A DNA stretch of 64,000 nt from Heliocidaris tuberculata (lineage: Eukaryota; Echinodermata; Echinoidea; Camarodonta; Echinometridae): contig CM046836.1 of NCBI GenBank assembly GCA_025618425.1, positions 16,890,135 to 16,954,134 of the forward strand, given 5' to 3'. Below, one piece after another: positions 1-64,000 of the stretch. Numbering within the stretch: position 1 is the first letter of the stretch; the number at the start of each line of letters is the position of its first letter. The notes beneath the pieces are model-generated. The model had not been told where the DNA came from. It saw nothing but the letters and a program-made list of their open reading frames with translations, and did not search any database. The translations under genes were made by a program, and so were the position numbers.

Positions 1-1050
1 CATCATTCTTGGTAGGGATCATGTCACCCTCTTTCCAATGAATACCCAAATCTTACATTTTCATCACATTAAAGGTAATATTGGTTTTGGTAAGCCATCA
101 AATACTTTTCATCAGATTTATTGGACTTTTGTTGATAAATAGCAAGATACTAGCAAAACAAAGATGCTGTGAAGATTTCACACCCTAAAGTGGCATATTC
201 AACAAATGAGAGGCAAAAAAATAATTTAGGTGCCGGGTCAGGGATACTATGTATACATGTAAATTGGAAAGGTCCTAGCGTAGGGCAGTATATTGCCGCG
301 ATCTAGTGTTCCCTACATTATATTTACAGTAAAATTCACTAGTGGAAATCATTGATGGAATACCAAATGATCTCGTACAAACATATTTTGATACATGGAA
401 AACAACGTGAGACTATATTTAACACGTTTCTTTCCAATTTCCTTTTTGCTACCAAAACTGATCATGAGCTTTAAAGGTCACCTACTGACAGTTTAACTTG
501 GTTAAGTTTTGGTAAAATTCAGTTCTGTCTCTACATACAGTATATGTATGTATAGTAAGGAGGCATAGCTTGAAAATTGTGCACTTTTGTCTAAAAGCAC
601 CAAATTTGGCACATGTGTTAAGAATCCATTCTGAACAATATTTGATATGGAAGCACTTTCAAAAATGCAATTTTGAGGGAATTTTTCGCTAAATTGTAAT
701 GGAATTCCTGTACAGTTCAACAAACAATAAATTCAATTCAGATTTCCAGAATTTACATTACAATCATAATTTTCATTTAATAACCTCCTATTTTTGATCC
801 ATTGTAGCTTTATTAGTATTGGCACAATATATTCATACTAGCTAATTGCAAACGAGCAAACGAGCGAGAAAAAATTGGCCTCATTCCATCTTGATTGAAA
901 GTGTTTTGATTCTTTCTCATTCATGCAAAAACCATACTTACTTGTATATTTCAAGATATTGCAGAATATATTTGAATTAGTTACAGAGGAGTTCAAATTC
1001 CCCATTGTTTGGCTTCATGTGTGCCACAATATAAGCAACGCTGATTTTTT
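1..1050. other. AT-rich non-coding stretch, no gene recognised
   Basis: No ORF here shows protein-like composition and I recognise no RNA gene. The sequence is AT-rich with short TACATG-type words. It may be intron or intergenic. Confidence 0.5.
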
Positions 1051-1054
1051 TTAT

Positions 1055-1735
1055 GGTTGGTTTAACAGCATCTACTCCATATTTTTAACAAACTATTCCT
1101 TGATTTAAAAGCAATTTGGATATAATTTACATAGAAATCATTGATTCACAGTGAAAATGAGTGAACCTTTTGTTGTGGTTGAGAATCTGTCAGGGGTCGG
1201 GGGGGGGGGGGGGAACAAGTTGCCCTACTTGCCACCTATCAAAAACGCTATAGTGGTCCCGATTATTATGGAGGTGTGTTAATACACGTGATTTATTACC
1301 ATCGTTTGTATAACAGTTGTTTAACAGCGTCTACACCATATTGCTAATAAATTATTCCTTGATTTAAAAGCAGTTTGAATACAATTTACAAAGAAATGAT
1401 TGATTCACCGTGACTGAAAATGAGTGAACCTTTTGTTGTGGTTGAGAATCTGTCAGGGGTTGGGGGGGTGGAACAAGTTGCCCTACTTGCCACCTATCAA
1501 AAACGCTATAGTGGTCCCGATTATTATGGAGGTGTGTTAATACACGTGATTTATTACCATTGTTTGTATAACGGTTGTTTAACAGCATCTACTCCATATT
1601 GCTAACAAATTATTCCTTGATTTAAAAGTAGTTTGGATACAATTTACAAAGAAAAGATTGATTCAGAGTGACTGAAAATGAGTGAACCTTTTGTTGTGGT
1701 TGAGAATCTGTCAGGGGTGGGGGGGGGGGGGGGGA
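1055..1735. repeat. Tandem repeat, about 259-bp period, about 2.6 copies
   Basis: The landmark ATTCCTTGATTTAAAAG recurs near 1094, 1354 and 1612, giving periods of about 260 and 258 bp. Each copy also carries the same GAGTGAACCTTTTGTTGTGG segment followed by a poly-G run whose length differs between copies. The small ORFs here simply follow the repeat period. Confidence 0.85.
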
Positions 1736-1739
1736 GGAA

Positions 1740-3200
1740 ACAGTTTAACAAATCATTCTACATGAAAATACAAAATATATAACAATTAGGTAACATTGGA
1801 AATTACAAAAATGGAGAGTGAATTAATGGTATTATAAAATGTACATATTTGAATAGTAATGTTATAATTCCAATGAGTGAAGATTTCAAGGTTTGCATAA
1901 TAAAGGGATGTACACGTCTGAGCATTTAATACCAGGGAGTGCATTAAACAAACTGGCTCCTTATGCAAAAGAATTTCTTTTATATTCTGTCCTTGGCCCG
2001 TGTACATGTAGTTGGAGGGGCATTTTAAAGAATGACTTCTTGAAGGGAGCTTATGTCATTTATCAGTTTATTCAGCTTCGTATTCTTCTTAAGAGGCTCC
2101 TTTCTCATTCTTGTACTTGTTTTTCCAATATTATCATTTATGAAGTCATGATGGTTCTTCTTTTCCCTGTCTGTTGAAATAATCTGTTTTTTGTTTCATA
2201 ATTCATATTCTTCATGTTCTCCTCTTCTTCCCTTTCTTCTCTTGCCTCATAATACTATCATGACTATAGGCCCCTATTTTATCTCAGGAACCACAAACAA
2301 TTGCTTGTTTATATGGAAGGTTTGGAATAGAATATAATAGTCCTTATATAATGACTTTCTCTCATAAACAACTACTTACGCGAATCATTCTGAACACCTA
2401 TTATAGCCTTTCTGTCTTTCTGTACCCAGACCTAGTACTGCACATACCCTATGTACAATTTGACCAAAATAGACACGCTCTAGTAAGTCTTATTGTGTAT
2501 GGTTACCACCTTTGCGCTAACACAGTGATATTCAGAGCTGTAAGGTAGTGTCCGAATATCTAGGTGATTGAGTTATCTACTTGAGTAGGTTTTGCAATTA
2601 TCTATCCCTTAAGGAGTGGAGTGGTGGGGGGGGGGGGCAAAATCTCATGTAGATTGTAACCAGAGGAGGTAGGAATCATTCTTAGGGGAAGGAGACTTCA
2701 AGTTGTTCAAATATAGTAGATCATTATCTTCAAGGGGTCTGATGAAGGGGCACCACCCCAAAAGTGTCCCAATGGCAATTATTTCATGTACACATATTCT
2801 GCTTCTTAAAAACACAGCTTCATTTCAAATGAACTTCACCATCCAATAAATCTTACTTGAAGGGGATTTAAGTTAAACAAATGGGGTACCTGGCCCACAC
2901 AGGGGGGGGGGGGGGGCCTCAGGGGCAGCACCCCTTATGTGCCTCAACCTTTGATTTTTCACATGAAAATTTTGCCCCCAAAATTGTGTGATGCAGGCGA
3001 GACTGCCCTGGGCCTTTCCCTTGTCTATAGAAAGTACCTCTTGAGATCCTTGTATTCTTTGATAATTATCTATGTTTGAATGGATTGACAAGTTTTTTAA
3101 ATGACAATGTTTCCATTTGAATTTAATTTGTGCAATATTTTCAGGGATATCTTTAAACAGTCAGTGTGAATTGTTTGTTACATAGTCATGGTTTGATGGT
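1740..3200. other. Non-coding stretch with two poly-G runs
   Basis: I see no supportable gene. Poly-G runs lie near 2625-2637 and 2902-2915. Short ORFs lack domain signatures. Confidence 0.45.
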
Positions 3201-3223
3201 TTTGATGGTTTATTTTATCGAGC

Positions 3224-3640
3224 GAGTGATTGAATCGTGCAGGTGAATCATACCCTTGATGAGAAGAAATTGCCACAGCGGCATAGTTGCGGGGAAGAAA
3301 GGAGTTTCTTGACTCACTTTTGTAGACCAATACTCTTCAGTTTTTCTTTTCTTTATGAGTCCCATGTTTATTGTTAGGCCTACATATTTCTTCATGAGAA
3401 CAACCGAGATGCCATTTTGTGGCCACTTGTGAAAGCGGGATTGTGAATGTTTCCCGCAACCAAACAATAACATTGCCAGCATGGAGAAAGAACTCAGCAT
3501 ATCTGTTCGTTTCGCGGACAATGCGAAGATACGTGTTCTGATAAAAAAATAGATCGAAGTAACTTACTGGATCTGAATTGCAAGGTGGAGCATGCTGTGG
3601 ATCAGGATTCCTAACAGATAAAACTGGGAAGAGGTGCATA
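3224..3640 (-). pseudogene. piggyBac-type transposase remnant
   Basis: Two overlapping minus-strand frames together read as the start of a piggyBac DDE domain. The upstream frame holds YFDLFFYQNTYLRIVRETNR, the typical 'll..iv.eTNrYa' entry motif. The downstream frame holds GLTINMGLIKKRKTEEYWST followed by TPFF...M and a final HLHDS, matching the family's 'GlvrkPs..dYWs...tpff...Ms..RF..il..lHf.Dn' block. The frames are offset, so at least one frameshift has occurred. The rest of the catalytic domain is absent. No TTAA-flanked ends were located. Confidence 0.75.
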
Positions 3641-3968
3641 TGAAAACGTCTCTACACAATTTGTAAACACATAATCCAGGCCCCAGCTGATGCCTCATAC
3701 AATGCGACCGATGCAACTCTTTCTATATACGTGCGGTCTGATACGTCACATGATCAACATGATCAAGAAAGGCTCAGACTGATCGATAAGGAACTTATAG
3801 GTGATCTGCTCTTGGGAGGGGAAAAAGGAGCACGTCAATTTAACCACCTAAGTCTTATTATAGCGCGCACTAAGAACTACAATCCACCTGCAATATTAAT
3901 CTAACGTTCCTAGCACCACAGATACACACATGTACATGTAAGACACGGTCTTTCACGCAGTCATCCCA

Positions 3969-5015
3969 TAATCTTGATCTTGATCTTGATAAGTACGGCT
4001 CAACACTCCTAGTGGAGTAAAACGAGTCGGGTGGGTGTGCACAAAAATAATGAAATACTAATTATTGATAATGCTGTTGTAGTTTAACTTTGAACAATTT
4101 GGGATTATGAGTGTTAACTATTGTTTCCGGTAACAAATTCCAATCAGTAAGTGTTCTAGGAAGAAAAGAATATTTAAAAGAATCTTTATTAGTGCTAATT
4201 TCGATGTATGATTTATTGTGAGATCTTCTAGTTAATCGAGTGACAGGTTGCAGCAGGTCCCGGACTGGGATTGAGAGATAGCCCTCATGGGCTTTGAAGA
4301 AAGTGGTGAGTCTTGCTATCTTTCTTCTTTCTGCGAGTGTACTCCAACCAAGTTCTTTCATCATTGAAGTGACACTACTCTGCCTGCCATAGTCATTTTT
4401 CGCAAATCTGGCAGCCCTTCTCTGAACTGCCTCCACTTGTGATATGAGATCGTTGGTGTGGGGATCCCAAACTGGTGAACAATATTCCAATGAAGGTCTA
4501 ACTAGAGAACAAAATGCCAGAGATTTGATATCCTCTGTACACTTGTTTAGGTTACGTTTAATAAAGCCTAAGGTTCTATTACTTTTAGCAGTTACACGGT
4601 CAACATGTTTATTCCATTTTAAATTTTTACATAGTTCTACTCCTAGATAAGTGTGTGAGTCAGTTTCAGTAATTTTAATATTGTTTAGTGTATATGAGTG
4701 TGATTTAGGTTTACGTGCATTTGTTACTTTTAAGACAAAACATTTATCCAAGTTGAATTTCATTTGCCATGTTTTTTCCCACAAGCACAGTTGGTTAAGA
4801 TCATTCTGAAGGATTTCAGCATCCTTATCTGATGTAATTGTTCTATATATTACACAGTCATCTGCGAATAGTCTAACTGTAGACTTTATGTTGTCAGGTA
4901 GATCGTTGATGTACATTAAAAAGAGCAACGGACCGAGAACTGTACCTTGCGGCACTCCATAAGCATGCTTTTCAATTCTGCTCAATAAAACAAGACTTTG
5001 TTTGGAAATTGTCAA
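3969..5015 (-). mobile_element. 5'-truncated non-LTR retrotransposon (CR1/Jockey-like), 3' half of RT
   Basis: The minus-strand ORF 5015-4062 encodes about 317 aa from the end of a reverse transcriptase. It has GVPQGTVLGPLLFLMYINDL, the catalytic LFADDCVIY, and the thumb/C-terminal motifs TYLGVELCKNLKWNKHV, LGFIKRNL, RPSLEYCSPVWDP and a final LPRTLTDWNLLP. These are typical of CR1/Jockey-group LINEs. The endonuclease and N-terminal RT are missing, as expected from incomplete reverse transcription. The 3' end carries a short ATCAAG-type tandem tail near 3969-3990. The first Met of the frame is incidental. Confidence 0.85.
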
Positions 5016-5503
5016 AATATGTACATGAGTACTGCGTAAGGTATTTTAATTCTTACTTGCCAAGATATCACTTTGGTTCTTTGAGGGCAAATCTTGCAAC
5101 TCACCGATGAAAGTCTGAGTGGCGAGAACCTTTAGGCTCGCCTTCAGGCCTCCAGCGAATGTGCGTGTAGGCTATGCAGCACGTCAAAAGTACGTAGCCT
5201 GGCCTAGCTGGCTAGCTAGGGGGTAGGCGTACGACCGTGGCCTTGCATTGCTAAATCTCAGCGTGAGGTGGGAAAAGTAACATTTTAAAACGAAATCAGT
5301 AATTGAACCAAAAAATGACAGTGGTTTTTTCAAGCAATCAAAACAGCAGTCACATCATCAGAATCAAAATGATCTGAACTTTCAGCTGCGGCTTCACTTT
5401 TTGACTTTGGTTTATTTGGCATGAAGCTATGAAGAGCAGAAGGCAGAAAAGACCTTGACCAGCAGTCCTCGCTCACACAAAAATGGGAAAAACATAAAAA
5501 AAG

Positions 5504-6662
5504 CAGGGAGGTGAGAGAGATGGAGAATGCTCTTCTCCTCCTCTTTTGATCTGATCCTATCCACCACCAGGATGGAATGTTTTCCCCCGTAATTCAATTA
5601 CTCACACTCCGGCGTTCGCATGGCTCTAAATCTTCTCCGGAAACTGGGTAGGACCCAGCTTCGTGCAATTGTAACAGTTAGACAAAATGGCTTTATTGAA
5701 AATATTCTTGTTCATCGCTGAACAATATCTTCTCAATAATTTACCAAATTCATCACAGTTTAGTCTCTAGAATGTTACAGAAGGGAGCTTGGAGTTACTC
5801 TCCCGAATCCCATTTCCAGATTGAAGGAGTCAGTTCGCCATAATAAATTAATGTACCAACTTCAGCAGATTTCTCACAGAAAACACACAAATACACGCTT
5901 GTGGGACTGAAGTAGATTTGAAGATTCAACTTCAAACTTCCATCTGAGATGCTTCAAAATGTTGCACATTTTCGGAAAATATCAATAATCATACTCCAAA
6001 AACATACTCATAGTTCATCATTATGTAATTACCTACCTCACAACTTTCGAGTCTCTACGTCGATTTCGATCGTTTGAACAGCAAAATGCTCCTCCGAGAT
6101 CGCGGTGTTCAATGAACATGTGCAGACAACACTGTGAACTATGCTTGTGCCAGAAGTTGTGAATATTGTTTTCATGTGACTTTTACTCTATGCAGAGTGG
6201 GCGTTGTGGCGTGCGCCTGTAATCCAGCTAACAGTGGAAGTTATAAACTGATTCAGCGGACCCAGGTTCAAGACTGAGTCACGTCTTTCGGATGGTGACG
6301 TTAAAGGTCGGTCCCAGACGTAAATAATCATATCTGATTGATACACGTCTGTAAAAACCCAATTACACACACACACACACACTGGGTATATAAATGACGT
6401 CATTTAAGCCGCGGTTCACATCACTTGAGAGCCTGATTTTATTGCCTGTGTTTATGCTATCGCCGAGCTCTGCCGTCAGTGTTACGTAAGGTTACTCAAG
6501 ATTTGGGGAGATTTGGTCGCCTCGGGGCGAGCTGCGGTCAGTTTGTCCTTCTGATGACAGATATCTGAGCTGTTATCGCAATCAAATCCTGAATTTTATC
6601 CCATTTAGTTCCACCCTGAGGTAGCTTCTAAAAGAGCAATCTCCATCTCTCTCACCTCCCTG
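5504..6662. mobile_element. hAT-like non-autonomous DNA element
   Basis: CAGGGAGGTGAGAGAGATGG at 5504 is matched in inverted orientation at the right end, so both ends start CAGGGAGG and stay alike for about 30 bp. The flanks are AAAAAAAG on the left and AAAAAAGT on the right, compatible with an A-rich 7-8 bp target-site duplication. Termini starting CAGGG with about 8-bp duplications are typical of hAT elements. There is no transposase inside. A short minus-strand ORF (about 5424-5323, 30 codons) begins MPNKPKSKSEAAAESSDHFD and is unassigned. Confidence 0.65.
6188..6405 (+). repeat. SINE-like repeat with (AC)n 3' tail
   Basis: The head GTGGCGTGCGCCTGTAATCC is followed by a B-box-like GGTTCAAGACT. 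Then comes a conserved-looking body, CGGATGGTGACGTTAAAGGT with CGGTCCCAGACG and AAAACCC, ending in an AC dinucleotide tail. Such GGATG.GACGTTAAA...GTCCC bodies are common in marine invertebrate SINEs. It is nested inside the hAT-like element. The subclass is not determined. Confidence 0.55.
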
Positions 6663-7115
6663 AAAAAAGTAACTGTAAAATGATGGTACTTTTTTTTAAA
6701 ATGAAGATTGATTCACATGACATTAAGCTGAAAAGTGAAATTTTCTAAAACTGCTTCACCTTTTGATATTGAGCTAATATTAAGAAAACTATGACAAGTT
6801 GAAACCAAAAAAAGGGGTTTCTGGACACGTATTTGAGCTAAAACTGAGCGTATTTTATCAAGTGCAAAAAAGTGGACATCACGTTTCCATATGTTGGTCT
6901 TTGTCTGTGCTCAGGGAGATCAGTCACAGCAATTCATTCAGAATCATCAGTCCCACCATGACCGCGACCACGAGCAGCACCTTTCTGCCGAACTCCCCGC
7001 GCCGGCGGTGGGTACAACATTCACACCCCTAACGTTTGTTCCTGCTTCTGCATCACCATCAGATTCAGAGACGCTAGAACTGATCCTCTGATCACTAAAA
7101 GTAACCGGTGGATCC

Positions 7116-7265
7116 TCAATCAGAGATGCTTATGTCCATAGAAATTTCCGATTCTGCATCGCTACAAGTATCTTCGTCTACGGGGACAGCAAATGTCTCA
7201 AATAACCCAGGTCTTGCACCATCACGGGGGCTTGAATTTCCCGGAGCAGCCATAGTTGTCAGCGT
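7116..7265 (-). other. Possible minus-strand coding segment, unassigned
   Basis: A minus-strand frame reads MAAPGNSSPRDGARPGLFET, then an acidic Ser/Asp stretch ending EISMDISISD and a stop. The composition is protein-like but no domain is recognised. It may be a terminal exon of the gene whose other candidate exon lies at 7840-8210, or chance. Confidence 0.25.
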
Positions 7266-7471
7266 ATATCGTATCCGCAGCAATGATAGGGAGTGTGTTT
7301 GTGTGTTTGTATTGGAGAAAAGAAAATATAACCCATTCCACTTTAGAAATAGACTTTCCACAAAAGTCTAAAAAATTGTTCAGTATTCCAATGATATTGT
7401 AGTCTCAATTTAGTCATTTTGTGTAGGCATATGAACAGAATTCTATCTAAAAATTTGTAAAACAGTATTTG

Positions 7472-7818
7472 GGTTCGCTTTCTAGCGAACCTCTCTGCCT
7501 CTATTCCTCCAGGGTTCGCGTTTTAGCGAACCTCTCTGTAACCAAGGTTCGCTTTCTAGCGAACCTCTCTGTCACCAAGGTTCGCTTCCTAGCGAACCTC
7601 TCTGTAACCAAGGTTCGCTTTCTAGCGAACCTCTCTGCCACCAAGGTTCGCTTTCTAGCGAACCTCTCTGCCACCAAGGTTCGCTTTCTAGCGAACCTCT
7701 CTGCCACCAAGGTTCGCTTTCTAGCAAACCTCTCTGCCACCAGGTCCAAGGTTCACTTTCTAGCAAATCTCTCCGCCTCCAAGGTTTGCTTTCTAGCAAA
7801 CCTCTCTGCCACCAAGGT
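7472..7818. repeat. Left palindromic minisatellite array (about 10 units of 33 bp)
   Basis: The unit is the perfect inverted repeat GGTTCGCTTTCTAGCGAACC (7-bp stems, 6-nt loop) plus a spacer close to TCTCTGCCACCAA. The first units are identical or nearly so; those beyond about 7740 degrade (TTTGC for TTCGC, and a CCAGGT insertion). ORFs across it (ERFARKRTL repeats) are consequences of a 33-bp, frame-preserving period. Confidence 0.9.
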
Positions 7819-7839
7819 TGGCTGGTTCCTTTTTCGTTG

Positions 7840-8210
7840 ATGGACGGGCAGAAATGTCACACACCGGAACATACTCTTTCTCATCTTCACTTGAGATAGA
7901 GATTCTTGAAAAATCACTGCTGCAGTCTAGGCTGCTCTCAGATTCCTCCAACTGCAGTGGCACTGTATCTAAATCACTGTCTGATGAATGGAAATCATAC
8001 ACATGGGCATCATTGGTTGAAGGGGTTTTATCTTTTTGTGGGGTACTAGTTGCAATACGAGTAGGGTTATCATCAAGGCTTAGTTGAGATTCGAAACTGA
8101 CATCATCCAGTGATCTGGTGATAAATCTTTTAAAATCCCCCTCAAGTACCATTCTATTGAAATAATCCACTCTCCTGAAGCACTGGTTGTATCCAAGTTT
8201 GGAGAACTAA
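7840..8210 (-). CDS. Candidate exon of an unknown protein
   Basis: A minus-strand frame is open from a good acceptor (TTTTCACTTAG, about 8211) to the array at 7.8 kb. It begins FSKLGYNQCFRRVDYFNRMV, passes through FKRFITRSLDDVSFESQLSL and ends in a Ser/Asp/Glu-rich tail (SSDSDLDTV, DCSSDFSRISISSEDE). Composition and an upstream polypyrimidine tract favour real coding origin. I recognise no domain. It lies just inside the left arm of the fold-back candidate, so it could be element cargo. The frame's 3' end runs into the repeat array and no donor was assigned. Confidence 0.4.
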
Positions 8211-8219
8211 GTGAAAATT

Positions 8220-10100
8220 ACAAGTGAAATAATTTTGTCTTCTTACTTGCATGATCTTGATCCTCATTCTACATAGAAAGTGACACAATTATCTGCTGTG
8301 AACTTGCTTGCGGCGCTCCATAAAATGGCCCTCCAGAGAAAGAGAAAAAGATATCTTGTATACACCTACATGTATTTCAATCTACTAATAAATACATGTA
8401 GCTTCTTTACCACAAATCATAAGCCATTCACACAATAAACTGGGGGAGGAAATAGAGCAAATATTTATCTCATCTGGATCATCTGCAGAGATGCTATCCC
8501 TGGCTCACCAAGGTGTAAGCAACTAGTCTGTTTACCAGACAATAAACTCTCTACATCAATGCTGTCCTATTTTCTAAACATCAATGTGCTTTAAGTAGGC
8601 CTATACCTTAACTAGACATGCAGTACACCAATCAATGTTTCAATCAATAAACAAATAACCCAGCTCCTACTCCGGAAAGAAAAAAATTAATGGAAAAAAA
8701 AATTAACATATTTTTAAAGGAAGGACCTACAACGTCTGAAACCAATTCTACTCAGTACCCCATTATCTATTCCAGGAACCTGGCTTCACATGTAACTGTC
8801 TATTCTGTGTTAATCACTTGCGGTCAACCTGTGATAACCCCTTGACCTGATCAAGGAGGTACTACTGGGCAAGGGTGACTTCTTTATTCTGAATTGGCAT
8901 AGTTTGATCTTCAGAAGACAGAAGAAAGCTTTTTTTAAGTTAATACTGATAGCATGTACGAGATTATTTAACATTCTATTCACGATTTCGAACAAATTTT
9001 AGTGTAAATATCTTTTAAAAATGCTTGGTAACGGCTTTTCACTGCCTCACGCTAAAACCATATCCACCCGAAGGTTCCCCACACAATAAACCCAGCGCTT
9101 CGCACTACTAGTATGTGTAGCGTATTCTATAACACACAGCAATCCTCATGTGAGTAATGTGTGTGTCCGTTGTTTGAATTTACATCCCCTCTTTTTTGGG
9201 CCAGGGATTTTTATTACTTTTCACCTCTCATTCGATAAATATTTCACTTGAGGAGGAAAAAACTTCACAGCATCTTAGTTATGTTAGTACCCTGCTCTTT
9301 AATAAGTAAAATCAAAGAAATAACACGAAAAGTTTTTGAGGGCTTCCCAAAACTATCTATTACCTTTAACATGTAATTAAGTTTTGAAGAAACATTTGAG
9401 GTACATGTGCATGTACATGTATATCAAACAGTTGGTGAGTTTTTCTTTGTCATTATAACTTTGCCATTAGGTCTACACATTGCATAGCAAGTTCCCCAAT
9501 AATATTGCAAAGTTTGTTAGGGATAAACCATATATCTCCTCAAGGAATAAACCATGTATCTCCTCAAGAAATAAACCATATATCTACTTAAGGAATACAC
9601 ATTAGTGTAGATTAATCAAAGTAGTATAATTTAAGTTCAAGATTAGTGAAGAAATAGTTAATAATGTTGTATTATTCATTCATACATATGTCATTTCAGT
9701 ATGTAGTTTCATTGCTCATAAAATATAGGCCTATATATATAGCTGAAAGAAAGGGAAAGTAGCTAGAGTGATAAGGGGTTATGACTCATTACACTGGATT
9801 GTGCATGCTTGCATCACTTGAAGTTTATCTCTGTACCACTACCAGGGTGGGCTAGTGAAAGACGATGTTTACTTTCAGGGTAATGATGAAGCAAACCACA
9901 GATAGGATTAGTAAAATTCCAGTATGCAGAACAACTTTTGCTTTAGTAACAAATTCTGCACTGAGGCAAATCAGGCAGGTCAGTGTGCAATATGGTTTAT
10001 TTGGAGAGTGTAATTTGCAGGCTTCTGGAAAGTTAAAAAAATTATCTGTAATTAATTTATACTGCATTTTATTAGCATAGATGCTAGTTATTAATAACTT
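8220..10100. other. AT-rich non-coding interior of the fold-back candidate
   Basis: No gene seen. A small tandem repeat of about 27 bp (ATAAACCATATATCTCCTCA) occurs three times at about 9523-9597. TACATG-type microsatellite occurs near 9405. Confidence 0.5.
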
Positions 10101-10106
10101 TTACAT

Positions 10107-10210
10107 TCAAAGAGAAAGTCCACCCTGATATTTAGTTGGTTTTAAAAGAAGCAGAAAAATAAAGAAATAGATAAATGAAAATTTGAGCAAAATCTGAAAA
10201 GAATTAATGA
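10107..10210. repeat. Fragment of the TTAAAGGGAAAGTCCACC MITE
   Basis: AGAGAAAGTCCACCCTGATA followed by TTTAGTTGGTTTTAAAAGAAGCAGAAAAAT matches the terminal ~100 bp of the complete element at 12041-12587. Only one end is present. Confidence 0.7.
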
Positions 10211-11249
10211 ATTGTTGCATTTAATCATTTGTTTATGTTTAAAAATTTAATCAAAGTCAAGCTTATAGCTTTGGATACATATATGAATTTAAATATGGTA
10301 TCATTTTAAAGAGTAATAAACACACTTTCTAATTTCACGAAAAAAGCGATGAATATGCCATGACAAGAGAGATATAAAACATGAAACTTCAGTTTCCAAA
10401 TTTTCTTTGAGGGGTTTATTAGTGTCGTCTGAATAGTATGAAATCCAAGAGTGGAGGAACAAAATGCAAATCAATACAACATCAACTGTCTTCTTTAATC
10501 GATATCATGCGAATTAATGTATATATTAAATTCTGTATCTACTTGATTCAGCTAAACACTCAGGTTATATTTCTCTCAAGTGAAGTTACACTAAGATTGT
10601 TATTCTACGTTACACTAGTCTCCATTTCACACTTTGGTTGACAATTGTTTTATCGCTCATGCACTTTATATTTTGGACTGTTCCTCTGTGTAGGTCTTTA
10701 TGGAGAATTCATTACAGGATCAAGGTGAAGTTCTGTTTAAGGTGCAATGAATATTTTAGTAATTTCCTTAATGTAGAAAGGTCTATTGGAAGATTGGACA
10801 AAGCTACATTATCATTCCACCCTCACTTTTTTTGTTGTTATACCCTCCACTTCCCATTCCACTCCCCTCCACTTCACATCAGGTCTGTTTACTGATCTTT
10901 TAATAAACCATTAGCTAGACAACATACATGTACACTAATTTCTATACCCCTTCCTATTAAAGAAGCGTGTAATCCTACTGGTTATCCTGTCATACAATAG
11001 GAAACAGAGGAACTCTGTGGTTCAGCTATGGCATTATTTGACAATGACAACTTATTAGCAGATTTTTATCAAGATTTCAGCTATACATGTATGTAGGCTA
11101 TACAGTGTATATGCATTGGGTGACATATGTGGGGAAGAATGGTGTTTGAGCTAAGTAGACCATGCATGGTTGATCAGCCATTGTTTTATTGGTAATTGGT
11201 AATGTACACAATTTCTGAATACTAGAATTTTGTACATGCACAGAATTCA

Positions 11250-11350
11250 GTAAAGGGGAAGTCCTCTCTGATAATAAGGTGATGTGAGTAAAAGCAGAAA
11301 ATGAGGGGGAAAATATTAGTAAAAGTTTTAGGAAAATCTGATAGAAAAAA
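11250..11350. repeat. Degenerate fragment of the same MITE family
   Basis: GTAAAGGGGAAGTCCTCTCT with downstream AAAAGCAGAAAATGAG and AGGAAAATCTGATAG resembles one end of the 12041-12587 element, more diverged than the copy at 10107. Confidence 0.5.
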
Positions 11351-11469
11351 TACAAATTAAAAAATATAAATTTTGCAAATTTGTGACCTAAATTTCAAGC
11401 AACTTTCTTATTTACTTTTAATTAATGGACAAGTGGTCTGAGGCCCAGAAAACCAAGCATGCACCAATT

Positions 11470-11965
11470 CATGTATTTCTTCTGGGTTGTTTTTCTATTC
11501 TTCCTTTTCTTTTCTCATTCCATCAATCCTTAAATACTTCTTTTCTGTTTCCATCCTCACTCTTCTCTTCCTTTATTTTATCCTGTGTTTCCTTGCATTT
11601 CTATCTCTCTCGTATTATTATGTTTTCCCACTTCTTGTATCTTCTCTTTCTATATTTCCCCCTGAATTTCTTTGTTTTTTCTTCTTTAATTATTTGTACC
11701 TTGGCTCTTCTCTTTCCAATACATCCACATGTATTTCTTCTTTCATTTGTTTTCTTATCTTGTTTCCTATTTTCCCTCAAGTATTGAAATAAAATTCCTT
11801 GATTTAATCTTCTTTCTATTCTTCCATCCATATTTCTTTGTTTTTGATTTTTCTGTAATCTTTTTCCATTTAACCTTACATATTTTTTTGTTTTATCTTT
11901 TCTTGTTTTATTATCTTTTTTTGCATATCTTCCTTTTTCCTTATCCGTTTTTTTTTTTTCTGTAG
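11470..11965. repeat. Pyrimidine-rich low-complexity tract
   Basis: About 500 bp of T/C-rich sequence with scattered TATTTCTT and TTTGTTTT words, like a diverged version of the 12.9-14.3 kb minisatellite. Phe/Leu/Ser-rich + strand ORFs and Lys/Arg-rich minus ORFs here are composition artefacts. Confidence 0.75.
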
Positions 11966-12040
11966 AGGCCAACTGCTCGTACCATGCAAGTCATTCCCCT
12001 CTCGGTGTTTGCTCTACTGGGATAGGGTTAATTCTTTCCC

Positions 12041-12587
12041 TTAAAGGGAAAGTCCACCTGGTATTTAGTTGATTTGAATAAAGGCAGAAAAATGAGAGAA
12101 ACAGATTTTTGAAAGTTTGAGCAAAATCTGATAAGAAATAAGAAAGTTATGAATTTCTGAAGTTGTTATCAATCGAACACAAATTGGCAACTCCGTGACG
12201 TATCTTGCGAGCTCCTCTCCCATTTGCTAAGTACAGAAAATTTCATAAATTTTCATTTTCTTGGATTTTGATGAAGGAATATATTTGTTTCATACAGGTT
12301 TTGTGTAAAAACCTGTGAGCAATGATTATATCGAAAGTGCATGTATGATTGAATATTTTCTTTAGAGAAAATGAAAATTTATGATTTTTATAATACAGGG
12401 CAAATGGGAGAGGAGCTCGCAAGATACGTCACGGAGTTGCCAATTTGTGTTTGATTGATAACAACTTCAAAAATTCATAACTTTCTTATTTCTTCTCGTA
12501 TTTTGCTCAAACCTTCACTGATCTGTTTCTTTAATTTTTCTGCTTCTTTTAAAACCAACTTGTAATCAGGGTGGACTTCCCCTTTAA
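12041..12587. mobile_element. Complete TTAA-ended MITE with long TIRs
   Basis: It begins TTAAAGGGAAAGTCCACCTG and ends with the inverse, GTGGACTTCCCCTTTAA. The arms run inward through GAAAAATGAGAGAAACAG, AAGTTTGAGCAAAATCTGAT and GGCAACTCCGTGACGTATCT, so well over 150 bp per side is inverted. TTAA at both ends fits a Kolobok- or piggyBac-type target. No coding capacity. Confidence 0.88.
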
Positions 12588-12658
12588 TATGAGAAACCTT
12601 GGACCCTGCCAAGGATTATAAACAAACCCCATTATTCTGGGAACTGGGCAGGAAGCTC

Positions 12659-14511
12659 ATAGGCCCGTCTTCATCAGCCTGAGTTTCCAAAATAGCCCGC
12701 TAATTCTGATCCGGGAAACTAACCCGATCAGAACTAGCTCGAGCTAGTTTGTAATGAAGACGCAATTAGCTGGCTATTTCGTGGGTTTCTAGCTCGAGCT
12801 AGAAGCCTAAGTCAACTCGGGTTTTTTGTGAAATAGCGCGATATTTGGCGAATTAGCCCGCTAATTAGCAGGTGAAGACGCACTCGGGTTTTGACTCGGG
12901 TTAATTTATTCATGACACCAATCCTAGAAATATTATTTTCCTTTTGTATTTCTTGATTTTCTTCTCTCTTTCTACCTTTTCCTTATGTATTTCTTTGTTT
13001 TTCCTTCTTTCTTTTTTCTCCTTATGTATTTCTTTGTTTTCCCCATTCTTTATTCTTCTTTCTATTCTTATGTATTTCTTTGTTCTTCTTGCTATCCTAT
13101 TTTCTTTATATATTTCTTGTTTTTCTTCTCTCTTCTTGTCTTTTCCTGATATGTATTTCTTTGTTTTTCCCATTTTCTGTTCTTCGATCTTGCTATCCTC
13201 TTTTGTTTATGTATTTCTTTGTTTTTCTGTCGTCTTCTCTTTATATTTCCTTATGTATTTCTTTATTTTTCTTTCTATTCTATATTTTTCGTCATGTATT
13301 TCTTTGTTTCTTATGTATTACTTTGTTTTTCCTTCTCTCTTTTTTCTCCTTATATATTTCTTTGTTTTCCCCATTATTTATTCCTTCTTTCTATTCTAAT
13401 GTATTTCTTTGTTCTTCTTTCTCTCCTCTTCTCTTCATATGTATTTCTTTATTTTTCTTTCTATTTTATCTTTTTCCTTTATATGTATTTCTTTGTTTTC
13501 CCAATTTTTTATTCTTCTTTAATTTCCTTTGTATTTCTTTGTTCTTCTTGTTATCCTCATTTCTTTATGATTCTTTATGTATTTCTTTGTTTCTTCTATT
13601 TTTTTTATCCTTTCCTTTTGTATTTCTTTGTTTCCTGTTGTCTACTCTTCTATCTATTCATATGTATTTCTTTGTTCTTCTTTTTTACCCTCTTCCCTTT
13701 ATATTTATTTGTTTTCCTTCTCTATTTTTATCTTTTGCTTTATGTATTTCTTTGTTTTCCCCATTTTCTGTTCTTCGATTTTGCTATTCTCTTTTCTTTG
13801 TTCTTTCTGTCCTCTTCTCTTTATATTTCCTTATGTATTTCTTTGTTTTTCTTTCTATTTTATCTGTTTCCTTATGTATTTCTTTGATTTTCTTTCTATT
13901 TTATCTGTTTCCTTATGTATTTCTTTGTTTTTCTTTCTATTTTATCTGTTTCCTTATGTATTTCTTTGTTTTTTATGTATTACTTTGTTTTTCCTTCTAT
14001 TTTTTTCTTATGTATTTCTTTGTTTTCACCATTATTTATTCTTCTTTCTATTCTTATGTATTTCTTTGTTCCTCTTTCTATCCAGTTTTCTTCATATTTC
14101 CTTATATATTTCTTTGTTTTTCTATTTTATTTTTCCTTATGTATTTCATTGTTTCTTATGTATTACTTTGTTTTTCCTTCTCTCCTTTTGCTCCTTATTT
14201 CTTTGTTTTCCCAATTATCTATTCTTATTTCTATTCTTATGTATTTCTTTGTTTTTCCTTCTCTCTTTTTATCTTTTCCTTATGTATTTCTTTGCTCTTT
14301 TCTCTTCATTTATCCTATCTATTTTTTACAATTTTCCATCTTCGAAGTGCGCATGCTCTGAAGCTCGAGTTTATTTCAAGAACGAGCGGGAATCGCTCGA
14401 CTCGGGCTGATGGAGACGGGGTTTTTCAAACTCGGACTTTTTTCTCGAGAAGCGCTGATCGGGCTAGAATCTCGAGCTTGAGCAAACTCGGGCTGATGGA
14501 GACGCACCTAT
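12659..14511. mobile_element. DNA element with diverged TIRs around a minisatellite core
   Basis: The left end ATAGGCCCGTCTTCATCAGC and the right end (read inverted) ATAGGTGCGTCTCCATCAGC match at most positions. Similarity continues as CC(T/C)GAGTTT and patches of CTCGAG/CCCGATCAG. Between the ends is a 1.4-kb T/C-rich array. No target duplication was resolved and no transposase is present. Confidence 0.6.
12935..14330 (+). repeat. Minisatellite, TTATGTATTTCTTTGTTTTT-type
   Basis: About 1.4 kb of degenerate tandem repeats, period roughly 40-60 bp, built around CTTATGTATTTCTTTGTTTT with variable TTTCTATTTTATCTGTTTC spacers. Long Phe/Tyr/Leu-rich + ORFs (up to 495 codons) are an artefact of a T-rich strand without stops. 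Confidence 0.9.
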
Positions 14512-15005
14512 TGTGTAGTTTGCAGGTACAACTCTTGTCAGTTGTAAATGCATATAAAAGTGTCTGAAATGTGAGACTATGGGTTAAGCTTGTATAATGG
14601 TCCAAACTTTTAGTGGCTGAAGCTGTCACTTGATACCAACATCCAGTAACAGAGGCTAGATCTCATCTACCTTTATATACATGTACATGTAGTCAAAATT
14701 AGAAAGTTACTGCCTTACTTACTCCAGGTGTTAAAGATCAACTCCTTTTTTTGGTGAAATAAAATGGGTGAGTTCATTACTCTTTCTCTATATTACATAC
14801 CAGCATTTTCTAATATAAACAGTGTTAATTTGTATGCAGCTTATTAAATGTACCTTGATCATAAATATTATACAGTAGATCTGTATTTGATTAATTTTAA
14901 TTAACTATCATTCATATAATTACTCAATTAAAAACTGGAGTAAGTCTATTTTACTGGAAATTGAAAAATACATCTTTATTTTGGAAGTCAGCAGAATTGC
15001 GCTTT
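14512..15005. other. AT-rich stretch, nothing recognised
   Basis: Contains TACATGTACATGTA near 14680. No ORF, RNA gene or TIR structure was identified. Confidence 0.45.
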
Positions 15006-15497
15006 GATAAAGGGCAATCGAACCTTTGTAAAAAGCTGATTTGTGTGAAAAGGATCAAGAAAAATAAGAGAAACGGGAGAAAGTTTGAAAGAAATCAGAA
15101 AAAGAACAAGAAAGTTATTAATCTTTGAAAAATGAGATTACTACATCTACGCAAATCTCAAATTGGCAATTTGGTGAATCGACTGTGACGTATTCACGGT
15201 CCAATCTCCCATTTTTTGTACACCAAAATATCATGCAATTCCTGTTTTCTCCTTATCATCTTTTCCTTTTGGGGCAGTACTCAAAATATATCAGCCTATT
15301 GTTATATGTCCTTCAAAAAGAAAAAGATCCTACTGAGTTATACATTTTGAAAAATTGACATTTTAGTCATTTTGTGTGTTGGAGCGAATGGGAAAGCTGA
15401 CCGCCATGCAATACATGTACTTCACTTAGACCGTATATACCGATTGGGCCACTTTGAAATGCCCATATGTATAGTGATTACAACTTTTTACAAAATC
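15006..15497. repeat. Truncated copy of the 38.0-kb MITE family
   Basis: Starting GATAAAGGGCAATCGAACCT, it tracks the complete element at 38038-38633 through TTTGTGTGAAA, TCAAATTGGCAATTTG, GGGGCAGTACTCAAAATATA, CATTTTAGTCATTTTGTGTG and CCCATATG.ATAGTGATTAC. It then breaks off, so the right terminus is missing and the left TTAA is mutated. Confidence 0.85.
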
Positions 15498-15499
15498 AT

Positions 15500-18205
15500 C
15501 TTTTATGTGTACAGAGATTGTTTTCAGGACTCATTTCATTCACAACTGCAAAGTTATAAAAATCACCTCACAGAAACAAAATTTTCACTTCATAGTATTG
15601 CCAAAAAGAGCTGTCTGAAAGCAATTTGATAGTGACAGACAGTTATTATTGTAGATTTGTTTTTTTCATTTATTTCTTTTCATTTATTTCTTAATGTACT
15701 CTTGTACATGCAATTTTCATTTCTGTAGCTAAAAATGTTGAGGGGAGAGGAGTGCAGCCATGCACACTGGGTCGCTGTACACTACACAGGTTCTAGAGTT
15801 GGGGCAATTGGTCAGGTGGCGGACATGGATCATTATGGGGAATGTGCCACAATTAATTTCCTTCATGGCAAAAAATTGTAAAAATCAAATATTCAGACTG
15901 TATCCATAAACTTTATCATTTGTAAAGTAGATGTAATTTTACGATAGTGACAAAGAAGACATTATTGTGCCAAAGAAAACAAGGGAAATGGTTGAAAAAA
16001 ACAAAAAATCTTATCTGGAAATTTCAGGAAAATCTATAAACATTGAGTTGTAACATAATTCATTGAAGTTAAGCTACTTGTAATACAAATCAAGCTTTGA
16101 ATCTGTTGGTGTCTTAAGTTTGAAGGTCATTTGAAGTGAAGCAGGGGTCAAATTTTCATCATTTTTTTTACATCAACCACTGCTTTCTGAATAATGGAAA
16201 AAATTGTAGTATACATAATAGGTATAAAAGCAGCAACTGGGCAGATTAAACTTTGACTATTTGTGGAGTTGTATTGTGAAAACTATTTTATTATTCATTT
16301 TTAAAAATGAATTTTAACTGTCAGCAAATCTTAATCGATCTCTTCAATTGTAATGGCGGAAATAAATTATTTTTCGTATTCAGCCACTTTATGCACATTC
16401 ATTAACTGGTGACTGTGGTGATAACTCATATTTGAAATGACAATGAAAATATTAAATAGCTAGAATAGAAGATGAATATGATTATTAAGTATACCAACCC
16501 TGTTTATTTAAATGCTTCATTTATACATTCATTTCGAGCTGCATGAGTATAAATGCATGAACTTAAAAACTTCACAAAATATTACAATTTGCAGCACATA
16601 CATGTACATGTACATGTACCTATATGCTCGCTTCGGATCGGACGTAGGTTTTGATATTTTCAAGTGTTTGAATGCAAACAACGTTTTTGCTCCCTTACTT
16701 TTTTTGAGAATTACAATGTATTGAACATTACACTTTAACTTACAGAGTTAGGCATTTCTGCTCTCCTACTTGGGCATACAAGCGTCCATTTCATGATTTA
16801 GTCACAGCTCTAGCTTTATATACACAGCCTGACAAGCAGCTGGTCAGTCTTAGTACAGAGTGGGTCATTATACATGTAGTGACATATGAACTTGGGTATG
16901 AACTATGGGTCAAGCCTAATGGGTTATCATAATGGAGTGTCATATACAGAGACCAGAATAAGCTGTCATTATAAATATAAACAATATGCATCATTGAGGA
17001 GCAGTGATTCTATATATAAGCACCTGTTTAGGATGAGTAGGCAGTTAGTGATATGAGTTAGTATTCAGTTGTGAACCTCTGAATGTTCTAATATTGATTG
17101 AAGTTTGTAATGAGATGACTTCAGAGTCTTCATTCCCTTTGTCTTGAACCGGCTATATACAAAGCCGTGACAGTATACTAGTAAATATTTTGAATATCAT
17201 TTGTAGAAGGCCTTTAACATTTTGAGCAAGCCCCTCAACACTTCCGTTTCCTTTTTTCCTTCATTATGCACATAGCTTTGATATAAAATATTAGTATGCC
17301 ATGTAAACGTACATGCATGTACTGTGCATGTAGAAATGTGTTTTTGTTGGACAACATGATTATCACTTAAATATAAATGTACAGTGATACCTTTTCATAA
17401 CAGACTCCCTAAAATAAAAGATGAAAATAACTTATTTAAAAGATAATGAAAAGGTTAAAGAAAGAAATAAAATTGAAAGAAGCGGGAGCAGCAGAATTAC
17501 GGTACTATAATGAGAGTGTTTTGTTCTTCATAACGAGCTTCTACTGTATATATGCATATCCTCTCTCAGCAATTTTTTAAAAATTTTGTTAAGATTTTCA
17601 CAGACTTCAGGCAGACAAAAAGATTTGAATATTGTACCAAGTACTCGGATGAAGCACCCATGTATATACATGTATACATGTGAAAGGTCCTGTCTAAGAG
17701 CTGTGTTCACGATATATCATAAATGAATGCTCTCTATAATTGTATTTTGATGATTTATTGTATTTGTCAGTTGATATGAAAATGCTTGTCCATAGTTATT
17801 TTATTTAATAACAGTGAATTACTAACTGTATAACAGATAGCCGACATTGATGGAATACAGTATGTGCATTTGGAATGTATTACATAAACATAAAATCAAT
17901 TGAAAAAATGAATGGAAACATGTGTTGCAACATGAATATTGGATGGGCATTATTAGGACTGAAAGTTTCCAAAATCTTCCGTAAGTGTTGAAATGAAAAA
18001 TATGAATATTAAAGAACACAATTTTTCTGTGCTTTCAGTGAATTTAGGAATTCCATTTGGTTTTATTTGGTTTTTTATTTAATAACGGACTGTCTTTCTC
18101 CAAAAATTATGTAAAGATGCATGATATTTTAGTAGTTTTACCGGTACTAACAAATCTTTCAATCAATTAAGGTGGGACCATGTTTATGAACAGAAAGCAA
18201 AGTTT
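15500..18205. other. AT-rich non-coding interior of the fold-back candidate
   Basis: No supportable gene. One possible exon-like patch follows an acceptor near 15729 (frame with EECSHAHWVAVHYTGSRVGA) but it has no recognised domain and soon stops. TACATG microsatellite lies at 16600-16619. Confidence 0.4.
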
Positions 18206-18772
18206 GGAGGCAGAGAGGTTCGCTAGAAGGTGAACCTTGGAGGCAGAGAGGTTCGCTAGAAAGCGAACCTTGGTGTCAGAGAGGTTCGCTAGAAAGCGAA
18301 ACCTTGGAGGCAGAGAGGTTCGCTAGAAAGCGAACCTTGGATACAGAGAGGTTCGCTAGAAAGCGAACCTTGGTGGCAGAGAGGTTCGCTAGAAAGCGAA
18401 CCTTGGAGGCAGATACGTTCGCTAGAAAGCGAACCTTGGAGGCAGATACGTTCACTAGAAAGCGAACCTTGGATACAGAGAGGTTCGCTAGAAAGCGAAC
18501 CTTGGTGGCAGATAGGTTCGCTTTCTAGCGAACCTTGGTTACAGAGAGGTTCGCTAGAAAGCGAACCTTGGTGGCAGAGAGGTTCGCTAGAAAGCGAACC
18601 TTGGTGGCAGAGAGGTTCGCTAGAAAGCGAACCTTGGTTACAGAGGTTCGCTAGAAAGCGAACCTTGGAGGCAGATAGGTTCGCTAGAAAGCGAACCTTG
18701 GTGGCAGAGAGGTTCGCTAGAAAGCAAACCTTGGAGGAATAGAGGCAGAGAGGTTCGCTAGAAAGCGAACCC
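18206..18772. repeat. Right palindromic minisatellite array (about 17 units of 33 bp)
   Basis: Same unit as at 7472-7818 in opposite orientation (GGTTCGCTAGAAAGCGAACC plus spacers close to TTGGAGGCAGAGA or TTGGTGGCAGAGA). Spacer variants (GGAGGC, GGTGGC, GGATAC, GGTTAC) recur along the array. One unit near 18516-18535 is flipped relative to its neighbours. Confidence 0.9.
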
Positions 18773-19479
18773 AAGTTTGGATTCTACCAAACCCAAGTAC
18801 TGTTTTACAAATTTTTAGATAGAATTCTGTTCATATGCCTACACAAAATGACTAAATTGAGACTACAAAATCATTGGAATACTGAACAATTTTTTAGACT
18901 TTTGTGGAAAGTCTATTTCTAAAATGGAACGGGTTATATGTATTTACATGTAAGATGTTGTTTTCTGCAACATTTCCTTCGATATGAAAGTAAAAAAATA
19001 TCACTGATAGATTTATTTCAATGCTGAAAGCCACTTGATCAGTATGGTATTATTTTTTTCCGAATTCCAGGTTTAATATAATTATATGTACATTGAAACA
19101 TCATGTATGTATTTATAGCTCCTGATTGGTGAAACCTTTTAAAATGGTTGCCATGACCAATGTCATAACCTTTTCCCTTTTTTTCCTTTTGTGCCACTGG
19201 ATTTATGAAAACATATAACTTGAACTTTCAAAGGTCAAATTTAGGATTTTATTCCTTTGTTTTTTTGTTTCATTATAAAATTAGGCTTTTTGCATTTTCC
19301 ATGTGAAGACCCTTCACAGTGCAGGTACCAGTTTCTGTTTCAGGCAAAGATGAAGAGTTATTGTAAGTCTAAACTACTCGTAGTATTGTGTGCGTCATCA
19401 TGATTGTTCTTGGAAAGGAGTAGTGGTTTTGTTTTCAGTTGCTTTTTCACTGCCACATGTCTGTGATGGCCAACATGCC

Positions 19480-20465
19480 TGACAATTCGAGCGATCGCTA
19501 ATGGGTAAAAATGCCCGGATGTACCGTTTTTGGCAAATTCTCATTCAACTTCCGGGACCTGTGTACTTCAGGTGCGTATGCTAAGTTACAGTTACATAGT
19601 GTTTAATAGAGGTTCACTTCCGGAATTTTTCTTCAACATTATTTAATAAAAGTTATATTAGTAGAATTGTCATGGCGAGCGTTTCTCAAGACTTCAAGAA
19701 TATGACCGTTCCGCATGCAGCTGAAAGCTTTTCTGACAGAAAGAGTCATTCCATGCAACGGAAAACGCAAACTCGAACTGGAATTGCTACAGAGAGCTGC
19801 TAGATGTTACAGCACTATTGAGCCTTGCGGCAGCTGCAGCAGCTCGCTTGTCTGCTGCTTCCGACGTTCGCCTTTTCTGTACTTCATCATAGTTGTTCCA
19901 ATAAAAATATTTGGGAAAACCTACAGCATGTCCATCTGCTCGAATTTGTTCCTTATCAAAGTGACGCGAGCATAGTCGAGATCGTGATGTTACTTGCAAA
20001 ATTTGTCCTTTCCGTCTCAGAAGTTTCTTCCACGTCAACCGAGCCGTCGCCTTTTCGGGGAATTTAACCCAGCGTACATCCTTCATCCAAGGATACTTCG
20101 TTGAATTTTTCCTTTTTGTTGTCATGCGATCAGCACTTTGCTGCTTCGCAATATCTCACCAAAGCTGTTCTAAAATACTTTAATCGGTCAATAGCGATGA
20201 ATTATAAATATATCTAATCTCTACAAAAAGATGAATTTCCCACCTCGAGAACTCTCAAGTGTCATCAAAGTCTGGAGAAGCAAGCCTAACTGTAAACATA
20301 ATTAATAATGCACTGCCGCTGGGTCATTCAACGAGCGTCAGATTCCGGAAGTGACTATAGGTCACAAAAGCTGTCCCACATTGCACTGCAAACACGCCCC
20401 GATACCTGCATCCAGGAATTTTTACCCTATTGGCGATCGCTCAAATTCAAGAGGACTGTCATTGT
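19480..20465. mobile_element. Small TIR element containing a THAP-like ORF (P-element-like candidate)
   Basis: TTCGAGCGATCGCTAATGGG with TAAAAATGCCCGGATGTA at the left is matched, inverted, by TTTGAGCGATCGCCAATAGG with GTAAAAATTCCTGGATGCAG at the right. The arms enclose about 0.9 kb whose only protein-like ORF is a THAP-type domain on the minus strand. P-element/THAP9-type transposases carry an N-terminal THAP finger, so a deleted P-like element is the simplest reading. An 8-bp target duplication was not found and the exact ends are uncertain. Confidence 0.5.
19787..20125 (-). CDS. THAP-like domain protein, 112 aa
   Basis: The ORF starts MTTKRKNSTKYPWMKDVRWV and contains VKFPEKATARLTWKKLLRRK, then SRSRLCSRHFDKEQI and FPKYFYWN. 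The FP...W...C-x2-H block is the second half of a THAP zinc finger (C2CH). The first Cys pair (C-x2-4-C) is not in this ORF; it may be in an upstream exon or lost. The C-terminus is Ala/Lys/Arg-rich (helical). It lies between inverted repeats, so it is probably transposon-derived rather than a host gene. Confidence 0.55.
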   Translation of the reverse strand: MTTKRKNSTKYPWMKDVRWVKFPEKATARLTWKKLLRRKGQILQVTSRSRLCSRHFDKEQIRADGHAVGFPKYFYWNNYDEVQKRRTSEAADKRAAAAAARLNSAVTSSSSL

Positions 20466-20576
20466 TGCAATGGTGGGACATTGATTTATTGCCCGTTGGT
20501 CGGAAGGGGTTTAATAATTACCTACATGCAACAGGAAAATGATATCTAGGTTCTTTCTTTTTTGTTTATCCACAGA

Positions 20577-20761
20577 AATGCAAGGCCCTGTACCACTTTG
20601 AGACGGAGGACAAGCAAGAACTGTCCTTCAGGCAAAACGACATCATCATCCTGACAGGCCGGCCGCATGCTGACTGGTGGGAGGGAGAGATAAGGACGCC
20701 GACTGGAACCAGACGTGGTTTATTCCCCAAGAACTACGTAAAAGAGTTGGATGGACATTAA
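20577..20761 (+). CDS. Terminal exon encoding a C-terminal SH3 domain
   Basis: After an acceptor (TTTGTTTATCCACAG) the frame reads KCKALYHFETEDKQELSFRQ, then NDIIILTGRPHADWWEGEIR and GLFPKNYVKELDGH before a TAA. The ALY-F, ELSF..ND, WWEGE and G.FP.NYV motifs define a complete SH3 fold ending two to four residues before the stop, so this is the C-terminus of a larger protein. SH3 domains bind proline-rich peptides. C-terminal SH3 modules of this kind occur in class-I myosins, ASAP-type GAPs and endocytic adaptors; I cannot choose among them. Upstream exons were not identified. The gene is convergent with the ZZEF1-like pseudogene. Confidence 0.85.
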
Positions 20762-22095
20762 CTCCTGGGCTTGAGCTAGCCTAGACCATATGAGCCTGTG
20801 ACCAAGCAGCCGCCTCGATTCACTCCAAAACACAAAAATCAACTGCAATTGTATGCTGATCATACATAGAGGTGAACTGAGAAATGCAGAAGTTTTTAGA
20901 AATTCCTCATCGTCTTTCTGTCATCAAATGTGACCCGGCACCACAAAACCACCAAAAAGTCGCAACCCGTGATTTTGTGTAAACAGCTAAAATGGAAATT
21001 TGGGTTGGAAAATTTTATTTTGGGATTTTTGCTTTTTCTGAAAGATCGTTCTTTTCTGTACCTTATATCAAAATCTGGAAGCTTAAAAAAAGGTAGAAGA
21101 TGAATTTTTAACAGTTTTTCTAGACCAGTTTTTTCGCACAGCTTGGGATTCTTCCTAATTCTTCGCCTTCCTGTATGATCTTCTTTTAATCGGTACCGCT
21201 CACCCTCGTAAAATCACTGCAATCTCACGGGCCTTAAATTAACTTTTCCCTAATAATTTTTATACTGATACAAAGGATAAACTCTCAGCAATCTCATCAT
21301 ACTGATATTACAGTTCACCAATAGTCGCGAAAGCAAATTACAGAGCAGTTTTAAGTTCCATTTCGATGACGAAACAGAGTCTGAAAAAGGACGAACGATC
21401 AAGTTTATTCATGGGAGCAAGGAAAGAGTATGTAAATTCTATGTAAAACAAATTGCATAGGTAAATACAAGAAAAAGAGTAGGTCCTATTCAAGTTAATT
21501 ATAGGCTAAATTACAAGTTCAATGTATGATAACAGAATGACTACACAGGTAATAAACCAGTATTATGTAATAGGGAACAAAGAAAGACACTCCAAAAGAG
21601 TGAATAGGCATTGTCTAGTGCAGGTGTCAGGCCACCGAGGTGCATCTAATCTCCCATTAGAACACTCTCATTTGCATCATAATAACTTTGAAACAACTAA
21701 AGTTCACAATTTGAAGTCTTGGCAATAGAATGAATAAACTATGTTTAACACCCCTACCAAATATCAACCTAATCCGACAATTCATTCATAGTGGGTGCTA
21801 TGGCCTTTTGATTAACTCTCCATTGATTTTCTCTCTTGTTTTCTTACTCCACACGCTTGAATAGGCCTCAACTTTCCTCCCTATTTAATACCAGCAAACC
21901 TCTCTTACAAGCTCCTTTCATTGGCTGAATTAAAAGGGTTAGAAAGTTTCAATTATAATGAGTCATATATCATTTTAAAGCTGAGACTTTGTTCTATCCA
22001 AATATGATAAAATCAGAAAAATTATTTTTTGCGACGTTTTGGTGGTTTTGTGGTGCCGGGTCACAAATGTCTTCATGTTTTGAAATGTTGAAATA
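20762..22095 (+). other. Likely 3' UTR of the SH3 gene, interrupted by a TIR element
   Basis: Non-coding sequence after the SH3 stop. An AATAAA lies at about 22092, beyond the inserted element at 20931-22063, and could serve as poly(A) signal. UTR status is inferred from position only. Confidence 0.35.
20931..22063. mobile_element. Non-autonomous DNA transposon with 30-bp TIRs and CAAATG flanks
   Basis: The left TGACCCGGCACCACAAAACC and the right inverse are identical, continuing ACCAAAA(A/C)GTCGCA. CAAATG occurs immediately outside both ends (20925-20930 and 22064-22069), extendable to 8 bp with one mismatch (TCAAATGT/ACAAATGT). There is no transposase ORF. The size and duplication fit a hAT-like or related class II element. 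Confidence 0.85.
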
Positions 22096-23153
22096 AAAGT
22101 AAATTCAATTTTTTCAATTCAATTCTCATTTATTTCATTTTCAATTAAAAAGTACATTCAAAACAAATACAAAATAAGCCATAAACGAAATTAGAAAATG
22201 AAATGGGGAACTACATAAATAAAGCCCTTGGGCCTTGTACAAGCATAGTTTCCTAAAAACATTGCAAAAATGATATAGATAACAAAGAGAAAAAACTAAA
22301 ACTAAAACTAAAAATATAACACAAATACAGACAACAAAGAAAAATAGGAACAGAAAAATAACTATACATATTTAAGGGAAAGAAAATGCTTCAACTTTTT
22401 TTAAAAGAAGTGATTGTATTGCATTTAGAAATATATTTAGGGATTAAGTTCCAAATTACAGGGAAATTATGTCGTACCGATTTCATTGTATTATTTGTTT
22501 TTACTGGCCATAAGTGAAAAGAATCCTTAAAACGGGTATCATGATTATGTATCTGGTAATTAAGAGTGAACATTTGAGAAATATTAGAGGGTAATTTATT
22601 TTTTAAGTAAAAGAAACCAAGAAGAGCAAGGGAGTAATAGTACAAATCAAAAATATTAAGAGTTTTCAATTTTCTGAACAATAGGGCACAAGGGGCACGA
22701 TAGGGACATCCCAGGTATATGCGAAGGGCCTTTTTCTGTAATTCAAATAATTTATCTTATTTAGTTTGACTACAATTGCCCCAAACAGCAACACAGTAAT
22801 TTAGGTATGAGAGCATAAATGAATTATATAATAGTATTAAAGCAGAAGGCGGAAGCGAGTCTTTTAATCTATACAATATACCGATACATTTAGATACCTT
22901 TTGAGTGACCTTATCGACATGTGTATCCCAATGCATATTATAATCAATGTATACCCCAAGAAAATCAACACTATTAACCTTATCTATTGGATCATTGTTG
23001 ATTTAAGAAGTAAACTATCAAGTGAATCAGTTAGATTAGACTACCTATGGTAGAACATAATGTAATTTGTTTTACTAGGATTTATCAACAATCTATTTGA
23101 TTTGAACCATTTTGTTACTTTATCTATTTCAGTATTGATATTACAGTTAACTC

Positions 23154-23315
23154 TGCATAAGTCGACCTTCCATAAGTCGAATAATCGCCTTAGTCGAAGC
23201 AATTTTTCAGAACAGAATGAGCAAAACGTGTTTTTTACCTCTTCTAAGTCGAATTTCGCCTAAGTCGAAAAGATTTCTGAGGTGCGAAGAGATTCGACTT
23301 AGGCAGAGTTACCTG
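23154..23315. mobile_element. 162-bp TA-flanked MITE (Tc1/mariner-pogo-like)
   Basis: CAGTTAACTCTGCATAAGTC at the left is matched by the inverse ending CAGAGTTACCTG at the right, and TA flanks both ends. The interior is AAGTCGA-rich. The same family is at 41413-41584. It sits inside the decayed LINE, so it arrived later. Confidence 0.85.
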
Positions 23316-25493
23316 TACTTTGTAAATTACAAGTGTTAGGTTGGGTGTAAATTAAAGTGGTATCATCAGCGTACATGATATAATCAAATTTGTCAGATGA
23401 ATGTGAAAGATCATTTATATAAATTAAAATCAATAAAGGACCTAGGATTGAACCTTGTGGTACCCCATGTGTAAGAGAAGAAAAATTGGAAGAATTATTG
23501 TTATAAACTACATATTGAGATCTATTACAAAGATAACTTTCAAACCAACTTTAGTGGTAAGCCCCTAATCCCATAGTGTTCCAATTTTGACAAGAGTATT
23601 CTATGATCAACTATATCAAAAGCTTTGTAGAGGTCCATGAAAATGCCAATACAAAATTTATTAGTATGAACTGCTGATAAAACTTTATCTTGTAAATCTA
23701 TCAAAGCATGTGTAGTTGAATGATTTTTCCTAAACCCATATTGTGAATGAGTAAGAATATTATTATTTAAACAAAATGAATATAGTCGATTGTAAATGCA
23801 ATTTTGATATGGATGGCAGAATAGAAATGGGCCTATAATTATCGAATTTATGAGGATCATTCTTTTTATATACAGGGGTTATTTTAGCAATCTTTAGTTT
23901 ATCTGGGACTATGCCTGTAGAAAGAGAGAGGTTGAATATAAAAATCAATGGATGTACAATATAAAATATTATTTTTTTATTAAGTTAGTACTAAGATTAT
24001 TAAATCCAGCAGACTTACTGTTGTGTAATGAATTACTAATGTTTATAACTTCATGTTCTGATATGGGATTAAAGTAAATAGAATTGTTGATAAAACCAGT
24101 TAGATAGTCTTTAAAAGAAGTATTATTGGGAGAACTGGTCACTGAATTAGTTATCTGTCTACAACAGTTTATGAAATGTTGATTAAATTCAGTTACTACA
24201 TGTGTATATGCTGTGGATCGCAAACATTTCCAGTCTCAGTAAAATATTCAGGCAAAGATGTTCTAGGCTTATTTAGTATTGATTTGATAACTGACCAAGT
24301 CTATTTTGTATTATACTTAAATGACTACTTTAATCTGTTAGAAAAATATGATTTCTTTGCATGCTTTAATAGATTATTTAACTTATTTCTATATTTTTTG
24401 TATTTTCTTTCATTATCCAAGGTATTGTTTTGGAGAAATTGTTTATAATAACGTTTTTTTTTTCTTTATGCATCTCAATAAATACTTTGTTATCCATGTT
24501 TTTTTCATGCCTCTTTTAGTGTGCTTACTTTTTAACACAGGAAAATGTTTGTCAAACAACTGAGTGAAACGGTTAATAAAAAAGGAATATGCATCATTAG
24601 CATTAATTTGTAATAGTATAAAGATTGGTCCACTCTTCATGATAAAGATCATATTGAAAATTACGTATATTGTTATCTGAGTATTTACGAAAAAAACGAA
24701 TTGAACTTGGTTGATAAGTATTATTATTACAAGTTTTATAGACTAGAAAAATGGGTAAATGATCACTAGCATCAGAACAGAGACTACCTGAATCAAATTC
24801 TGAATCAAGTACTAGTACATTGGTGAATACATTATCAATAAGGGTAGAAGTGCTCGATGTAATACGAGTTGGGGTTTGTATAATCGGGAATATACCAAGT
24901 ACAGAATTAAGCCTTAGAAACACATTAACAGTATCTTCATCTTTAAACAAATCAATATTAAAATTTCCAGTGATATAAATATTCCTATGTTCATTACTTA
25001 ATGTATTAATAGCATTGTTGTAAAATTCAAAAATATTTCATGATTTGATCCTGGTTTTCTATATATGACACCAACAGTAGGTCTCTTGTGGTTTACATCT
25101 AAGAAATCAATAAACAAATATTCACATGTTAAATTGCATTCTTGATTATAAACGATATCTGTTCTTACAGTATATAGTATAATCTTTTTTCACAAATAGC
25201 GCAACACCACCCGCTCGTCCATATATCCTGTTAACATTCAAAAAATTATAATCATCTAAATTGAAATTAATTGAGGTTGTATCGCATATCCAAGTTTCAG
25301 AAATTACTATAAAAGAGAAGGAATAATTTATCGTTGACAAGAATTGAGAATGGATGAGACTTAAAGATGAATTATGTGAGAACTTTACATTAAACTCTGA
25401 AGGTAGATAGTATGAAGATTGGGGAGAATTATATACATGCAAGTCTGGATCAACATCTTCAAGGGGATTATTCATCGAGTACAGTTTGGGGTA

Positions 25494-25700
25494 GTCCAGC
25501 CTGGCCTCTTTGAGAGGGAAGTTACTATTCCCGAAGCCCAACATAGAGGGAGACATAATACATAGTACAAGACATAGTACAAGACCCCATAGCAGCCAAC
25601 CCCACTGGCTGCTATGGGGTCTTGTACTATGTCTTGTACTATGTACTATGTTGGGCTTCGGGAATAGTAACTTCCCTCTCAAAGAGGCCAGGCTGGACTA
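25494..25700. repeat. 207-bp near-perfect palindrome flanked by 12-bp direct repeats
   Basis: The left arm TCCAGCCTGGCCTCTTTGAG...CATAGCAGCCA and the right arm TGGCTGCTATGG...GGCCAGGCTGGA are complementary apart from a 14-15 nt insertion (about 25546-25560) in the left arm; the loop is only about 7 nt. AGTTTGGGGTAG occurs just before the left arm (25482-25493) and again at 25704-25715. The ORF reading MRGKLLFPKPNI exists in both strands because of the symmetry. Confidence 0.88.
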
Positions 25701-26137
25701 ATTAGTTTGGGGTAGTGTGGAAGTCATTATTATATATACATTTGCAGTTAGGTATGAAGCTATATTGTAGCAAAGGATTGTATAGTTATAACATATCTCA
25801 AAAGTATTGTAATTGTTATTCTGTTCATAGAACATCATCATAATTTACTACAGAATGAACAAATGTAACATAACAATATAAACAAAGTAAAGAGAGAGAA
25901 AAAAACAACATATATGTATGTATATATATATATATATACACCCTGTGTGTGCACCTATGTGCGATATGAGGGAAGATTAGGATGATCAAGGGAAGTCAAG
26001 TATATCAGAAAATGTTGCAAGAAAGGAGTAACTGAATTCACCATCCGATATCACATCTGAAAAGGTCTGAAAAGATTGACTATTGTGTTACACACATGCC
26101 GTGTAGAAAATGACTTTCAAGATGACCCACTACATAC

Positions 26138-26226
26138 CTGGCTCATCTGGATTGAAATCCTCCCTCAAGAGTTTTGTTGGAGGCTTCCTTCCCCTCACTG
26201 TACACGTAGGTCAGTCTCAGAGTAGC
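26138..26226 (-). pseudogene. ZZEF1: ZZEF1-like last recognisable exon, frame broken
   Basis: Reads ATLRLTYVYSEGKEASNKTL, then runs to TGA; an alternative frame gives REDFNPDEP(G) up to the donor CCAG|GTATGT, suggesting an indel near 26168. Acceptor TATCCCTGCAG. No later ZZEF1 exons were found below 26.1 kb. Confidence 0.5.
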
Positions 26227-26576
26227 CTGCAGGGATAGGGAACAAATACAGCCTTACCTGACAGCCTTCTACGATTGTTCAAATCATAACATGCACTACA
26301 GATGGCTAACACTACTAAAACACCTTATGACACTGTCAATACCTTTCTAAATTTGTACTGAAATCCTGCCAAATTAATATCAGAATATGTCATAAATAAT
26401 GGGGTGAAATTTCAAATGGCACACCAATTCAGGCCTTTACACATGCTCCAATCCTTTTGTATCCAAAGAGGCAATTCATTTCATTATAAACTTAGAAGAA
26501 GATATAAACAAAATGATACTATCTACAATGTCTTCTCTAAAAATCAATGAAGACACACCATCACACAAGTGCTCTA

Positions 26577-27879
26577 CAGGGTTCATACACTTTCTCATGA
26601 ATTAAATTCCATGACTTTCCATGACCTTTCTAGCCAGAATACCATGACCTTTCCATGACTTTTATACATTTTTTTTTACACGGTAGACTGAAAATTTGAT
26701 CTCAAATCAAAGCGAAGCAAAGGGCATGTTTCAAGTCTCCCAATAGAAAAGCAGCTTTTGTTATCTAGTTATTTCATCCGTTACAATTACGTGTTATTTT
26801 TTCATCATATTCGATATGCACTGCTGGATAGAAAATTATGACAATCACACATGTACATTCATATCAATAATTGTTCATTTTTTATGGCAACTTTTACTTC
26901 TAAAGAATACAAATTGCCTGTTCCTGGTTTCATGGACCACCATGATTCCTGCACTATTATGCACCATATTACGGAAACTGAATTTACACGTGCAAACAGC
27001 ACATCTAGCGGTCCCCAGATCTGAGCTTTCTTTCAAAATCCAGTCACGATAAGCCGGGTGCTGTAACCAAGCATCCTTAAAATGACAATTTCCTGGCATT
27101 TTGAATTTCACTTCCACAAAATATACAATGGTGAAAATATCCACAAGTTCCAAGGTCTGTGAAAATACAACAAATCCGGTACAGGTACCAACACAATAAC
27201 GCATGCCGTCGATCGATCATCGACGAGGGTTGTCAATTTGGAATTGCTGACATGTCAGTACAAATACGATTTGTGAATTGTTCCATTTTGATTTAAATAA
27301 TGAAAATTTAAAAAAGTTATTAATGATTTATATTTCCCCTGTTTATTGGAAAAGTGTGAAAATTATAGTATTCTTACTAAGTGGTCGCAATATTTTTTAA
27401 TGCAAAGTGATTTGTGCAATCGAGACATTACATTAGAGGGATATGCACGCAGACGTGACTGGAGGAGCGTCGCGTCGGCACCATCACACACACACAGCTT
27501 GCCACTGAGCTGAGCGAGCTCGCAAGCCACGTGCGCAAGCAATGGACCGCCATACACTGACCATACACACGTACACATGTAGTTCGTACACACAGCACTT
27601 ATTATCATTTTCATGAACATATCATACTGTACACATTCACAATCAGTCGGCAAATGTTACGAATGAAAGAAAGTACGAGAAGAAAATGGTTGAAATATCT
27701 TCATTTATTAACTTGTGTAGTGAGAAAATACTGTAGTTGAATATCCATAATTTTGATATTCCATGACTTCCCATGACTTTTCAATGAAAAGAACAATTTT
27801 CCATAACTTTCAAGGCCTTAAAAGCAATAAAGTAAAATTCCATGACTTTCCAGGTTTTCCATGACCCGTACGAACCCTG
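26577..27879. mobile_element. hAT-like element with CAGGGTTC termini
   Basis: The left end CAGGGTTCATACACTTTCTC and the right end (inverted) CAGGGTTCGTACGGGTCATG share the hAT-like CAGGGTTCRTAC terminus. Subterminal CCATGACTTTCCATGAC motifs repeat on both sides. GCTCTA lies directly outside both ends (26571-26576, 27880-27885). Inside is a minus-strand BED-finger-like fragment. 1303 bp, non-autonomous. Confidence 0.85.
26890..27205 (-). pseudogene. BED/CxxC-type N-terminal transposase fragment
   Basis: Within the 109-aa ORF, KMPGNCHFKDAWLQHPAYRD is followed by WILKESSDLGTARCAVCTCK and FSFRNM. This resembles the 'C.F...W......f..W......d...A.C..C...f' start of hAT-associated zinc-finger proteins. 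The C-terminal part and His ligands are degraded and no catalytic domain remains. Confidence 0.6.
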
Positions 27880-28731
27880 GCTCTAGGACTCTCTTTATCT
27901 GTGCAACCCATTACGATTTTGTTCCATTAAGGACCATCCGAGTAACAGCTCCAAAACTCGGATTTGACGCATTGAGATTCAGAACGTACAGCACGCGCGA
28001 TGGAGCTCTTATCAAGTGCCTTCAGCCTTGAACGTCCTTGAGCGTACTATAATGCTGATAACAGAGTTGACTGAAAAAAATTATGAAAATAAAAAATTCT
28101 CTGCATTGAAAAATTGTGTCCTTTTTTTAACTCCAAGTTTGCGAACGAGGATTCGTATACCAAAATGGTGTTTAAAGAATGAAATCGGGCAGGTAATGCC
28201 GGAGATATTATATCAAAATACATAAAAAAGATTTCAGACAGGACTCTTCTCAGAGACATTTCCTCTTACCATGGACCCTGGTAGGGTCCATGCTCTTAGT
28301 CTTACTATTAATAACAGGCTACTGAAATAATCACGGTCTTCAACCTATAAGTGTATGGGTAGAGACTAACTAAACTGTACAAAGATGTGCGCGAGCCAGT
28401 TCCAGACGAACAAGCCCACCCTGGCCTGTGTTGATGCTCAGATTACTGGCCCAAGGCCTTGTGTTGACTGAAGGATTAATTTAAAGATAACCATCTCCAG
28501 GGGGCTAGGGCCCCCAATCTGAAAGGCAATGAGTCAATGCTCCAACGAGGGAAATTCGTCATGCTTCTTTTGCTCTCAATCTGGTTTCAGTAATATCCAT
28601 CAGTCTTTCTCTACTGTGGTCCACACAGAGGGACAAAACATTTTCTACAGTGCAATTAACATTGAACATTATCATAGAAACAAAAGGAGTTCACACTCAT
28701 AATGAATGTATTAACCTCTTGAGTCCTAAGC

Positions 28732-29112
28732 TTAAAGGGAAGGTTGAGTTCTGGGAAAGGTAAAAAATAATTTGTGAGCTTTCTCATTCTTTTTATGTTA
28801 GTTTGGAAGATTATCATAGTAGAAATGTCCCCTGAAAAGGATTGCTGTTCAAATGCCCTCACATTCAAAATATGACAAGAAACAGCTGAAATGTTCGGGT
28901 GGAACATCTGTGTGTAGTCCCATATACACATTTCTGTGTGCAGTACATGTGGCTCTCAGCAGGATTGAGTCAATTTCTTATCATTTGGGTGATTCCAGGA
29001 CCTTACAGCATACACCAATTAGCATGTGCTATATAATCAACCTTTCCCAATTGCTTTGAGACAGTTTCTTTCACAATTCAATCCCATGACCAGAACTCAA
29101 CTTTATCTTTAA
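28732..29112. mobile_element. TTAA-ended MITE (381 bp)
   Basis: Begins TTAAAGGGAAGGTTGAGTTC and ends GAACTCAACTTTATCTTTAA, imperfect TIRs with TTAA at both ends. Non-coding. It belongs to the TTAAAGG-type set. Confidence 0.8.
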
Positions 29113-29203
29113 GACAACTTGGGCTGAAGTCCAATGTATGTCACACCAAAATCAAATCACATCCAACAGGTTAATAGGACTACACATTGTTTTGTAATCT
29201 CAC

Positions 29204-29283
29204 CAGAAATGGTCTGAGTCCTTCAGTCGTGCAGAAGGCATAGAGGATGTCATCTGTGATTGGAATCGATGTCCACTCTTCAA
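29204..29283 (-). pseudogene. ZZEF1: ZZEF1-like short exon
   Basis: Reads (V)EEWTSIPITDDILYAFCTTE, then GLRPFL, in phase after the previous exon's final G. Similar to ZZEF1 SEEFAQVY...ADGIR. Acceptor TTAAATATAG, donor CTG|GTGAGA. Confidence 0.65.
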
Positions 29284-29765
29284 CTATATTTAAGGAACCA
29301 AACATAATGCCAGATTATTTCACATAAAATGAATTCTACATGTATGTATTATTAATTCTAAATTATTTATACCGGTATATTATTACAGTGGCTTATGACT
29401 TTTTAAGGTTCTTTTGAGCCATCATTTTGAACATGTTTAACATGCAGTTCCAATTTGATTCCTGAAACTAATTTTTACATGCAAATTATCTAAAAGGTTT
29501 ACAAAGACTGATAACAAAATATTATAAGATATGGTGATCTTTTACTTCAGTTGCCATGAATACTGAAATGCACATACAGCATATAATCATTCATAGCTAC
29601 ATGTATAAAGAGAAAAAAATCTGATTACAAGACAAATGATTCATTGTAGTCACTAATTAGTTTTAACAATTTATTGCAAGAAACAGGTTTCTAATAAAAA
29701 TAAAGGAACTAGACTAATTTTCTAACCTTATCCAAAGTAAGGAAAATAAGAAGCCCTGTACTCAC

Positions 29766-30066
29766 CATGTACTTCTATGTACTCCCTGAGCGTGGCTGAA
29801 TGCCACAGCAGTGCCGCAAACACTGGCTGGACAGTCCTCGTGATGACAGGTCCACCCATGTTAGGGGTCTGTCCCTTCTCAGGACACTCATGAAGAAAGG
29901 TTTCCACAGCCTTGGACAGGGCGATGTCCTCTGCATCAGCCTTGGGGACATTGGAAGGGTGGTCATCATTATTCTTGGTGATCGGTTTCTACGTGCTGGC
30001 TTCTTCGGTTCCCTCGGCAACCATGACCAAGAATTTGTGTACTCTGCTGCCCATAGCAACCAGATT
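29766..30066 (-). pseudogene. ZZEF1: ZZEF1-like exon with upstream TAG
   Basis: The homologous frame reads NLVAMGSRVHKFLVMVAEGT...T, stop (TAG), KPITKNN..., then DIALSKAVETFLHECPEKGQ and VQPVFAALLWHSATLREYIE. The last part aligns with ZZEF1 (TIDQAVNATFAAL). The TAG lies in a poorly conserved part and could mark an alternative acceptor. Donor CATG|GTGAGT. Entry phase is inconsistent with the previous exon, and the DIRS element sits between them. Confidence 0.65.
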
Positions 30067-30185
30067 CTGAAATATAAGATGTACACATGAAGTTATGAGT
30101 GAGAACATTTGAAAGTGATACTGACTCACTTTCGTATCAACCAAACCTCACTAACATTTGTATATCACTGCAATATTTCAGATTA

Positions 30186-30211
30186 CGGGGGGGGGGGGGG
30201 GGGGGGGGGGA
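30186..30211 (+). repeat. 26-bp poly-G tract
   Basis: Uninterrupted run of about 26 G in an otherwise AT-rich intron. Confidence 0.95.
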
Positions 30212-30411
30212 GGTTCATTTTACTATTCTACTAATGCAATGAAATATTCTTATCCAATCCAGAAGACTTGACAATAAACAAAAATTTTCAAGAGCCGAAT
30301 TTTGAAAATTCATTAATGAACAACATCTTAACTGTATTTGTTATGAATATACAGTAAATATTTCTGTTTCAGGAAGAGAGAATCTAAACAGATTTACTAT
30401 TAGGTCACAAA

Positions 30412-30442
30412 CATACATGTACATGTACATGTACATGTACAT
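30412..30442 (+). repeat. (TACATG)n microsatellite
   Basis: ACATGTACATGTACATGTAC run. The same self-complementary hexamer occurs across the window (for example 9405, 14680, 16600). Confidence 0.9.
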
Positions 30443-30626
30443 GCATTAGCCAATTACTGAAATACTAAAATCCTGCACAACACAAATGGGTGTGATATTT
30501 CATAACGTGCAATTAATCTTTAGAATGATTAATCACAACTCGCCATTTCATCTAAAGTGAAAAGCTCTGGCTACCCACCGTGCTCGTCGGCGGGCTTGGC
30601 CGACTCTGGAACTCTCATCCCGCCTA

Positions 30627-31548
30627 ATGAACCTGAGCTCCACGGGGGGAAAAAAGAAAGAAGTAAAGAAAAAGCCTTTACCGAAGACAGACATCCCGTC
30701 GGGAAGTCACTCCTTGAATAAGCCAAAGTCCATGGCTAGGGCGACGGTCTCTAGACCCGCGGACGAACTCAACAGAGAAGGAAACGCTGGATTTTCAGCC
30801 ATGGAACTTAAATTGCATGAATAATATGGAAGCCATGTTGGCACGATGAGTTCGCCGAGTCGGCGGATGACGCTGGCCAGGCCGATGCGGAGCAATACAT
30901 GTTTGATACACCGCAGACATCGCAGGCTTCAATTTTGTGCCTTACATTGTGGCCAAATTTGCTGTATCCACTGGAGTGGGAGAACCAATTGAGGATGAGA
31001 TCGCAAACTCAGCCTCATATTTGCTCAAAAATCGATTGGAGGACAAGGTCCTTACAGGAACTTCAGCCAAATACTTGCCCCCAAGTAATTGTGAATATCT
31101 GGACACCCCGAAAGTTAATTCCACGATCTAGGACCATCTCTCACACCGAACTCGCTCTCGGGATTTGAAGCTTCAGAGAGTCCAAAGGTCCTTGACTAGA
31201 GGACTGTCAGCTTTTGCGCAGTCATGATCGTCACAGACTATCACTGAGACTCAGCAAGATACATTGGCATTACTTTGTAATGCCAACTGTGAGATGAACA
31301 GTTTGCGAAAGGAATTCATAAAGCCAGAGATGAATGCCACTTACACCCACTTACGCAAACCGTCGGCACCAGTTACTAAGTTTCTTTTCGGAGATGACCT
31401 CGGAATGCGCATGAAGGACCTCAAGGAGGAACAACGGGCAGCAGCCGGGGCGGTAAAAGCTCAACAGGACAAACCCAATTATCGGGCACAACAACGTTAC
31501 CACCCATACAAGCCACAGAATTTTGCAGAATTCCAGGATGCTGGATAG
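30627..31548 (+). pseudogene. DIRS gag-like ORF, broken
   Basis: Fragments: MNLSSTGGKKKEVKKKPLPK, AKYLPPSNCEYLDTPKVNST, then a stop where DIRS gags have Trp, DHLSHRTRSRDLKLQRVQRS, and NCEMNSLRKEFIKPEMNATY, LFGDDLGMRMKDLKEEQ. The 'P..C..L..PKVN..IW', 'LRRE.IKP' and 'LFGDDL' blocks are DIRS gag hallmarks. Several frames are involved. Confidence 0.75.
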
Positions 31549-31934
31549 ACCCCATCCGCCGGCCCCAAGCAAGTAGAACTATCTGAAATCTTACCCGAAC
31601 CCGGGGTCTTTCCGCACGCCTTTTTTAGGCCAGGGGCGGGGAAGCAGAAAACCACCCGACCAACGAAGCCACCAACAGAGCCGACAAGGCCAGAGGAAGT
31701 AGCTCCCATCATACCCTGAAGAGGTAGGTGGAAAATTTCCTATTTCTAGTTCTAGATCTAGCTCTAGTCCCAATCCGATAAAGGATTCGAATAGTGACTC
31801 TCCTGTTGGAGGTCGACTGAGGCTGTGCTACCAAAAGTGGCTTGATGTTACATTAAGCAGACTTTATCTTAGAGGCGATCAGAGGTTATAAAATTGAATT
31901 TGATCAGATTACTCAAACCCCGCAGAGGACAAAA

Positions 31935-33150
31935 CCCCTTATCCTTCATAAAAGGAATAAATCAGAAACTGAGAGCATTGACAAAGAAATAGTTAAACTT
32001 CTCAACAAAGAGGTGATCGAACCGTGCTCTCGACAGCAGGGGGATTTCATATCTAATATTTTCACTAGACCAAAGAAAAATGGCGGTATGCGTTTGATCC
32101 TCGATCTTTTCAGAATTGAATCTGAACGTAATGACCCAACATTTCAAAATGGACAGCATTCACACAGCAACTTACTTGCTGACTCAGAATTGCTATTTAG
32201 CCTCAGTCGATCTACAGGATGCTTACTATTCGGTCCCGATTGACAAGAACCACAGGAAATTCTTGAGATTCACATGGCAAGACAAATGCTGGCAATTCAA
32301 AGCCCTACCTAATGGTCTGAGCACGGCACCAACATTATTCACCAAGATTATGAAACCGGTGTTTGCCCACTTACGAGAATTGGGACACACAGTCATGGGC
32401 TATCTGGATGATACTTTAATTGTTGGCGAATCTAAGACACAAGTAGAACTGGCAATCCAAAATACTACAGAAATTCTCAGTGAATTGGGGTTCAAAGTTC
32501 ATCCTGATAAATCAGTTCTGGAGCCACAGCAAGAGCTCCGATTTCTTGGGTTCATTATGAATACTATTGATATGACAATCAGGCTACCAGAGGAGAAGAT
32601 ACAAGACATATCTGGCATCTGGCTGGACTCATTACATAATGCATCTCCTTCTATCAGACAGGTAGCACAAGTCATTGGGAAACTTGTATCCACTTTTCCA
32701 GCAGTGCAATATGGGCCCTTATATTACCGCAATCTAGAGAAAGATAAGACAGTAGACCTGAAAGTAAGCAAGGGACACTTTGATAGACACATGACCCTCT
32801 CTGATGAATCGAAACATGAACTGTTATGGTGGACCAAATTATCTGGTAGGGCTTCTTCACCTATCAGAAGAGAAAGTCCTACCGTTGAAATCCGCACAGA
32901 TGCGAACGGAGCTGGATGGGGGCAACCAACATGCAGGTTAAACAGGTGGAAGATGGAACGAGAGTGAATTGGCCAGAGCAAGAAACAATGAAATAAACTA
33001 TCTTGAAACGTTGGCAACAGGATTAGGTCTGAAGTCTTTTTGCTCTGACTTACTTGATGCCCATGTGCTTGTGAGGTCAGACAATGTTACAGCTGTCACT
33101 CATCTAAATTGTATGGGCGGCTCCAAATCACTTGCTTGTCACAAAGTAGT
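31935..33150 (+). pseudogene. DIRS reverse transcriptase / RNase H, frameshifted
   Basis: A first frame has IVKLLNKEVIEPCSRQQGDF and GGMRLILDL. The main frame 32116-32967 has VDLQDAYYSVPIDKNHRKFL, LPNGLSTAPTLFTKIMKPV, the catalytic GYLDDTLIVG, LGFKVHPDKS and LRFLGF, then RNase H EIRTDANGAGWG. A third frame continues RNase H with NEINYLETLATGLGLKSF and VRSDNVTAVTHLNCMGG. The end of RNase H and the linker to the YR look deleted. Confidence 0.85.
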
Positions 33151-33161
33151 CATCTTACGCT

Positions 33162-33875
33162 GTGTTAGAGAATAGCATGTGTACAATTGGAAACCACCCA
33201 CTCAAATACCGACTGCTTAAAGGCATATTTAACCTGAAACCATCAAAATCTAGATACACAAGCATCTGGGATGTGAACATTGCTCTCAAATACATGAGGA
33301 AACAATCCCCAGCAACATCGTTGAATCTGAGGGAACTCACCCTCAAATTGTGCCTTTTAATGGCACTCATATCGGCGCAGAGAGTACAATCTCTGCACTT
33401 TTTGAAATTAAGTAACATGGAGCTGAAGCGAGGTTCTGCGAAATTCTATATTGATGATGTCATTAAGCAGACAAGACCAGGTGCGACAGGCCTCTCTCTT
33501 CACCTTAAGGCTTACCAACCAGACAGACGTCTGTGCATTGTTAACTACCTTAAACAATATATTACCGGAACAAAGGATTTAAGGAAACAAGATTATCAAT
33601 TCATTAGTTTCTCTAAACCTCACCAGCGAATTACATCGCAGACAATTTCCAGATGGATTAAGGAATCCTTGACAGCTGCAGGGATTGATACATCTGTATA
33701 TAAATCACACTCAACACGTGCGGCAGCAGTCTCTGCAGCAAAGAGGGCAGACCTGCCTGTTTCCAGTATCCTCAACCAGGCAGGGTGGGCTAACGAACAG
33801 ACATTCAGGAGGTTCTATGACAAACCTTTAATGAAAGGACAGGGAGCCTTCACTACAGTAATTTTAGAACAGTAA
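33162..33875 (+). CDS. DIRS tyrosine recombinase, 237 aa, apparently intact
   Basis: Open to TAA after ILEQ. YR catalytic signature: first Arg in LMALISAQRVQSLHF, the HSTR box (KSHSTRAAAVSAAKRADLP), and the C-terminal block NQAGWANEQTFRRFYDK with the nucleophilic Tyr. This enzyme inserts the circular cDNA of DIRS elements by site-specific recombination. The ATG used is the first in frame; the natural ORF probably began upstream and lost its N-terminus, so activity is doubtful. Confidence 0.85.
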   Translation: MLENSMCTIGNHPLKYRLLKGIFNLKPSKSRYTSIWDVNIALKYMRKQSPATSLNLRELTLKLCLLMALISAQRVQSLHFLKLSNMELKRGSAKFYIDDVIKQTRPGATGLSLHLKAYQPDRRLCIVNYLKQYITGTKDLRKQDYQFISFSKPHQRITSQTISRWIKESLTAAGIDTSVYKSHSTRAAAVSAAKRADLPVSSILNQAGWANEQTFRRFYDKPLMKGQGAFTTVILEQ

Positions 33876-34044
33876 TCATGTACAAGACACAAGGTATGTC
33901 TTTTTATATGCATGTACATGTACCTCTGGGTACTAATTTTCAAAGGTACAGTATTTTGTACAACAGCCAAACAGAACTGCTGTGCTTCAAAATCTCATGT
34001 AGTCTCTTCAACGAGAATCACGAAGTAAAATAGAAAGATTAAAC

Positions 34045-34286
34045 GAGAACTTACCGTTTGAAGTTTGATCTTTATTTTATAAGAGTGTCGAGGAAGAGAT
34101 TACACGCCCTCCACTCCCACCCTATGACTTCATAAGTAATTTAAGTAATCTACATCTTTTTATTGGGTTCAGCAGTCACATTTGGTGCTTCGAAGTATGA
34201 GCGCATGCGCGGAAAGCGGGATCTCATGTAATCTCTTCCTCCACACACTCATAAAATAAAGATCAAACTTCAAACGGTAAGTTCTC
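34045..34286. repeat. DIRS terminal inverted structure
   Basis: GAGAACTTACCGTTTGAAGT with TTGATCTTTATTTTAT (from 34045) is repeated inverted, ending ...CAAACGGTAAGTTCTC at 34286. Arms of about 60 bp continue through GAGGAAGAGATTACA(C/T)G. The spacer contains GAGCGCATGCGCGGAAAGCG. The right arm includes AACGGTAAGT, a consensus 5' splice site on the + strand. Confidence 0.85.
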
Positions 34287-34309
34287 ATTTTCTTTCTATT
34301 AACCAGTCG

Positions 34310-34940
34310 ACTACTGAATTTCTCATTCCCCTAGGATTTATAAAGGAACCATATCCACTTCCCATAGGCAATGGGTTAATTACTTTGGACAGCACAGAAG
34401 TAAGCTGAAATGTACTGGATATATGTAAATGGAGAGTACAATGTCCCTGCAACCTTAGTGTGTAACAATTGATACTTTATTATATGTCCTACTCAAATTA
34501 CAAAGGCAAATGGAATTCAAAACGTGGCTCCAAATCTTCCCAAAACAAGAAATAGAAAATGATATTCTATATAAACATGTAACTGTATGTATACTTAATG
34601 AGGATATGCTAACTTTGTATCTTTTCTACTAAAGAGATTGTAAGATATTTTGCTTACAATCTCTTCATTAGAAAAGATAGGAAGGTCATGCCCAAAGTGA
34701 AGCAGCCAATGAGTTAATGACTATTTACTGTCCAACTATCCACAGAATAGAAATAGGACTGGTGTTCTGTTGCACACAAATACGATGGAATATAATGTGT
34801 ATTTACCAAAACATGTTCCCTGCTGAGAGCCAGAAGGGCATACTACCTCACATCATTTAACACAGAGTTAATGCCTTTCTGGCGCTTAACACACAAAATT
34901 AGACAAATTAACTCTGTGTTAAAATTTGAAGGTATGTTTA
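34310..34940. other. Intronic sequence with a short inverted repeat
   Basis: AT-rich. ACACAGAGTTAATGCCTTTC and the inverse ending TTAACTCTGTGTT at 34860-34922 form a small hairpin. No coding signal. Confidence 0.45.
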
Positions 34941-34941
34941 C

Positions 34942-35057
34942 CTGATTTGAGCGAGAGGATCGATCTGTGAACAGAGGGTACCGATGAGTTTAGCCAATCC
35001 AAGCTGTAGATCATACAACCATGGTAGAGATACATCTGGCTTGCCTTTGGCTACCAC
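34942..35057 (-). pseudogene. ZZEF1: ZZEF1-like exon after the CUB-like domain
   Basis: Reads VVAKGKPDVSLPWLYDLQLG, then LAKLIGTLCSQIDPLAQI, in phase with the previous exon. It matches ZZEF1 (LPDV...W..DLQL...L.G.L.SQ). Acceptor GTTTGCTAG, donor TCAG|GTAAAC. Confidence 0.8.
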
Positions 35058-35570
35058 CTAGCAAACATAATATAGAAAAAGAAGTAGGTAAATATGCAAA
35101 TTACATCCAAAAAATAGAATTAGGATTGCTTGAAGTTCAAATTAATTTTTTTTAAATTCATTTCTCCACATTTGACTATAATTCTTATAGTATGCAAGAA
35201 GGAGTGTACAACTTTGAAATCAATGAAATTAATGATCAAATTCTAGTTCTTCAAGCAAATGAAAAAATAGTTATTGCAATTCAGACAACAGATGAGGTTA
35301 ATCTACTGAGTTTTGACAGCTTGAAGTCTCATTCAGATTCAAACTTTCACAATATGTTCCCTGTAGTTAAAAGCATTAACAGATGATAGTACTTAATTCC
35401 AAACATATGTAATATTAAACTAAGCATTCATTTCTAGAGCGATTTGGAAATAGGTAAATTAGCCATCGGGGGAGAGTGCGATCCTTCAATCTGATTCAGT
35501 AACAGATATGCAACTACACATGTACTGTATATACATACACATGTATCTAATTGAACTTACATCGAAGCTA

Positions 35571-35730
35571 TATCCCCAGAAGTTGTTGCTGCTGTCTGAA
35601 TGGAAGAGGAACTGGAGGCTTTGACCACTGTTGAAGGTGACGTTGGTCGGCCATTCGTCTGTGCCAACTTTCTGATCATAGCGTACGTGTCTTCACTCCT
35701 TTGGAGTCAGTAAACTCTAGATAGTCATAT
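35571..35730 (-). pseudogene. ZZEF1: ZZEF1-like CUB-like exon with 4-nt insertion
   Basis: Reads YDYLEFTDSKGVKTR, then a frame break at a CGTACG duplication, then YDQKVGTDEWPTNVTFNSGQ and SLQFLFHSDSSNNFWGYSFD. Removing four bases would restore the expected KTRYD. FHSDSS.N.WGY.F is the CUB-like signature. Acceptor CTTGTTATAG, donor GAT|GTAAGT. Confidence 0.88.
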
Positions 35731-36149
35731 CTATAACAAGACAGATAAATTCAATAACATGAATTACCCTAAATTAAAATAGAGGAGTATACATTATTAC
35801 AAACAGCAGAGAGAAAACTACAATAAATAGCAAAGAAACTAGTATTTTAAGACAAAGAATACAAGGCCATGTGCATGTGCAAAAAATCAAAATCAATCAA
35901 TCAACTGATAATCACGGACATATTAATGCACAATCAGAAATAGGGGTATACATGTGCGAATTACATGAGATCGGTATTACACTAAGGTAGTAGGAAGTTG
36001 AAGAACTGTAAAAAACTGTATACACTGTACATGAACCTTAACAGCAGAACTTTTTAAAGCCCAATATCATTTAAGTAGAAATCTGTGAGATTACATGTTA
36101 CTTTTATTGTATGCACTAGCATTAAAAAATATAAAGACATATGTACTAC

Positions 36150-36267
36150 CTTCTCTCGGTTTCACATTTGGGGTAAAAGGTCACTTCAAAGAGGTCAGCA
36201 CCAGGGCAAGTGAAGATCTGTGTGACGTGCTGATCCCCATCCCCCCCCCCCCCCCTCCTTGATGAGC
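36150..36267 (-). pseudogene. ZZEF1: ZZEF1-like CUB-like exon with poly-G run
   Basis: Reads QHVTQIFTCPGADLFEVTFY, then PKCETERR; ZZEF1 has the same PGA..FEV.F...CETE.R core, entry to the CUB-like domain. A 15-G run (minus strand) lies upstream at 36241-36255 and disturbs the frame from the candidate acceptor. Donor GAAG|GTAGTA. Confidence 0.75.
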
Positions 36268-36322
36268 CTAGTAGAAATCTTTGAAGCGCATTTAAAAAAA
36301 TCTACACAATTGATATTCTTAC

Positions 36323-36444
36323 CAACTGTCTGAATGCAGTGGGGATGAAGGTGTGAATGAGGTCATTGGGTCTGTTGTTAACACCCTTCTGGCTTTGAAG
36401 CAGGCAGAGAGCATTCCGAGCCCAGGAACACTGCATCCCACAAT
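36323..36444 (-). pseudogene. ZZEF1: ZZEF1-like exon next to a tandem duplication
   Basis: Reads (Y)CGMQCSWARNALCLLQSQKG, then NRPNDLIHTFIPTAFRQL, in phase with the previous exon (D|Y). It matches ZZEF1 (YVGQFL.SMRAIL ... MAARQL). Its 5' part and acceptor lie in a 148-bp segment that is tandemly duplicated upstream on the minus strand. Confidence 0.75.
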
Positions 36445-36697
36445 CTATCCAAAGTCAAAACATATTTCACAAGTTTATTCATCAATTATCAAAATCATCA
36501 AATCAAAGATGAACTGCCATGCTAGTGAAAATACTGATGAATTGAAAGCAGGCAGAGAGCATTCCAAGCCCAGGAACATTGCATCCCACAATCTATATAC
36601 AAAGTCAAAACATATTTCACAAGTTTATTCATCAATTATCAAAATCATCAAATCAAAGATGAACTGACATGCTAGTGAAAATACTGATGAATTGAAA
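36400..36697. repeat. 148-bp tandem duplication
   Basis: GCAGGCAGAGAGCATTCC...GATGAATTGAAA occurs at 36400-36547 and again at 36548-36697 with few differences (CGAG/CAAG, AACACTG/AACATTG, TATCC/TATATAC). The first copy includes the 5' end and acceptor of a ZZEF1-like exon. Confidence 0.92.
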
Positions 36698-37066
36698 TAT
36701 ACCTGGCATAAAATAAAATATAAAACAATCAACAAATATAAATGTATGAATTTTAAAACAGGCATGGATGATTTGCTTTGTGCACTTAATAATAAGAGGC
36801 AGCAGTGTTCAACACGCGAATGAAAATCCAAATTACTCATTACACTAACTAACTAAACCAACTTTCTTCACATTTAGACCTGAAGTCAATTCAGTCTGCT
36901 TTCACGGCAAAGACCATCCAAAGACCTATTTTCACTAATTCTCAGTCTCAAGTGACTCCCCCAGACCTAAATTTAGTAACTTTCCTAATGCCGGTGAAAG
37001 CTTCTTTTTTTTTTCCCTCACTGAAACTTGGTCTCTCATGACACCCTTGACATAAATTTAGTAACA

Positions 37067-37350
37067 TTAACCCTTTCAGGGCTAAACTAATCACATTTTG
37101 TTCTTCAAATTGGCAACAATAATATTTTTCTTTTAGTTCTACATGCTTCTAATTAGGAGTAATGTCTTTGGAAATAATATACATGGGTTGGAATTTTGTC
37201 CAAAAGTTTTTAAAATTGCCAATTTTTATGAAAAACAAAGATTTTGAACCTCTCAATGTGTTGGCAATTTAAGGATTTTAAAGCTTATTCTCGATTTTTA
37301 AATTCCTGGCATAAAATACAAAATGTGTTCAATTGTCTTGAAAGGGTTAA
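37067..37350. mobile_element. TTAACCCTTTCA-type MITE (284 bp)
   Basis: Left TTAACCCTTTCAGGGCTAAA and right ...CTTGAAAGGGTTAA form short TIRs with TTAA ends. Non-coding. Confidence 0.65.
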
Positions 37351-37393
37351 GTTTATGAATAACAGCCAAATTTGTTTTTTCACCAATACTCAC

Positions 37394-37631
37394 AGTCCCT
37401 GATGACTTCCCCTGCTGTCTTCTTCAGTTTGGTGTCTCCCTTGGAGTCAGCGAGACAGTGCTTGGCCCAGCCTAGCAGGCTGGTCTGTAGGGCACATAGC
37501 AGGCTACAGACATGGGAAGGGCCTGATGGGGGTGAGCCTTCCTCCCCATCCTCGATCAGTTCAGCAAACTCTTTGTAGGAGGCAGAGAGGAAGGTGTCGA
37601 ACACCATGAGGACAGAACCTTGATTGAATTC
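37394..37631 (-). pseudogene. ZZEF1: ZZEF1-like helical-region exon, open
   Basis: Reads EFNQGSVLMVFDTFLSASYK, EFAELIEDGEEGS, then HVCSLLCALQTSLLGWAKHC and a Lys/Asp-rich end VIRD. It matches ZZEF1 (SVLF.L.WS.QGSLL.W). Acceptor TTTCCTTAG, donor GACT|GTGAGT. The entry phase does not fit the micro-exon, so an exon is probably lost between them. Confidence 0.8.
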
Positions 37632-37882
37632 CTAAGGAAAGAAATGTGTATTGAATCCCAGTTATGGTATCAAGCTCCATAATAGGTATCATGAATAACT
37701 TTAAATTAACCTTGAACTCTAATACTCTATTTCAAGAATCAAATAGGTAACACAAGTTGCATAATACAAGGGATGTGCTATTCCAATAAACATTCATTTA
37801 GAAACATAACTTATTGACACGTCCACTGAATTTAAATTAATGATGAAGAAATACCCAGTAACTAGAAAGTATAAATCCTTAC

Positions 37883-37903
37883 CAGGGAAGAACACAGCAG
37901 CAC
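37883..37903 (-). pseudogene. ZZEF1: 21-nt ZZEF1-like micro-exon
   Basis: Between acceptor TTTCATAG and donor CCTG|GTAAGG lie 21 nt that complete ..ILDG|AAVFFP. This continues the previous exon in phase and matches ZZEF1 NGAA(I/V)FFP. The 8.7-kb TTAA-bounded unit sits in the intron upstream. Confidence 0.6.
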
Positions 37904-38037
37904 CTATGAAACGGAATGATGCACAAAATGTATTTGATCATTGATTATTAACTCTTATCCTGCCATACACACATTTTTAATCCTCCAGCAACGTTTAAAC
38001 GCATTCCTAGAAACTAATCAATCAAGCTCTAATCCTC

Positions 38038-38633
38038 TTAAAGGGCAATCCAACCTTGGTAGTAAGATGATTTGTGTGAAAGAGGAAAAATAAGAAAAAC
38101 AGGATGGTGAAAGTTTGAAAGAAATCGGACAAGGACTAAGAAAGTTATGGATGTTTGAAAAATGAGATCACTACATCTATGCGAATCTCAAATTGGCAAT
38201 TTGTTGAGTCAATTGTGACATTTCTGTGGACTCACAACTCTCCCATTTGTCGTACACAAAAATATCACTAATTTGCGGTTTTCTTCGAGGCGCTTTTACC
38301 CTCGGGGCAGTACTCAAAATATATTGGAGATACCATAGTGTTATAGGTCCTCATGAACGAAAAAATCCTAATGAGAAATGCATTTTGGAAAAAAGTGACA
38401 TTTTAGTCATTTTGTGTGTTAGAGCGAATAGGGGAGTTGTCCACAGATACATCACAGTGACATTACCTATTCGGCCAATTTGAAATTCCCATATGCATAG
38501 TGATTACAACTTTCAAAAATTCATAACTTTCTTATTGCTTGTCCGATCTCGTTGAAACTTTCACCAAACTGCTTCTCTGATTTTTCCTCTTTCTTTCAGA
38601 GCAACTTGCTATTAAGGTTGGATTTCCCTTTAA
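38038..38633. mobile_element. Complete TTAA-ended MITE (596 bp)
   Basis: Begins TTAAAGGGCAATCCAACCTT and ends AAGGTTGGATTTCCCTTTAA. The arms extend inward with AGAAAGTTATG.AT and AAATTGGC segments. Same family as the truncated copy at 15006. The ORF inside is incidental. Confidence 0.88.
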
Positions 38634-39136
38634 TCCTTACTAATCCTTCTAATCGTTATGGTTGGTGCTGATTGAGCATTGTGTCAAGTGTAAGAGAGAA
38701 TTTGCAGTACTTAAGTTTGACCAAACTGATGTGAGATAATACAATCATTTACAAGGATGAATCAATTGTCAAGAAAAAAATCCGGCACTCAGGCAGCACT
38801 GTGGATGCCACATTAAAGGGCGAGTCTATTAAAATTACATTTCATGATGATATCAAAATATTGTGTCAATATTGCTAGAAATCGCACAAACTTTTTATTA
38901 AAAAGATCTGTGCACTTCTCTAAGCTTCGTTGAAATTGCCTAAATCGCACGTTTATCAGGTAGTCTGTCACGCCCCTCGAAAAAGTAGGGACCAGTCACG
39001 TGCCTTGTCAGGTGACCTATGACGAACCAACGGGAACATCCTAGCTAGCAGACGACGATTGTCTGTGTACTATCCAGTGTAGAGAATTTTGTGTTTTTGT
39101 TTGGGAACTTTGGATAGGATTGCATATCTCAAGAAA

Positions 39137-39532
39137 ATGCAGAGGAGATGTGTTGTTGCTAGGTGCAGCAAAGGCACCAACGATGGTGTCAGTCTGCACA
39201 CATTTCCCAAAGATGATGCAACTCGAAAAATTTGGATTTTGAGGATTAAGTTGACTTGAGCTCGAGCTGAGCCTGAGCCGAGCTCAGTGGGATGGCCCTT
39301 CCGCTCATTGTTTGCAGTGACCACTTCAGGGAGGAGGACTTCGATAGTCAGGGGCTGTATATCCAGCTAGGATTTGCGCCCAAGAAGAAGATGCTGCGGC
39401 CGACAGCTATCCCTGTCATCAGGCTGGGAACTGCGGGATGTGGAACTGGAAGCCAAACTCAGGGAGCTGAAAAACAGAGTCGGTACGTCTGCAGTTCTGA
39501 AGCTGGATCTGGAGTCACTGGAGAAAAAGAGG
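39137..39532 (+). pseudogene. THAP-finger gene, exon 1 (frame-broken)
   Basis: The first frame reads MQRRCVVARCSKGTNDGVSL, HTFPKDDATRKIWILRIKLT, then TGA. A second frame gives IVCSDHFREEDFDSQGLYIQ and LGFAPKKKMLRPTAIPVI. A third gives WELRDVELEAKLRELKNRVG, ending LDLESLEKKR at the donor AGG|GTAGGT. Together they make a THAP finger (C-x4-C ... FP ... W ... C-x2-H) followed by a basic patch and a coiled-coil-like segment. THAP fingers bind DNA. Two frame breaks and a stop suggest decay unless short introns were missed. Confidence 0.75.
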
Positions 39533-40083
39533 GTAGGTCTACCGTACCGTACCGTATGTAGACTAATAGACTACTCACCTAGAATGGCCTAACTGTTTAC
39601 CTTAACGTTAGCTATTGATCCTACTGCTGACAAGTGCCAGAGCTACAGCAGAGGCAGAGAAACTCTATCCAACTAGACCCTACATTTACAATGTACATGA
39701 TGTAGCCCCGACCGCATATTGCAGCTATTTCGAGGAAAGGAAATCTAGATGATAGAGCTACACATGTTTTGTAACTAAATATTGGCTTAAAATGAGTAAC
39801 TCCTGAAAAAAAGTGAGGGTGTATTTGCACGAAGCACAAGCCACCCCCCATTATTAAGTTACAAGGTTTGTGTGTGTGTGTGTTTGTGTGTGGGGGGGGG
39901 GGGGAGACATACCCCATCCAGAAATTACATTCATGCTGTATGTATAATACCTGTATGTTTCTGTTCAAATATTAACTCAAGAATGGGTTAATGGATAAAC
40001 ATTACACCACATTGTCCGCGTATATTCTCTGAAAAAAGAGATGATTACAGCTTTTGATCGTAATTTTATATTTTTTAATTTAG

Positions 40084-40221
40084 CTGTTGGAAGAAGTGCT
40101 CTGTCATGAAAAGGAGGAACAGATTGATCCTGACCTTAAGCCAGAATCTCCTCAGCTGACTGATGTGCCACACCCACAGTGTAGTTGGTTGGATGATTCA
40201 GAAGAACCTACAACATCACAG
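40084..40221 (+). CDS. THAP gene, exon 2 (acidic)
   Basis: After acceptor TTTTTAATTTAG the frame reads LLEEVLCHEKEEQIDPDLKP, then a Pro-rich part and SWLDDSEEPTTSQ, ending at CAG|GTAAGC; 46 codons, open. It joins exon 1's last frame in phase (EKKR|LLEEVL). Acidic linker; no domain recognised. Confidence 0.6.
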
Positions 40222-40779
40222 GTAAGCGTCATTTCATGTCTTTTATCTTGACCTTGAAACTTAGAAGTTAAAACACCCCCATAATTGTCAACACATTAGA
40301 ATGTAACATATTGCTCTGTCTGGTAGAATGATGCTTCGATTGCATTTTCGGGGACTCACTTGGACCTCTCACTGCCATTATGAGAGATGTGATTTTAATT
40401 CCAAGAAACATTTAGGGTCTAAAACATGCAACTTTGAAACTGGTAACATTGTGTAACATAGCAAAAACGTTGACCAAAACTCTTAATGTGGATTAAAATA
40501 AGCCATTTAAAGATGGATGTTATTTTCATATTCTATCGAATGGAACTTAAATCTTATTGGTTGCTAATTTGACCCACCCCAAGCAACCTGTTCAAATATA
40601 TTTTTTGGTTGTGGACTACCAGGTCAGTGCATGTGTTGTGCTTTTTGCCATTTTATGGTATATTGTAAATGAATTTGGTGTCAAAATTTGCGCGAGGCTT
40701 GAAAGAAAAAAGTCATGAAACATTGCGGCAAAATCTTTTCGCGATTTGGACTTATTGCGCGAAGCGTTGAGGGAAGGCC

Positions 40780-40866
40780 TCCCAGGCCCCCCCCCCCCCC
40801 CCCCGGCCTAGTTAGGGTTAAAAGGTCTAGATTTACCAATATAACAATTGGGGGGGGGGGGGGGTC
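40780..40866 (+). repeat. Paired poly-C and poly-G runs
   Basis: About 16 C around 40789-40804 and about 14 G around 40850-40863, 45 bp apart, able to pair into a hairpin or form quadruplex on either strand. Confidence 0.9.
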
Positions 40867-41192
40867 AGGGGATGTTAGTCAAGAGGGAATACATGTAGGT
40901 CTTATGCCTGTACCACTGTGTCAGGAGTTGTAGAAGGCAGGCAGTCAGTAGTCCATACCGAAGCTCATTCCATGACCAGTGGCTACGTCAGCATTCTAAG
41001 TCAAGTCTTTGCATTGAGGAGGGCAAAGTCTAATTTTGATACAAATTGGCAAATTATTGTTGATGTCATTATTAAGCTGGTGGTGTCTGTTCCTGACACT
41101 TCAGTTATTTTGTTGTTATAAATTAGTGCAAGCATCTTACTTCCATCTATGTTGTATGTGTTTTTCTTTCTTTCTGTTCAATTTTTCTACAG

Positions 41193-41350
41193 CATATGTT
41201 GATGATCACCTTTCTGCTGTTGTGGAGTATGATGATAGAACTCCTGCACCCCGCCAGCCTTCTTCACCTCCACTTGTGAGTGCCTTTGAGTATCCTCCAA
41301 GGGAGGAAGTTATTGAGCTTCATAGGAGCCGATTTGCTTCTGGCAAGTGA
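41193..41350 (+). CDS. THAP gene, candidate terminal exon
   Basis: After TTTTTCTACAG a frame reads YVDDHLSAVVEYDDRTPAPR, then QPSSPPLVSAFEYPPREEV, IELHRSRFASGK and a stop. Protein-like composition, no known domain. Its frame does not match the exit phase of exon 2, so an exon is missing or the frame is broken. Confidence 0.5.
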
Positions 41351-41412
41351 TCTGATGTATTCCAGCATCCTGGCAATCGAGATTTGAAGTTCATATTCAA
41401 TACAACATTATA

Positions 41413-41584
41413 CAGTTAGCTCTGCCCAAGTCAACCTTCCATAAGTCGAATAATCGCCTAAGTCGAAGCAATTATTCAGACCAGATTATGCAAAACGTGT
41501 GTTATTTCCCTCCTCTAAGTCAAATATCGCTTAAGTCAAACAAATTTCTGTGGTCCCAAGAGCTTCGACTTAGGCAGTTTCCTG
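41413..41584. mobile_element. TA-flanked MITE, same family as 23154
   Basis: CAGTTAGCTCTGCCCAAGTC on the left and ...CTTAGGCAGTTTCCTG on the right, TA on both sides, AAGTCGA-rich interior. More diverged than the copy in the LINE. Confidence 0.8.
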
Positions 41585-41969
41585 TACTTTGCAGATTCTT
41601 TTGGTGCAATATGATGTTTTAGATCATAAACTTATCCCAAGTTTTAGTTCTGTGTTTTCAGTAGTATATTTCTCTGCAGTAAAGAGTATTTTTCTGTCAG
41701 TAAAGGAAAAATGTCACAACGCTTTGGATTTTATATTACTTGTAGAATGTCTCATGAAATTTACATGTAATAAACAGTATGTATGTGGAAAAGATAAGTT
41801 ACTCTTCCTGAGTAATTTGATGTCAAATTTGGATATCATTCATGCATGCATGACCTACTATCTGTCATTGTTCCAATGGAGGTAAATCCCATTTTGTGCT
41901 GATTTTTATGTTAAGGAGAGAACACACGGGTGGGGTTTGCAATCTGTCATTCATGAAAGTATACTACCC

Positions 41970-42400
41970 CTCCCCTCCCTCCCCCCCCCCCCCCCATCCA
42001 TCTTTCCCTCTCTCCCAGCATGGACCTACATGAACTAGAGATCTCTAGTAGGTCCATGCTCCCAGTGACTCTTTCTCTTTTGCTCTCCCATCTATACACA
42101 CATAAACACACCCACCTATGCACCCACTCACACACCCTCCCCCATACAACACACATGCCCGGCCCACAAATACTTTCAAACAGACAGGCATCCTTGAAAC
42201 ACTCCAATGAACATGCAAATTGCATCCAGATGTACAAATGCACACAAATCTCACATGGTCATTTTTCTTCTATCCAAACCTATGATATATTTGCCTGATG
42301 TATGTCTGATGTTGGTGTGTGTATGTGCATGTTTGTGTGTGATATGAATGAGTGTACTGAGGGTGGGTGTCAGTGTGTCTGTGTGTTTGTGCATTTTCAT
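41970..42400. repeat. Low-complexity C-run, hairpin and CA/TG-rich tract
   Basis: Poly-C at about 41983-41996, a hairpin AGCATGGACCTAC...GTAGGTCCATGCT at 42018-42060, then CACACA/TGTGTG-rich sequence to 42400. No gene. Confidence 0.7.
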
Positions 42401-43052
42401 GTGTCTGTATAAAGCCAATCCATTGTACTTTTTTATAAGCTTGATAATTTCATACAACTGCAAGGCTATGTATAGACAACAGAAAATAATACAGAATAAC
42501 ACCTTTTTTCATTTTTTAGTTCATAAAATATAACTGGTGCTGTTATTTACTCAAAGGAATGTTTGACAAATGAATACTATTTCACTGTAGAACTGGGGGC
42601 CATATTCATAAATCACCACTAAGCCAGTTATGTTCTTATTTAATGAGTTTGTAACGAGACTTGGTACTGTTTTATGAATAGAGGCCCTGAAGCTATTGCC
42701 AAGGAAAACCATAATATCATAATTGTGTTAGAATTTTTTTTCAGACCATAAATGACAACATTGACATTCCAACTGTAAATTCTACACAAATAAAATAAAA
42801 TAAAATAGCTTAAGTTGTATGTTTGTGAAACTGTCTTTTCCCAACTGCTAAAACTTTCGGCCTACATTACAAAAAAGAGAGAGCATTGTGAGATTAAGAA
42901 TCGAGAGAAGAGTGCATTTGACATACAGTTGAACCTCGTTATAAGGAGGTCCTTGGGACCAGAGATATTACCCCTTTATATCGAAACCTTGTTATATCAG
43001 GACTGAAAAACAATAGAATAGAAATAAATAGAGAATGTGAGAAAATCACAAC

Positions 43053-43124
43053 GCCCCAGACTGGGATTTGAACCCGGGACCCTGGCTTGTAAGACCAGTG
43101 CTCTACCAACTGAGCTATCCGGAC
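43053..43124 (-). tRNA. tRNA-like sequence (tRNA-Lys-type body, degenerate)
   Basis: TCCGGATAGCTCAGTTGGTA, GAGCACTGGT, loop CTTACAA, GCCAG, GGGTTCAAATCCC. The D arm, anticodon arm and T arm fold, with A box TAGCTCAGTTGG and B box GGTTCAAATCC. The body resembles tRNA-Lys but the loop reads TAC. Acceptor pairing is imperfect, so it is more likely a SINE head or pseudo-tRNA. Confidence 0.6.
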
Positions 43125-43204
43125 TCCTGTCGAGGCAATGTAACATTCTCACATTAGCTCATGAGAATGTTACGTTGTGAGAATGTTACATTGCCTCAAC
43201 GGGA

Positions 43205-43276
43205 GCCCGGATAGCTCAGTTGGTAGAGCACTGGTCATGCAAGCCAGGGTCCCGAGTTCAAATCCCGGTCGGGGTG
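43205..43276 (+). tRNA. tRNA-like sequence, inverted partner
   Basis: GCCCGGATAGCTCAGTTGGT, GAGCACTGGT, loop CATGCAA, GCCAG, GAGTTCAAATCCC. Position 33 is A instead of the near-invariant T and acceptor pairing is partial, arguing against a functional tRNA. It mirrors the copy at 43053-43124. Confidence 0.6.
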
Positions 43277-44278
43277 TTGTGATTTTCTCACATTCTCTTT
43301 TTCTATGATTATTTTCAATCCTACCAATTATGATTATTATAGAATACAAAGAGTTGGGACCAGAAAAAAATCACTTTGTTATAGAGTAGTACCGAAGTGA
43401 TGATGTCATGGTCTTTTGTTCTAGCATAGCGATGGTTCCAAACAAGAAATCCTTGCGCCAGGCATTAATCAGTGGGCTGAAGCCAGGGAATTGTCTTGTT
43501 ACCAACCATTGTCATCTCAGATACTCAGGCTACTTGAAACTGTTTAGAACCAGTTTCCATAGGGATGAATCGCTGCGATGTCACACTTCGCTACTCTATA
43601 ACTAGTGTTTGTCACATCAGTGCTCTTAATATTGAGGTTCCACTGTTAACGTAGTTATCAATAAATTGCAACAAATTATGATCATTTGTAGTGAGAGGCT
43701 GAAAAACAAGTCCAATCCTAACCACTAAACCACAGTAACCTTCCTCTACTAATATGTAATAAAGTACCTGCATGAAATTCATGAAACCATTCAAATGGGC
43801 ATCATGGATAGGATATCCACTACATAAACTGATGAAATTCATTATTCTACAATAATACCCAGTATTTCTAGAACACCTACACTGGAACACTTTTCTATAA
43901 ATGTCTCTTACCAAAATACAATACAACATTATTATTCTAGTCATTAGGTACAGTAAAAACTTGCCTAGTAATTTTGATAACCTTAACTCACATGGGAATA
44001 AAAAAGCTGATCAGCCAATACAGCAATTTAGGAACTCCAGACTGAGGTACCCATCACTCCTCGGTTAAAAGAAGCTATGCGGATAAAATGCCTTGCTCAC
44101 AAGCACTGGACATAGCAGGAATCAAACCCACAACACCTGGATTAAGATGAGCCAAATCGACTACACCAGCTTCTCCACAATGACCATAAATTTGAAAATA
44201 ATTGCTGAAGTGATTGCAACGTGACAAGTTGTCACATTCTGTAGCCAATACTAGTGCTTCGCTAAAGTCCTACTACAG

Positions 44279-44429
44279 CTATGCAAAATGAAAACCTGTA
44301 TGTGTTTCTGAAGGAAAAGTTTCTTGGATTTTCCTCACAGCACAAGATGGCAATGGGACTCTTACATTCCGGCCCAAAAATTTCCAACACCATCTTACCA
44401 GTTGCCGGTATGCAACATGTCTCGATCGC
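44279..44429 (-). CDS. P2X7 C-terminal-like protein, last exon
   Basis: After TTTCAATTTCAG the frame reads (R)RSRHVAYRQLVRWCWKFLG, RNVRVPLPSCAVRKIQETFP, then THTGFHFA and TAG. AYRQ.V.W..G.LG...R..LPSC.V..IR..FP....YTGF is the end of the P2X7 ballast-type cytoplasmic domain found in P2X7 receptors and in many invertebrate P2X7-like proteins without the channel. Joins exon 2 in phase. Confidence 0.88.
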
Positions 44430-44699
44430 CTGAAATTGAAACAAAAATGAAAAGAAATGGAATGCAAATGAGTAAAATTTTATAATTTATTATATGACAT
44501 AAGTGTTAATCCAGATGGCTATTAAACCAAGATTGAGGGATGGATTGAAATGTCAGCAGATGGTTAAAAAAGGAACACTATCCCTTATTTTTCTTGTGAA
44601 AAAATTCCCAATTATTATGAAGTGCAATCATGAATTGGCTATTACATGTATTACATAAAATGATCAGAAACAGAAATGTGAACTGCCCAACTGAAATTT

Positions 44700-44858
44700 C
44701 AAGGATTAAATCCTACCAGGTACCCAATTAACACTTCGGTGGAGAGTGGCAATGGATTAAAGCACTGTCAAAGGACCATAGTGCTGGGCTGAGATTCAAA
44801 CCCTCAACCCTTGGATTGAGAGTCAAGTGAATGAACCACTATACCACAACACCCCAAC
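44700..44858 (-). repeat. tRNA-derived SINE
   Basis: Read on the minus strand: GTGTTGTGGTATAGTGGTTC (A box), GGGTTTGAATCTCAGCCC (B box), then the body CACTCTCCACCGAAGTGTTA with ATTGGGTACCTGG, a tail common in marine invertebrate SINEs. Similar fragments lie at about 44055-44165, 54040-54180 and 61815-61890. Confidence 0.75.
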
Positions 44859-45127
44859 ATATGTTCTCAAATTGGCAAAACATGACCCAAGATGTTTAGA
44901 AAATTTTCATGAGAACAGGACTAAAATTAAACAAAGTGAATGGGACCCATGGGGTATGGCATTCATTATTTTGGGTACAATGCTATAATGGCAGTATAAA
45001 ATACTACAGAAAATTGTCAGGGAAACATAAAATGGGTAATTTCCATGGCAACATTTGGAAAATAAAATTGGGAAAATATGATAAACAAACTCACTCATTA
45101 TTTGTGGCATCTGTTCGGGCATCTTCT

Positions 45128-45129
45128 CC

Positions 45130-45162
<33 letters not shown>

Positions 45163-45245
45163 TATTTATATAGCGCATTTTCCATATATATATATATATG
45201 TTCAAATGCGCTTTACAATGTTATTGACGAAATAAGTGAGTTTTG
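45128..45245 (-). repeat. LINE/SINE 3' tail with (ATT)n
   Basis: Minus strand: CATTGTAAAGCGCATTTGAA, a TA run, GCGCTATATAAATACATT and an ATT-repeat tail. GCGCTATATAAA.. plus (ATT)n is also the 3' end of the LINE at 55.7-59.6 kb, so this is a related 3' fragment. Confidence 0.8.
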
Positions 45246-45286
45246 AGAAGCTTTTTGAAGACATCCAGAGATACTGTTGGGCATAC

Positions 45287-45478
45287 CTGTAGTATGCAGC
45301 TTCCAACACCCATTCATTGGGGCAGACAGAGAAACGTGGATGTGCTTTTATACAGTTTATTTGAGCATCTAAATGTCTTTCGTTATATTTCTCAATCTTG
45401 TCCATGATCCCCTCTGTCTCCTTACAACAAATGGATTCCCGGACAGTGGTCATGGGCACACAGCTGCCACATAGGCAC
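45287..45478 (-). CDS. P2X7 C-terminal-like protein, middle exon
   Basis: After TTCTTTCTTCAG the frame reads CLCGSCVPMTTVRESICCKE, then a helical part, INCIKAHPRFSVCPNEWVLE and AAYYR to the donor ACAG|GTATGC. The (W)C.CG.C...P...E..CC.E and I..HP.F...C.N..VL..A pattern is the Cys-rich zinc-binding core of the P2X7 ballast domain. Open throughout. Confidence 0.9.
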
Positions 45479-45989
45479 CTGAAGAAAGAAACATATGTAG
45501 AAGTATACTTAGATTTTCTTGTTTGTGTTAGTTTGTGTTTTGACCTGGTACTGCACTGTTACACAATGAGATTGAGGCTAGTGAAATCATTGTTTGAATT
45601 CTAACCAAGTGTGAACAAAATATCCTTCATGACTATTGCCAGAGAGGTTACCACTAGTAATACCAGACTCTTCAGACTAGTAATACTGTAGTCTGTACTG
45701 CCCAGCCATGCAATTCAAATTGCAGTTACTGTGGCAAACACTTGTACCTGGCTGTACATTGCAAGCAGCAGTTTTCTACGTCATCATTCATGACTTGGCC
45801 TAGCAATTTACATGTGGAACTAGTAATAGTTTAGGGCCTAGCCCTAGTGGAAACAAACTTGGTTTGATTGAATTTACCAGTCGAACCTCATTATAACATT
45901 GTCCTTGGGGCCACAGAATGCAGAAATTACCTCTCTACATTATAGATTATATAGAAACCTTACCTCAGGACTAAAATACAATAAAATAC

Positions 45990-46590
45990 AAAAGGGTCGT
46001 GACCTGGAAGGAATTGTGGAAAATCACATTGTCCTAGAATGAGATAGAGAGTTTGTAAATTGTCAGCATCAGCTATAATCAGTGCCCTCAAAGGCTCAAT
46101 CCACTCATAGGCCCTTGCCTATGTGGGACTGTGTCCAACATTCACTGTTGCAGCAGTCAAAAACAGACAACAAAATTGCTCTAAGCAAGATTTAATTTTC
46201 GTAAATTTGCTAGCTTACCTGATTCAGGGGCTCTTCAACTCTTACTGTGCCACAAATTTTGGGATTCAGAGTTGAGAGTGAAATTTTACATAATTATTTT
46301 CCTCTCATGTATTGATGATCTAGACTGGAAAAAGGCCTGCTAATACACACAAAAGCTATTGAAGCCTATTCACCCGTAAACGCTACTCTAGAGTACAAGG
46401 TTATCTTCAGATAAGCTTGTACATGTATAAGTGGGCTCAATCAAGCAATCCATAATACGATTACGAGGGTCCAGTTTCATTCAGGGTTTCTTATAAACTA
46501 AATTCTGTTTTATTTTGTCTGGCCCTGACCTGCATTATGTAATACATGTAATATGAGTGAACTATCTAGACTCTTTAGAAGTTTAGTCAA
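45990..46590. other. Intron of the P2X7-like gene, nothing else recognised
   Basis: AT-rich with no ORF or repeat signature beyond a partial pogo-like MITE ending near 45990. Confidence 0.4.
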
Positions 46591-46598
46591 CTAATTAC

Positions 46599-46880
46599 CA
46601 ATTGTTGTTTCCCAATCTTGCGGGCTCGTCAACATGACCCTGTTCCTGAGCTTCCTCACGGGCCACTGCCCCGGGGGTGGGAGGTGCAGCGTCGGGTTCA
46701 TATAGGTACGGGAGTGAACCCAATTGGGGCTGCCGGCTGGGGCTGACGAACGGCTCCTTGATCTTCGCCCTCTTCACTATCTCGCTCGAAACCAGACTCT
46801 GGATCACTAAAAACTGGGCCGGGGCTAGAAATCGGCGACTCCATCTCGAGGTCTGAATCCATAATGATAAGGTCTAACAT
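46599..46880 (-). CDS. P2X7 C-terminal-like protein, first exon (one frame break)
   Basis: Starts MLDLIIMDSDLEMESPISSP or at the inner MDSD (46862), acidic (DPESGFERDSEEGEDQ). In another frame it continues LGSLPYLYEPDAAPPTPGAV, ending EPARLGNNNW at AATTG|GTAATT. PY(L/M)(Y/F)EP.A and RLGN..W immediately before the Cys-rich exon are typical for the family. A 1-nt shift lies between about 46700 and 46800; it may be real or an assembly indel. With three exons the protein would be about 200 aa, cytosolic or nuclear, without transmembrane segments. Confidence 0.75.
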
Positions 46881-47519
46881 TAGTTTTCAGCCACAGTAGG
46901 CAGCAGCACACGAATTTGCTATATCGCTCGATAAGTTTGTTGTTATTAAAAAACTTAGACTTTCATCCAGTCTTTCAATGTAATTGGTTGTTCTCATTCG
47001 TACGCACACAAAGAGTCGCAAGGTACGGTCAGCAGTAAAGCGACTGTCCACTCGTCTACTTGTCTTTTTTCATGGGGAAAAATATTTAGTTTTTTCCAAA
47101 ACGTAAACCTAATCCAAAAGAGGAATTATCATGGGTAAAGTGTCAGAAAAAATGCCAGATTTGTCATTTGACCTCAACTAAAATGTCTAAACAACCTATT
47201 CAAATCCTTTTGGGGGACTTAAAGATTGTCAAAATTGTATAAATCGTGATCTGAAAATGGATAAGTTATCATTCATTGACATTGCCAGCATATTAGTCAA
47301 ATTTAGTGGCTTCGCGGGGGGCTTCCCGTTGCTACGTCAAATCGCACTAGCCAATCAGCTGTCAATTGCGGGGGGTGTTCCCAAATTAGTGAGTTTTTTG
47401 AGCGATTTCTTGTTACTGGGCAATTTTTTTCTGTAAAAATGCCAGAATTGTGTCATTGGACCTATGTACCACATTTTTAGCCCCAATGTTAATTTTAATA
47501 GACTCGCCCTTTAAGGGTT

Positions 47520-48155
47520 AAATGGTCACTCGGGTCAGAAGGGTTTATTTTCATGGCAGAGATTTCCATTTGCACTTCAGGGCATCTAAAATGTGATTTA
47601 CATCACACACATACATGTATCCAATCAACTTCTTCTTCTGCTTTTTCAAATTTAGGTTATTATTACAAAATGTAGTAAAGATTTTTGCAATTTGATGTTA
47701 TAGTTGCTACAACTACAAATTTCTTTACTGACAAAATGGATAAAGCCCTCTGACGTTAGGATCAAATGATCTTGTTAAAATACATGGAAGTTAGAATGAT
47801 ACTATAGACTGCACCACTGAATACAATGAGCAGTTTGAAGGAGCACCTATCAAACATGGTCTTTTCCTTTCATATGAGCTGCAGCTACATGTACAGGGAC
47901 AGATCAAGGTTGGAGAGCCAGACAAGGGCATCATCAGACACAAGATGGCATTACTTGATACCACTTGGAAACTTTATCAGCATCCAGTCACTAATCATAA
48001 TAGGTAATATTTGGTCAGGGTTAAGTCAATCACATACTGCACTGTTTCCTATTTTCCAACTGTGAAGGTTGTTCAAAGACCTTGCATGTTCTGTGTGGCA
48101 TATAAAATGGTAAATGACGACGAGAATAATGCTGTTTTCTAAAAGCACTCTCTCC
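47520..48155. other. Non-coding intron sequence
   Basis: Right flank of the 8.7-kb unit up to the next ZZEF1-like exon. No gene or complete repeat recognised. Confidence 0.4.
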
Positions 48156-48160
48156 CTTAC

Positions 48161-48560
48161 CATCTAGAATGCACCCCTCAGTGGCTGCCTTCAGCAGCAT
48201 CCTGGGATCCTCCTGCAACCCGTCTCCTCCATCGAAGCTCGCCAGCTGGCACAGGTGATTGAACAGCTCCCTTGCTTGTCTCTGGTCCAGGCTTGTGTCC
48301 AAGTCCTTGGTCTCCGACATAGGGCTAGATGTGCCCGAGATGGAGATCGGTGGGGGCGAGACTGCAGTAGGTGTGGTTGGTGATGTTGACCTGCTGTTTG
48401 GTCCTTGAGGTGATGTCTCCTGTGTCTGTTCAGCTTGAGTTGTCTGTTGTCCTGTTGCAGTGTTTGCAGATGTTTCTTGCTGTGCATCTGTCAAGGTCTC
48501 TGGTGGTTCTAGTGCATTTCCTGATGTGTCTTGCATAGGTATTTCTTGAGATGTCTGGTT
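48161..48560 (-). pseudogene. ZZEF1: ZZEF1-like exon with low-complexity linker
   Basis: A Ser/Thr/Gln/Pro-rich linker is followed by LDQRQARELFNHLCQLASFD, then EDPRMLLKAATEGCILDG. The ELF.HLC block and the final LL..G match ZZEF1. Donor GATG|GTAAGG. The 5' boundary is uncertain (a CCAG near 48560 is a candidate). Confidence 0.7.
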
Positions 48561-49061
48561 GTCTGATGCTGGTTGGTTGTCAGATTATGTCTCTTGAATT
48601 TGGGCACCATGCAGCTGAAATTCTCCAAGCTTTGGGTGATCCTGTACAAATAGACCATGAATGTAACCTTGCAACTGTATCTAACTATTACATATCATTT
48701 CAAAATATCAGTTACATACATACATGTACCTCATACTTGGAGTATCAATATTTAAATATTATGTAGTTAATGACATACCAATAAAAAATAATTAAGAACT
48801 CCCCAAATCCAACAAACTGTGTGACAACTTCCACATAGAAACTTGCAAAAGACTGCCTGTGACAAAATTTTAGCAGACTTCCTACCAATTAAGGCTAATT
48901 AGTCAAACGGGTAGTCATGACAAAAGTCAATAAAGTGTAAACCCCAACCATTACCAGAGTTTGGCTCTAATTACTATCACATCATTATCCTACATGGAGT
49001 AAAAGCAGCAGAAGTACTTCCACTCGTACGGAATTGTTCTATGACAGGTGCATGGACATAC

Positions 49062-49188
49062 CTGAAGTTGAAGATCTGACAACATTCTTGCCTTGGCATT
49101 CTCCTTCTCTCTGTGCTTGGCCAGGTTAGGTATGGTGATATGAAGCAGATTCAAACACAGTATCCTGGCATACACCCACTGGTTATCC
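49062..49188 (-). pseudogene. ZZEF1: ZZEF1-like helical-region exon
   Basis: Reads DNQWVYARILCLNLLHITIP, then NLAKHREKENAKARMLSDLQ. Acceptor CTATGTACAG, donor TTCAG|GTATGT. It aligns best well downstream of the previous block, so several exons between them appear to be missing, although the splice phase happens to fit. Confidence 0.55.
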
Positions 49189-49915
49189 CTGTACATAGAG
49201 TTGACACAAGTTATCAACCCTTCTTGTTGGCTACTTCAAACAAATTACACACTTGTGATTGTAGTTCTCACTTATCTGTTTAACCCCTCCTGAGCCGCCA
49301 CCACATTTTTGGCCCATTGTCATCTAATGAACTTCTACAGGTGGAATTTTTACTTAAAATGATTTTCACAGATAAATTGGGTATTAAAAATCTTCCATAG
49401 ACATAAACTTCATGATACATGTAGATCTATGCATGTAACTCTTTCTGATTATCAAGGGAAAATGTAGACCTTCTTTGTCAAAACTTACATTCCTAGGCAG
49501 GATTTGCAGCCATGGGCACTGAAGGAGTTATGGAAAACCTTGATTGCGTCTCCTTTTTGAAGATACATGCACATCAACACATTCTTCAGTCTCATTTAAA
49601 ATACAGACACTTTGGAAAATACATGCACTACAAGAATTCCATTATTACTACAAGCACTATCAAACATGAATTACAGCCAAATTAATAATTTTCATCTTGC
49701 AATTAAACATTCCAGTCTGTATTCTACCTAGTCAGGATAAAGTTAAGCTCGGTCTACAGTCAAATTTCATAAAAGAAGTTTGACAAGGGCTTAGTGATGT
49801 GAGTTTTTCATTTGTTAAAGGTGACTTAGTCCCAGCACAGAGGTTAACTGAATTTAGTAGAATATGTCCAAAACAAATAATTTACACTTCTCATGGTGTT
49901 TTGCAAATGACTTAC

Positions 49916-50049
49916 TTTGTGTGGTTGAGGATAGCACTGCGTAGATGAGGAGCTAGTGGTATGGCAGCATTGGCTGTGGAAGCTAAGACAGAGAGATACC
50001 ACATGGCTGAGGCATCCTTTTCACACTCACTTCGGACTTCTGCACCATT
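49916..50049 (-). pseudogene. ZZEF1: ZZEF1-like exon, frameshifted
   Basis: The entry frame reads VQKSEVSV (ZZEF1-like), then after an AAAAGG run homology moves to another frame: KDASAMWYLSVLASTANAAI, ending LRSAILNHTK. So one indel lies near 50015-50022. Acceptor TTTTCCTAG, donor ACAAA|GTAAGT. Confidence 0.8.
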
Positions 50050-50657
50050 CTAGGAAAACAACCAAAGATCAGAACTTTCATGAAGCTTTAGTAGAGAATA
50101 AGGTAACTCCAGAAAGATATATACTTGGTGTAATACATTAGTATGACTCAACAGCTAATGATTTGACAGCATTTACTATGAAAGCCCAGACAAAAATATA
50201 CATTGTATCACACATGGCTAAGGTATCTCTCACACTCACTTTAAACTTACAACAGAGCTCATTAATTTGCACATGTCAAGAAAACTGGGACGACATAAAG
50301 CATTCCATTATTAATAATTCAAAAAGCAATAACCAACATAACCTACAAACTATGCCATCTGTAGCAGACATACATGTACATTACCATTGTATGACTATCA
50401 AATTATGCAGATGGAAGCATCATCTGCAGTAATTACATTAATTTACTTATTGTGACAAAAGTGCATCGATCACATGATCCATAGTTCAAGAATAGAAGCA
50501 GCACTAATTTTCTTAGGCTGGAAATTAACCTACATTTTCCAATCTCGTCCAAGGTGAATAGTAAAATGGGTAGTAGGAAGGAAGGAATTCTTTGAATGCT
50601 GTTATGAAAGCATAACATGTTGTCAAAGTCAGGGTAACAAGAGTACAGTGAAACCTG

Positions 50658-50803
50658 GGCCCCGTCTTATGAAGAGTTACGATTGATTTGAATAATCGCA
50701 ACTTGAAATTGATCGCAACTCCTATCTCTTAAGTACACAGCTGCAATTAATTTTAAGTTGCAATTGATTCGAATCAATCGCAACTCTTTATAAGACTGGG
50801 CCC
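50658..50803. mobile_element. GGGCCCCGTCTTAT-type MITE
   Basis: GGGCCCCGTCTTATGAAGAG ... CTTTATAAGACTGGGCCC, with inner GCAACT and ATTGATTCGAATCAAT palindromes. Short TIR element, non-coding. Confidence 0.7.
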
Positions 50804-51010
50804 TGGGCCCCGTCTTATACATCTTATACAGTACATTAAAACCACTCAAGGGTGACATAACATGTGGTCTTTATGAGCAGGTAGTCTTTCTTTACAGGCT
50901 ACTTCAGTATTGACGGATATGAGATTATAACACATACATTTACTATTATTATTATTATTATTATTATCACTGTCCTTTTACAGTGAAGATGATCAAGTAT
51001 CAAGTCTTAC

Positions 51011-51142
51011 TTGTATCCCAAAGCTCGTACTCCATGCACCCTGACATCACAGCCTTCAAACTGACATCGCTTGATGCTGATCTGAACATACGGTCTGATC
51101 ACCTTGGCATTCTCAAGGAGGGTTACATCCCCAGTGATGTGG
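51011..51142 (-). pseudogene. ZZEF1: ZZEF1-like DOC-domain exon, open
   Basis: Reads HITGDVTLLENAKVIRPYVQ, then ISIKRCQFEGCDVRVHGVRA and LGYK, very close to ZZEF1 (VTLLENA, YVQI.IKRC, GCD.R.HG.RA.G). No stop. Phase joins the previous exon (..IA|SHITG). Donor ACAA|GTAAGA. This strongly fixes the gene identity. Confidence 0.9.
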
Positions 51143-51269
51143 CTGGTCAAAAGGGAGGAATAACAGGACAGTTAGTACCATTCAGAAAGATATATGCTGC
51201 AAAATTCTAGACACTCCTCACCATAAACTGTGCTCCAACATACGCTCCAAAATGTGCTCCTGGCTCTAT

Positions 51270-51935
51270 TTTGTCAAACATGTATATTAAAAGGGCCAGG
51301 GGAGGGTTAGGGTAGCTATCTGGTTATAGGTTATGTTTAAGGTCAGGGATAGGTCTAGTGTCTGGTCCTGAGTGGAATTCAAAAATTTGGTTAGTGCGAG
51401 ATACTGACCGCAGAGCAACTGTCGTATGTGTCGTACAACCCTATAAACATCCCACACATATAACAATATATTGTTTTACATTCTTCTGAGACTAAATTTC
51501 TTGTTAAATTCTTATACATCCCCAGTGACATGTTACTAGAAAAGGGGTTAGGGGTTATGGCTGCTATTTGGTTTAAGGTTATCTTTAGGGTTAGGGTTAG
51601 GTATAGTGTTTGGTCCAGGGTTTAATTCAAGAATTTGGTTAGTGCAGGATATTGACCGCAGAGCAACTATTGTATGTGTCGTACAACACTATAAACATCC
51701 CACACATATTCAATTCAATTGTTCTTTATTCGCTTTAAAACATTTGTAAAAAGCACATATGAAAATACAGAAACATACAAATATATGCATGTACAAAGAA
51801 ACACAAACAACGATATACACAGTCTTCTACAAAAAGGAACATTATAATAATATATTGTTTTACATTCTTCTGAGACTGAATTTCTTTTAAAATTCTAAGT
51901 ACATCCTTGGTGACATGTTACTAGAAAAGGGGTTG
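51270..51935. repeat. Tandem repeat (about 240 bp, 2.5 copies) with telomere-like words
   Basis: GAATTTGGTTAGTGC..GAT.TTGACCGCAGAGCAACT...ATAAACATCCCACACATAT recurs, as does ATATATTGTTTTACATTCTT. The second copy has TTTAGGGTTAGGGTTAGG. The third is interrupted at about 51710-51845 by TTCAATTCAATTGTTCTTTA.., a LINE 3' end like that at 22110. Confidence 0.8.
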
Positions 51936-52420
51936 AATTACCAAGTGTGAAAAGTAACAATGCACTTCTCTTGAAGTGAAGAAATACATTCGTAGCTCAG
52001 ACTCTTGGAATAAAAAGGTATCAAGTTCAAATCCAAGTGGTTCTTAAGAGTTGGTCTTTAATTACTAGACTATCCAACAGGACACAGGATCATGTCATGC
52101 AGTTTCTAAAAAGACTAATAAGTACAAGCATAGCACCTCAAGTAAAATAAACATTTAATCCATAAGTGTATTGTAGAAGTATCTAAGGGGAGGGATAGCC
52201 TCCACTTGCATATTGTGCTATATGTATTTGCCAGTTTGTGATGGCAAATCTGTAATAATATACTTAATTGACATTGTTAATACAAAAATTACATTCAAGA
52301 TCAAATTCTAACTCCAACTACAAAAGATATATATACATTGTACCATGACAACAAGACAATTAAATTTTCAAGTCTTGATCACCCTACTAGAATGTTTAGA
52401 ATACATACAGAAAATCAAAA

Positions 52421-52915
52421 TTAAAGGTAGTGTTCAGTAGTGGGAAAGAGGGCACTTTGGATATTTAACTACTTTGGCAGCTGGAATGAAAATTACTACA
52501 TGTACTGATGTAAAATGATTAATTTCAAACATAGGTCACATTTGTTTGAGAAAAATTGGTTCAGAAATGGCTAAAATATTAAAGAAATAAATATCGAGTT
52601 TTGTACGTGGACATCTTACTTTATCCATACACGTGTAAAACCAATGAGATTTCCGTTTACGAGACATGTGTGTGAAACACTGTGCACCGCTGTACGGGGA
52701 ACAGTCGGCGTGAGTGACCCTAGCATAGCGCAGAAGGTAACGGTTGATGTGTGATCATTTCAATTATTTTAGTGAAAGTCACCGGAAATCATTAGTGCAA
52801 TACAAAATTATCTCACACATGTATCTTTCTTATGCAAGCCAGATAATATGAGACTATTTTTAATCAGTTTCATGCCAATTTTCTTTTTGGTACCACTACT
52901 GCACAATACCTTTAA
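52421..52915. mobile_element. TTAA-ended MITE (495 bp)
   Basis: Begins TTAAAGGTAGTGTTCAGTAG and ends CTACTGCACAATACCTTTAA. TIRs of about 20 bp and TTAA ends. Non-coding. Confidence 0.85.
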
Positions 52916-53287
52916 CAAAAAATACCATTCTTACATTATGAATTATCATATCTGAGCTTGCATGATGTATTCCTAGTACATGTAACTTGTCATTATTGTT
53001 TTTTTTTTTACTTTGTTAGTTTGTAGAATTTGTGTCAGTAATGAATGTTAATACAGGAAGTAACACTGACAATTCAACAGCTTTTGCTACTTTATACTCA
53101 CATCCACTTCACTGCAGTTGATTACAGAGTACTTATTTCTCAAGTATGATTATGTTTTGATGCACAATGGTCATGGTATAGTACATTTCTTATATATGAT
53201 TGCATTCATATATTATTTTTTAAAGAGATGTGAAATACATGTACATGAATTGAACAGAAGAAGCGAAAGATAAAAGTTCACTCCTAC

Positions 53288-53500
53288 CTTGCTATCCTGA
53301 CCTCAGTGACCTCTTGGAGCGAGACCGGTGAGTGACCGGTCAGTACTGTGACATGCTGAGGCATGTAGCTGTGGTCACCTTAGGCAACCTGAATGGACAG
53401 ATGCTTGAGGCACACCCCTGGCCGTAGCTTGAACCTGACTCAGTGGGTGTGGGCGGGGCCATCAGACTGCCAATAGGTGCTGGGATCACCATCAGTTAAC
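53288..53500 (-). pseudogene. ZZEF1: ZZEF1-like DOC-domain exon with two in-frame stops
   Basis: Reads LTDGDPSTYWQSDGPAHTH, stop (TGA), VRFKLRPGVCLKHLSIQVA, stop (TAA), GDHSYMPQHVTVL and LQEVTEVRIA. The ..YWQSDG..H(W)(I/V)R.K..P...L..L.I.V segment is the APC10/DOC jelly-roll signature. The first stop replaces the conserved Trp (TGG to TGA). Acceptor and donor are intact. Confidence 0.88.
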
Positions 53501-53549
53501 CTGAATAACAAATGAATATAATTAATCAACAATAAATGACAATGATAAC

Positions 53550-54003
53550 AAGAGGAAGATGAAGAGGAGGACGAGGAGGAGGAGGAGGGGGAGGAGGAGG
53601 AGGAGAAGGAGGAGAAGGAAGAGAAGAAGAAGAAGAAGGAGGAGAAGGAGGAGGAGCAGGAGGAGGAGGAGGAGCAGGAGAAGAAGGAGAAGAAGGAGAA
53701 GAAGGAGAAGAAGGAGAAGAAGAAGAAGAAGAAGAAGAAGAAGAAGAAGAAGAAGAAGAAGAAGAAGAAGAAGAAGAAGAAGAAGAAGAAGAAGAAGAAG
53801 AAGAAGAAGAAGAAGAAGAAGAAGAAGAAGAAGAAGAAGAAGAAGAAGAAGAAGAAGAAGAAGAAGAAGAAGAAGAAGAAGAAGAAGAAGAAGAAGAAGA
53901 AGAAGAAGAAGAAGAAGAAGAAGAAGAAGAAGAAGAAGAAGAAGAAGAAGAAGAAGAAGAAGAAGAAGAAGAAGAAGAAGAAGAAGAATGAGGAGGAGGA
54001 GGA
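53550..54003 (+). repeat. Long purine tract, (GAA)n core
   Basis: About 450 bp of almost pure purine: irregular GAG/GGA at the edges and a nearly pure GAA/AAG run from about 53710 to 53987 (over 90 triplets). The poly-Arg, poly-Leu and poly-Ser ORFs in this region are artefacts of the repeat. Confidence 0.97.
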
Positions 54004-54395
54004 GAAATATAATAAATGTAAAAGTATACCAATTACCCATTGAAACCTAGGTGGGCAGTACCTAATGTAGATTAATGTCTCACCAAAGGATGCTAGTACC
54101 GGACAGGAATTAAAACCATTAACCTCTCTTGCAACTCAGGTGAATGACACTATACCCAGACACCTCTACATCCGTTAAATTGATTTACAGGAAATGAATT
54201 CTCAACTGTTTAATTTTTTCCATTTTTCATTTTGATCATTTGTAATCATTTGTGTAAGCAAACAGAATTCTGTGTCATATCGAATCATTACATCATACTC
54301 AAGGACATCATGTATTTTCTGTTTCCAGTCATCATTGCAGTATCACATTCATATATATTGCACACTTTCTGTTTCATTATCAGTAAGTTTCATAT

Positions 54396-55703
54396 TAGGG
54401 CTGAGTCATCACAGGTTTTTCCAAACCCGGGTTTGACTCGAAAATTTCGGGCGGGGACCGGGTACCCGAACGGGAATTCCCTACAACAGAAAATGTGAGT
54501 GTATGTAGTGACGGGAGTCAACAGTCAAGGTAAAATTGCTAAACTAAAATGCAGCATAGATGACAGTTACTGAATCCAAATCGATAAAACAATGCTTTTC
54601 CCGAGAGAAATAACAATTCGGAATAAAAACAAAACATTAAGAAATACAGCCAAAGGTCTCTTTGTTACCTAAAATTGAGGGCTGAAAGAGGAAATCAAGC
54701 TTCGTGGTAGGTACCGTGCACGTTCAGAAATGAAGTCCGAATGTGAGTCACCTGTGCCCAGTGCGCACGAATACAGCCCTAGACCGTAATACACACAGAC
54801 GAGGGTCGAATATAACTGATGTGATCGGATCAAAGTAAGCTTGAAAACACCTAAAAATACCACGTAAGCGACAACAAAAATACAAAATTACCGTAAAATA
54901 ATTCTTCCCTTTGGCAAAAAACAGTATGGGTATCCATAATATTTCATAGAAAAAAAGATGTTGGAGGATTGCGAGTGCACTTCATATCGAGATTAGGCAG
55001 CCATATTTGATATTGTTCTGCTTAGCAAGACCGCAGATGGCAGCAGAGAGGAAAATAAATGTGGGCACTTGATCAGGTGATCGGCCACAACTGTTCCTCT
55101 CTGCTGCCATCTGCGCTCTTGCTACGCAGAACAATGTCAAATATGGCTGCCTAATCTCGATATGAAGTGCACTCGCAATCCTCCAACATCATTTTTTCTA
55201 TGAAATATTATGGATACCCATACTATTTCTTGCCAAAGAAAAGGATTGTTTTACGGTAATTTTGTATTTTTGTTGTCGCTTACGTGGTATTTTTGGTTGT
55301 TTTCAAGCTTACTTTTGGCACGATCACATCAGTTATATTCGACCCTCGTCTGTGTGTATTACGGTATAAGGCTGTATTCGAGTGCAACTGAGCGCCGGTG
55401 ACTCCCATTCTGACTTCATTTCTGAACGCGCACGGTACCGCCTAGCTTGAATCTTCCTCGCAGCTCTATTTTTTTAGACTCGTGAAAAGACCTATCGTCG
55501 TCTGAAATGATTTCCATTTATTACTGCAGCAAATATAATTGGATTAAATTGAAATTCAGTGTGTGAATTGCATGTTTAAAGTTCTAAATTGCAATATATT
55601 AGTGCTAAAATTAGTTTGGAAAAACCCGAAATCCGAAAATGCAAACCCGGGTTTCAGCGTGATGGGCGGGGACCGGTCGGGGAACCGTTTCGACTCAGCC
55701 CTA
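54396..55703. mobile_element. hAT-like fold-back element with perfect 8-bp target duplication
   Basis: TAGGGCTGAGTC at both ends (inverted), flanked by TTTCATAT at 54388-54395 and 55704-55711. Most of the interior is a long imperfect palindrome: about 54700-55030 pairs with 55090-55445 (for example CTCTCTGCTGCCATCTGCG, CGATATGAAGTGCACTCGCA, TTTTGTTGTCGCTTACGTGG). The loop at about 55048-55090 contains TGATCAGGTGATCGG. No transposase. Confidence 0.9.
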
Positions 55704-56015
55704 TTTCATATTCTACTCATCATTAACTAGAATCCGTAGGAGTTTGAGCGCGTAGCAGCAGCTCTCATCTCCTCTCTTTAATTTCTCTATTTATATAGAA
55801 CCTACTGCATGTTATCCAATTATCTTGGAACTACATTTATTATTCAACTCAAGGATTCTACAGGACTGTTTTGGGGGCAGGAATTGGCCTTGTTTTACCA
55901 GTAGATATGGAACTTTGAAATTGGGATCTGCTATGCTGAGGTAGTGAAAGTTGTAGCCATTTTCTACACAGCAGGTTATTGATCACTCAAGCAGACCCAG
56001 CAAGCCAGACTGACA

Positions 56016-59000
56016 ATGCCAGGATCAAACTCTACAATGAAGGCTTTGTGTATTGTTCTTTTGACAATCATTAACCTATTCATCGGCATAGTTCATGTTC
56101 AACCCTGTCTATTCATTGGTGGGGCCCATGAGAGTTTGCTTCTAAGAAGCCCTATTGTCGGGAAGGCACATGCTATCAATGCTAATGCCAAATCTAAGAG
56201 CATCTTCTGTGGTAAAAGAATTGCATACTACAGCAATAGTGACTGTACATTTCGGATTGAACTTCTAAAATCAGGTGATGTTCAGTCTAACCCTGGACCT
56301 GAAGCTGGAAATGGAGAATCAGCAAATTATTCTTGTACGACAGCCCCTCGAACATCACCACATCAGTGTGGTCCATACTCCTACAAGCGGCAAGAACTTT
56401 TGGATATTCGATGCCATGTTAATTATCGATTAGAAAACAAAGTTTGGGCAAACATCAAATCACTTGGAATAAATGCAAGACCGAAAATTAGACGAGGTCA
56501 CAAAGGAGGCCGGAACAGACGCACAAAATGCCTAATTGCAGATGGTACGTCCAAATGTCATTATGGACTGTGGAATGCCCGATCAATTAAAGGAAAAGTT
56601 AGCATGGTGTGTGATCTCATTATTTCTAAACAACTGGATATTCTAGCCCTAACTGAAACATGGCTATGTGGAGATGAGCGGGATAATGGCCCTATCGCAG
56701 ATCTTCTGGCCACTCTTCCTAGTCACACTTTTCTGCACATCCCCAGAAAGAATCGAATTGGTGGAGGTGTTGGAGTATGCTTACGGAAAACTCTTAGAGT
56801 CCAGCAAAACACGCATGGACTCCAGGAGTCATTCGAATATATTGACCTTACAATATCAGGATCTCGTAGAACCCCCCTTCGACTGGTAGTGGTTTACAGG
56901 CCGCAGAGAACTCAGAACCACCAACAAACAGCTTCATTATTCATTCGTGAGTTGTCATCATATTTAGAGCTTCTTGTGTCTGATCCGAGTAGACTTTTAA
57001 TCACTGGTGATTTCAATTTTCATGTGGATGATGAGGACGATAGGGAAGCCCAAGCATTCTTAGAGCTGATCAATTCATTCAATTTCGTGCAACATGTTGC
57101 AGCTTCTACTCATGAATTGGGGCATACACTAGACCTGGTCTTGTCACGAGCTTCGGATAACCTTGTCAGTGATGTAACAACCACAGAGTACTTACCATCT
57201 GATCATGCTGCTGTCACCTGTTCATTGAACACCAAGAAACCAGATCCTGTCAAGTTGCGAATTACCACGCGTAATATAGATGCCATAAATGTTGATGCAT
57301 TCTGTAGAGAAATTCTTCAGTCAGAATTGTATACTAATCCTTCTTCTGACTTGAACACTCTAGTTGATCAGTACGAACATGTGCTCAGAGATCTCCTGGA
57401 TAAGCGTGCTCCCCTCCTGTCGAAGGAAGTAACTTGTCGACCTAATGCACCGTGGTATAACGATGAACTGCAAAAAGCAAAACAAAACCTGAGACGTTTA
57501 GAACATAAAAAGCGATCTTCTGGGCTTGAGGTTGATAATCAGAACTTCAGGATTTTTCGTAGTCAGTACTGTCACCTCATACGAGAAGCCAAGAAAAACT
57601 TTCATGTAAGACAGTTCAGAGATTGTGATTCCCGTGATCTTTTCAAGAAAGTTCAGAAATTGTGTGATGCTATAAATCAAACTGTGGTTCTCCCATCTAC
57701 TGACTCAGATGAGCTGCTCTCTGAGCGTTTCTCCAAATTTTTCGTGGAGAAGATAAGTTGCATCATTGATAAACTGCATACAGTTTCAGCTTCTGCAGGC
57801 TCACCTTCAGATGATCGACATACTGACCAGCGATGCAGTGTTTCTTTGGGAAAGTTTACTCCAATTTCAGTGCAGCAAGCAATTAAACTCATAGCTGATT
57901 CTCCATCTTCGACTTGTGCACTCGATCCTATCCCCACTTCTCTTTTGAAACGGTGTAAAAGTGTGATTGGTCCGATCATTGCTCAAATCATTAATTTATC
58001 GTTTGATCAAGGATGGTTTCCTGATTGCTTGAAGCATGCCCAGGTCAAACCACTTTTGAAGAATAGTAAATTGGATGCAGATGACCTGAAAAGTTATAGA
58101 CCAATTGCCAATTTAAAGTTTATCTCTAAAGCTCTTGAGCGTGCAGCAGCCGCACAGATACAGGGTTATCTGGCATTTAACAATTTGAATCCTACCATGC
58201 AGTCTGCATATCGAAAAAATCACAGCTGTGAGACGGTTCTGCTGAAGGTTTGCAATGACATCCTCCTTGCATTGGACTGTGGTCAAGAAGCAGTTCTGCT
58301 GATGTTGGATTACTCAGCAGCCTTTGACACTTTATCCCACAGCATCTTACTTTTTCGGCTGCAAAACAGATTTGGATTCGGTGGTGCTGCTCTCAGTTGG
58401 ATTGAATCATTCATTATGGGTCGTTCTCAGTCTGTCGTCATTAGAGGGAAGACGTCGGCTAGCCAAGCACAGCTACGTGGAGTACCACAGGGCTCGGTGT
58501 TGGGCCCGATTCTCTATACGATGTATTCCTCACCACTTGAAGATATCATCAAGGCACATGGATTTGGTCATGCTATGTATGCTGACGATACCCAACTGTA
58601 TGCCACAGTTAATCGTGGTGATTGGCCCAACGTAATTCCTAAATTAGAGGCGTGCCTGCAGGAGATATCGGTATGGTCCTCGGAAAATGACCTTTTGATA
58701 AATGAAGGAAAAACTGAACTGCTTCACTTGTCCTCTCGTCATCGTACAAGAAGTTTGCTCCCTCCTATCACTTTCAATCATTCCAGTCTTCAGCCGACAA
58801 AGTGTGCACGGAATCTAGGGGTTATGATGGACGATCAACTGATAATGTCAAGTCATATAAACAAGATATGCCGTTCTGCTTCTTATGGGTTGTATAAGAT
58901 CGGAAAGATAAGGCGTTACCTTGATCAGGACACCACAGAAAGACTTGTTCATGCTTTTGTGATTAGCCATATTGATAATTGTAATGGTTTATTGTACGGT

Positions 59001-59411
59001 TTGTCTGATACACTGATCTGTAGACTGCAGCGAATACAAAATTCTGCTGCTAGGCTCATTACTAGAACTAAGTCACGAGAATCAGTTTCCCCAGTACTTC
59101 GTAATTTACACTGGCTACCAGTTAAAGACAGATTAATATTTAAACTTCTTGTTATAGCATTCAAATGTCAGAATAAATTGGCTCCTCTCTATTTACAACA
59201 GCTTCTTAATGAGTATCATCCAGTTAGGCAGCTTCGTTCCAGTTTTAAACAATTGTTTGTCCCCCTTACAGTTTCTACAGTATCATATGGTCATAGAGCA
59301 TTTCAGCATGCAGTCCCCCAACTATGGAACAAACTCCCTTGTAATGTCAAAGAATGCTCTTCCCTTGATCAATTTAAGTCTTGTCTAAAATCTTACCTAT
59401 TTAAAGTATAA
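56016..59411 (+). CDS. LINE ORF2-type protein: 2A-like motif, APE endonuclease, reverse transcriptase
   Basis: 1131 aa. Residues 9-27 are hydrophobic (signal-peptide-like: CIVLLTIINLFIGIV). Residues 86-95 are SGDVQSNPGP, a 2A-like motif. The APE-type endonuclease follows: LWNARSIKGK (about 185), LALTETWL, GDFNFHVDD (about 331) and PSDHAAV (about 395). RT: SYRPIANLKFISKALERAAA, SAYRKNHSCETVLL, LDYSAAFDTLSHSIL, GVPQGSVLGPILYTMY, catalytic MYADDTQLYA (about 855). The C-terminal region ends with LWNKLPCNVKE...FK..LK.YLF. EN nicks the target and RT copies the RNA there (target-primed reverse transcription). All core motifs look intact. CR1/L2 affiliation is by motif style. Confidence 0.93.
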   Translation: MPGSNSTMKALCIVLLTIINLFIGIVHVQPCLFIGGAHESLLLRSPIVGKAHAINANAKSKSIFCGKRIAYYSNSDCTFRIELLKSGDVQSNPGPEAGNGESANYSCTTAPRTSPHQCGPYSYKRQELLDIRCHVNYRLENKVWANIKSLGINARPKIRRGHKGGRNRRTKCLIADGTSKCHYGLWNARSIKGKVSMVCDLIISKQLDILALTETWLCGDERDNGPIADLLATLPSHTFLHIPRKNRIGGGVGVCLRKTLRVQQNTHGLQESFEYIDLTISGSRRTPLRLVVVYRPQRTQNHQQTASLFIRELSSYLELLVSDPSRLLITGDFNFHVDDEDDREAQAFLELINSFNFVQHVAASTHELGHTLDLVLSRASDNLVSDVTTTEYLPSDHAAVTCSLNTKKPDPVKLRITTRNIDAINVDAFCREILQSELYTNPSSDLNTLVDQYEHVLRDLLDKRAPLLSKEVTCRPNAPWYNDELQKAKQNLRRLEHKKRSSGLEVDNQNFRIFRSQYCHLIREAKKNFHVRQFRDCDSRDLFKKVQKLCDAINQTVVLPSTDSDELLSERFSKFFVEKISCIIDKLHTVSASAGSPSDDRHTDQRCSVSLGKFTPISVQQAIKLIADSPSSTCALDPIPTSLLKRCKSVIGPIIAQIINLSFDQGWFPDCLKHAQVKPLLKNSKLDADDLKSYRPIANLKFISKALERAAAAQIQGYLAFNNLNPTMQSAYRKNHSCETVLLKVCNDILLALDCGQEAVLLMLDYSAAFDTLSHSILLFRLQNRFGFGGAALSWIESFIMGRSQSVVIRGKTSASQAQLRGVPQGSVLGPILYTMYSSPLEDIIKAHGFGHAMYADDTQLYATVNRGDWPNVIPKLEACLQEISVWSSENDLLINEGKTELLHLSSRHRTRSLLPPITFNHSSLQPTKCARNLGVMMDDQLIMSSHINKICRSASYGLYKIGKIRRYLDQDTTERLVHAFVISHIDNCNGLLYGLSDTLICRLQRIQNSAARLITRTKSRESVSPVLRNLHWLPVKDRLIFKLLVIAFKCQNKLAPLYLQQLLNEYHPVRQLRSSFKQLFVPLTVSTVSYGHRAFQHAVPQLWNKLPCNVKECSSLDQFKSCLKSYLFKV
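56271..56300 (+). other. 2A-like ribosome-skipping motif
   Basis: Encodes SGDVQSNPGP, matching the D-V/I-E-x-N-P-G-P consensus except Gln for Glu. In active 2A sequences the ribosome skips the Gly-Pro bond, releasing the upstream peptide. Here that would free a 94-residue leader with an N-terminal hydrophobic segment. 2A-like sequences are documented in sea urchin non-LTR retrotransposons. Activity of the Gln variant is uncertain. Confidence 0.8.
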
Positions 59412-59677
59412 TATCGTACCTTATCATTTGAAGTTGAACAATGTCATGTGCCTGTAGTTTCCTGTTGAGATATTTTTGCATGCCTTTATTTTCTATACCA
59501 CTTTTGTATTATTTCTTTTCTACTTAATTCTACCTATTTTCTTCTCTTTCCATAGCGCTTAGAAACTTAATTGTAATTTGCGCTATATAAAAATTGAGAA
59601 TTATTATTATTATTAGAATATGCAATTATCTATTTCCCTCTTCCAACCAAATTATAATAATGATAAGGACATATTAC

Positions 59678-59779
59678 CTCGAAGCATCTCGTGGGTTTGT
59701 AGAAACTTGAAAGCTCTTAAGCATTTAGTGGTAAGCTTTACCTCTCCACCTCCTTCCATCTCAAAACTTTCTCTGAATG
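59678..59779 (-). pseudogene. ZZEF1: ZZEF1-like exon 4 of window (start of DOC region)
   Basis: Reads (A)FRESFEMEGGGEVKLTTKCL, then RAFKFLQTHEMLR. Acceptor CATCCCTGCAG, donor CGAG|GTAATA. The entry phase fits exon 3. The exit phase (1 nt) does not match the frame needed in exon 5, another sign of decay or a mis-set boundary. Confidence 0.65.
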
Positions 59780-60034
59780 CTGCAGGGATGAAAACAATAT
59801 AAATGAATATAAGAAAAAGTATTTTAAAACGGCAAGGTAAGAAATATATTGTGGTACACCATACATGCTATTATATTGTTCTCAGATACTATTTATCATC
59901 ATTGGCAGTTCATTGTTTCGATGAAGACGTGAAACAACCCTTCATTGTTACATGTCCAATTTTACTGGCACTGCGGAAGCCACAGACAATGCATACATGA
60001 GGTCTGTCACCATTATGAACACAGTTGTTGAGGC

Positions 60035-60245
60035 ATGCTCGGCAGCTCTCTTACTCTCAGCAGCTTGACGGCGCTCTATTTCTGCCACTCAATAGCTGAC
60101 GTGGCAACAAGTCGCCTCCATTCAGTGTGGCTACATGCAGCTTTCTCAAGAATGTCAGGTGTGATCTTGGTTAGATTCAGCTGCCTCTTTAAGGAGTCCT
60201 TGCAACGCAGCAAGGGTGGTCCAAAAAACCTTTTCTACAGTCTGC
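60035..60245 (-). pseudogene. LINE C-terminal remnant
   Basis: A minus-strand frame has TTLAALQGLLKRQLNLTKIT, then DILEKAACSHTEWRRLVATS and AIEW, resembling the 'D.LK..L....I....WE..A.DR..WR..V..G' block near the C-terminus of many non-LTR retrotransposon proteins. Short, with stops. Confidence 0.5.
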
Positions 60246-60301
60246 AGTTCCCCATAGAAGGTTTTGTTGTATACTGAACATGCTATTGTATTGTTCTTAG
60301 A

Positions 60302-61709
60302 CAGGCCCGTCTGAAGGAATTTTAAAGTGGTACGGTTTCAGTGGAGGTCTGGGGGTGAAACCCCAAGCGGGGTTCGAAGGGACAGAACCCCTCGTGTCGG
60401 TGTAAGGGAACATTTTGAATGGGGGGGGGGGGGGGTGTGACACCAAATTTGCCATCAATAATGCTGCACCCTAACCCTCCCCCTAATAATAAAAGAAAAT
60501 CGAAGATGCAGAGATCTTGATCATACAGGGCCATTTTCGGAAGGAGGGGGCTGACGCCTTTTGCCCGAATATCAACTTTTCAATTTCAAAATGTTTGCGA
60601 GCGAGGGAAGTGAGCGAGCAAATTTGTTTTAAAATTTTTCGTAGAGAAAATGTACAGAAGTTACATTTAAAAGTTACATAGTTATCTTGGAACCTCGCTG
60701 CCCAAATATGTGGATATTCTTTCTCCTCGCTGCCCGAATATGAAGTGGTGGTTGCCCGAACATCGGAACTTTGAAAATCCTCGGGGGAGGGGTGCTGCAG
60801 CCCATTGCCAAAGGGGGACTATGAGGACGCCTTCTGCCCCAATATCAACTTTTCATTTTCTAAATTTTTGCGAGCGAGCGAGCGTAGAGAAAATGTACAG
60901 AAGTTACATAATTATCTTGAAATATGTGGATATTCTGGCACCTCACTTTGCTGCCCGAATATGAAGTGGTGGTTGCCCGAATATCAGAATTTTGCCGAAG
61001 GGAGAAGCCTTTTGCCCGAATATCAACTCTTCAGTTTCTAAATTGTTGCGAGCGAGCGAAGCGAGCGAGCAATTTTTGTAAGTTTTCGTAGTGAAAATTA
61101 AGTTACATTATTATCTGGGAATTTTCGCATCTCATTTTGCTGCCAGAATATGAAGTGATGGTTGCCCGAATATCGGAACTTTGAAAATCCTCAGGGGGGG
61201 GGGGGGGCTGCAGCCTATTGCCAAAGGGGGACGCCTTTTGCACAAATATTAACTTTCCAGCGAAGCGAGCGAGCAAAAAAATTGTCATATTTGTCCTTCT
61301 TTTTCTTTCTTCCCATTTTCCTTTCCTTCTTTATCATTTTCTTGAGGATATTATTTTTAAGATTTGCGATTGGATGAACAAGTTTTGTGGCATATATACT
61401 GTTCTTCGGTTTATGTGATAATGCGTTTCATAATAATGGAAAAAACGCAAAGTCACTTCGATGTTCGTGTTCTTCCATTAAGCTGGTGTTAAGCCTACGA
61501 TCAGCCTATAATCATGACATTTATCACCCTCCCACCTTCTCTCTTCTTTTCTCTTCTCTTTTTCTTCTCCTTCCCTCTCTCTCTCTCTCCTTTTCTCTTC
61601 TCTTTTCTTCTCCCTCTCCATCTTCTTCTTTTTTTTTTTTTTTTCTTTTTTTAGGCTGAAAAGTGGTACGGTCAATTCCGTACCATCCGTAGCGGCTCCG
61701 ACAGGCCTG
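60302..61709. mobile_element. hAT-like element with perfect 8-bp target duplication
   Basis: Left CAGGCCCGTCTGAAGG and right (inverted) CAGGCCTGTCGGAGCC, followed by a GTGGTACGG motif on both sides. TTCTTAGA occurs at 60294-60301 and 61710-61717. 1408 bp, non-autonomous, filled with repeats and a pyrimidine tract (61530-61655). Confidence 0.88.
60534..61290 (+). repeat. Degenerate repeats inside the hAT-like element
   Basis: About 200-bp units repeated three to four times with TTTTGCCCGAATATCAACTT, TGAAGTGGTGGTTGCCCGAA and GCGAGCGAGCGAAGCGAGCG. Poly-G lies near 61194-61207, plus another G run at 60421-60435 in the same element. Confidence 0.85.
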
Positions 61710-61717
61710 TTCTTAGA

Positions 61718-62200
61718 TACCATTTACACTGTATTATATCAGTAATCTGATCAGATTACCACAAATGTACTTCTAACCGATTTTAGCGCTCGAAGTTTGC
61801 AGGGAACTGTTTCCTACCCATTACCTATTTACGACACCTGGGCGGAGAGTGGTAAACGTAGATTAATACCTTGCCAAAAGACATCACAAAGATGTGATCT
61901 TCATATTTCCAGTCGATGTAGGGGGCTGGTTCAGTAATATCATGACAAACTATCCCTTTGCCATTTATTCTGCTCAGTACAGTAAAACTAAAAACTTTCA
62001 CGATTCATAAATGACAGCCATTTTCAAGGCAAGAAAGTTTTTCAAAAACTCTAAAGCTCATTGTTATGTCAGTTGTGATTCAATTTCACGGCATTAAACT
62101 TGCGATTCTGAACCGCTCGTGAAATTTCCCCAAGTTTCGTACATGTGAAAGTTTCTTGTTTTACAGTGGCATTTTGCCTTAAGTCTAATTCTTCTCAATA
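61718..62200. other. Intron sequence, partial SINE
   Basis: CCATTACCTATTTACGACAC with CTGGGCGGAGAGTGG near 61815-61855 resembles the body of the SINE at 44700. Nothing else recognised. Confidence 0.45.
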
Positions 62201-62205
62201 TTTAC

Positions 62206-62332
62206 CCGACTGTCTCTGTTTCTCTTGAAGATGCTGATCCAATACAGAGAGCCGCATGGTGGTTGTATGAGTGAAACCGTCCAGGGAGGGGTATGGTAGA
62301 GCACTACTGGGTGCACGGTTTCTCAGCAGGTA
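62206..62332 (-). pseudogene. ZZEF1: ZZEF1-like exon 3 of window
   Basis: Reads YLLRNRAPSSALPYPSLDGF, then TTTMRLSVLDQHLQEKQRQS, open throughout. Acceptor ATTCACTTGCAG, donor TCGG|GTAAAT. It joins exon 2 in phase (RILK|YLLRN) and matches ZZEF1 before the DOC domain. Confidence 0.85.
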
Positions 62333-62892
62333 CTGCAAGTGAATGGATGATACGATGAGAAATTACAGCCTCCTTCACATATGTCGTGGTAAACCGATGC
62401 AAAAAAAATAGAATAACTTTGGGGTGATGTGTTTCACATTTCTCTATTTTACAATACACGGGTAATTCAATATGCATAGATTCTGTTGTGCGTAGCCACT
62501 TTTTTCATCCCCACTTGCCATTCATCTACACATTAAAAAAACATGCTGCAGGTTACAATATGTGAATGAGCCTTCAAAAAGGCAAATAGATGAAGAAAGA
62601 AGACAGCTTACATAATGTCTCATAATTAAACCTTAAAAAATGACATTTCCTTGCTTTTTTACTCTCATTTTGACCGCATCTACGATTGACTTGTCAGTCA
62701 TCTACTCCTTTTTGAAAATAAAGAAAAAAGAATGAAATTCAATTGTTGAAAAAAAAAAAAACCCAAACAGACTGCTTCTAATGATACACTAATAGGCTCT
62801 GGGGGAGAAGAGGACCATCCTCTTGAATGCATATTTGTTGGTCTAAATCTGCGCCTAGAATGATCAAGTTTTCTACACAGTTTATTCACTAC

Positions 62893-62957
62893 CTTCAGTA
62901 TTCTTTGTCCATGTTGTCCAACACTCTCCCTATCTGAAGAAAATACATCTATCAGAC
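62893..62957 (-). pseudogene. ZZEF1: ZZEF1-like exon 2 of window
   Basis: Reads (G)LIDVFSSDRESVGQHGQRIL and K, in phase with the previous exon's final G. Acceptor TTTCGTTTCAG, donor AAG|GTAGTG. Corresponds to the ZZEF1 segment just after the EF-hand. Confidence 0.8.
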
Positions 62958-63476
62958 CTGAAACGATAAAACAAGTCATATTATATTGTCACATAACCAC
63001 GCTCTCCCAGGGTAGCACTGTGCCAGGTAGTCTGTCTTGAACTCCGTCCACATTCTCTACAATCTCATACTTTCCAATCATTCTGTGGATTTCTCACATT
63101 GTGTGACATGGATATCACAGATCACTCAATCAATCATGTAACTTAATAATTATTTGAAAGGAAATAAGTAAGTGACATTTATAAGGTATCTGCAGTTGAT
63201 TTCAGTCTTTATTTGCACAGTACCAAAAATTTACTAGATGGCAGCTCAATATGGACTGCATGTCACAGTGACACATACATGAGGAATTACAATAAAAAGC
63301 ATTGCCTTCTGTAGTTTCAGGGCTAAACTGTACTCAAATATTTGTCAATGCATACTTTCCACATCCACAGTTGTTGTGGTCCTCTCAAACCACCTCCCTG
63401 AAGTCAAAATTTCTTTCTATCTGGACCACAGGTAAACAATTTTCTTGCCGAGAAGCCTGATCATTCCTACACTTAC

Positions 63477-63623
63477 CTGGAGTGAGGGTGCATGCAGTGA
63501 GTATCCTGATGGCATGGGAGAGTTCTCCTCTCTAAGATTAGCCCCATTAGATGAGCGCAGAGCATCGAGCATGGATTCTACATAGGCCTGCCCCTCTCCA
63601 TCCACATCAAACTGATCAAAAGC
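63477..63623 (-). pseudogene. ZZEF1: ZZEF1-like exon: EF-hand, frameshifted
   Basis: Acceptor TTTGGGCAG, then AFDQFDVDGEGQAYVESMLD with an EF-hand-like D-x-D-G-E-G loop, then ALRSSNGANLR. After AGAGAGGAGAA the homologous reading (ELSHAIRILTACTLTPG) continues only in another frame, consistent with a 2-nt GA gain or 1-nt loss. The donor CCAG|GTAAGT is intact. Confidence 0.85.
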
Positions 63624-64000
63624 CTGCCCAAACAAACAGAAAAATAGGGAATTCAAATCTCTCTGGGTAAAATTTGCTTCTTAAAGGCATACACTGCATA
63701 TACATATATCATTATCTTTAATATTACAAATGAGAAATACAAGAATACTTTGGACCTTTAGGAATGACAAAAGTTGGTTCACAAATTGTGAACAAGGTTT
63801 GGAACTTTGTGTGAGGTCGACTTCCCTCAACTACCACCATCGGACAATTTCCTCCAAGCAACTACATTTTGCATCATCGATGGACAACTATATCAACACC
63901 CACCCTCCTTAAAGCGTATTAGTTATATCTGAAAATGTGATAACCCATTTTCAATCATTACGAGAAATTAAGATGTACCTTTAATTAATTAATATGCATA
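63624..64000. other. 5' intron of the ZZEF1-like pseudogene
   Basis: No coding block upstream of the EF-hand exon is visible before the window ends. Confidence 0.45.

What the first reader, a model, noticed from the sequence alone, without database searches (positions are those of the whole stretch)
38813..47514. TTAA-bounded 8.7-kb unit with inward-facing THAP and P2X7-tail-like genes
Seen: the same TTAAAGGGCGAGTCTATTAA inverted repeat at both ends, a THAP-finger gene just inside one end and a P2X7 ballast-type gene just inside the other, both reading inward. Established: Kolobok DNA transposons use TTAA targets and THAP-finger transposases; P2X7-tail-like proteins without a channel occur as large unexplained families in invertebrates. 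Inference: the P2X7-like gene is transposon cargo or a second transposition protein, which would explain such expansions. No DDE domain was found, so this copy is deleted or the catalytic exon is diverged.
Basis: partly seen in the sequence, partly recalled or inferred. Interest (0 to 1): 0.87.

Follow-up and report, generated by a model that had tools for sequence, protein, structure and literature searches.

The report
Deleted Kolobok transposon carrying P2X7-tail gene
This stretch of what is probably a sea urchin genome is a single jumping-gene insertion of the known Kolobok type carrying broken copies of two genes, one of them related to the tail of the P2X7 receptor; the link between that tail and these transposons was already published in 2022, so this is a good further example and not a new phenomenon.

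Summary
Window 38813-47514 is one insertion: 25-bp perfect terminal inverted repeats, and a paralogous empty site on the same contig with exactly one TTAA. THAP and P2X7-ballast (P2RX7_C) genes lie just inside the ends and face each other. A sister family (TIR ..GTCAATTA) has nine fetched two-ended loci, about five insertions; nine of nine carry the same inward pair. Genome-wide, 18 of 54 ballast-exon hits face a THAP hit within 15 kb (0.27 pairs expected; copies are not independent). At C7 and C21 a DDE-transposase-like exon lies between THAP and the ballast gene, as in a complete element. No DDE was detected in the window copy, its two genes are frameshifted, and KolX exon 2 is split by an insertion. 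So it is a decayed, non-autonomous Kolobok, probably moved by transposase from relatives. Kojima and Bao (2022, PMC9587614) already reported that Kol0-lineage Koloboks encode this protein (KolX), that it has the ballast fold, and that P2X7 arose by fusion with it. What is added: a probable echinoid example with an empty site, copy history and a conserved N-terminal PYxFEP motif. KolX function remains untested.

The parts
38813..38837 (+). left TTAA plus terminal inverted repeat
   Evidence: perfect 25-bp inverted pair with 47490-47514
47490..47514 (-). right terminal inverted repeat plus TTAA
   Evidence: the flanks joined at one TTAA match an empty site
39138..39532 (+). THAP exon (N-terminal half in one frame, C-terminal half in another: frameshifted); donor GTAGGT follows
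   Evidence: PF05485; alignment with L007 and nine sister loci; boundaries read by eye
40084..40221 (+). candidate second exon of the THAP gene (LLEEVLCHEK...), in phase with the end of exon 1
   Evidence: read; kept in L007 and L008 (97.8% and 95.7% protein identity); no match in the sister loci
41193..41345 (+). candidate third exon (..YVDDHLSAVVEYDD..FASG), possible GC donor; its phase does not fit exon 2, so tentative
   Evidence: open in the window, L007 and L039; no catalytic domain found after it
46599..46862 (-). KolX exon 1 (acidic N-terminus, LPYLYEPD motif); the ATG frame is shifted relative to the rest
   Evidence: ATG-to-donor length 264, out of phase, and no Met in the required frame
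45271..45478 (-). KolX exon 2, first part (CLCGSCVPM...AQQY), cysteine-rich region
   Evidence: PF20478; 91.4% to L039
45133..45270 (.). about 138-bp insertion inside KolX exon 2 with (AAT)n and (AT)n repeats
   Evidence: exon 2 is contiguous in the nine sister loci (two with a 1-base gap) but split in the window
45095..45132 (-). KolX exon 2, second part (YGEDARTDATNNE)
44279..44429 (-). KolX exon 3 (RSRHVAYRQLVRWCWKFLGRNVRVPLPSCAVRKI...GFHFA, stop)
   Evidence: 94.6% to L039
43026..43302 (.). two inverted tRNA-like (SINE-type) copies at the point where L007 and L008 part from the window copy
   Evidence: inverted repeats, tRNA-like at 43053-43124 (-) and 43205-43276 (+), blast breakpoints

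Best explanation
The unit at 38813-47514 is a single TTAA-site insertion of a Kolobok-type DNA transposon that carries broken remains of a THAP gene and of a P2X7-ballast (KolX) gene, and it likely moved with transposase supplied by more complete relatives in the same genome. Shown: one insertion with TTAA duplication; two inward genes; the same pair in nine sister loci; broken frames; DDE-like exons between THAP and ballast hits at C7 and C21. Inferred: in a complete element the THAP finger of a THAP-DDE transposase binds the inverted repeats and the DDE domain cuts and inserts at TTAA. Also inferred: KolX is a zinc-stabilised accessory protein acting with the transposase (transport, end bridging or target handling), with its conserved N-terminal PYxFEP motif as a docking site. 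The window copy lost the DDE part, either before moving in trans or by deletion after landing, and decayed.
For: 25-bp perfect TIR with TTAA. Empty site with one TTAA. Exact TIR 6 times in 897 Mb, 0 in the reversed control. Sister TIR family with nine loci bounded on both sides; nine of nine hold inward THAP and KolX exons. 18 of 54 PF20478 hits face a PF05485 hit within 15 kb, none has one on the same strand, 0.27 pairs expected under uniform placement. PF20700 hits sit between THAP (+) and KolX (-) at C7:29020481 and C21:11529388 (28.3 bits each), and a weaker one faces KolX at C2:42308382 (20.1 bits; 31.7 with its neighbours). No DDE family in the three + frames of window 38900-44500 or of L039. 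A profile of 22 KolX homologues matches solved P2X7 chains, best E 1.5e-9, residues 466-593. Published precedent PMC9587614.
Against: The DDE exons of the complete-looking elements could not be fetched, so it is not shown that they share these TIRs, and their scores are near the cut-off (28.3 against 26.5 bits). Only two of the inward THAP/KolX places have a PF20700 hit between the genes; C51, whose THAP and KolX hits score the same as those of C7, has none listed, nor do C9, C13 and the C6 array. The strongest PF20700 hit (C15:23907749) lies on the same strand as its KolX neighbour, 13 kb away, which does not fit the layout. A diverged DDE exon in the window unit is therefore not excluded; minus frames were not scanned. 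L007 and L008 have THAP without KolX. No sister-family empty site was obtained.
Confidence: 0.92

Rival explanations
1. The unit is a piggyBac element or relative, which also uses TTAA; [quoted passage not shown]
For: TTAA target; PMC9587614 reports such piggyBac families.
Against: Those piggyBac proteins lack most of the seven cysteines, whereas the cysteines conserved among KolX homologues are kept here. Termini are AG...CT, the 5'-RR/YY-3' pattern given for Kolobok and not piggyBac. The partner gene is THAP. No piggyBac family search was run.
Confidence: 0.03
2. The family is autonomous: the DDE domain is present but too diverged or too split by introns to be seen.
For: PF20700 sees the C7 and C21 exons only weakly (28.3 bits); the THAP gene has introns.
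Against: No open frame of more than 132 aa between 41345 and 44280, Pfam scans of + frames show only THAP apart from a weak YwiC match in L039, and no single frame spans the THAP domain in any of the 12 loci examined that carry it.
Confidence: 0.06
3. The ballast gene is a host gene picked up as passenger cargo, with no part in transposition.
For: Within the sister burst KolX exons 2-3 diverge about as much (1.5%, 1.4%) as the rest of the element; copies without KolX exist (L007, L008); dN/dS between the two TIR families is 0.53, exon 2 0.39 and exon 3 0.97.
Against: The gene recurs in the same orientation opposite THAP at other places in this genome and is described for the Kol0 lineage of several phyla, as expected of a native transposon gene.
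Confidence: 0.2

Closest known systems
Kol0 lineage of Kolobok DNA transposons (Kolobok-1_XT type; Kojima and Bao 2022, PMC9587614)
   Same: TTAA duplication, 5'-RR/YY-3' ends, and a second gene (KolX) with the P2X7 cytoplasmic ballast; THAP is known from Kolobok transposases (PMC6004289)
   Different: The window copy has no detected DDE domain and both genes are broken; echinoderms are not named among Kol0 hosts in the parts read (they are listed there for KolobokP)
P2X7 receptor cytoplasmic ballast / NANOR (Rump et al. 2020, PMC7016195, passages; Pfam P2RX7_C)
   Same: Cysteine-rich ballast region, profile match to solved P2X7 chains 466-593
   Different: No channel part found; the gene sits inside transposon ends
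XKol transposons of Xenopus (PMC6004289, passages)
   Same: TTAA, AG termini, THAP plus DDE transposases; full-length copies of 6.8-12.2 kb in the table rows I saw
   Different: The passages seen do not mention a second protein; vertebrate host
KolobokP (PMC9587614)
   Same: Same superfamily; found in echinoderms
   Different: [quoted passage not shown] the window unit showed neither in the searches run

Membership tests
Kolobok superfamily (as non-autonomous copy) | 4-bp TTAA target duplication | tested here: met
   TTAA at both ends and a single TTAA in the paralogous empty site
Kolobok superfamily (as non-autonomous copy) | 5'-RR ... YY-3' termini | tested here: met
   AGGG...CCCT in 11 of 11 loci bounded on both sides (these were picked by a TIR pattern); rule from PMC9587614
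Kolobok superfamily (autonomous member) | DDD/E transposase with C/DxxH | tested here: not met
   no DDE family in + frames of 38900-44500 or of L039; none of 20 PF20700 hits at E <= 10 is in the window. Sensitivity is limited; minus frames not scanned
Kolobok superfamily | THAP finger in the transposase gene | tested here: met
   PF05485 in a broken frame; L008 pieces joined by hand score 44.7 bits
Kol0 lineage | encodes KolX with ballast fold | tested here: met
   PF20478 E 1.9e-9; profile of 22 homologues hits P2X7 chains. By sequence only: the predicted model was poor
Kol0 lineage | position in the DDE phylogeny | not testable with these tools
KolobokP | long terminal direct repeats of about 450 or 660 bp | tested here: not met
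   longest direct repeat shown in 38700-47600 is 40 bases (20 of 24 families shown)
P2X7 receptor | P2X channel domain | tested here: not met
   Pfam finds only PF20478 in the last-two-exon model; no whole-unit search for a channel domain was run on the minus strand

The most novel reading that the evidence does not exclude
Two related TIR families in this genome spread as transposase-less two-gene elements (THAP remnant plus KolX). KolX was kept through their split because it helps the element that encodes it, for example by bringing borrowed transposase to its own ends, which would make KolX the part of the system that acts in cis.
Probability: 0.08. Interest if true: 0.55.

Novelty: new member of a known kind. 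Interest (0 to 1): 0.28.

Why it matters
It adds a further, probably echinoid, genome in which P2X7-tail-like genes sit in Kolobok elements. 'P2X purinoceptor 7-like' annotations in invertebrates should therefore be checked for transposon ends before they are read as receptor or immune gene expansions; here 18 of 54 ballast-exon hits face a THAP hit. It also offers an empty site, a recent sister burst and complete-looking elements in one genome, where the role of KolX could be studied.

Tried and rejected
The unpadded THAP protein gave 431 candidates and none at E <= 0.001. KolX as a single sequence against solved structures: 0 matches; the profile found P2X7. Structure prediction of a homologue (P0002) was poor (mean pLDDT 50.8), so no fold search was run. 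The middle, inverted copy of KolX exon 2 in the sister family was considered as part of a THAP-KolX fusion; it is about 91% like exon 2, has no counterpart in the window copy's blast map, and is frameshifted in the six of nine loci where its start was matched, so it was set aside as a relic. Selection on KolX within the burst was rejected: exons diverge about as much as the rest. L051 and L052 were fetched in search of a complete element: L051 holds a single-exon KolX whose PF20700 partner lies just outside the piece, L052 a multi-exon P2X7-like gene without a THAP match. Of 239 places within 3 mismatches of the TIR (control 87) only part was listed and only some loci were fetched; most of the 3-mismatch places listed are another sequence, TTAAAGGGCCAGTCTAATGA.
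Full report
Observation. The 20-mer occurs twice in the window, inverted, at the stated coordinates, and the perfect inverted repeat is 25 bp. In the whole 897-Mb assembly (unnamed, G000) it occurs six times exactly, and zero times read backwards. The window lies at C5:16890135-16954134. The best named relatives of the ballast protein are sea urchin proteins (Diadema setosum, 64% over 75% of the query; Lytechinus pictus, 60% over 77%), so the host is probably an echinoid; this is inference.

One insertion. The flanks joined at a single TTAA (window 38703-38816 plus 47515-47624) match C5:16658673-16658891 continuously at 95% over positions 1-219 of 224. The fetched empty site shows exactly one TTAA at the junction. 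The 8.7-kb unit therefore entered one copy of a duplicated stretch and duplicated TTAA. Its ends are AG...CT.

Genes. Left: a THAP domain on the + strand (PF05485), with candidate exons at 39138-39532, 40084-40221 and, tentatively, 41193-41345. The frame shifts inside the THAP domain. Right: a three-exon gene on the - strand at 46862-46599, 45478-45095 and 44429-44279. Its last two exons carry the P2X7 intracellular (ballast) domain (PF20478, E 1.9e-9). The splice joins give the W-C-x-C-G and NERxRHVAYRQL sequences seen in homologues. Exon 1 is out of frame with the rest and has no Met in the required frame. Exon 2 is interrupted by an insertion of about 138 bp. Both genes are broken in this copy.

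Other copies. L007 (C2:48010848-48019132) has both TIRs and the left half at 92.6%, but its right half holds satellite DNA, chiefly a 51-bp array, and has no KolX match. L008 appears to be the same insertion in a duplicated stretch, judged from shared flanks; it too has THAP and no KolX. Three single-ended pieces (L009, L048, L050) match KolX exon 1 only. The 3-mismatch search found a sister family with TIR TTAAAGGGCGAGTCAATTA. Nine of its loci are bounded on both sides (L036-L042, L043+44, L045+46; 7.6-12.9 kb), and nine of nine carry inward THAP and KolX exons. Shared flanks reduce them to about five insertions. In an alignment of eight of the nine loci, substitutions between insertions are 1.3-2.1%, a recent burst. 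Among five insertions KolX exons 2 and 3 differ by 1.5% and 1.4%, about as much as the rest, so there is no sign of selection after insertion. Between the window and L039, KolX exons 2-3 have 8.5 synonymous and 15.5 non-synonymous changes, dN/dS 0.53 (exon 2 0.39, exon 3 0.97): mild constraint at most. No single frame spans the THAP domain in any of the 12 loci examined that carry it (window, L007, L008, nine sister). The frame from the MDSD start of KolX meets a stop in 10 of 10 loci with a whole exon 1 (window and nine sister). Nine of nine sister loci do have another Met in the required frame; in L038 that frame is open from an upstream Met through the whole exon, and its exons 2 and 3 are open, so a readable KolX in some sister copies is possible.

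Where the transposase is. PF20478 gives 54 hits in the genome; PF05485 gives 150, the best-scored 150 of 779 candidates. Neither list includes the window copy itself. Of the 54, 18 face a THAP hit within 15 kb, none has a THAP hit on the same strand, and outward pairs occur only in one tandem array on C6; uniform placement predicts 0.27 pairs in all. The 18 are not independent: eight are sister loci, four are in the C6 array, and one (C20:10484183) pairs with the THAP hit of a neighbouring copy. PF20700 (named Mutator in the library; that it covers the DDE region of Kolobok relatives is recalled) gives nine hits at E <= 0.001 and 20 at E <= 10. Two of them lie 3.5 kb after a THAP hit and 7.6 kb before a facing KolX hit (C7:29020481, C21:11529388), and a weaker one faces KolX at 7.2 kb (C2:42308382, 536-aa open frame). 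That layout, THAP then DDE on one strand and KolX on the other, is the layout of the window unit with the DDE added. Against it: C51, C9, C13 and C6 pairs have no listed PF20700 hit, and the strongest hit (C15:23907749) has its KolX neighbour on the same strand 13 kb away. None of the 20 hits is in the window or a fetched sister locus. Pfam scans of the three + frames of window 38900-44500 and of L039 show only THAP, apart from one weak YwiC match (E 0.29) in L039; minus frames were not scanned.

The ballast protein. Of 68 candidates, 56 scored E <= 0.001; those with names are echinoderms, molluscs, cnidarians, an acorn worm and one fish. A profile of 22 of the 56 matches four distinct P2X7 chain sequences, best E 1.5e-9 over residues 466-593. 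A short N-terminal motif P[YWF]x[FY]EP occurs in 19 of 56 homologues, and in 18 of the 20 that are at least 175 aa long; the window has LPYLYEPD in exon 1. The passages I read do not comment on this motif; I ran no literature search for it.

Prior knowledge. Kojima and Bao 2022 (PMC9587614; outline, first three of six parts of the text, section 16 and found passages) state that Kol0 elements encode a DDD/E transposase plus KolX, that KolX resembles human P2X7 476-595 with the ballast fold, that P2X7 arose by fusion of a P2X4-like gene with KolX, and that ballast proteins seen across animals had not before been pointed out as parts of Kolobok. PMC7016195 (passages) describes ballast domains in invertebrates; the word stem 'transpos' does not occur in it. 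PMC6004289 (passages) describes THAP-DDE Koloboks with AG ends and TTAA in Xenopus. Searches for Kolobok with KolX, P2X7 or sea urchin (open-licence papers only) listed no title or abstract about an echinoid KolX element; two papers holding both Kolobok and sea urchin (PMC10742642, PMC9004415) were seen in the listing only.

Verdict. It is a decayed non-autonomous Kolobok of the KolX-bearing kind: a new member of a known kind. The step from 'encoded by the transposon' to 'works in transposition' remains open here and in the literature I saw. On rechecking, facts were mended but none required a change of the odds.

Noticed in passing
G000 C6:42052357-42071810: Four units about 5.77 kb apart, each with a THAP hit (+) and a ballast hit (-) 2 kb apart, facing each other: a tandem array of a compact THAP/KolX element.
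   Followed up: partly
G000 C10:26888169-26892953: Three ballast-exon hits 2.3 kb apart on one strand without a listed THAP neighbour: possibly a tandem gene cluster free of a transposon.
   Followed up: no
L039:4243-4490 and 6235-6484: Inverted second copy of KolX exon 2 (about 91% alike), present in nine of nine sister loci; could form a hairpin transcript.
   Followed up: partly
genome-wide (G000): Many near-matches TTAAAGGGCCAGTCTAATGA to the TIR among the places listed, possibly the end of an abundant related short element.
   Followed up: no
window 43026-43302: Two inverted tRNA-like SINE copies where L007 and L008 part from the window copy, suggesting a SINE-linked rearrangement.
   Followed up: partly
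window 32098-33872: Reverse transcriptase frame followed by a tyrosine-recombinase (phage integrase family) frame: looks like a DIRS-type retrotransposon.
   Followed up: no
window 55983-59408: 1142-aa open frame with endonuclease and reverse transcriptase: looks like a non-LTR retrotransposon.
   Followed up: no
window 4065-5045: Reverse transcriptase fragment on the minus strand.
   Followed up: no
KolX homologues P0001-P0056: Conserved N-terminal motif P[YWF]x[FY]EP in 18 of 20 homologues of at least 175 aa; possible docking motif.
   Followed up: partly
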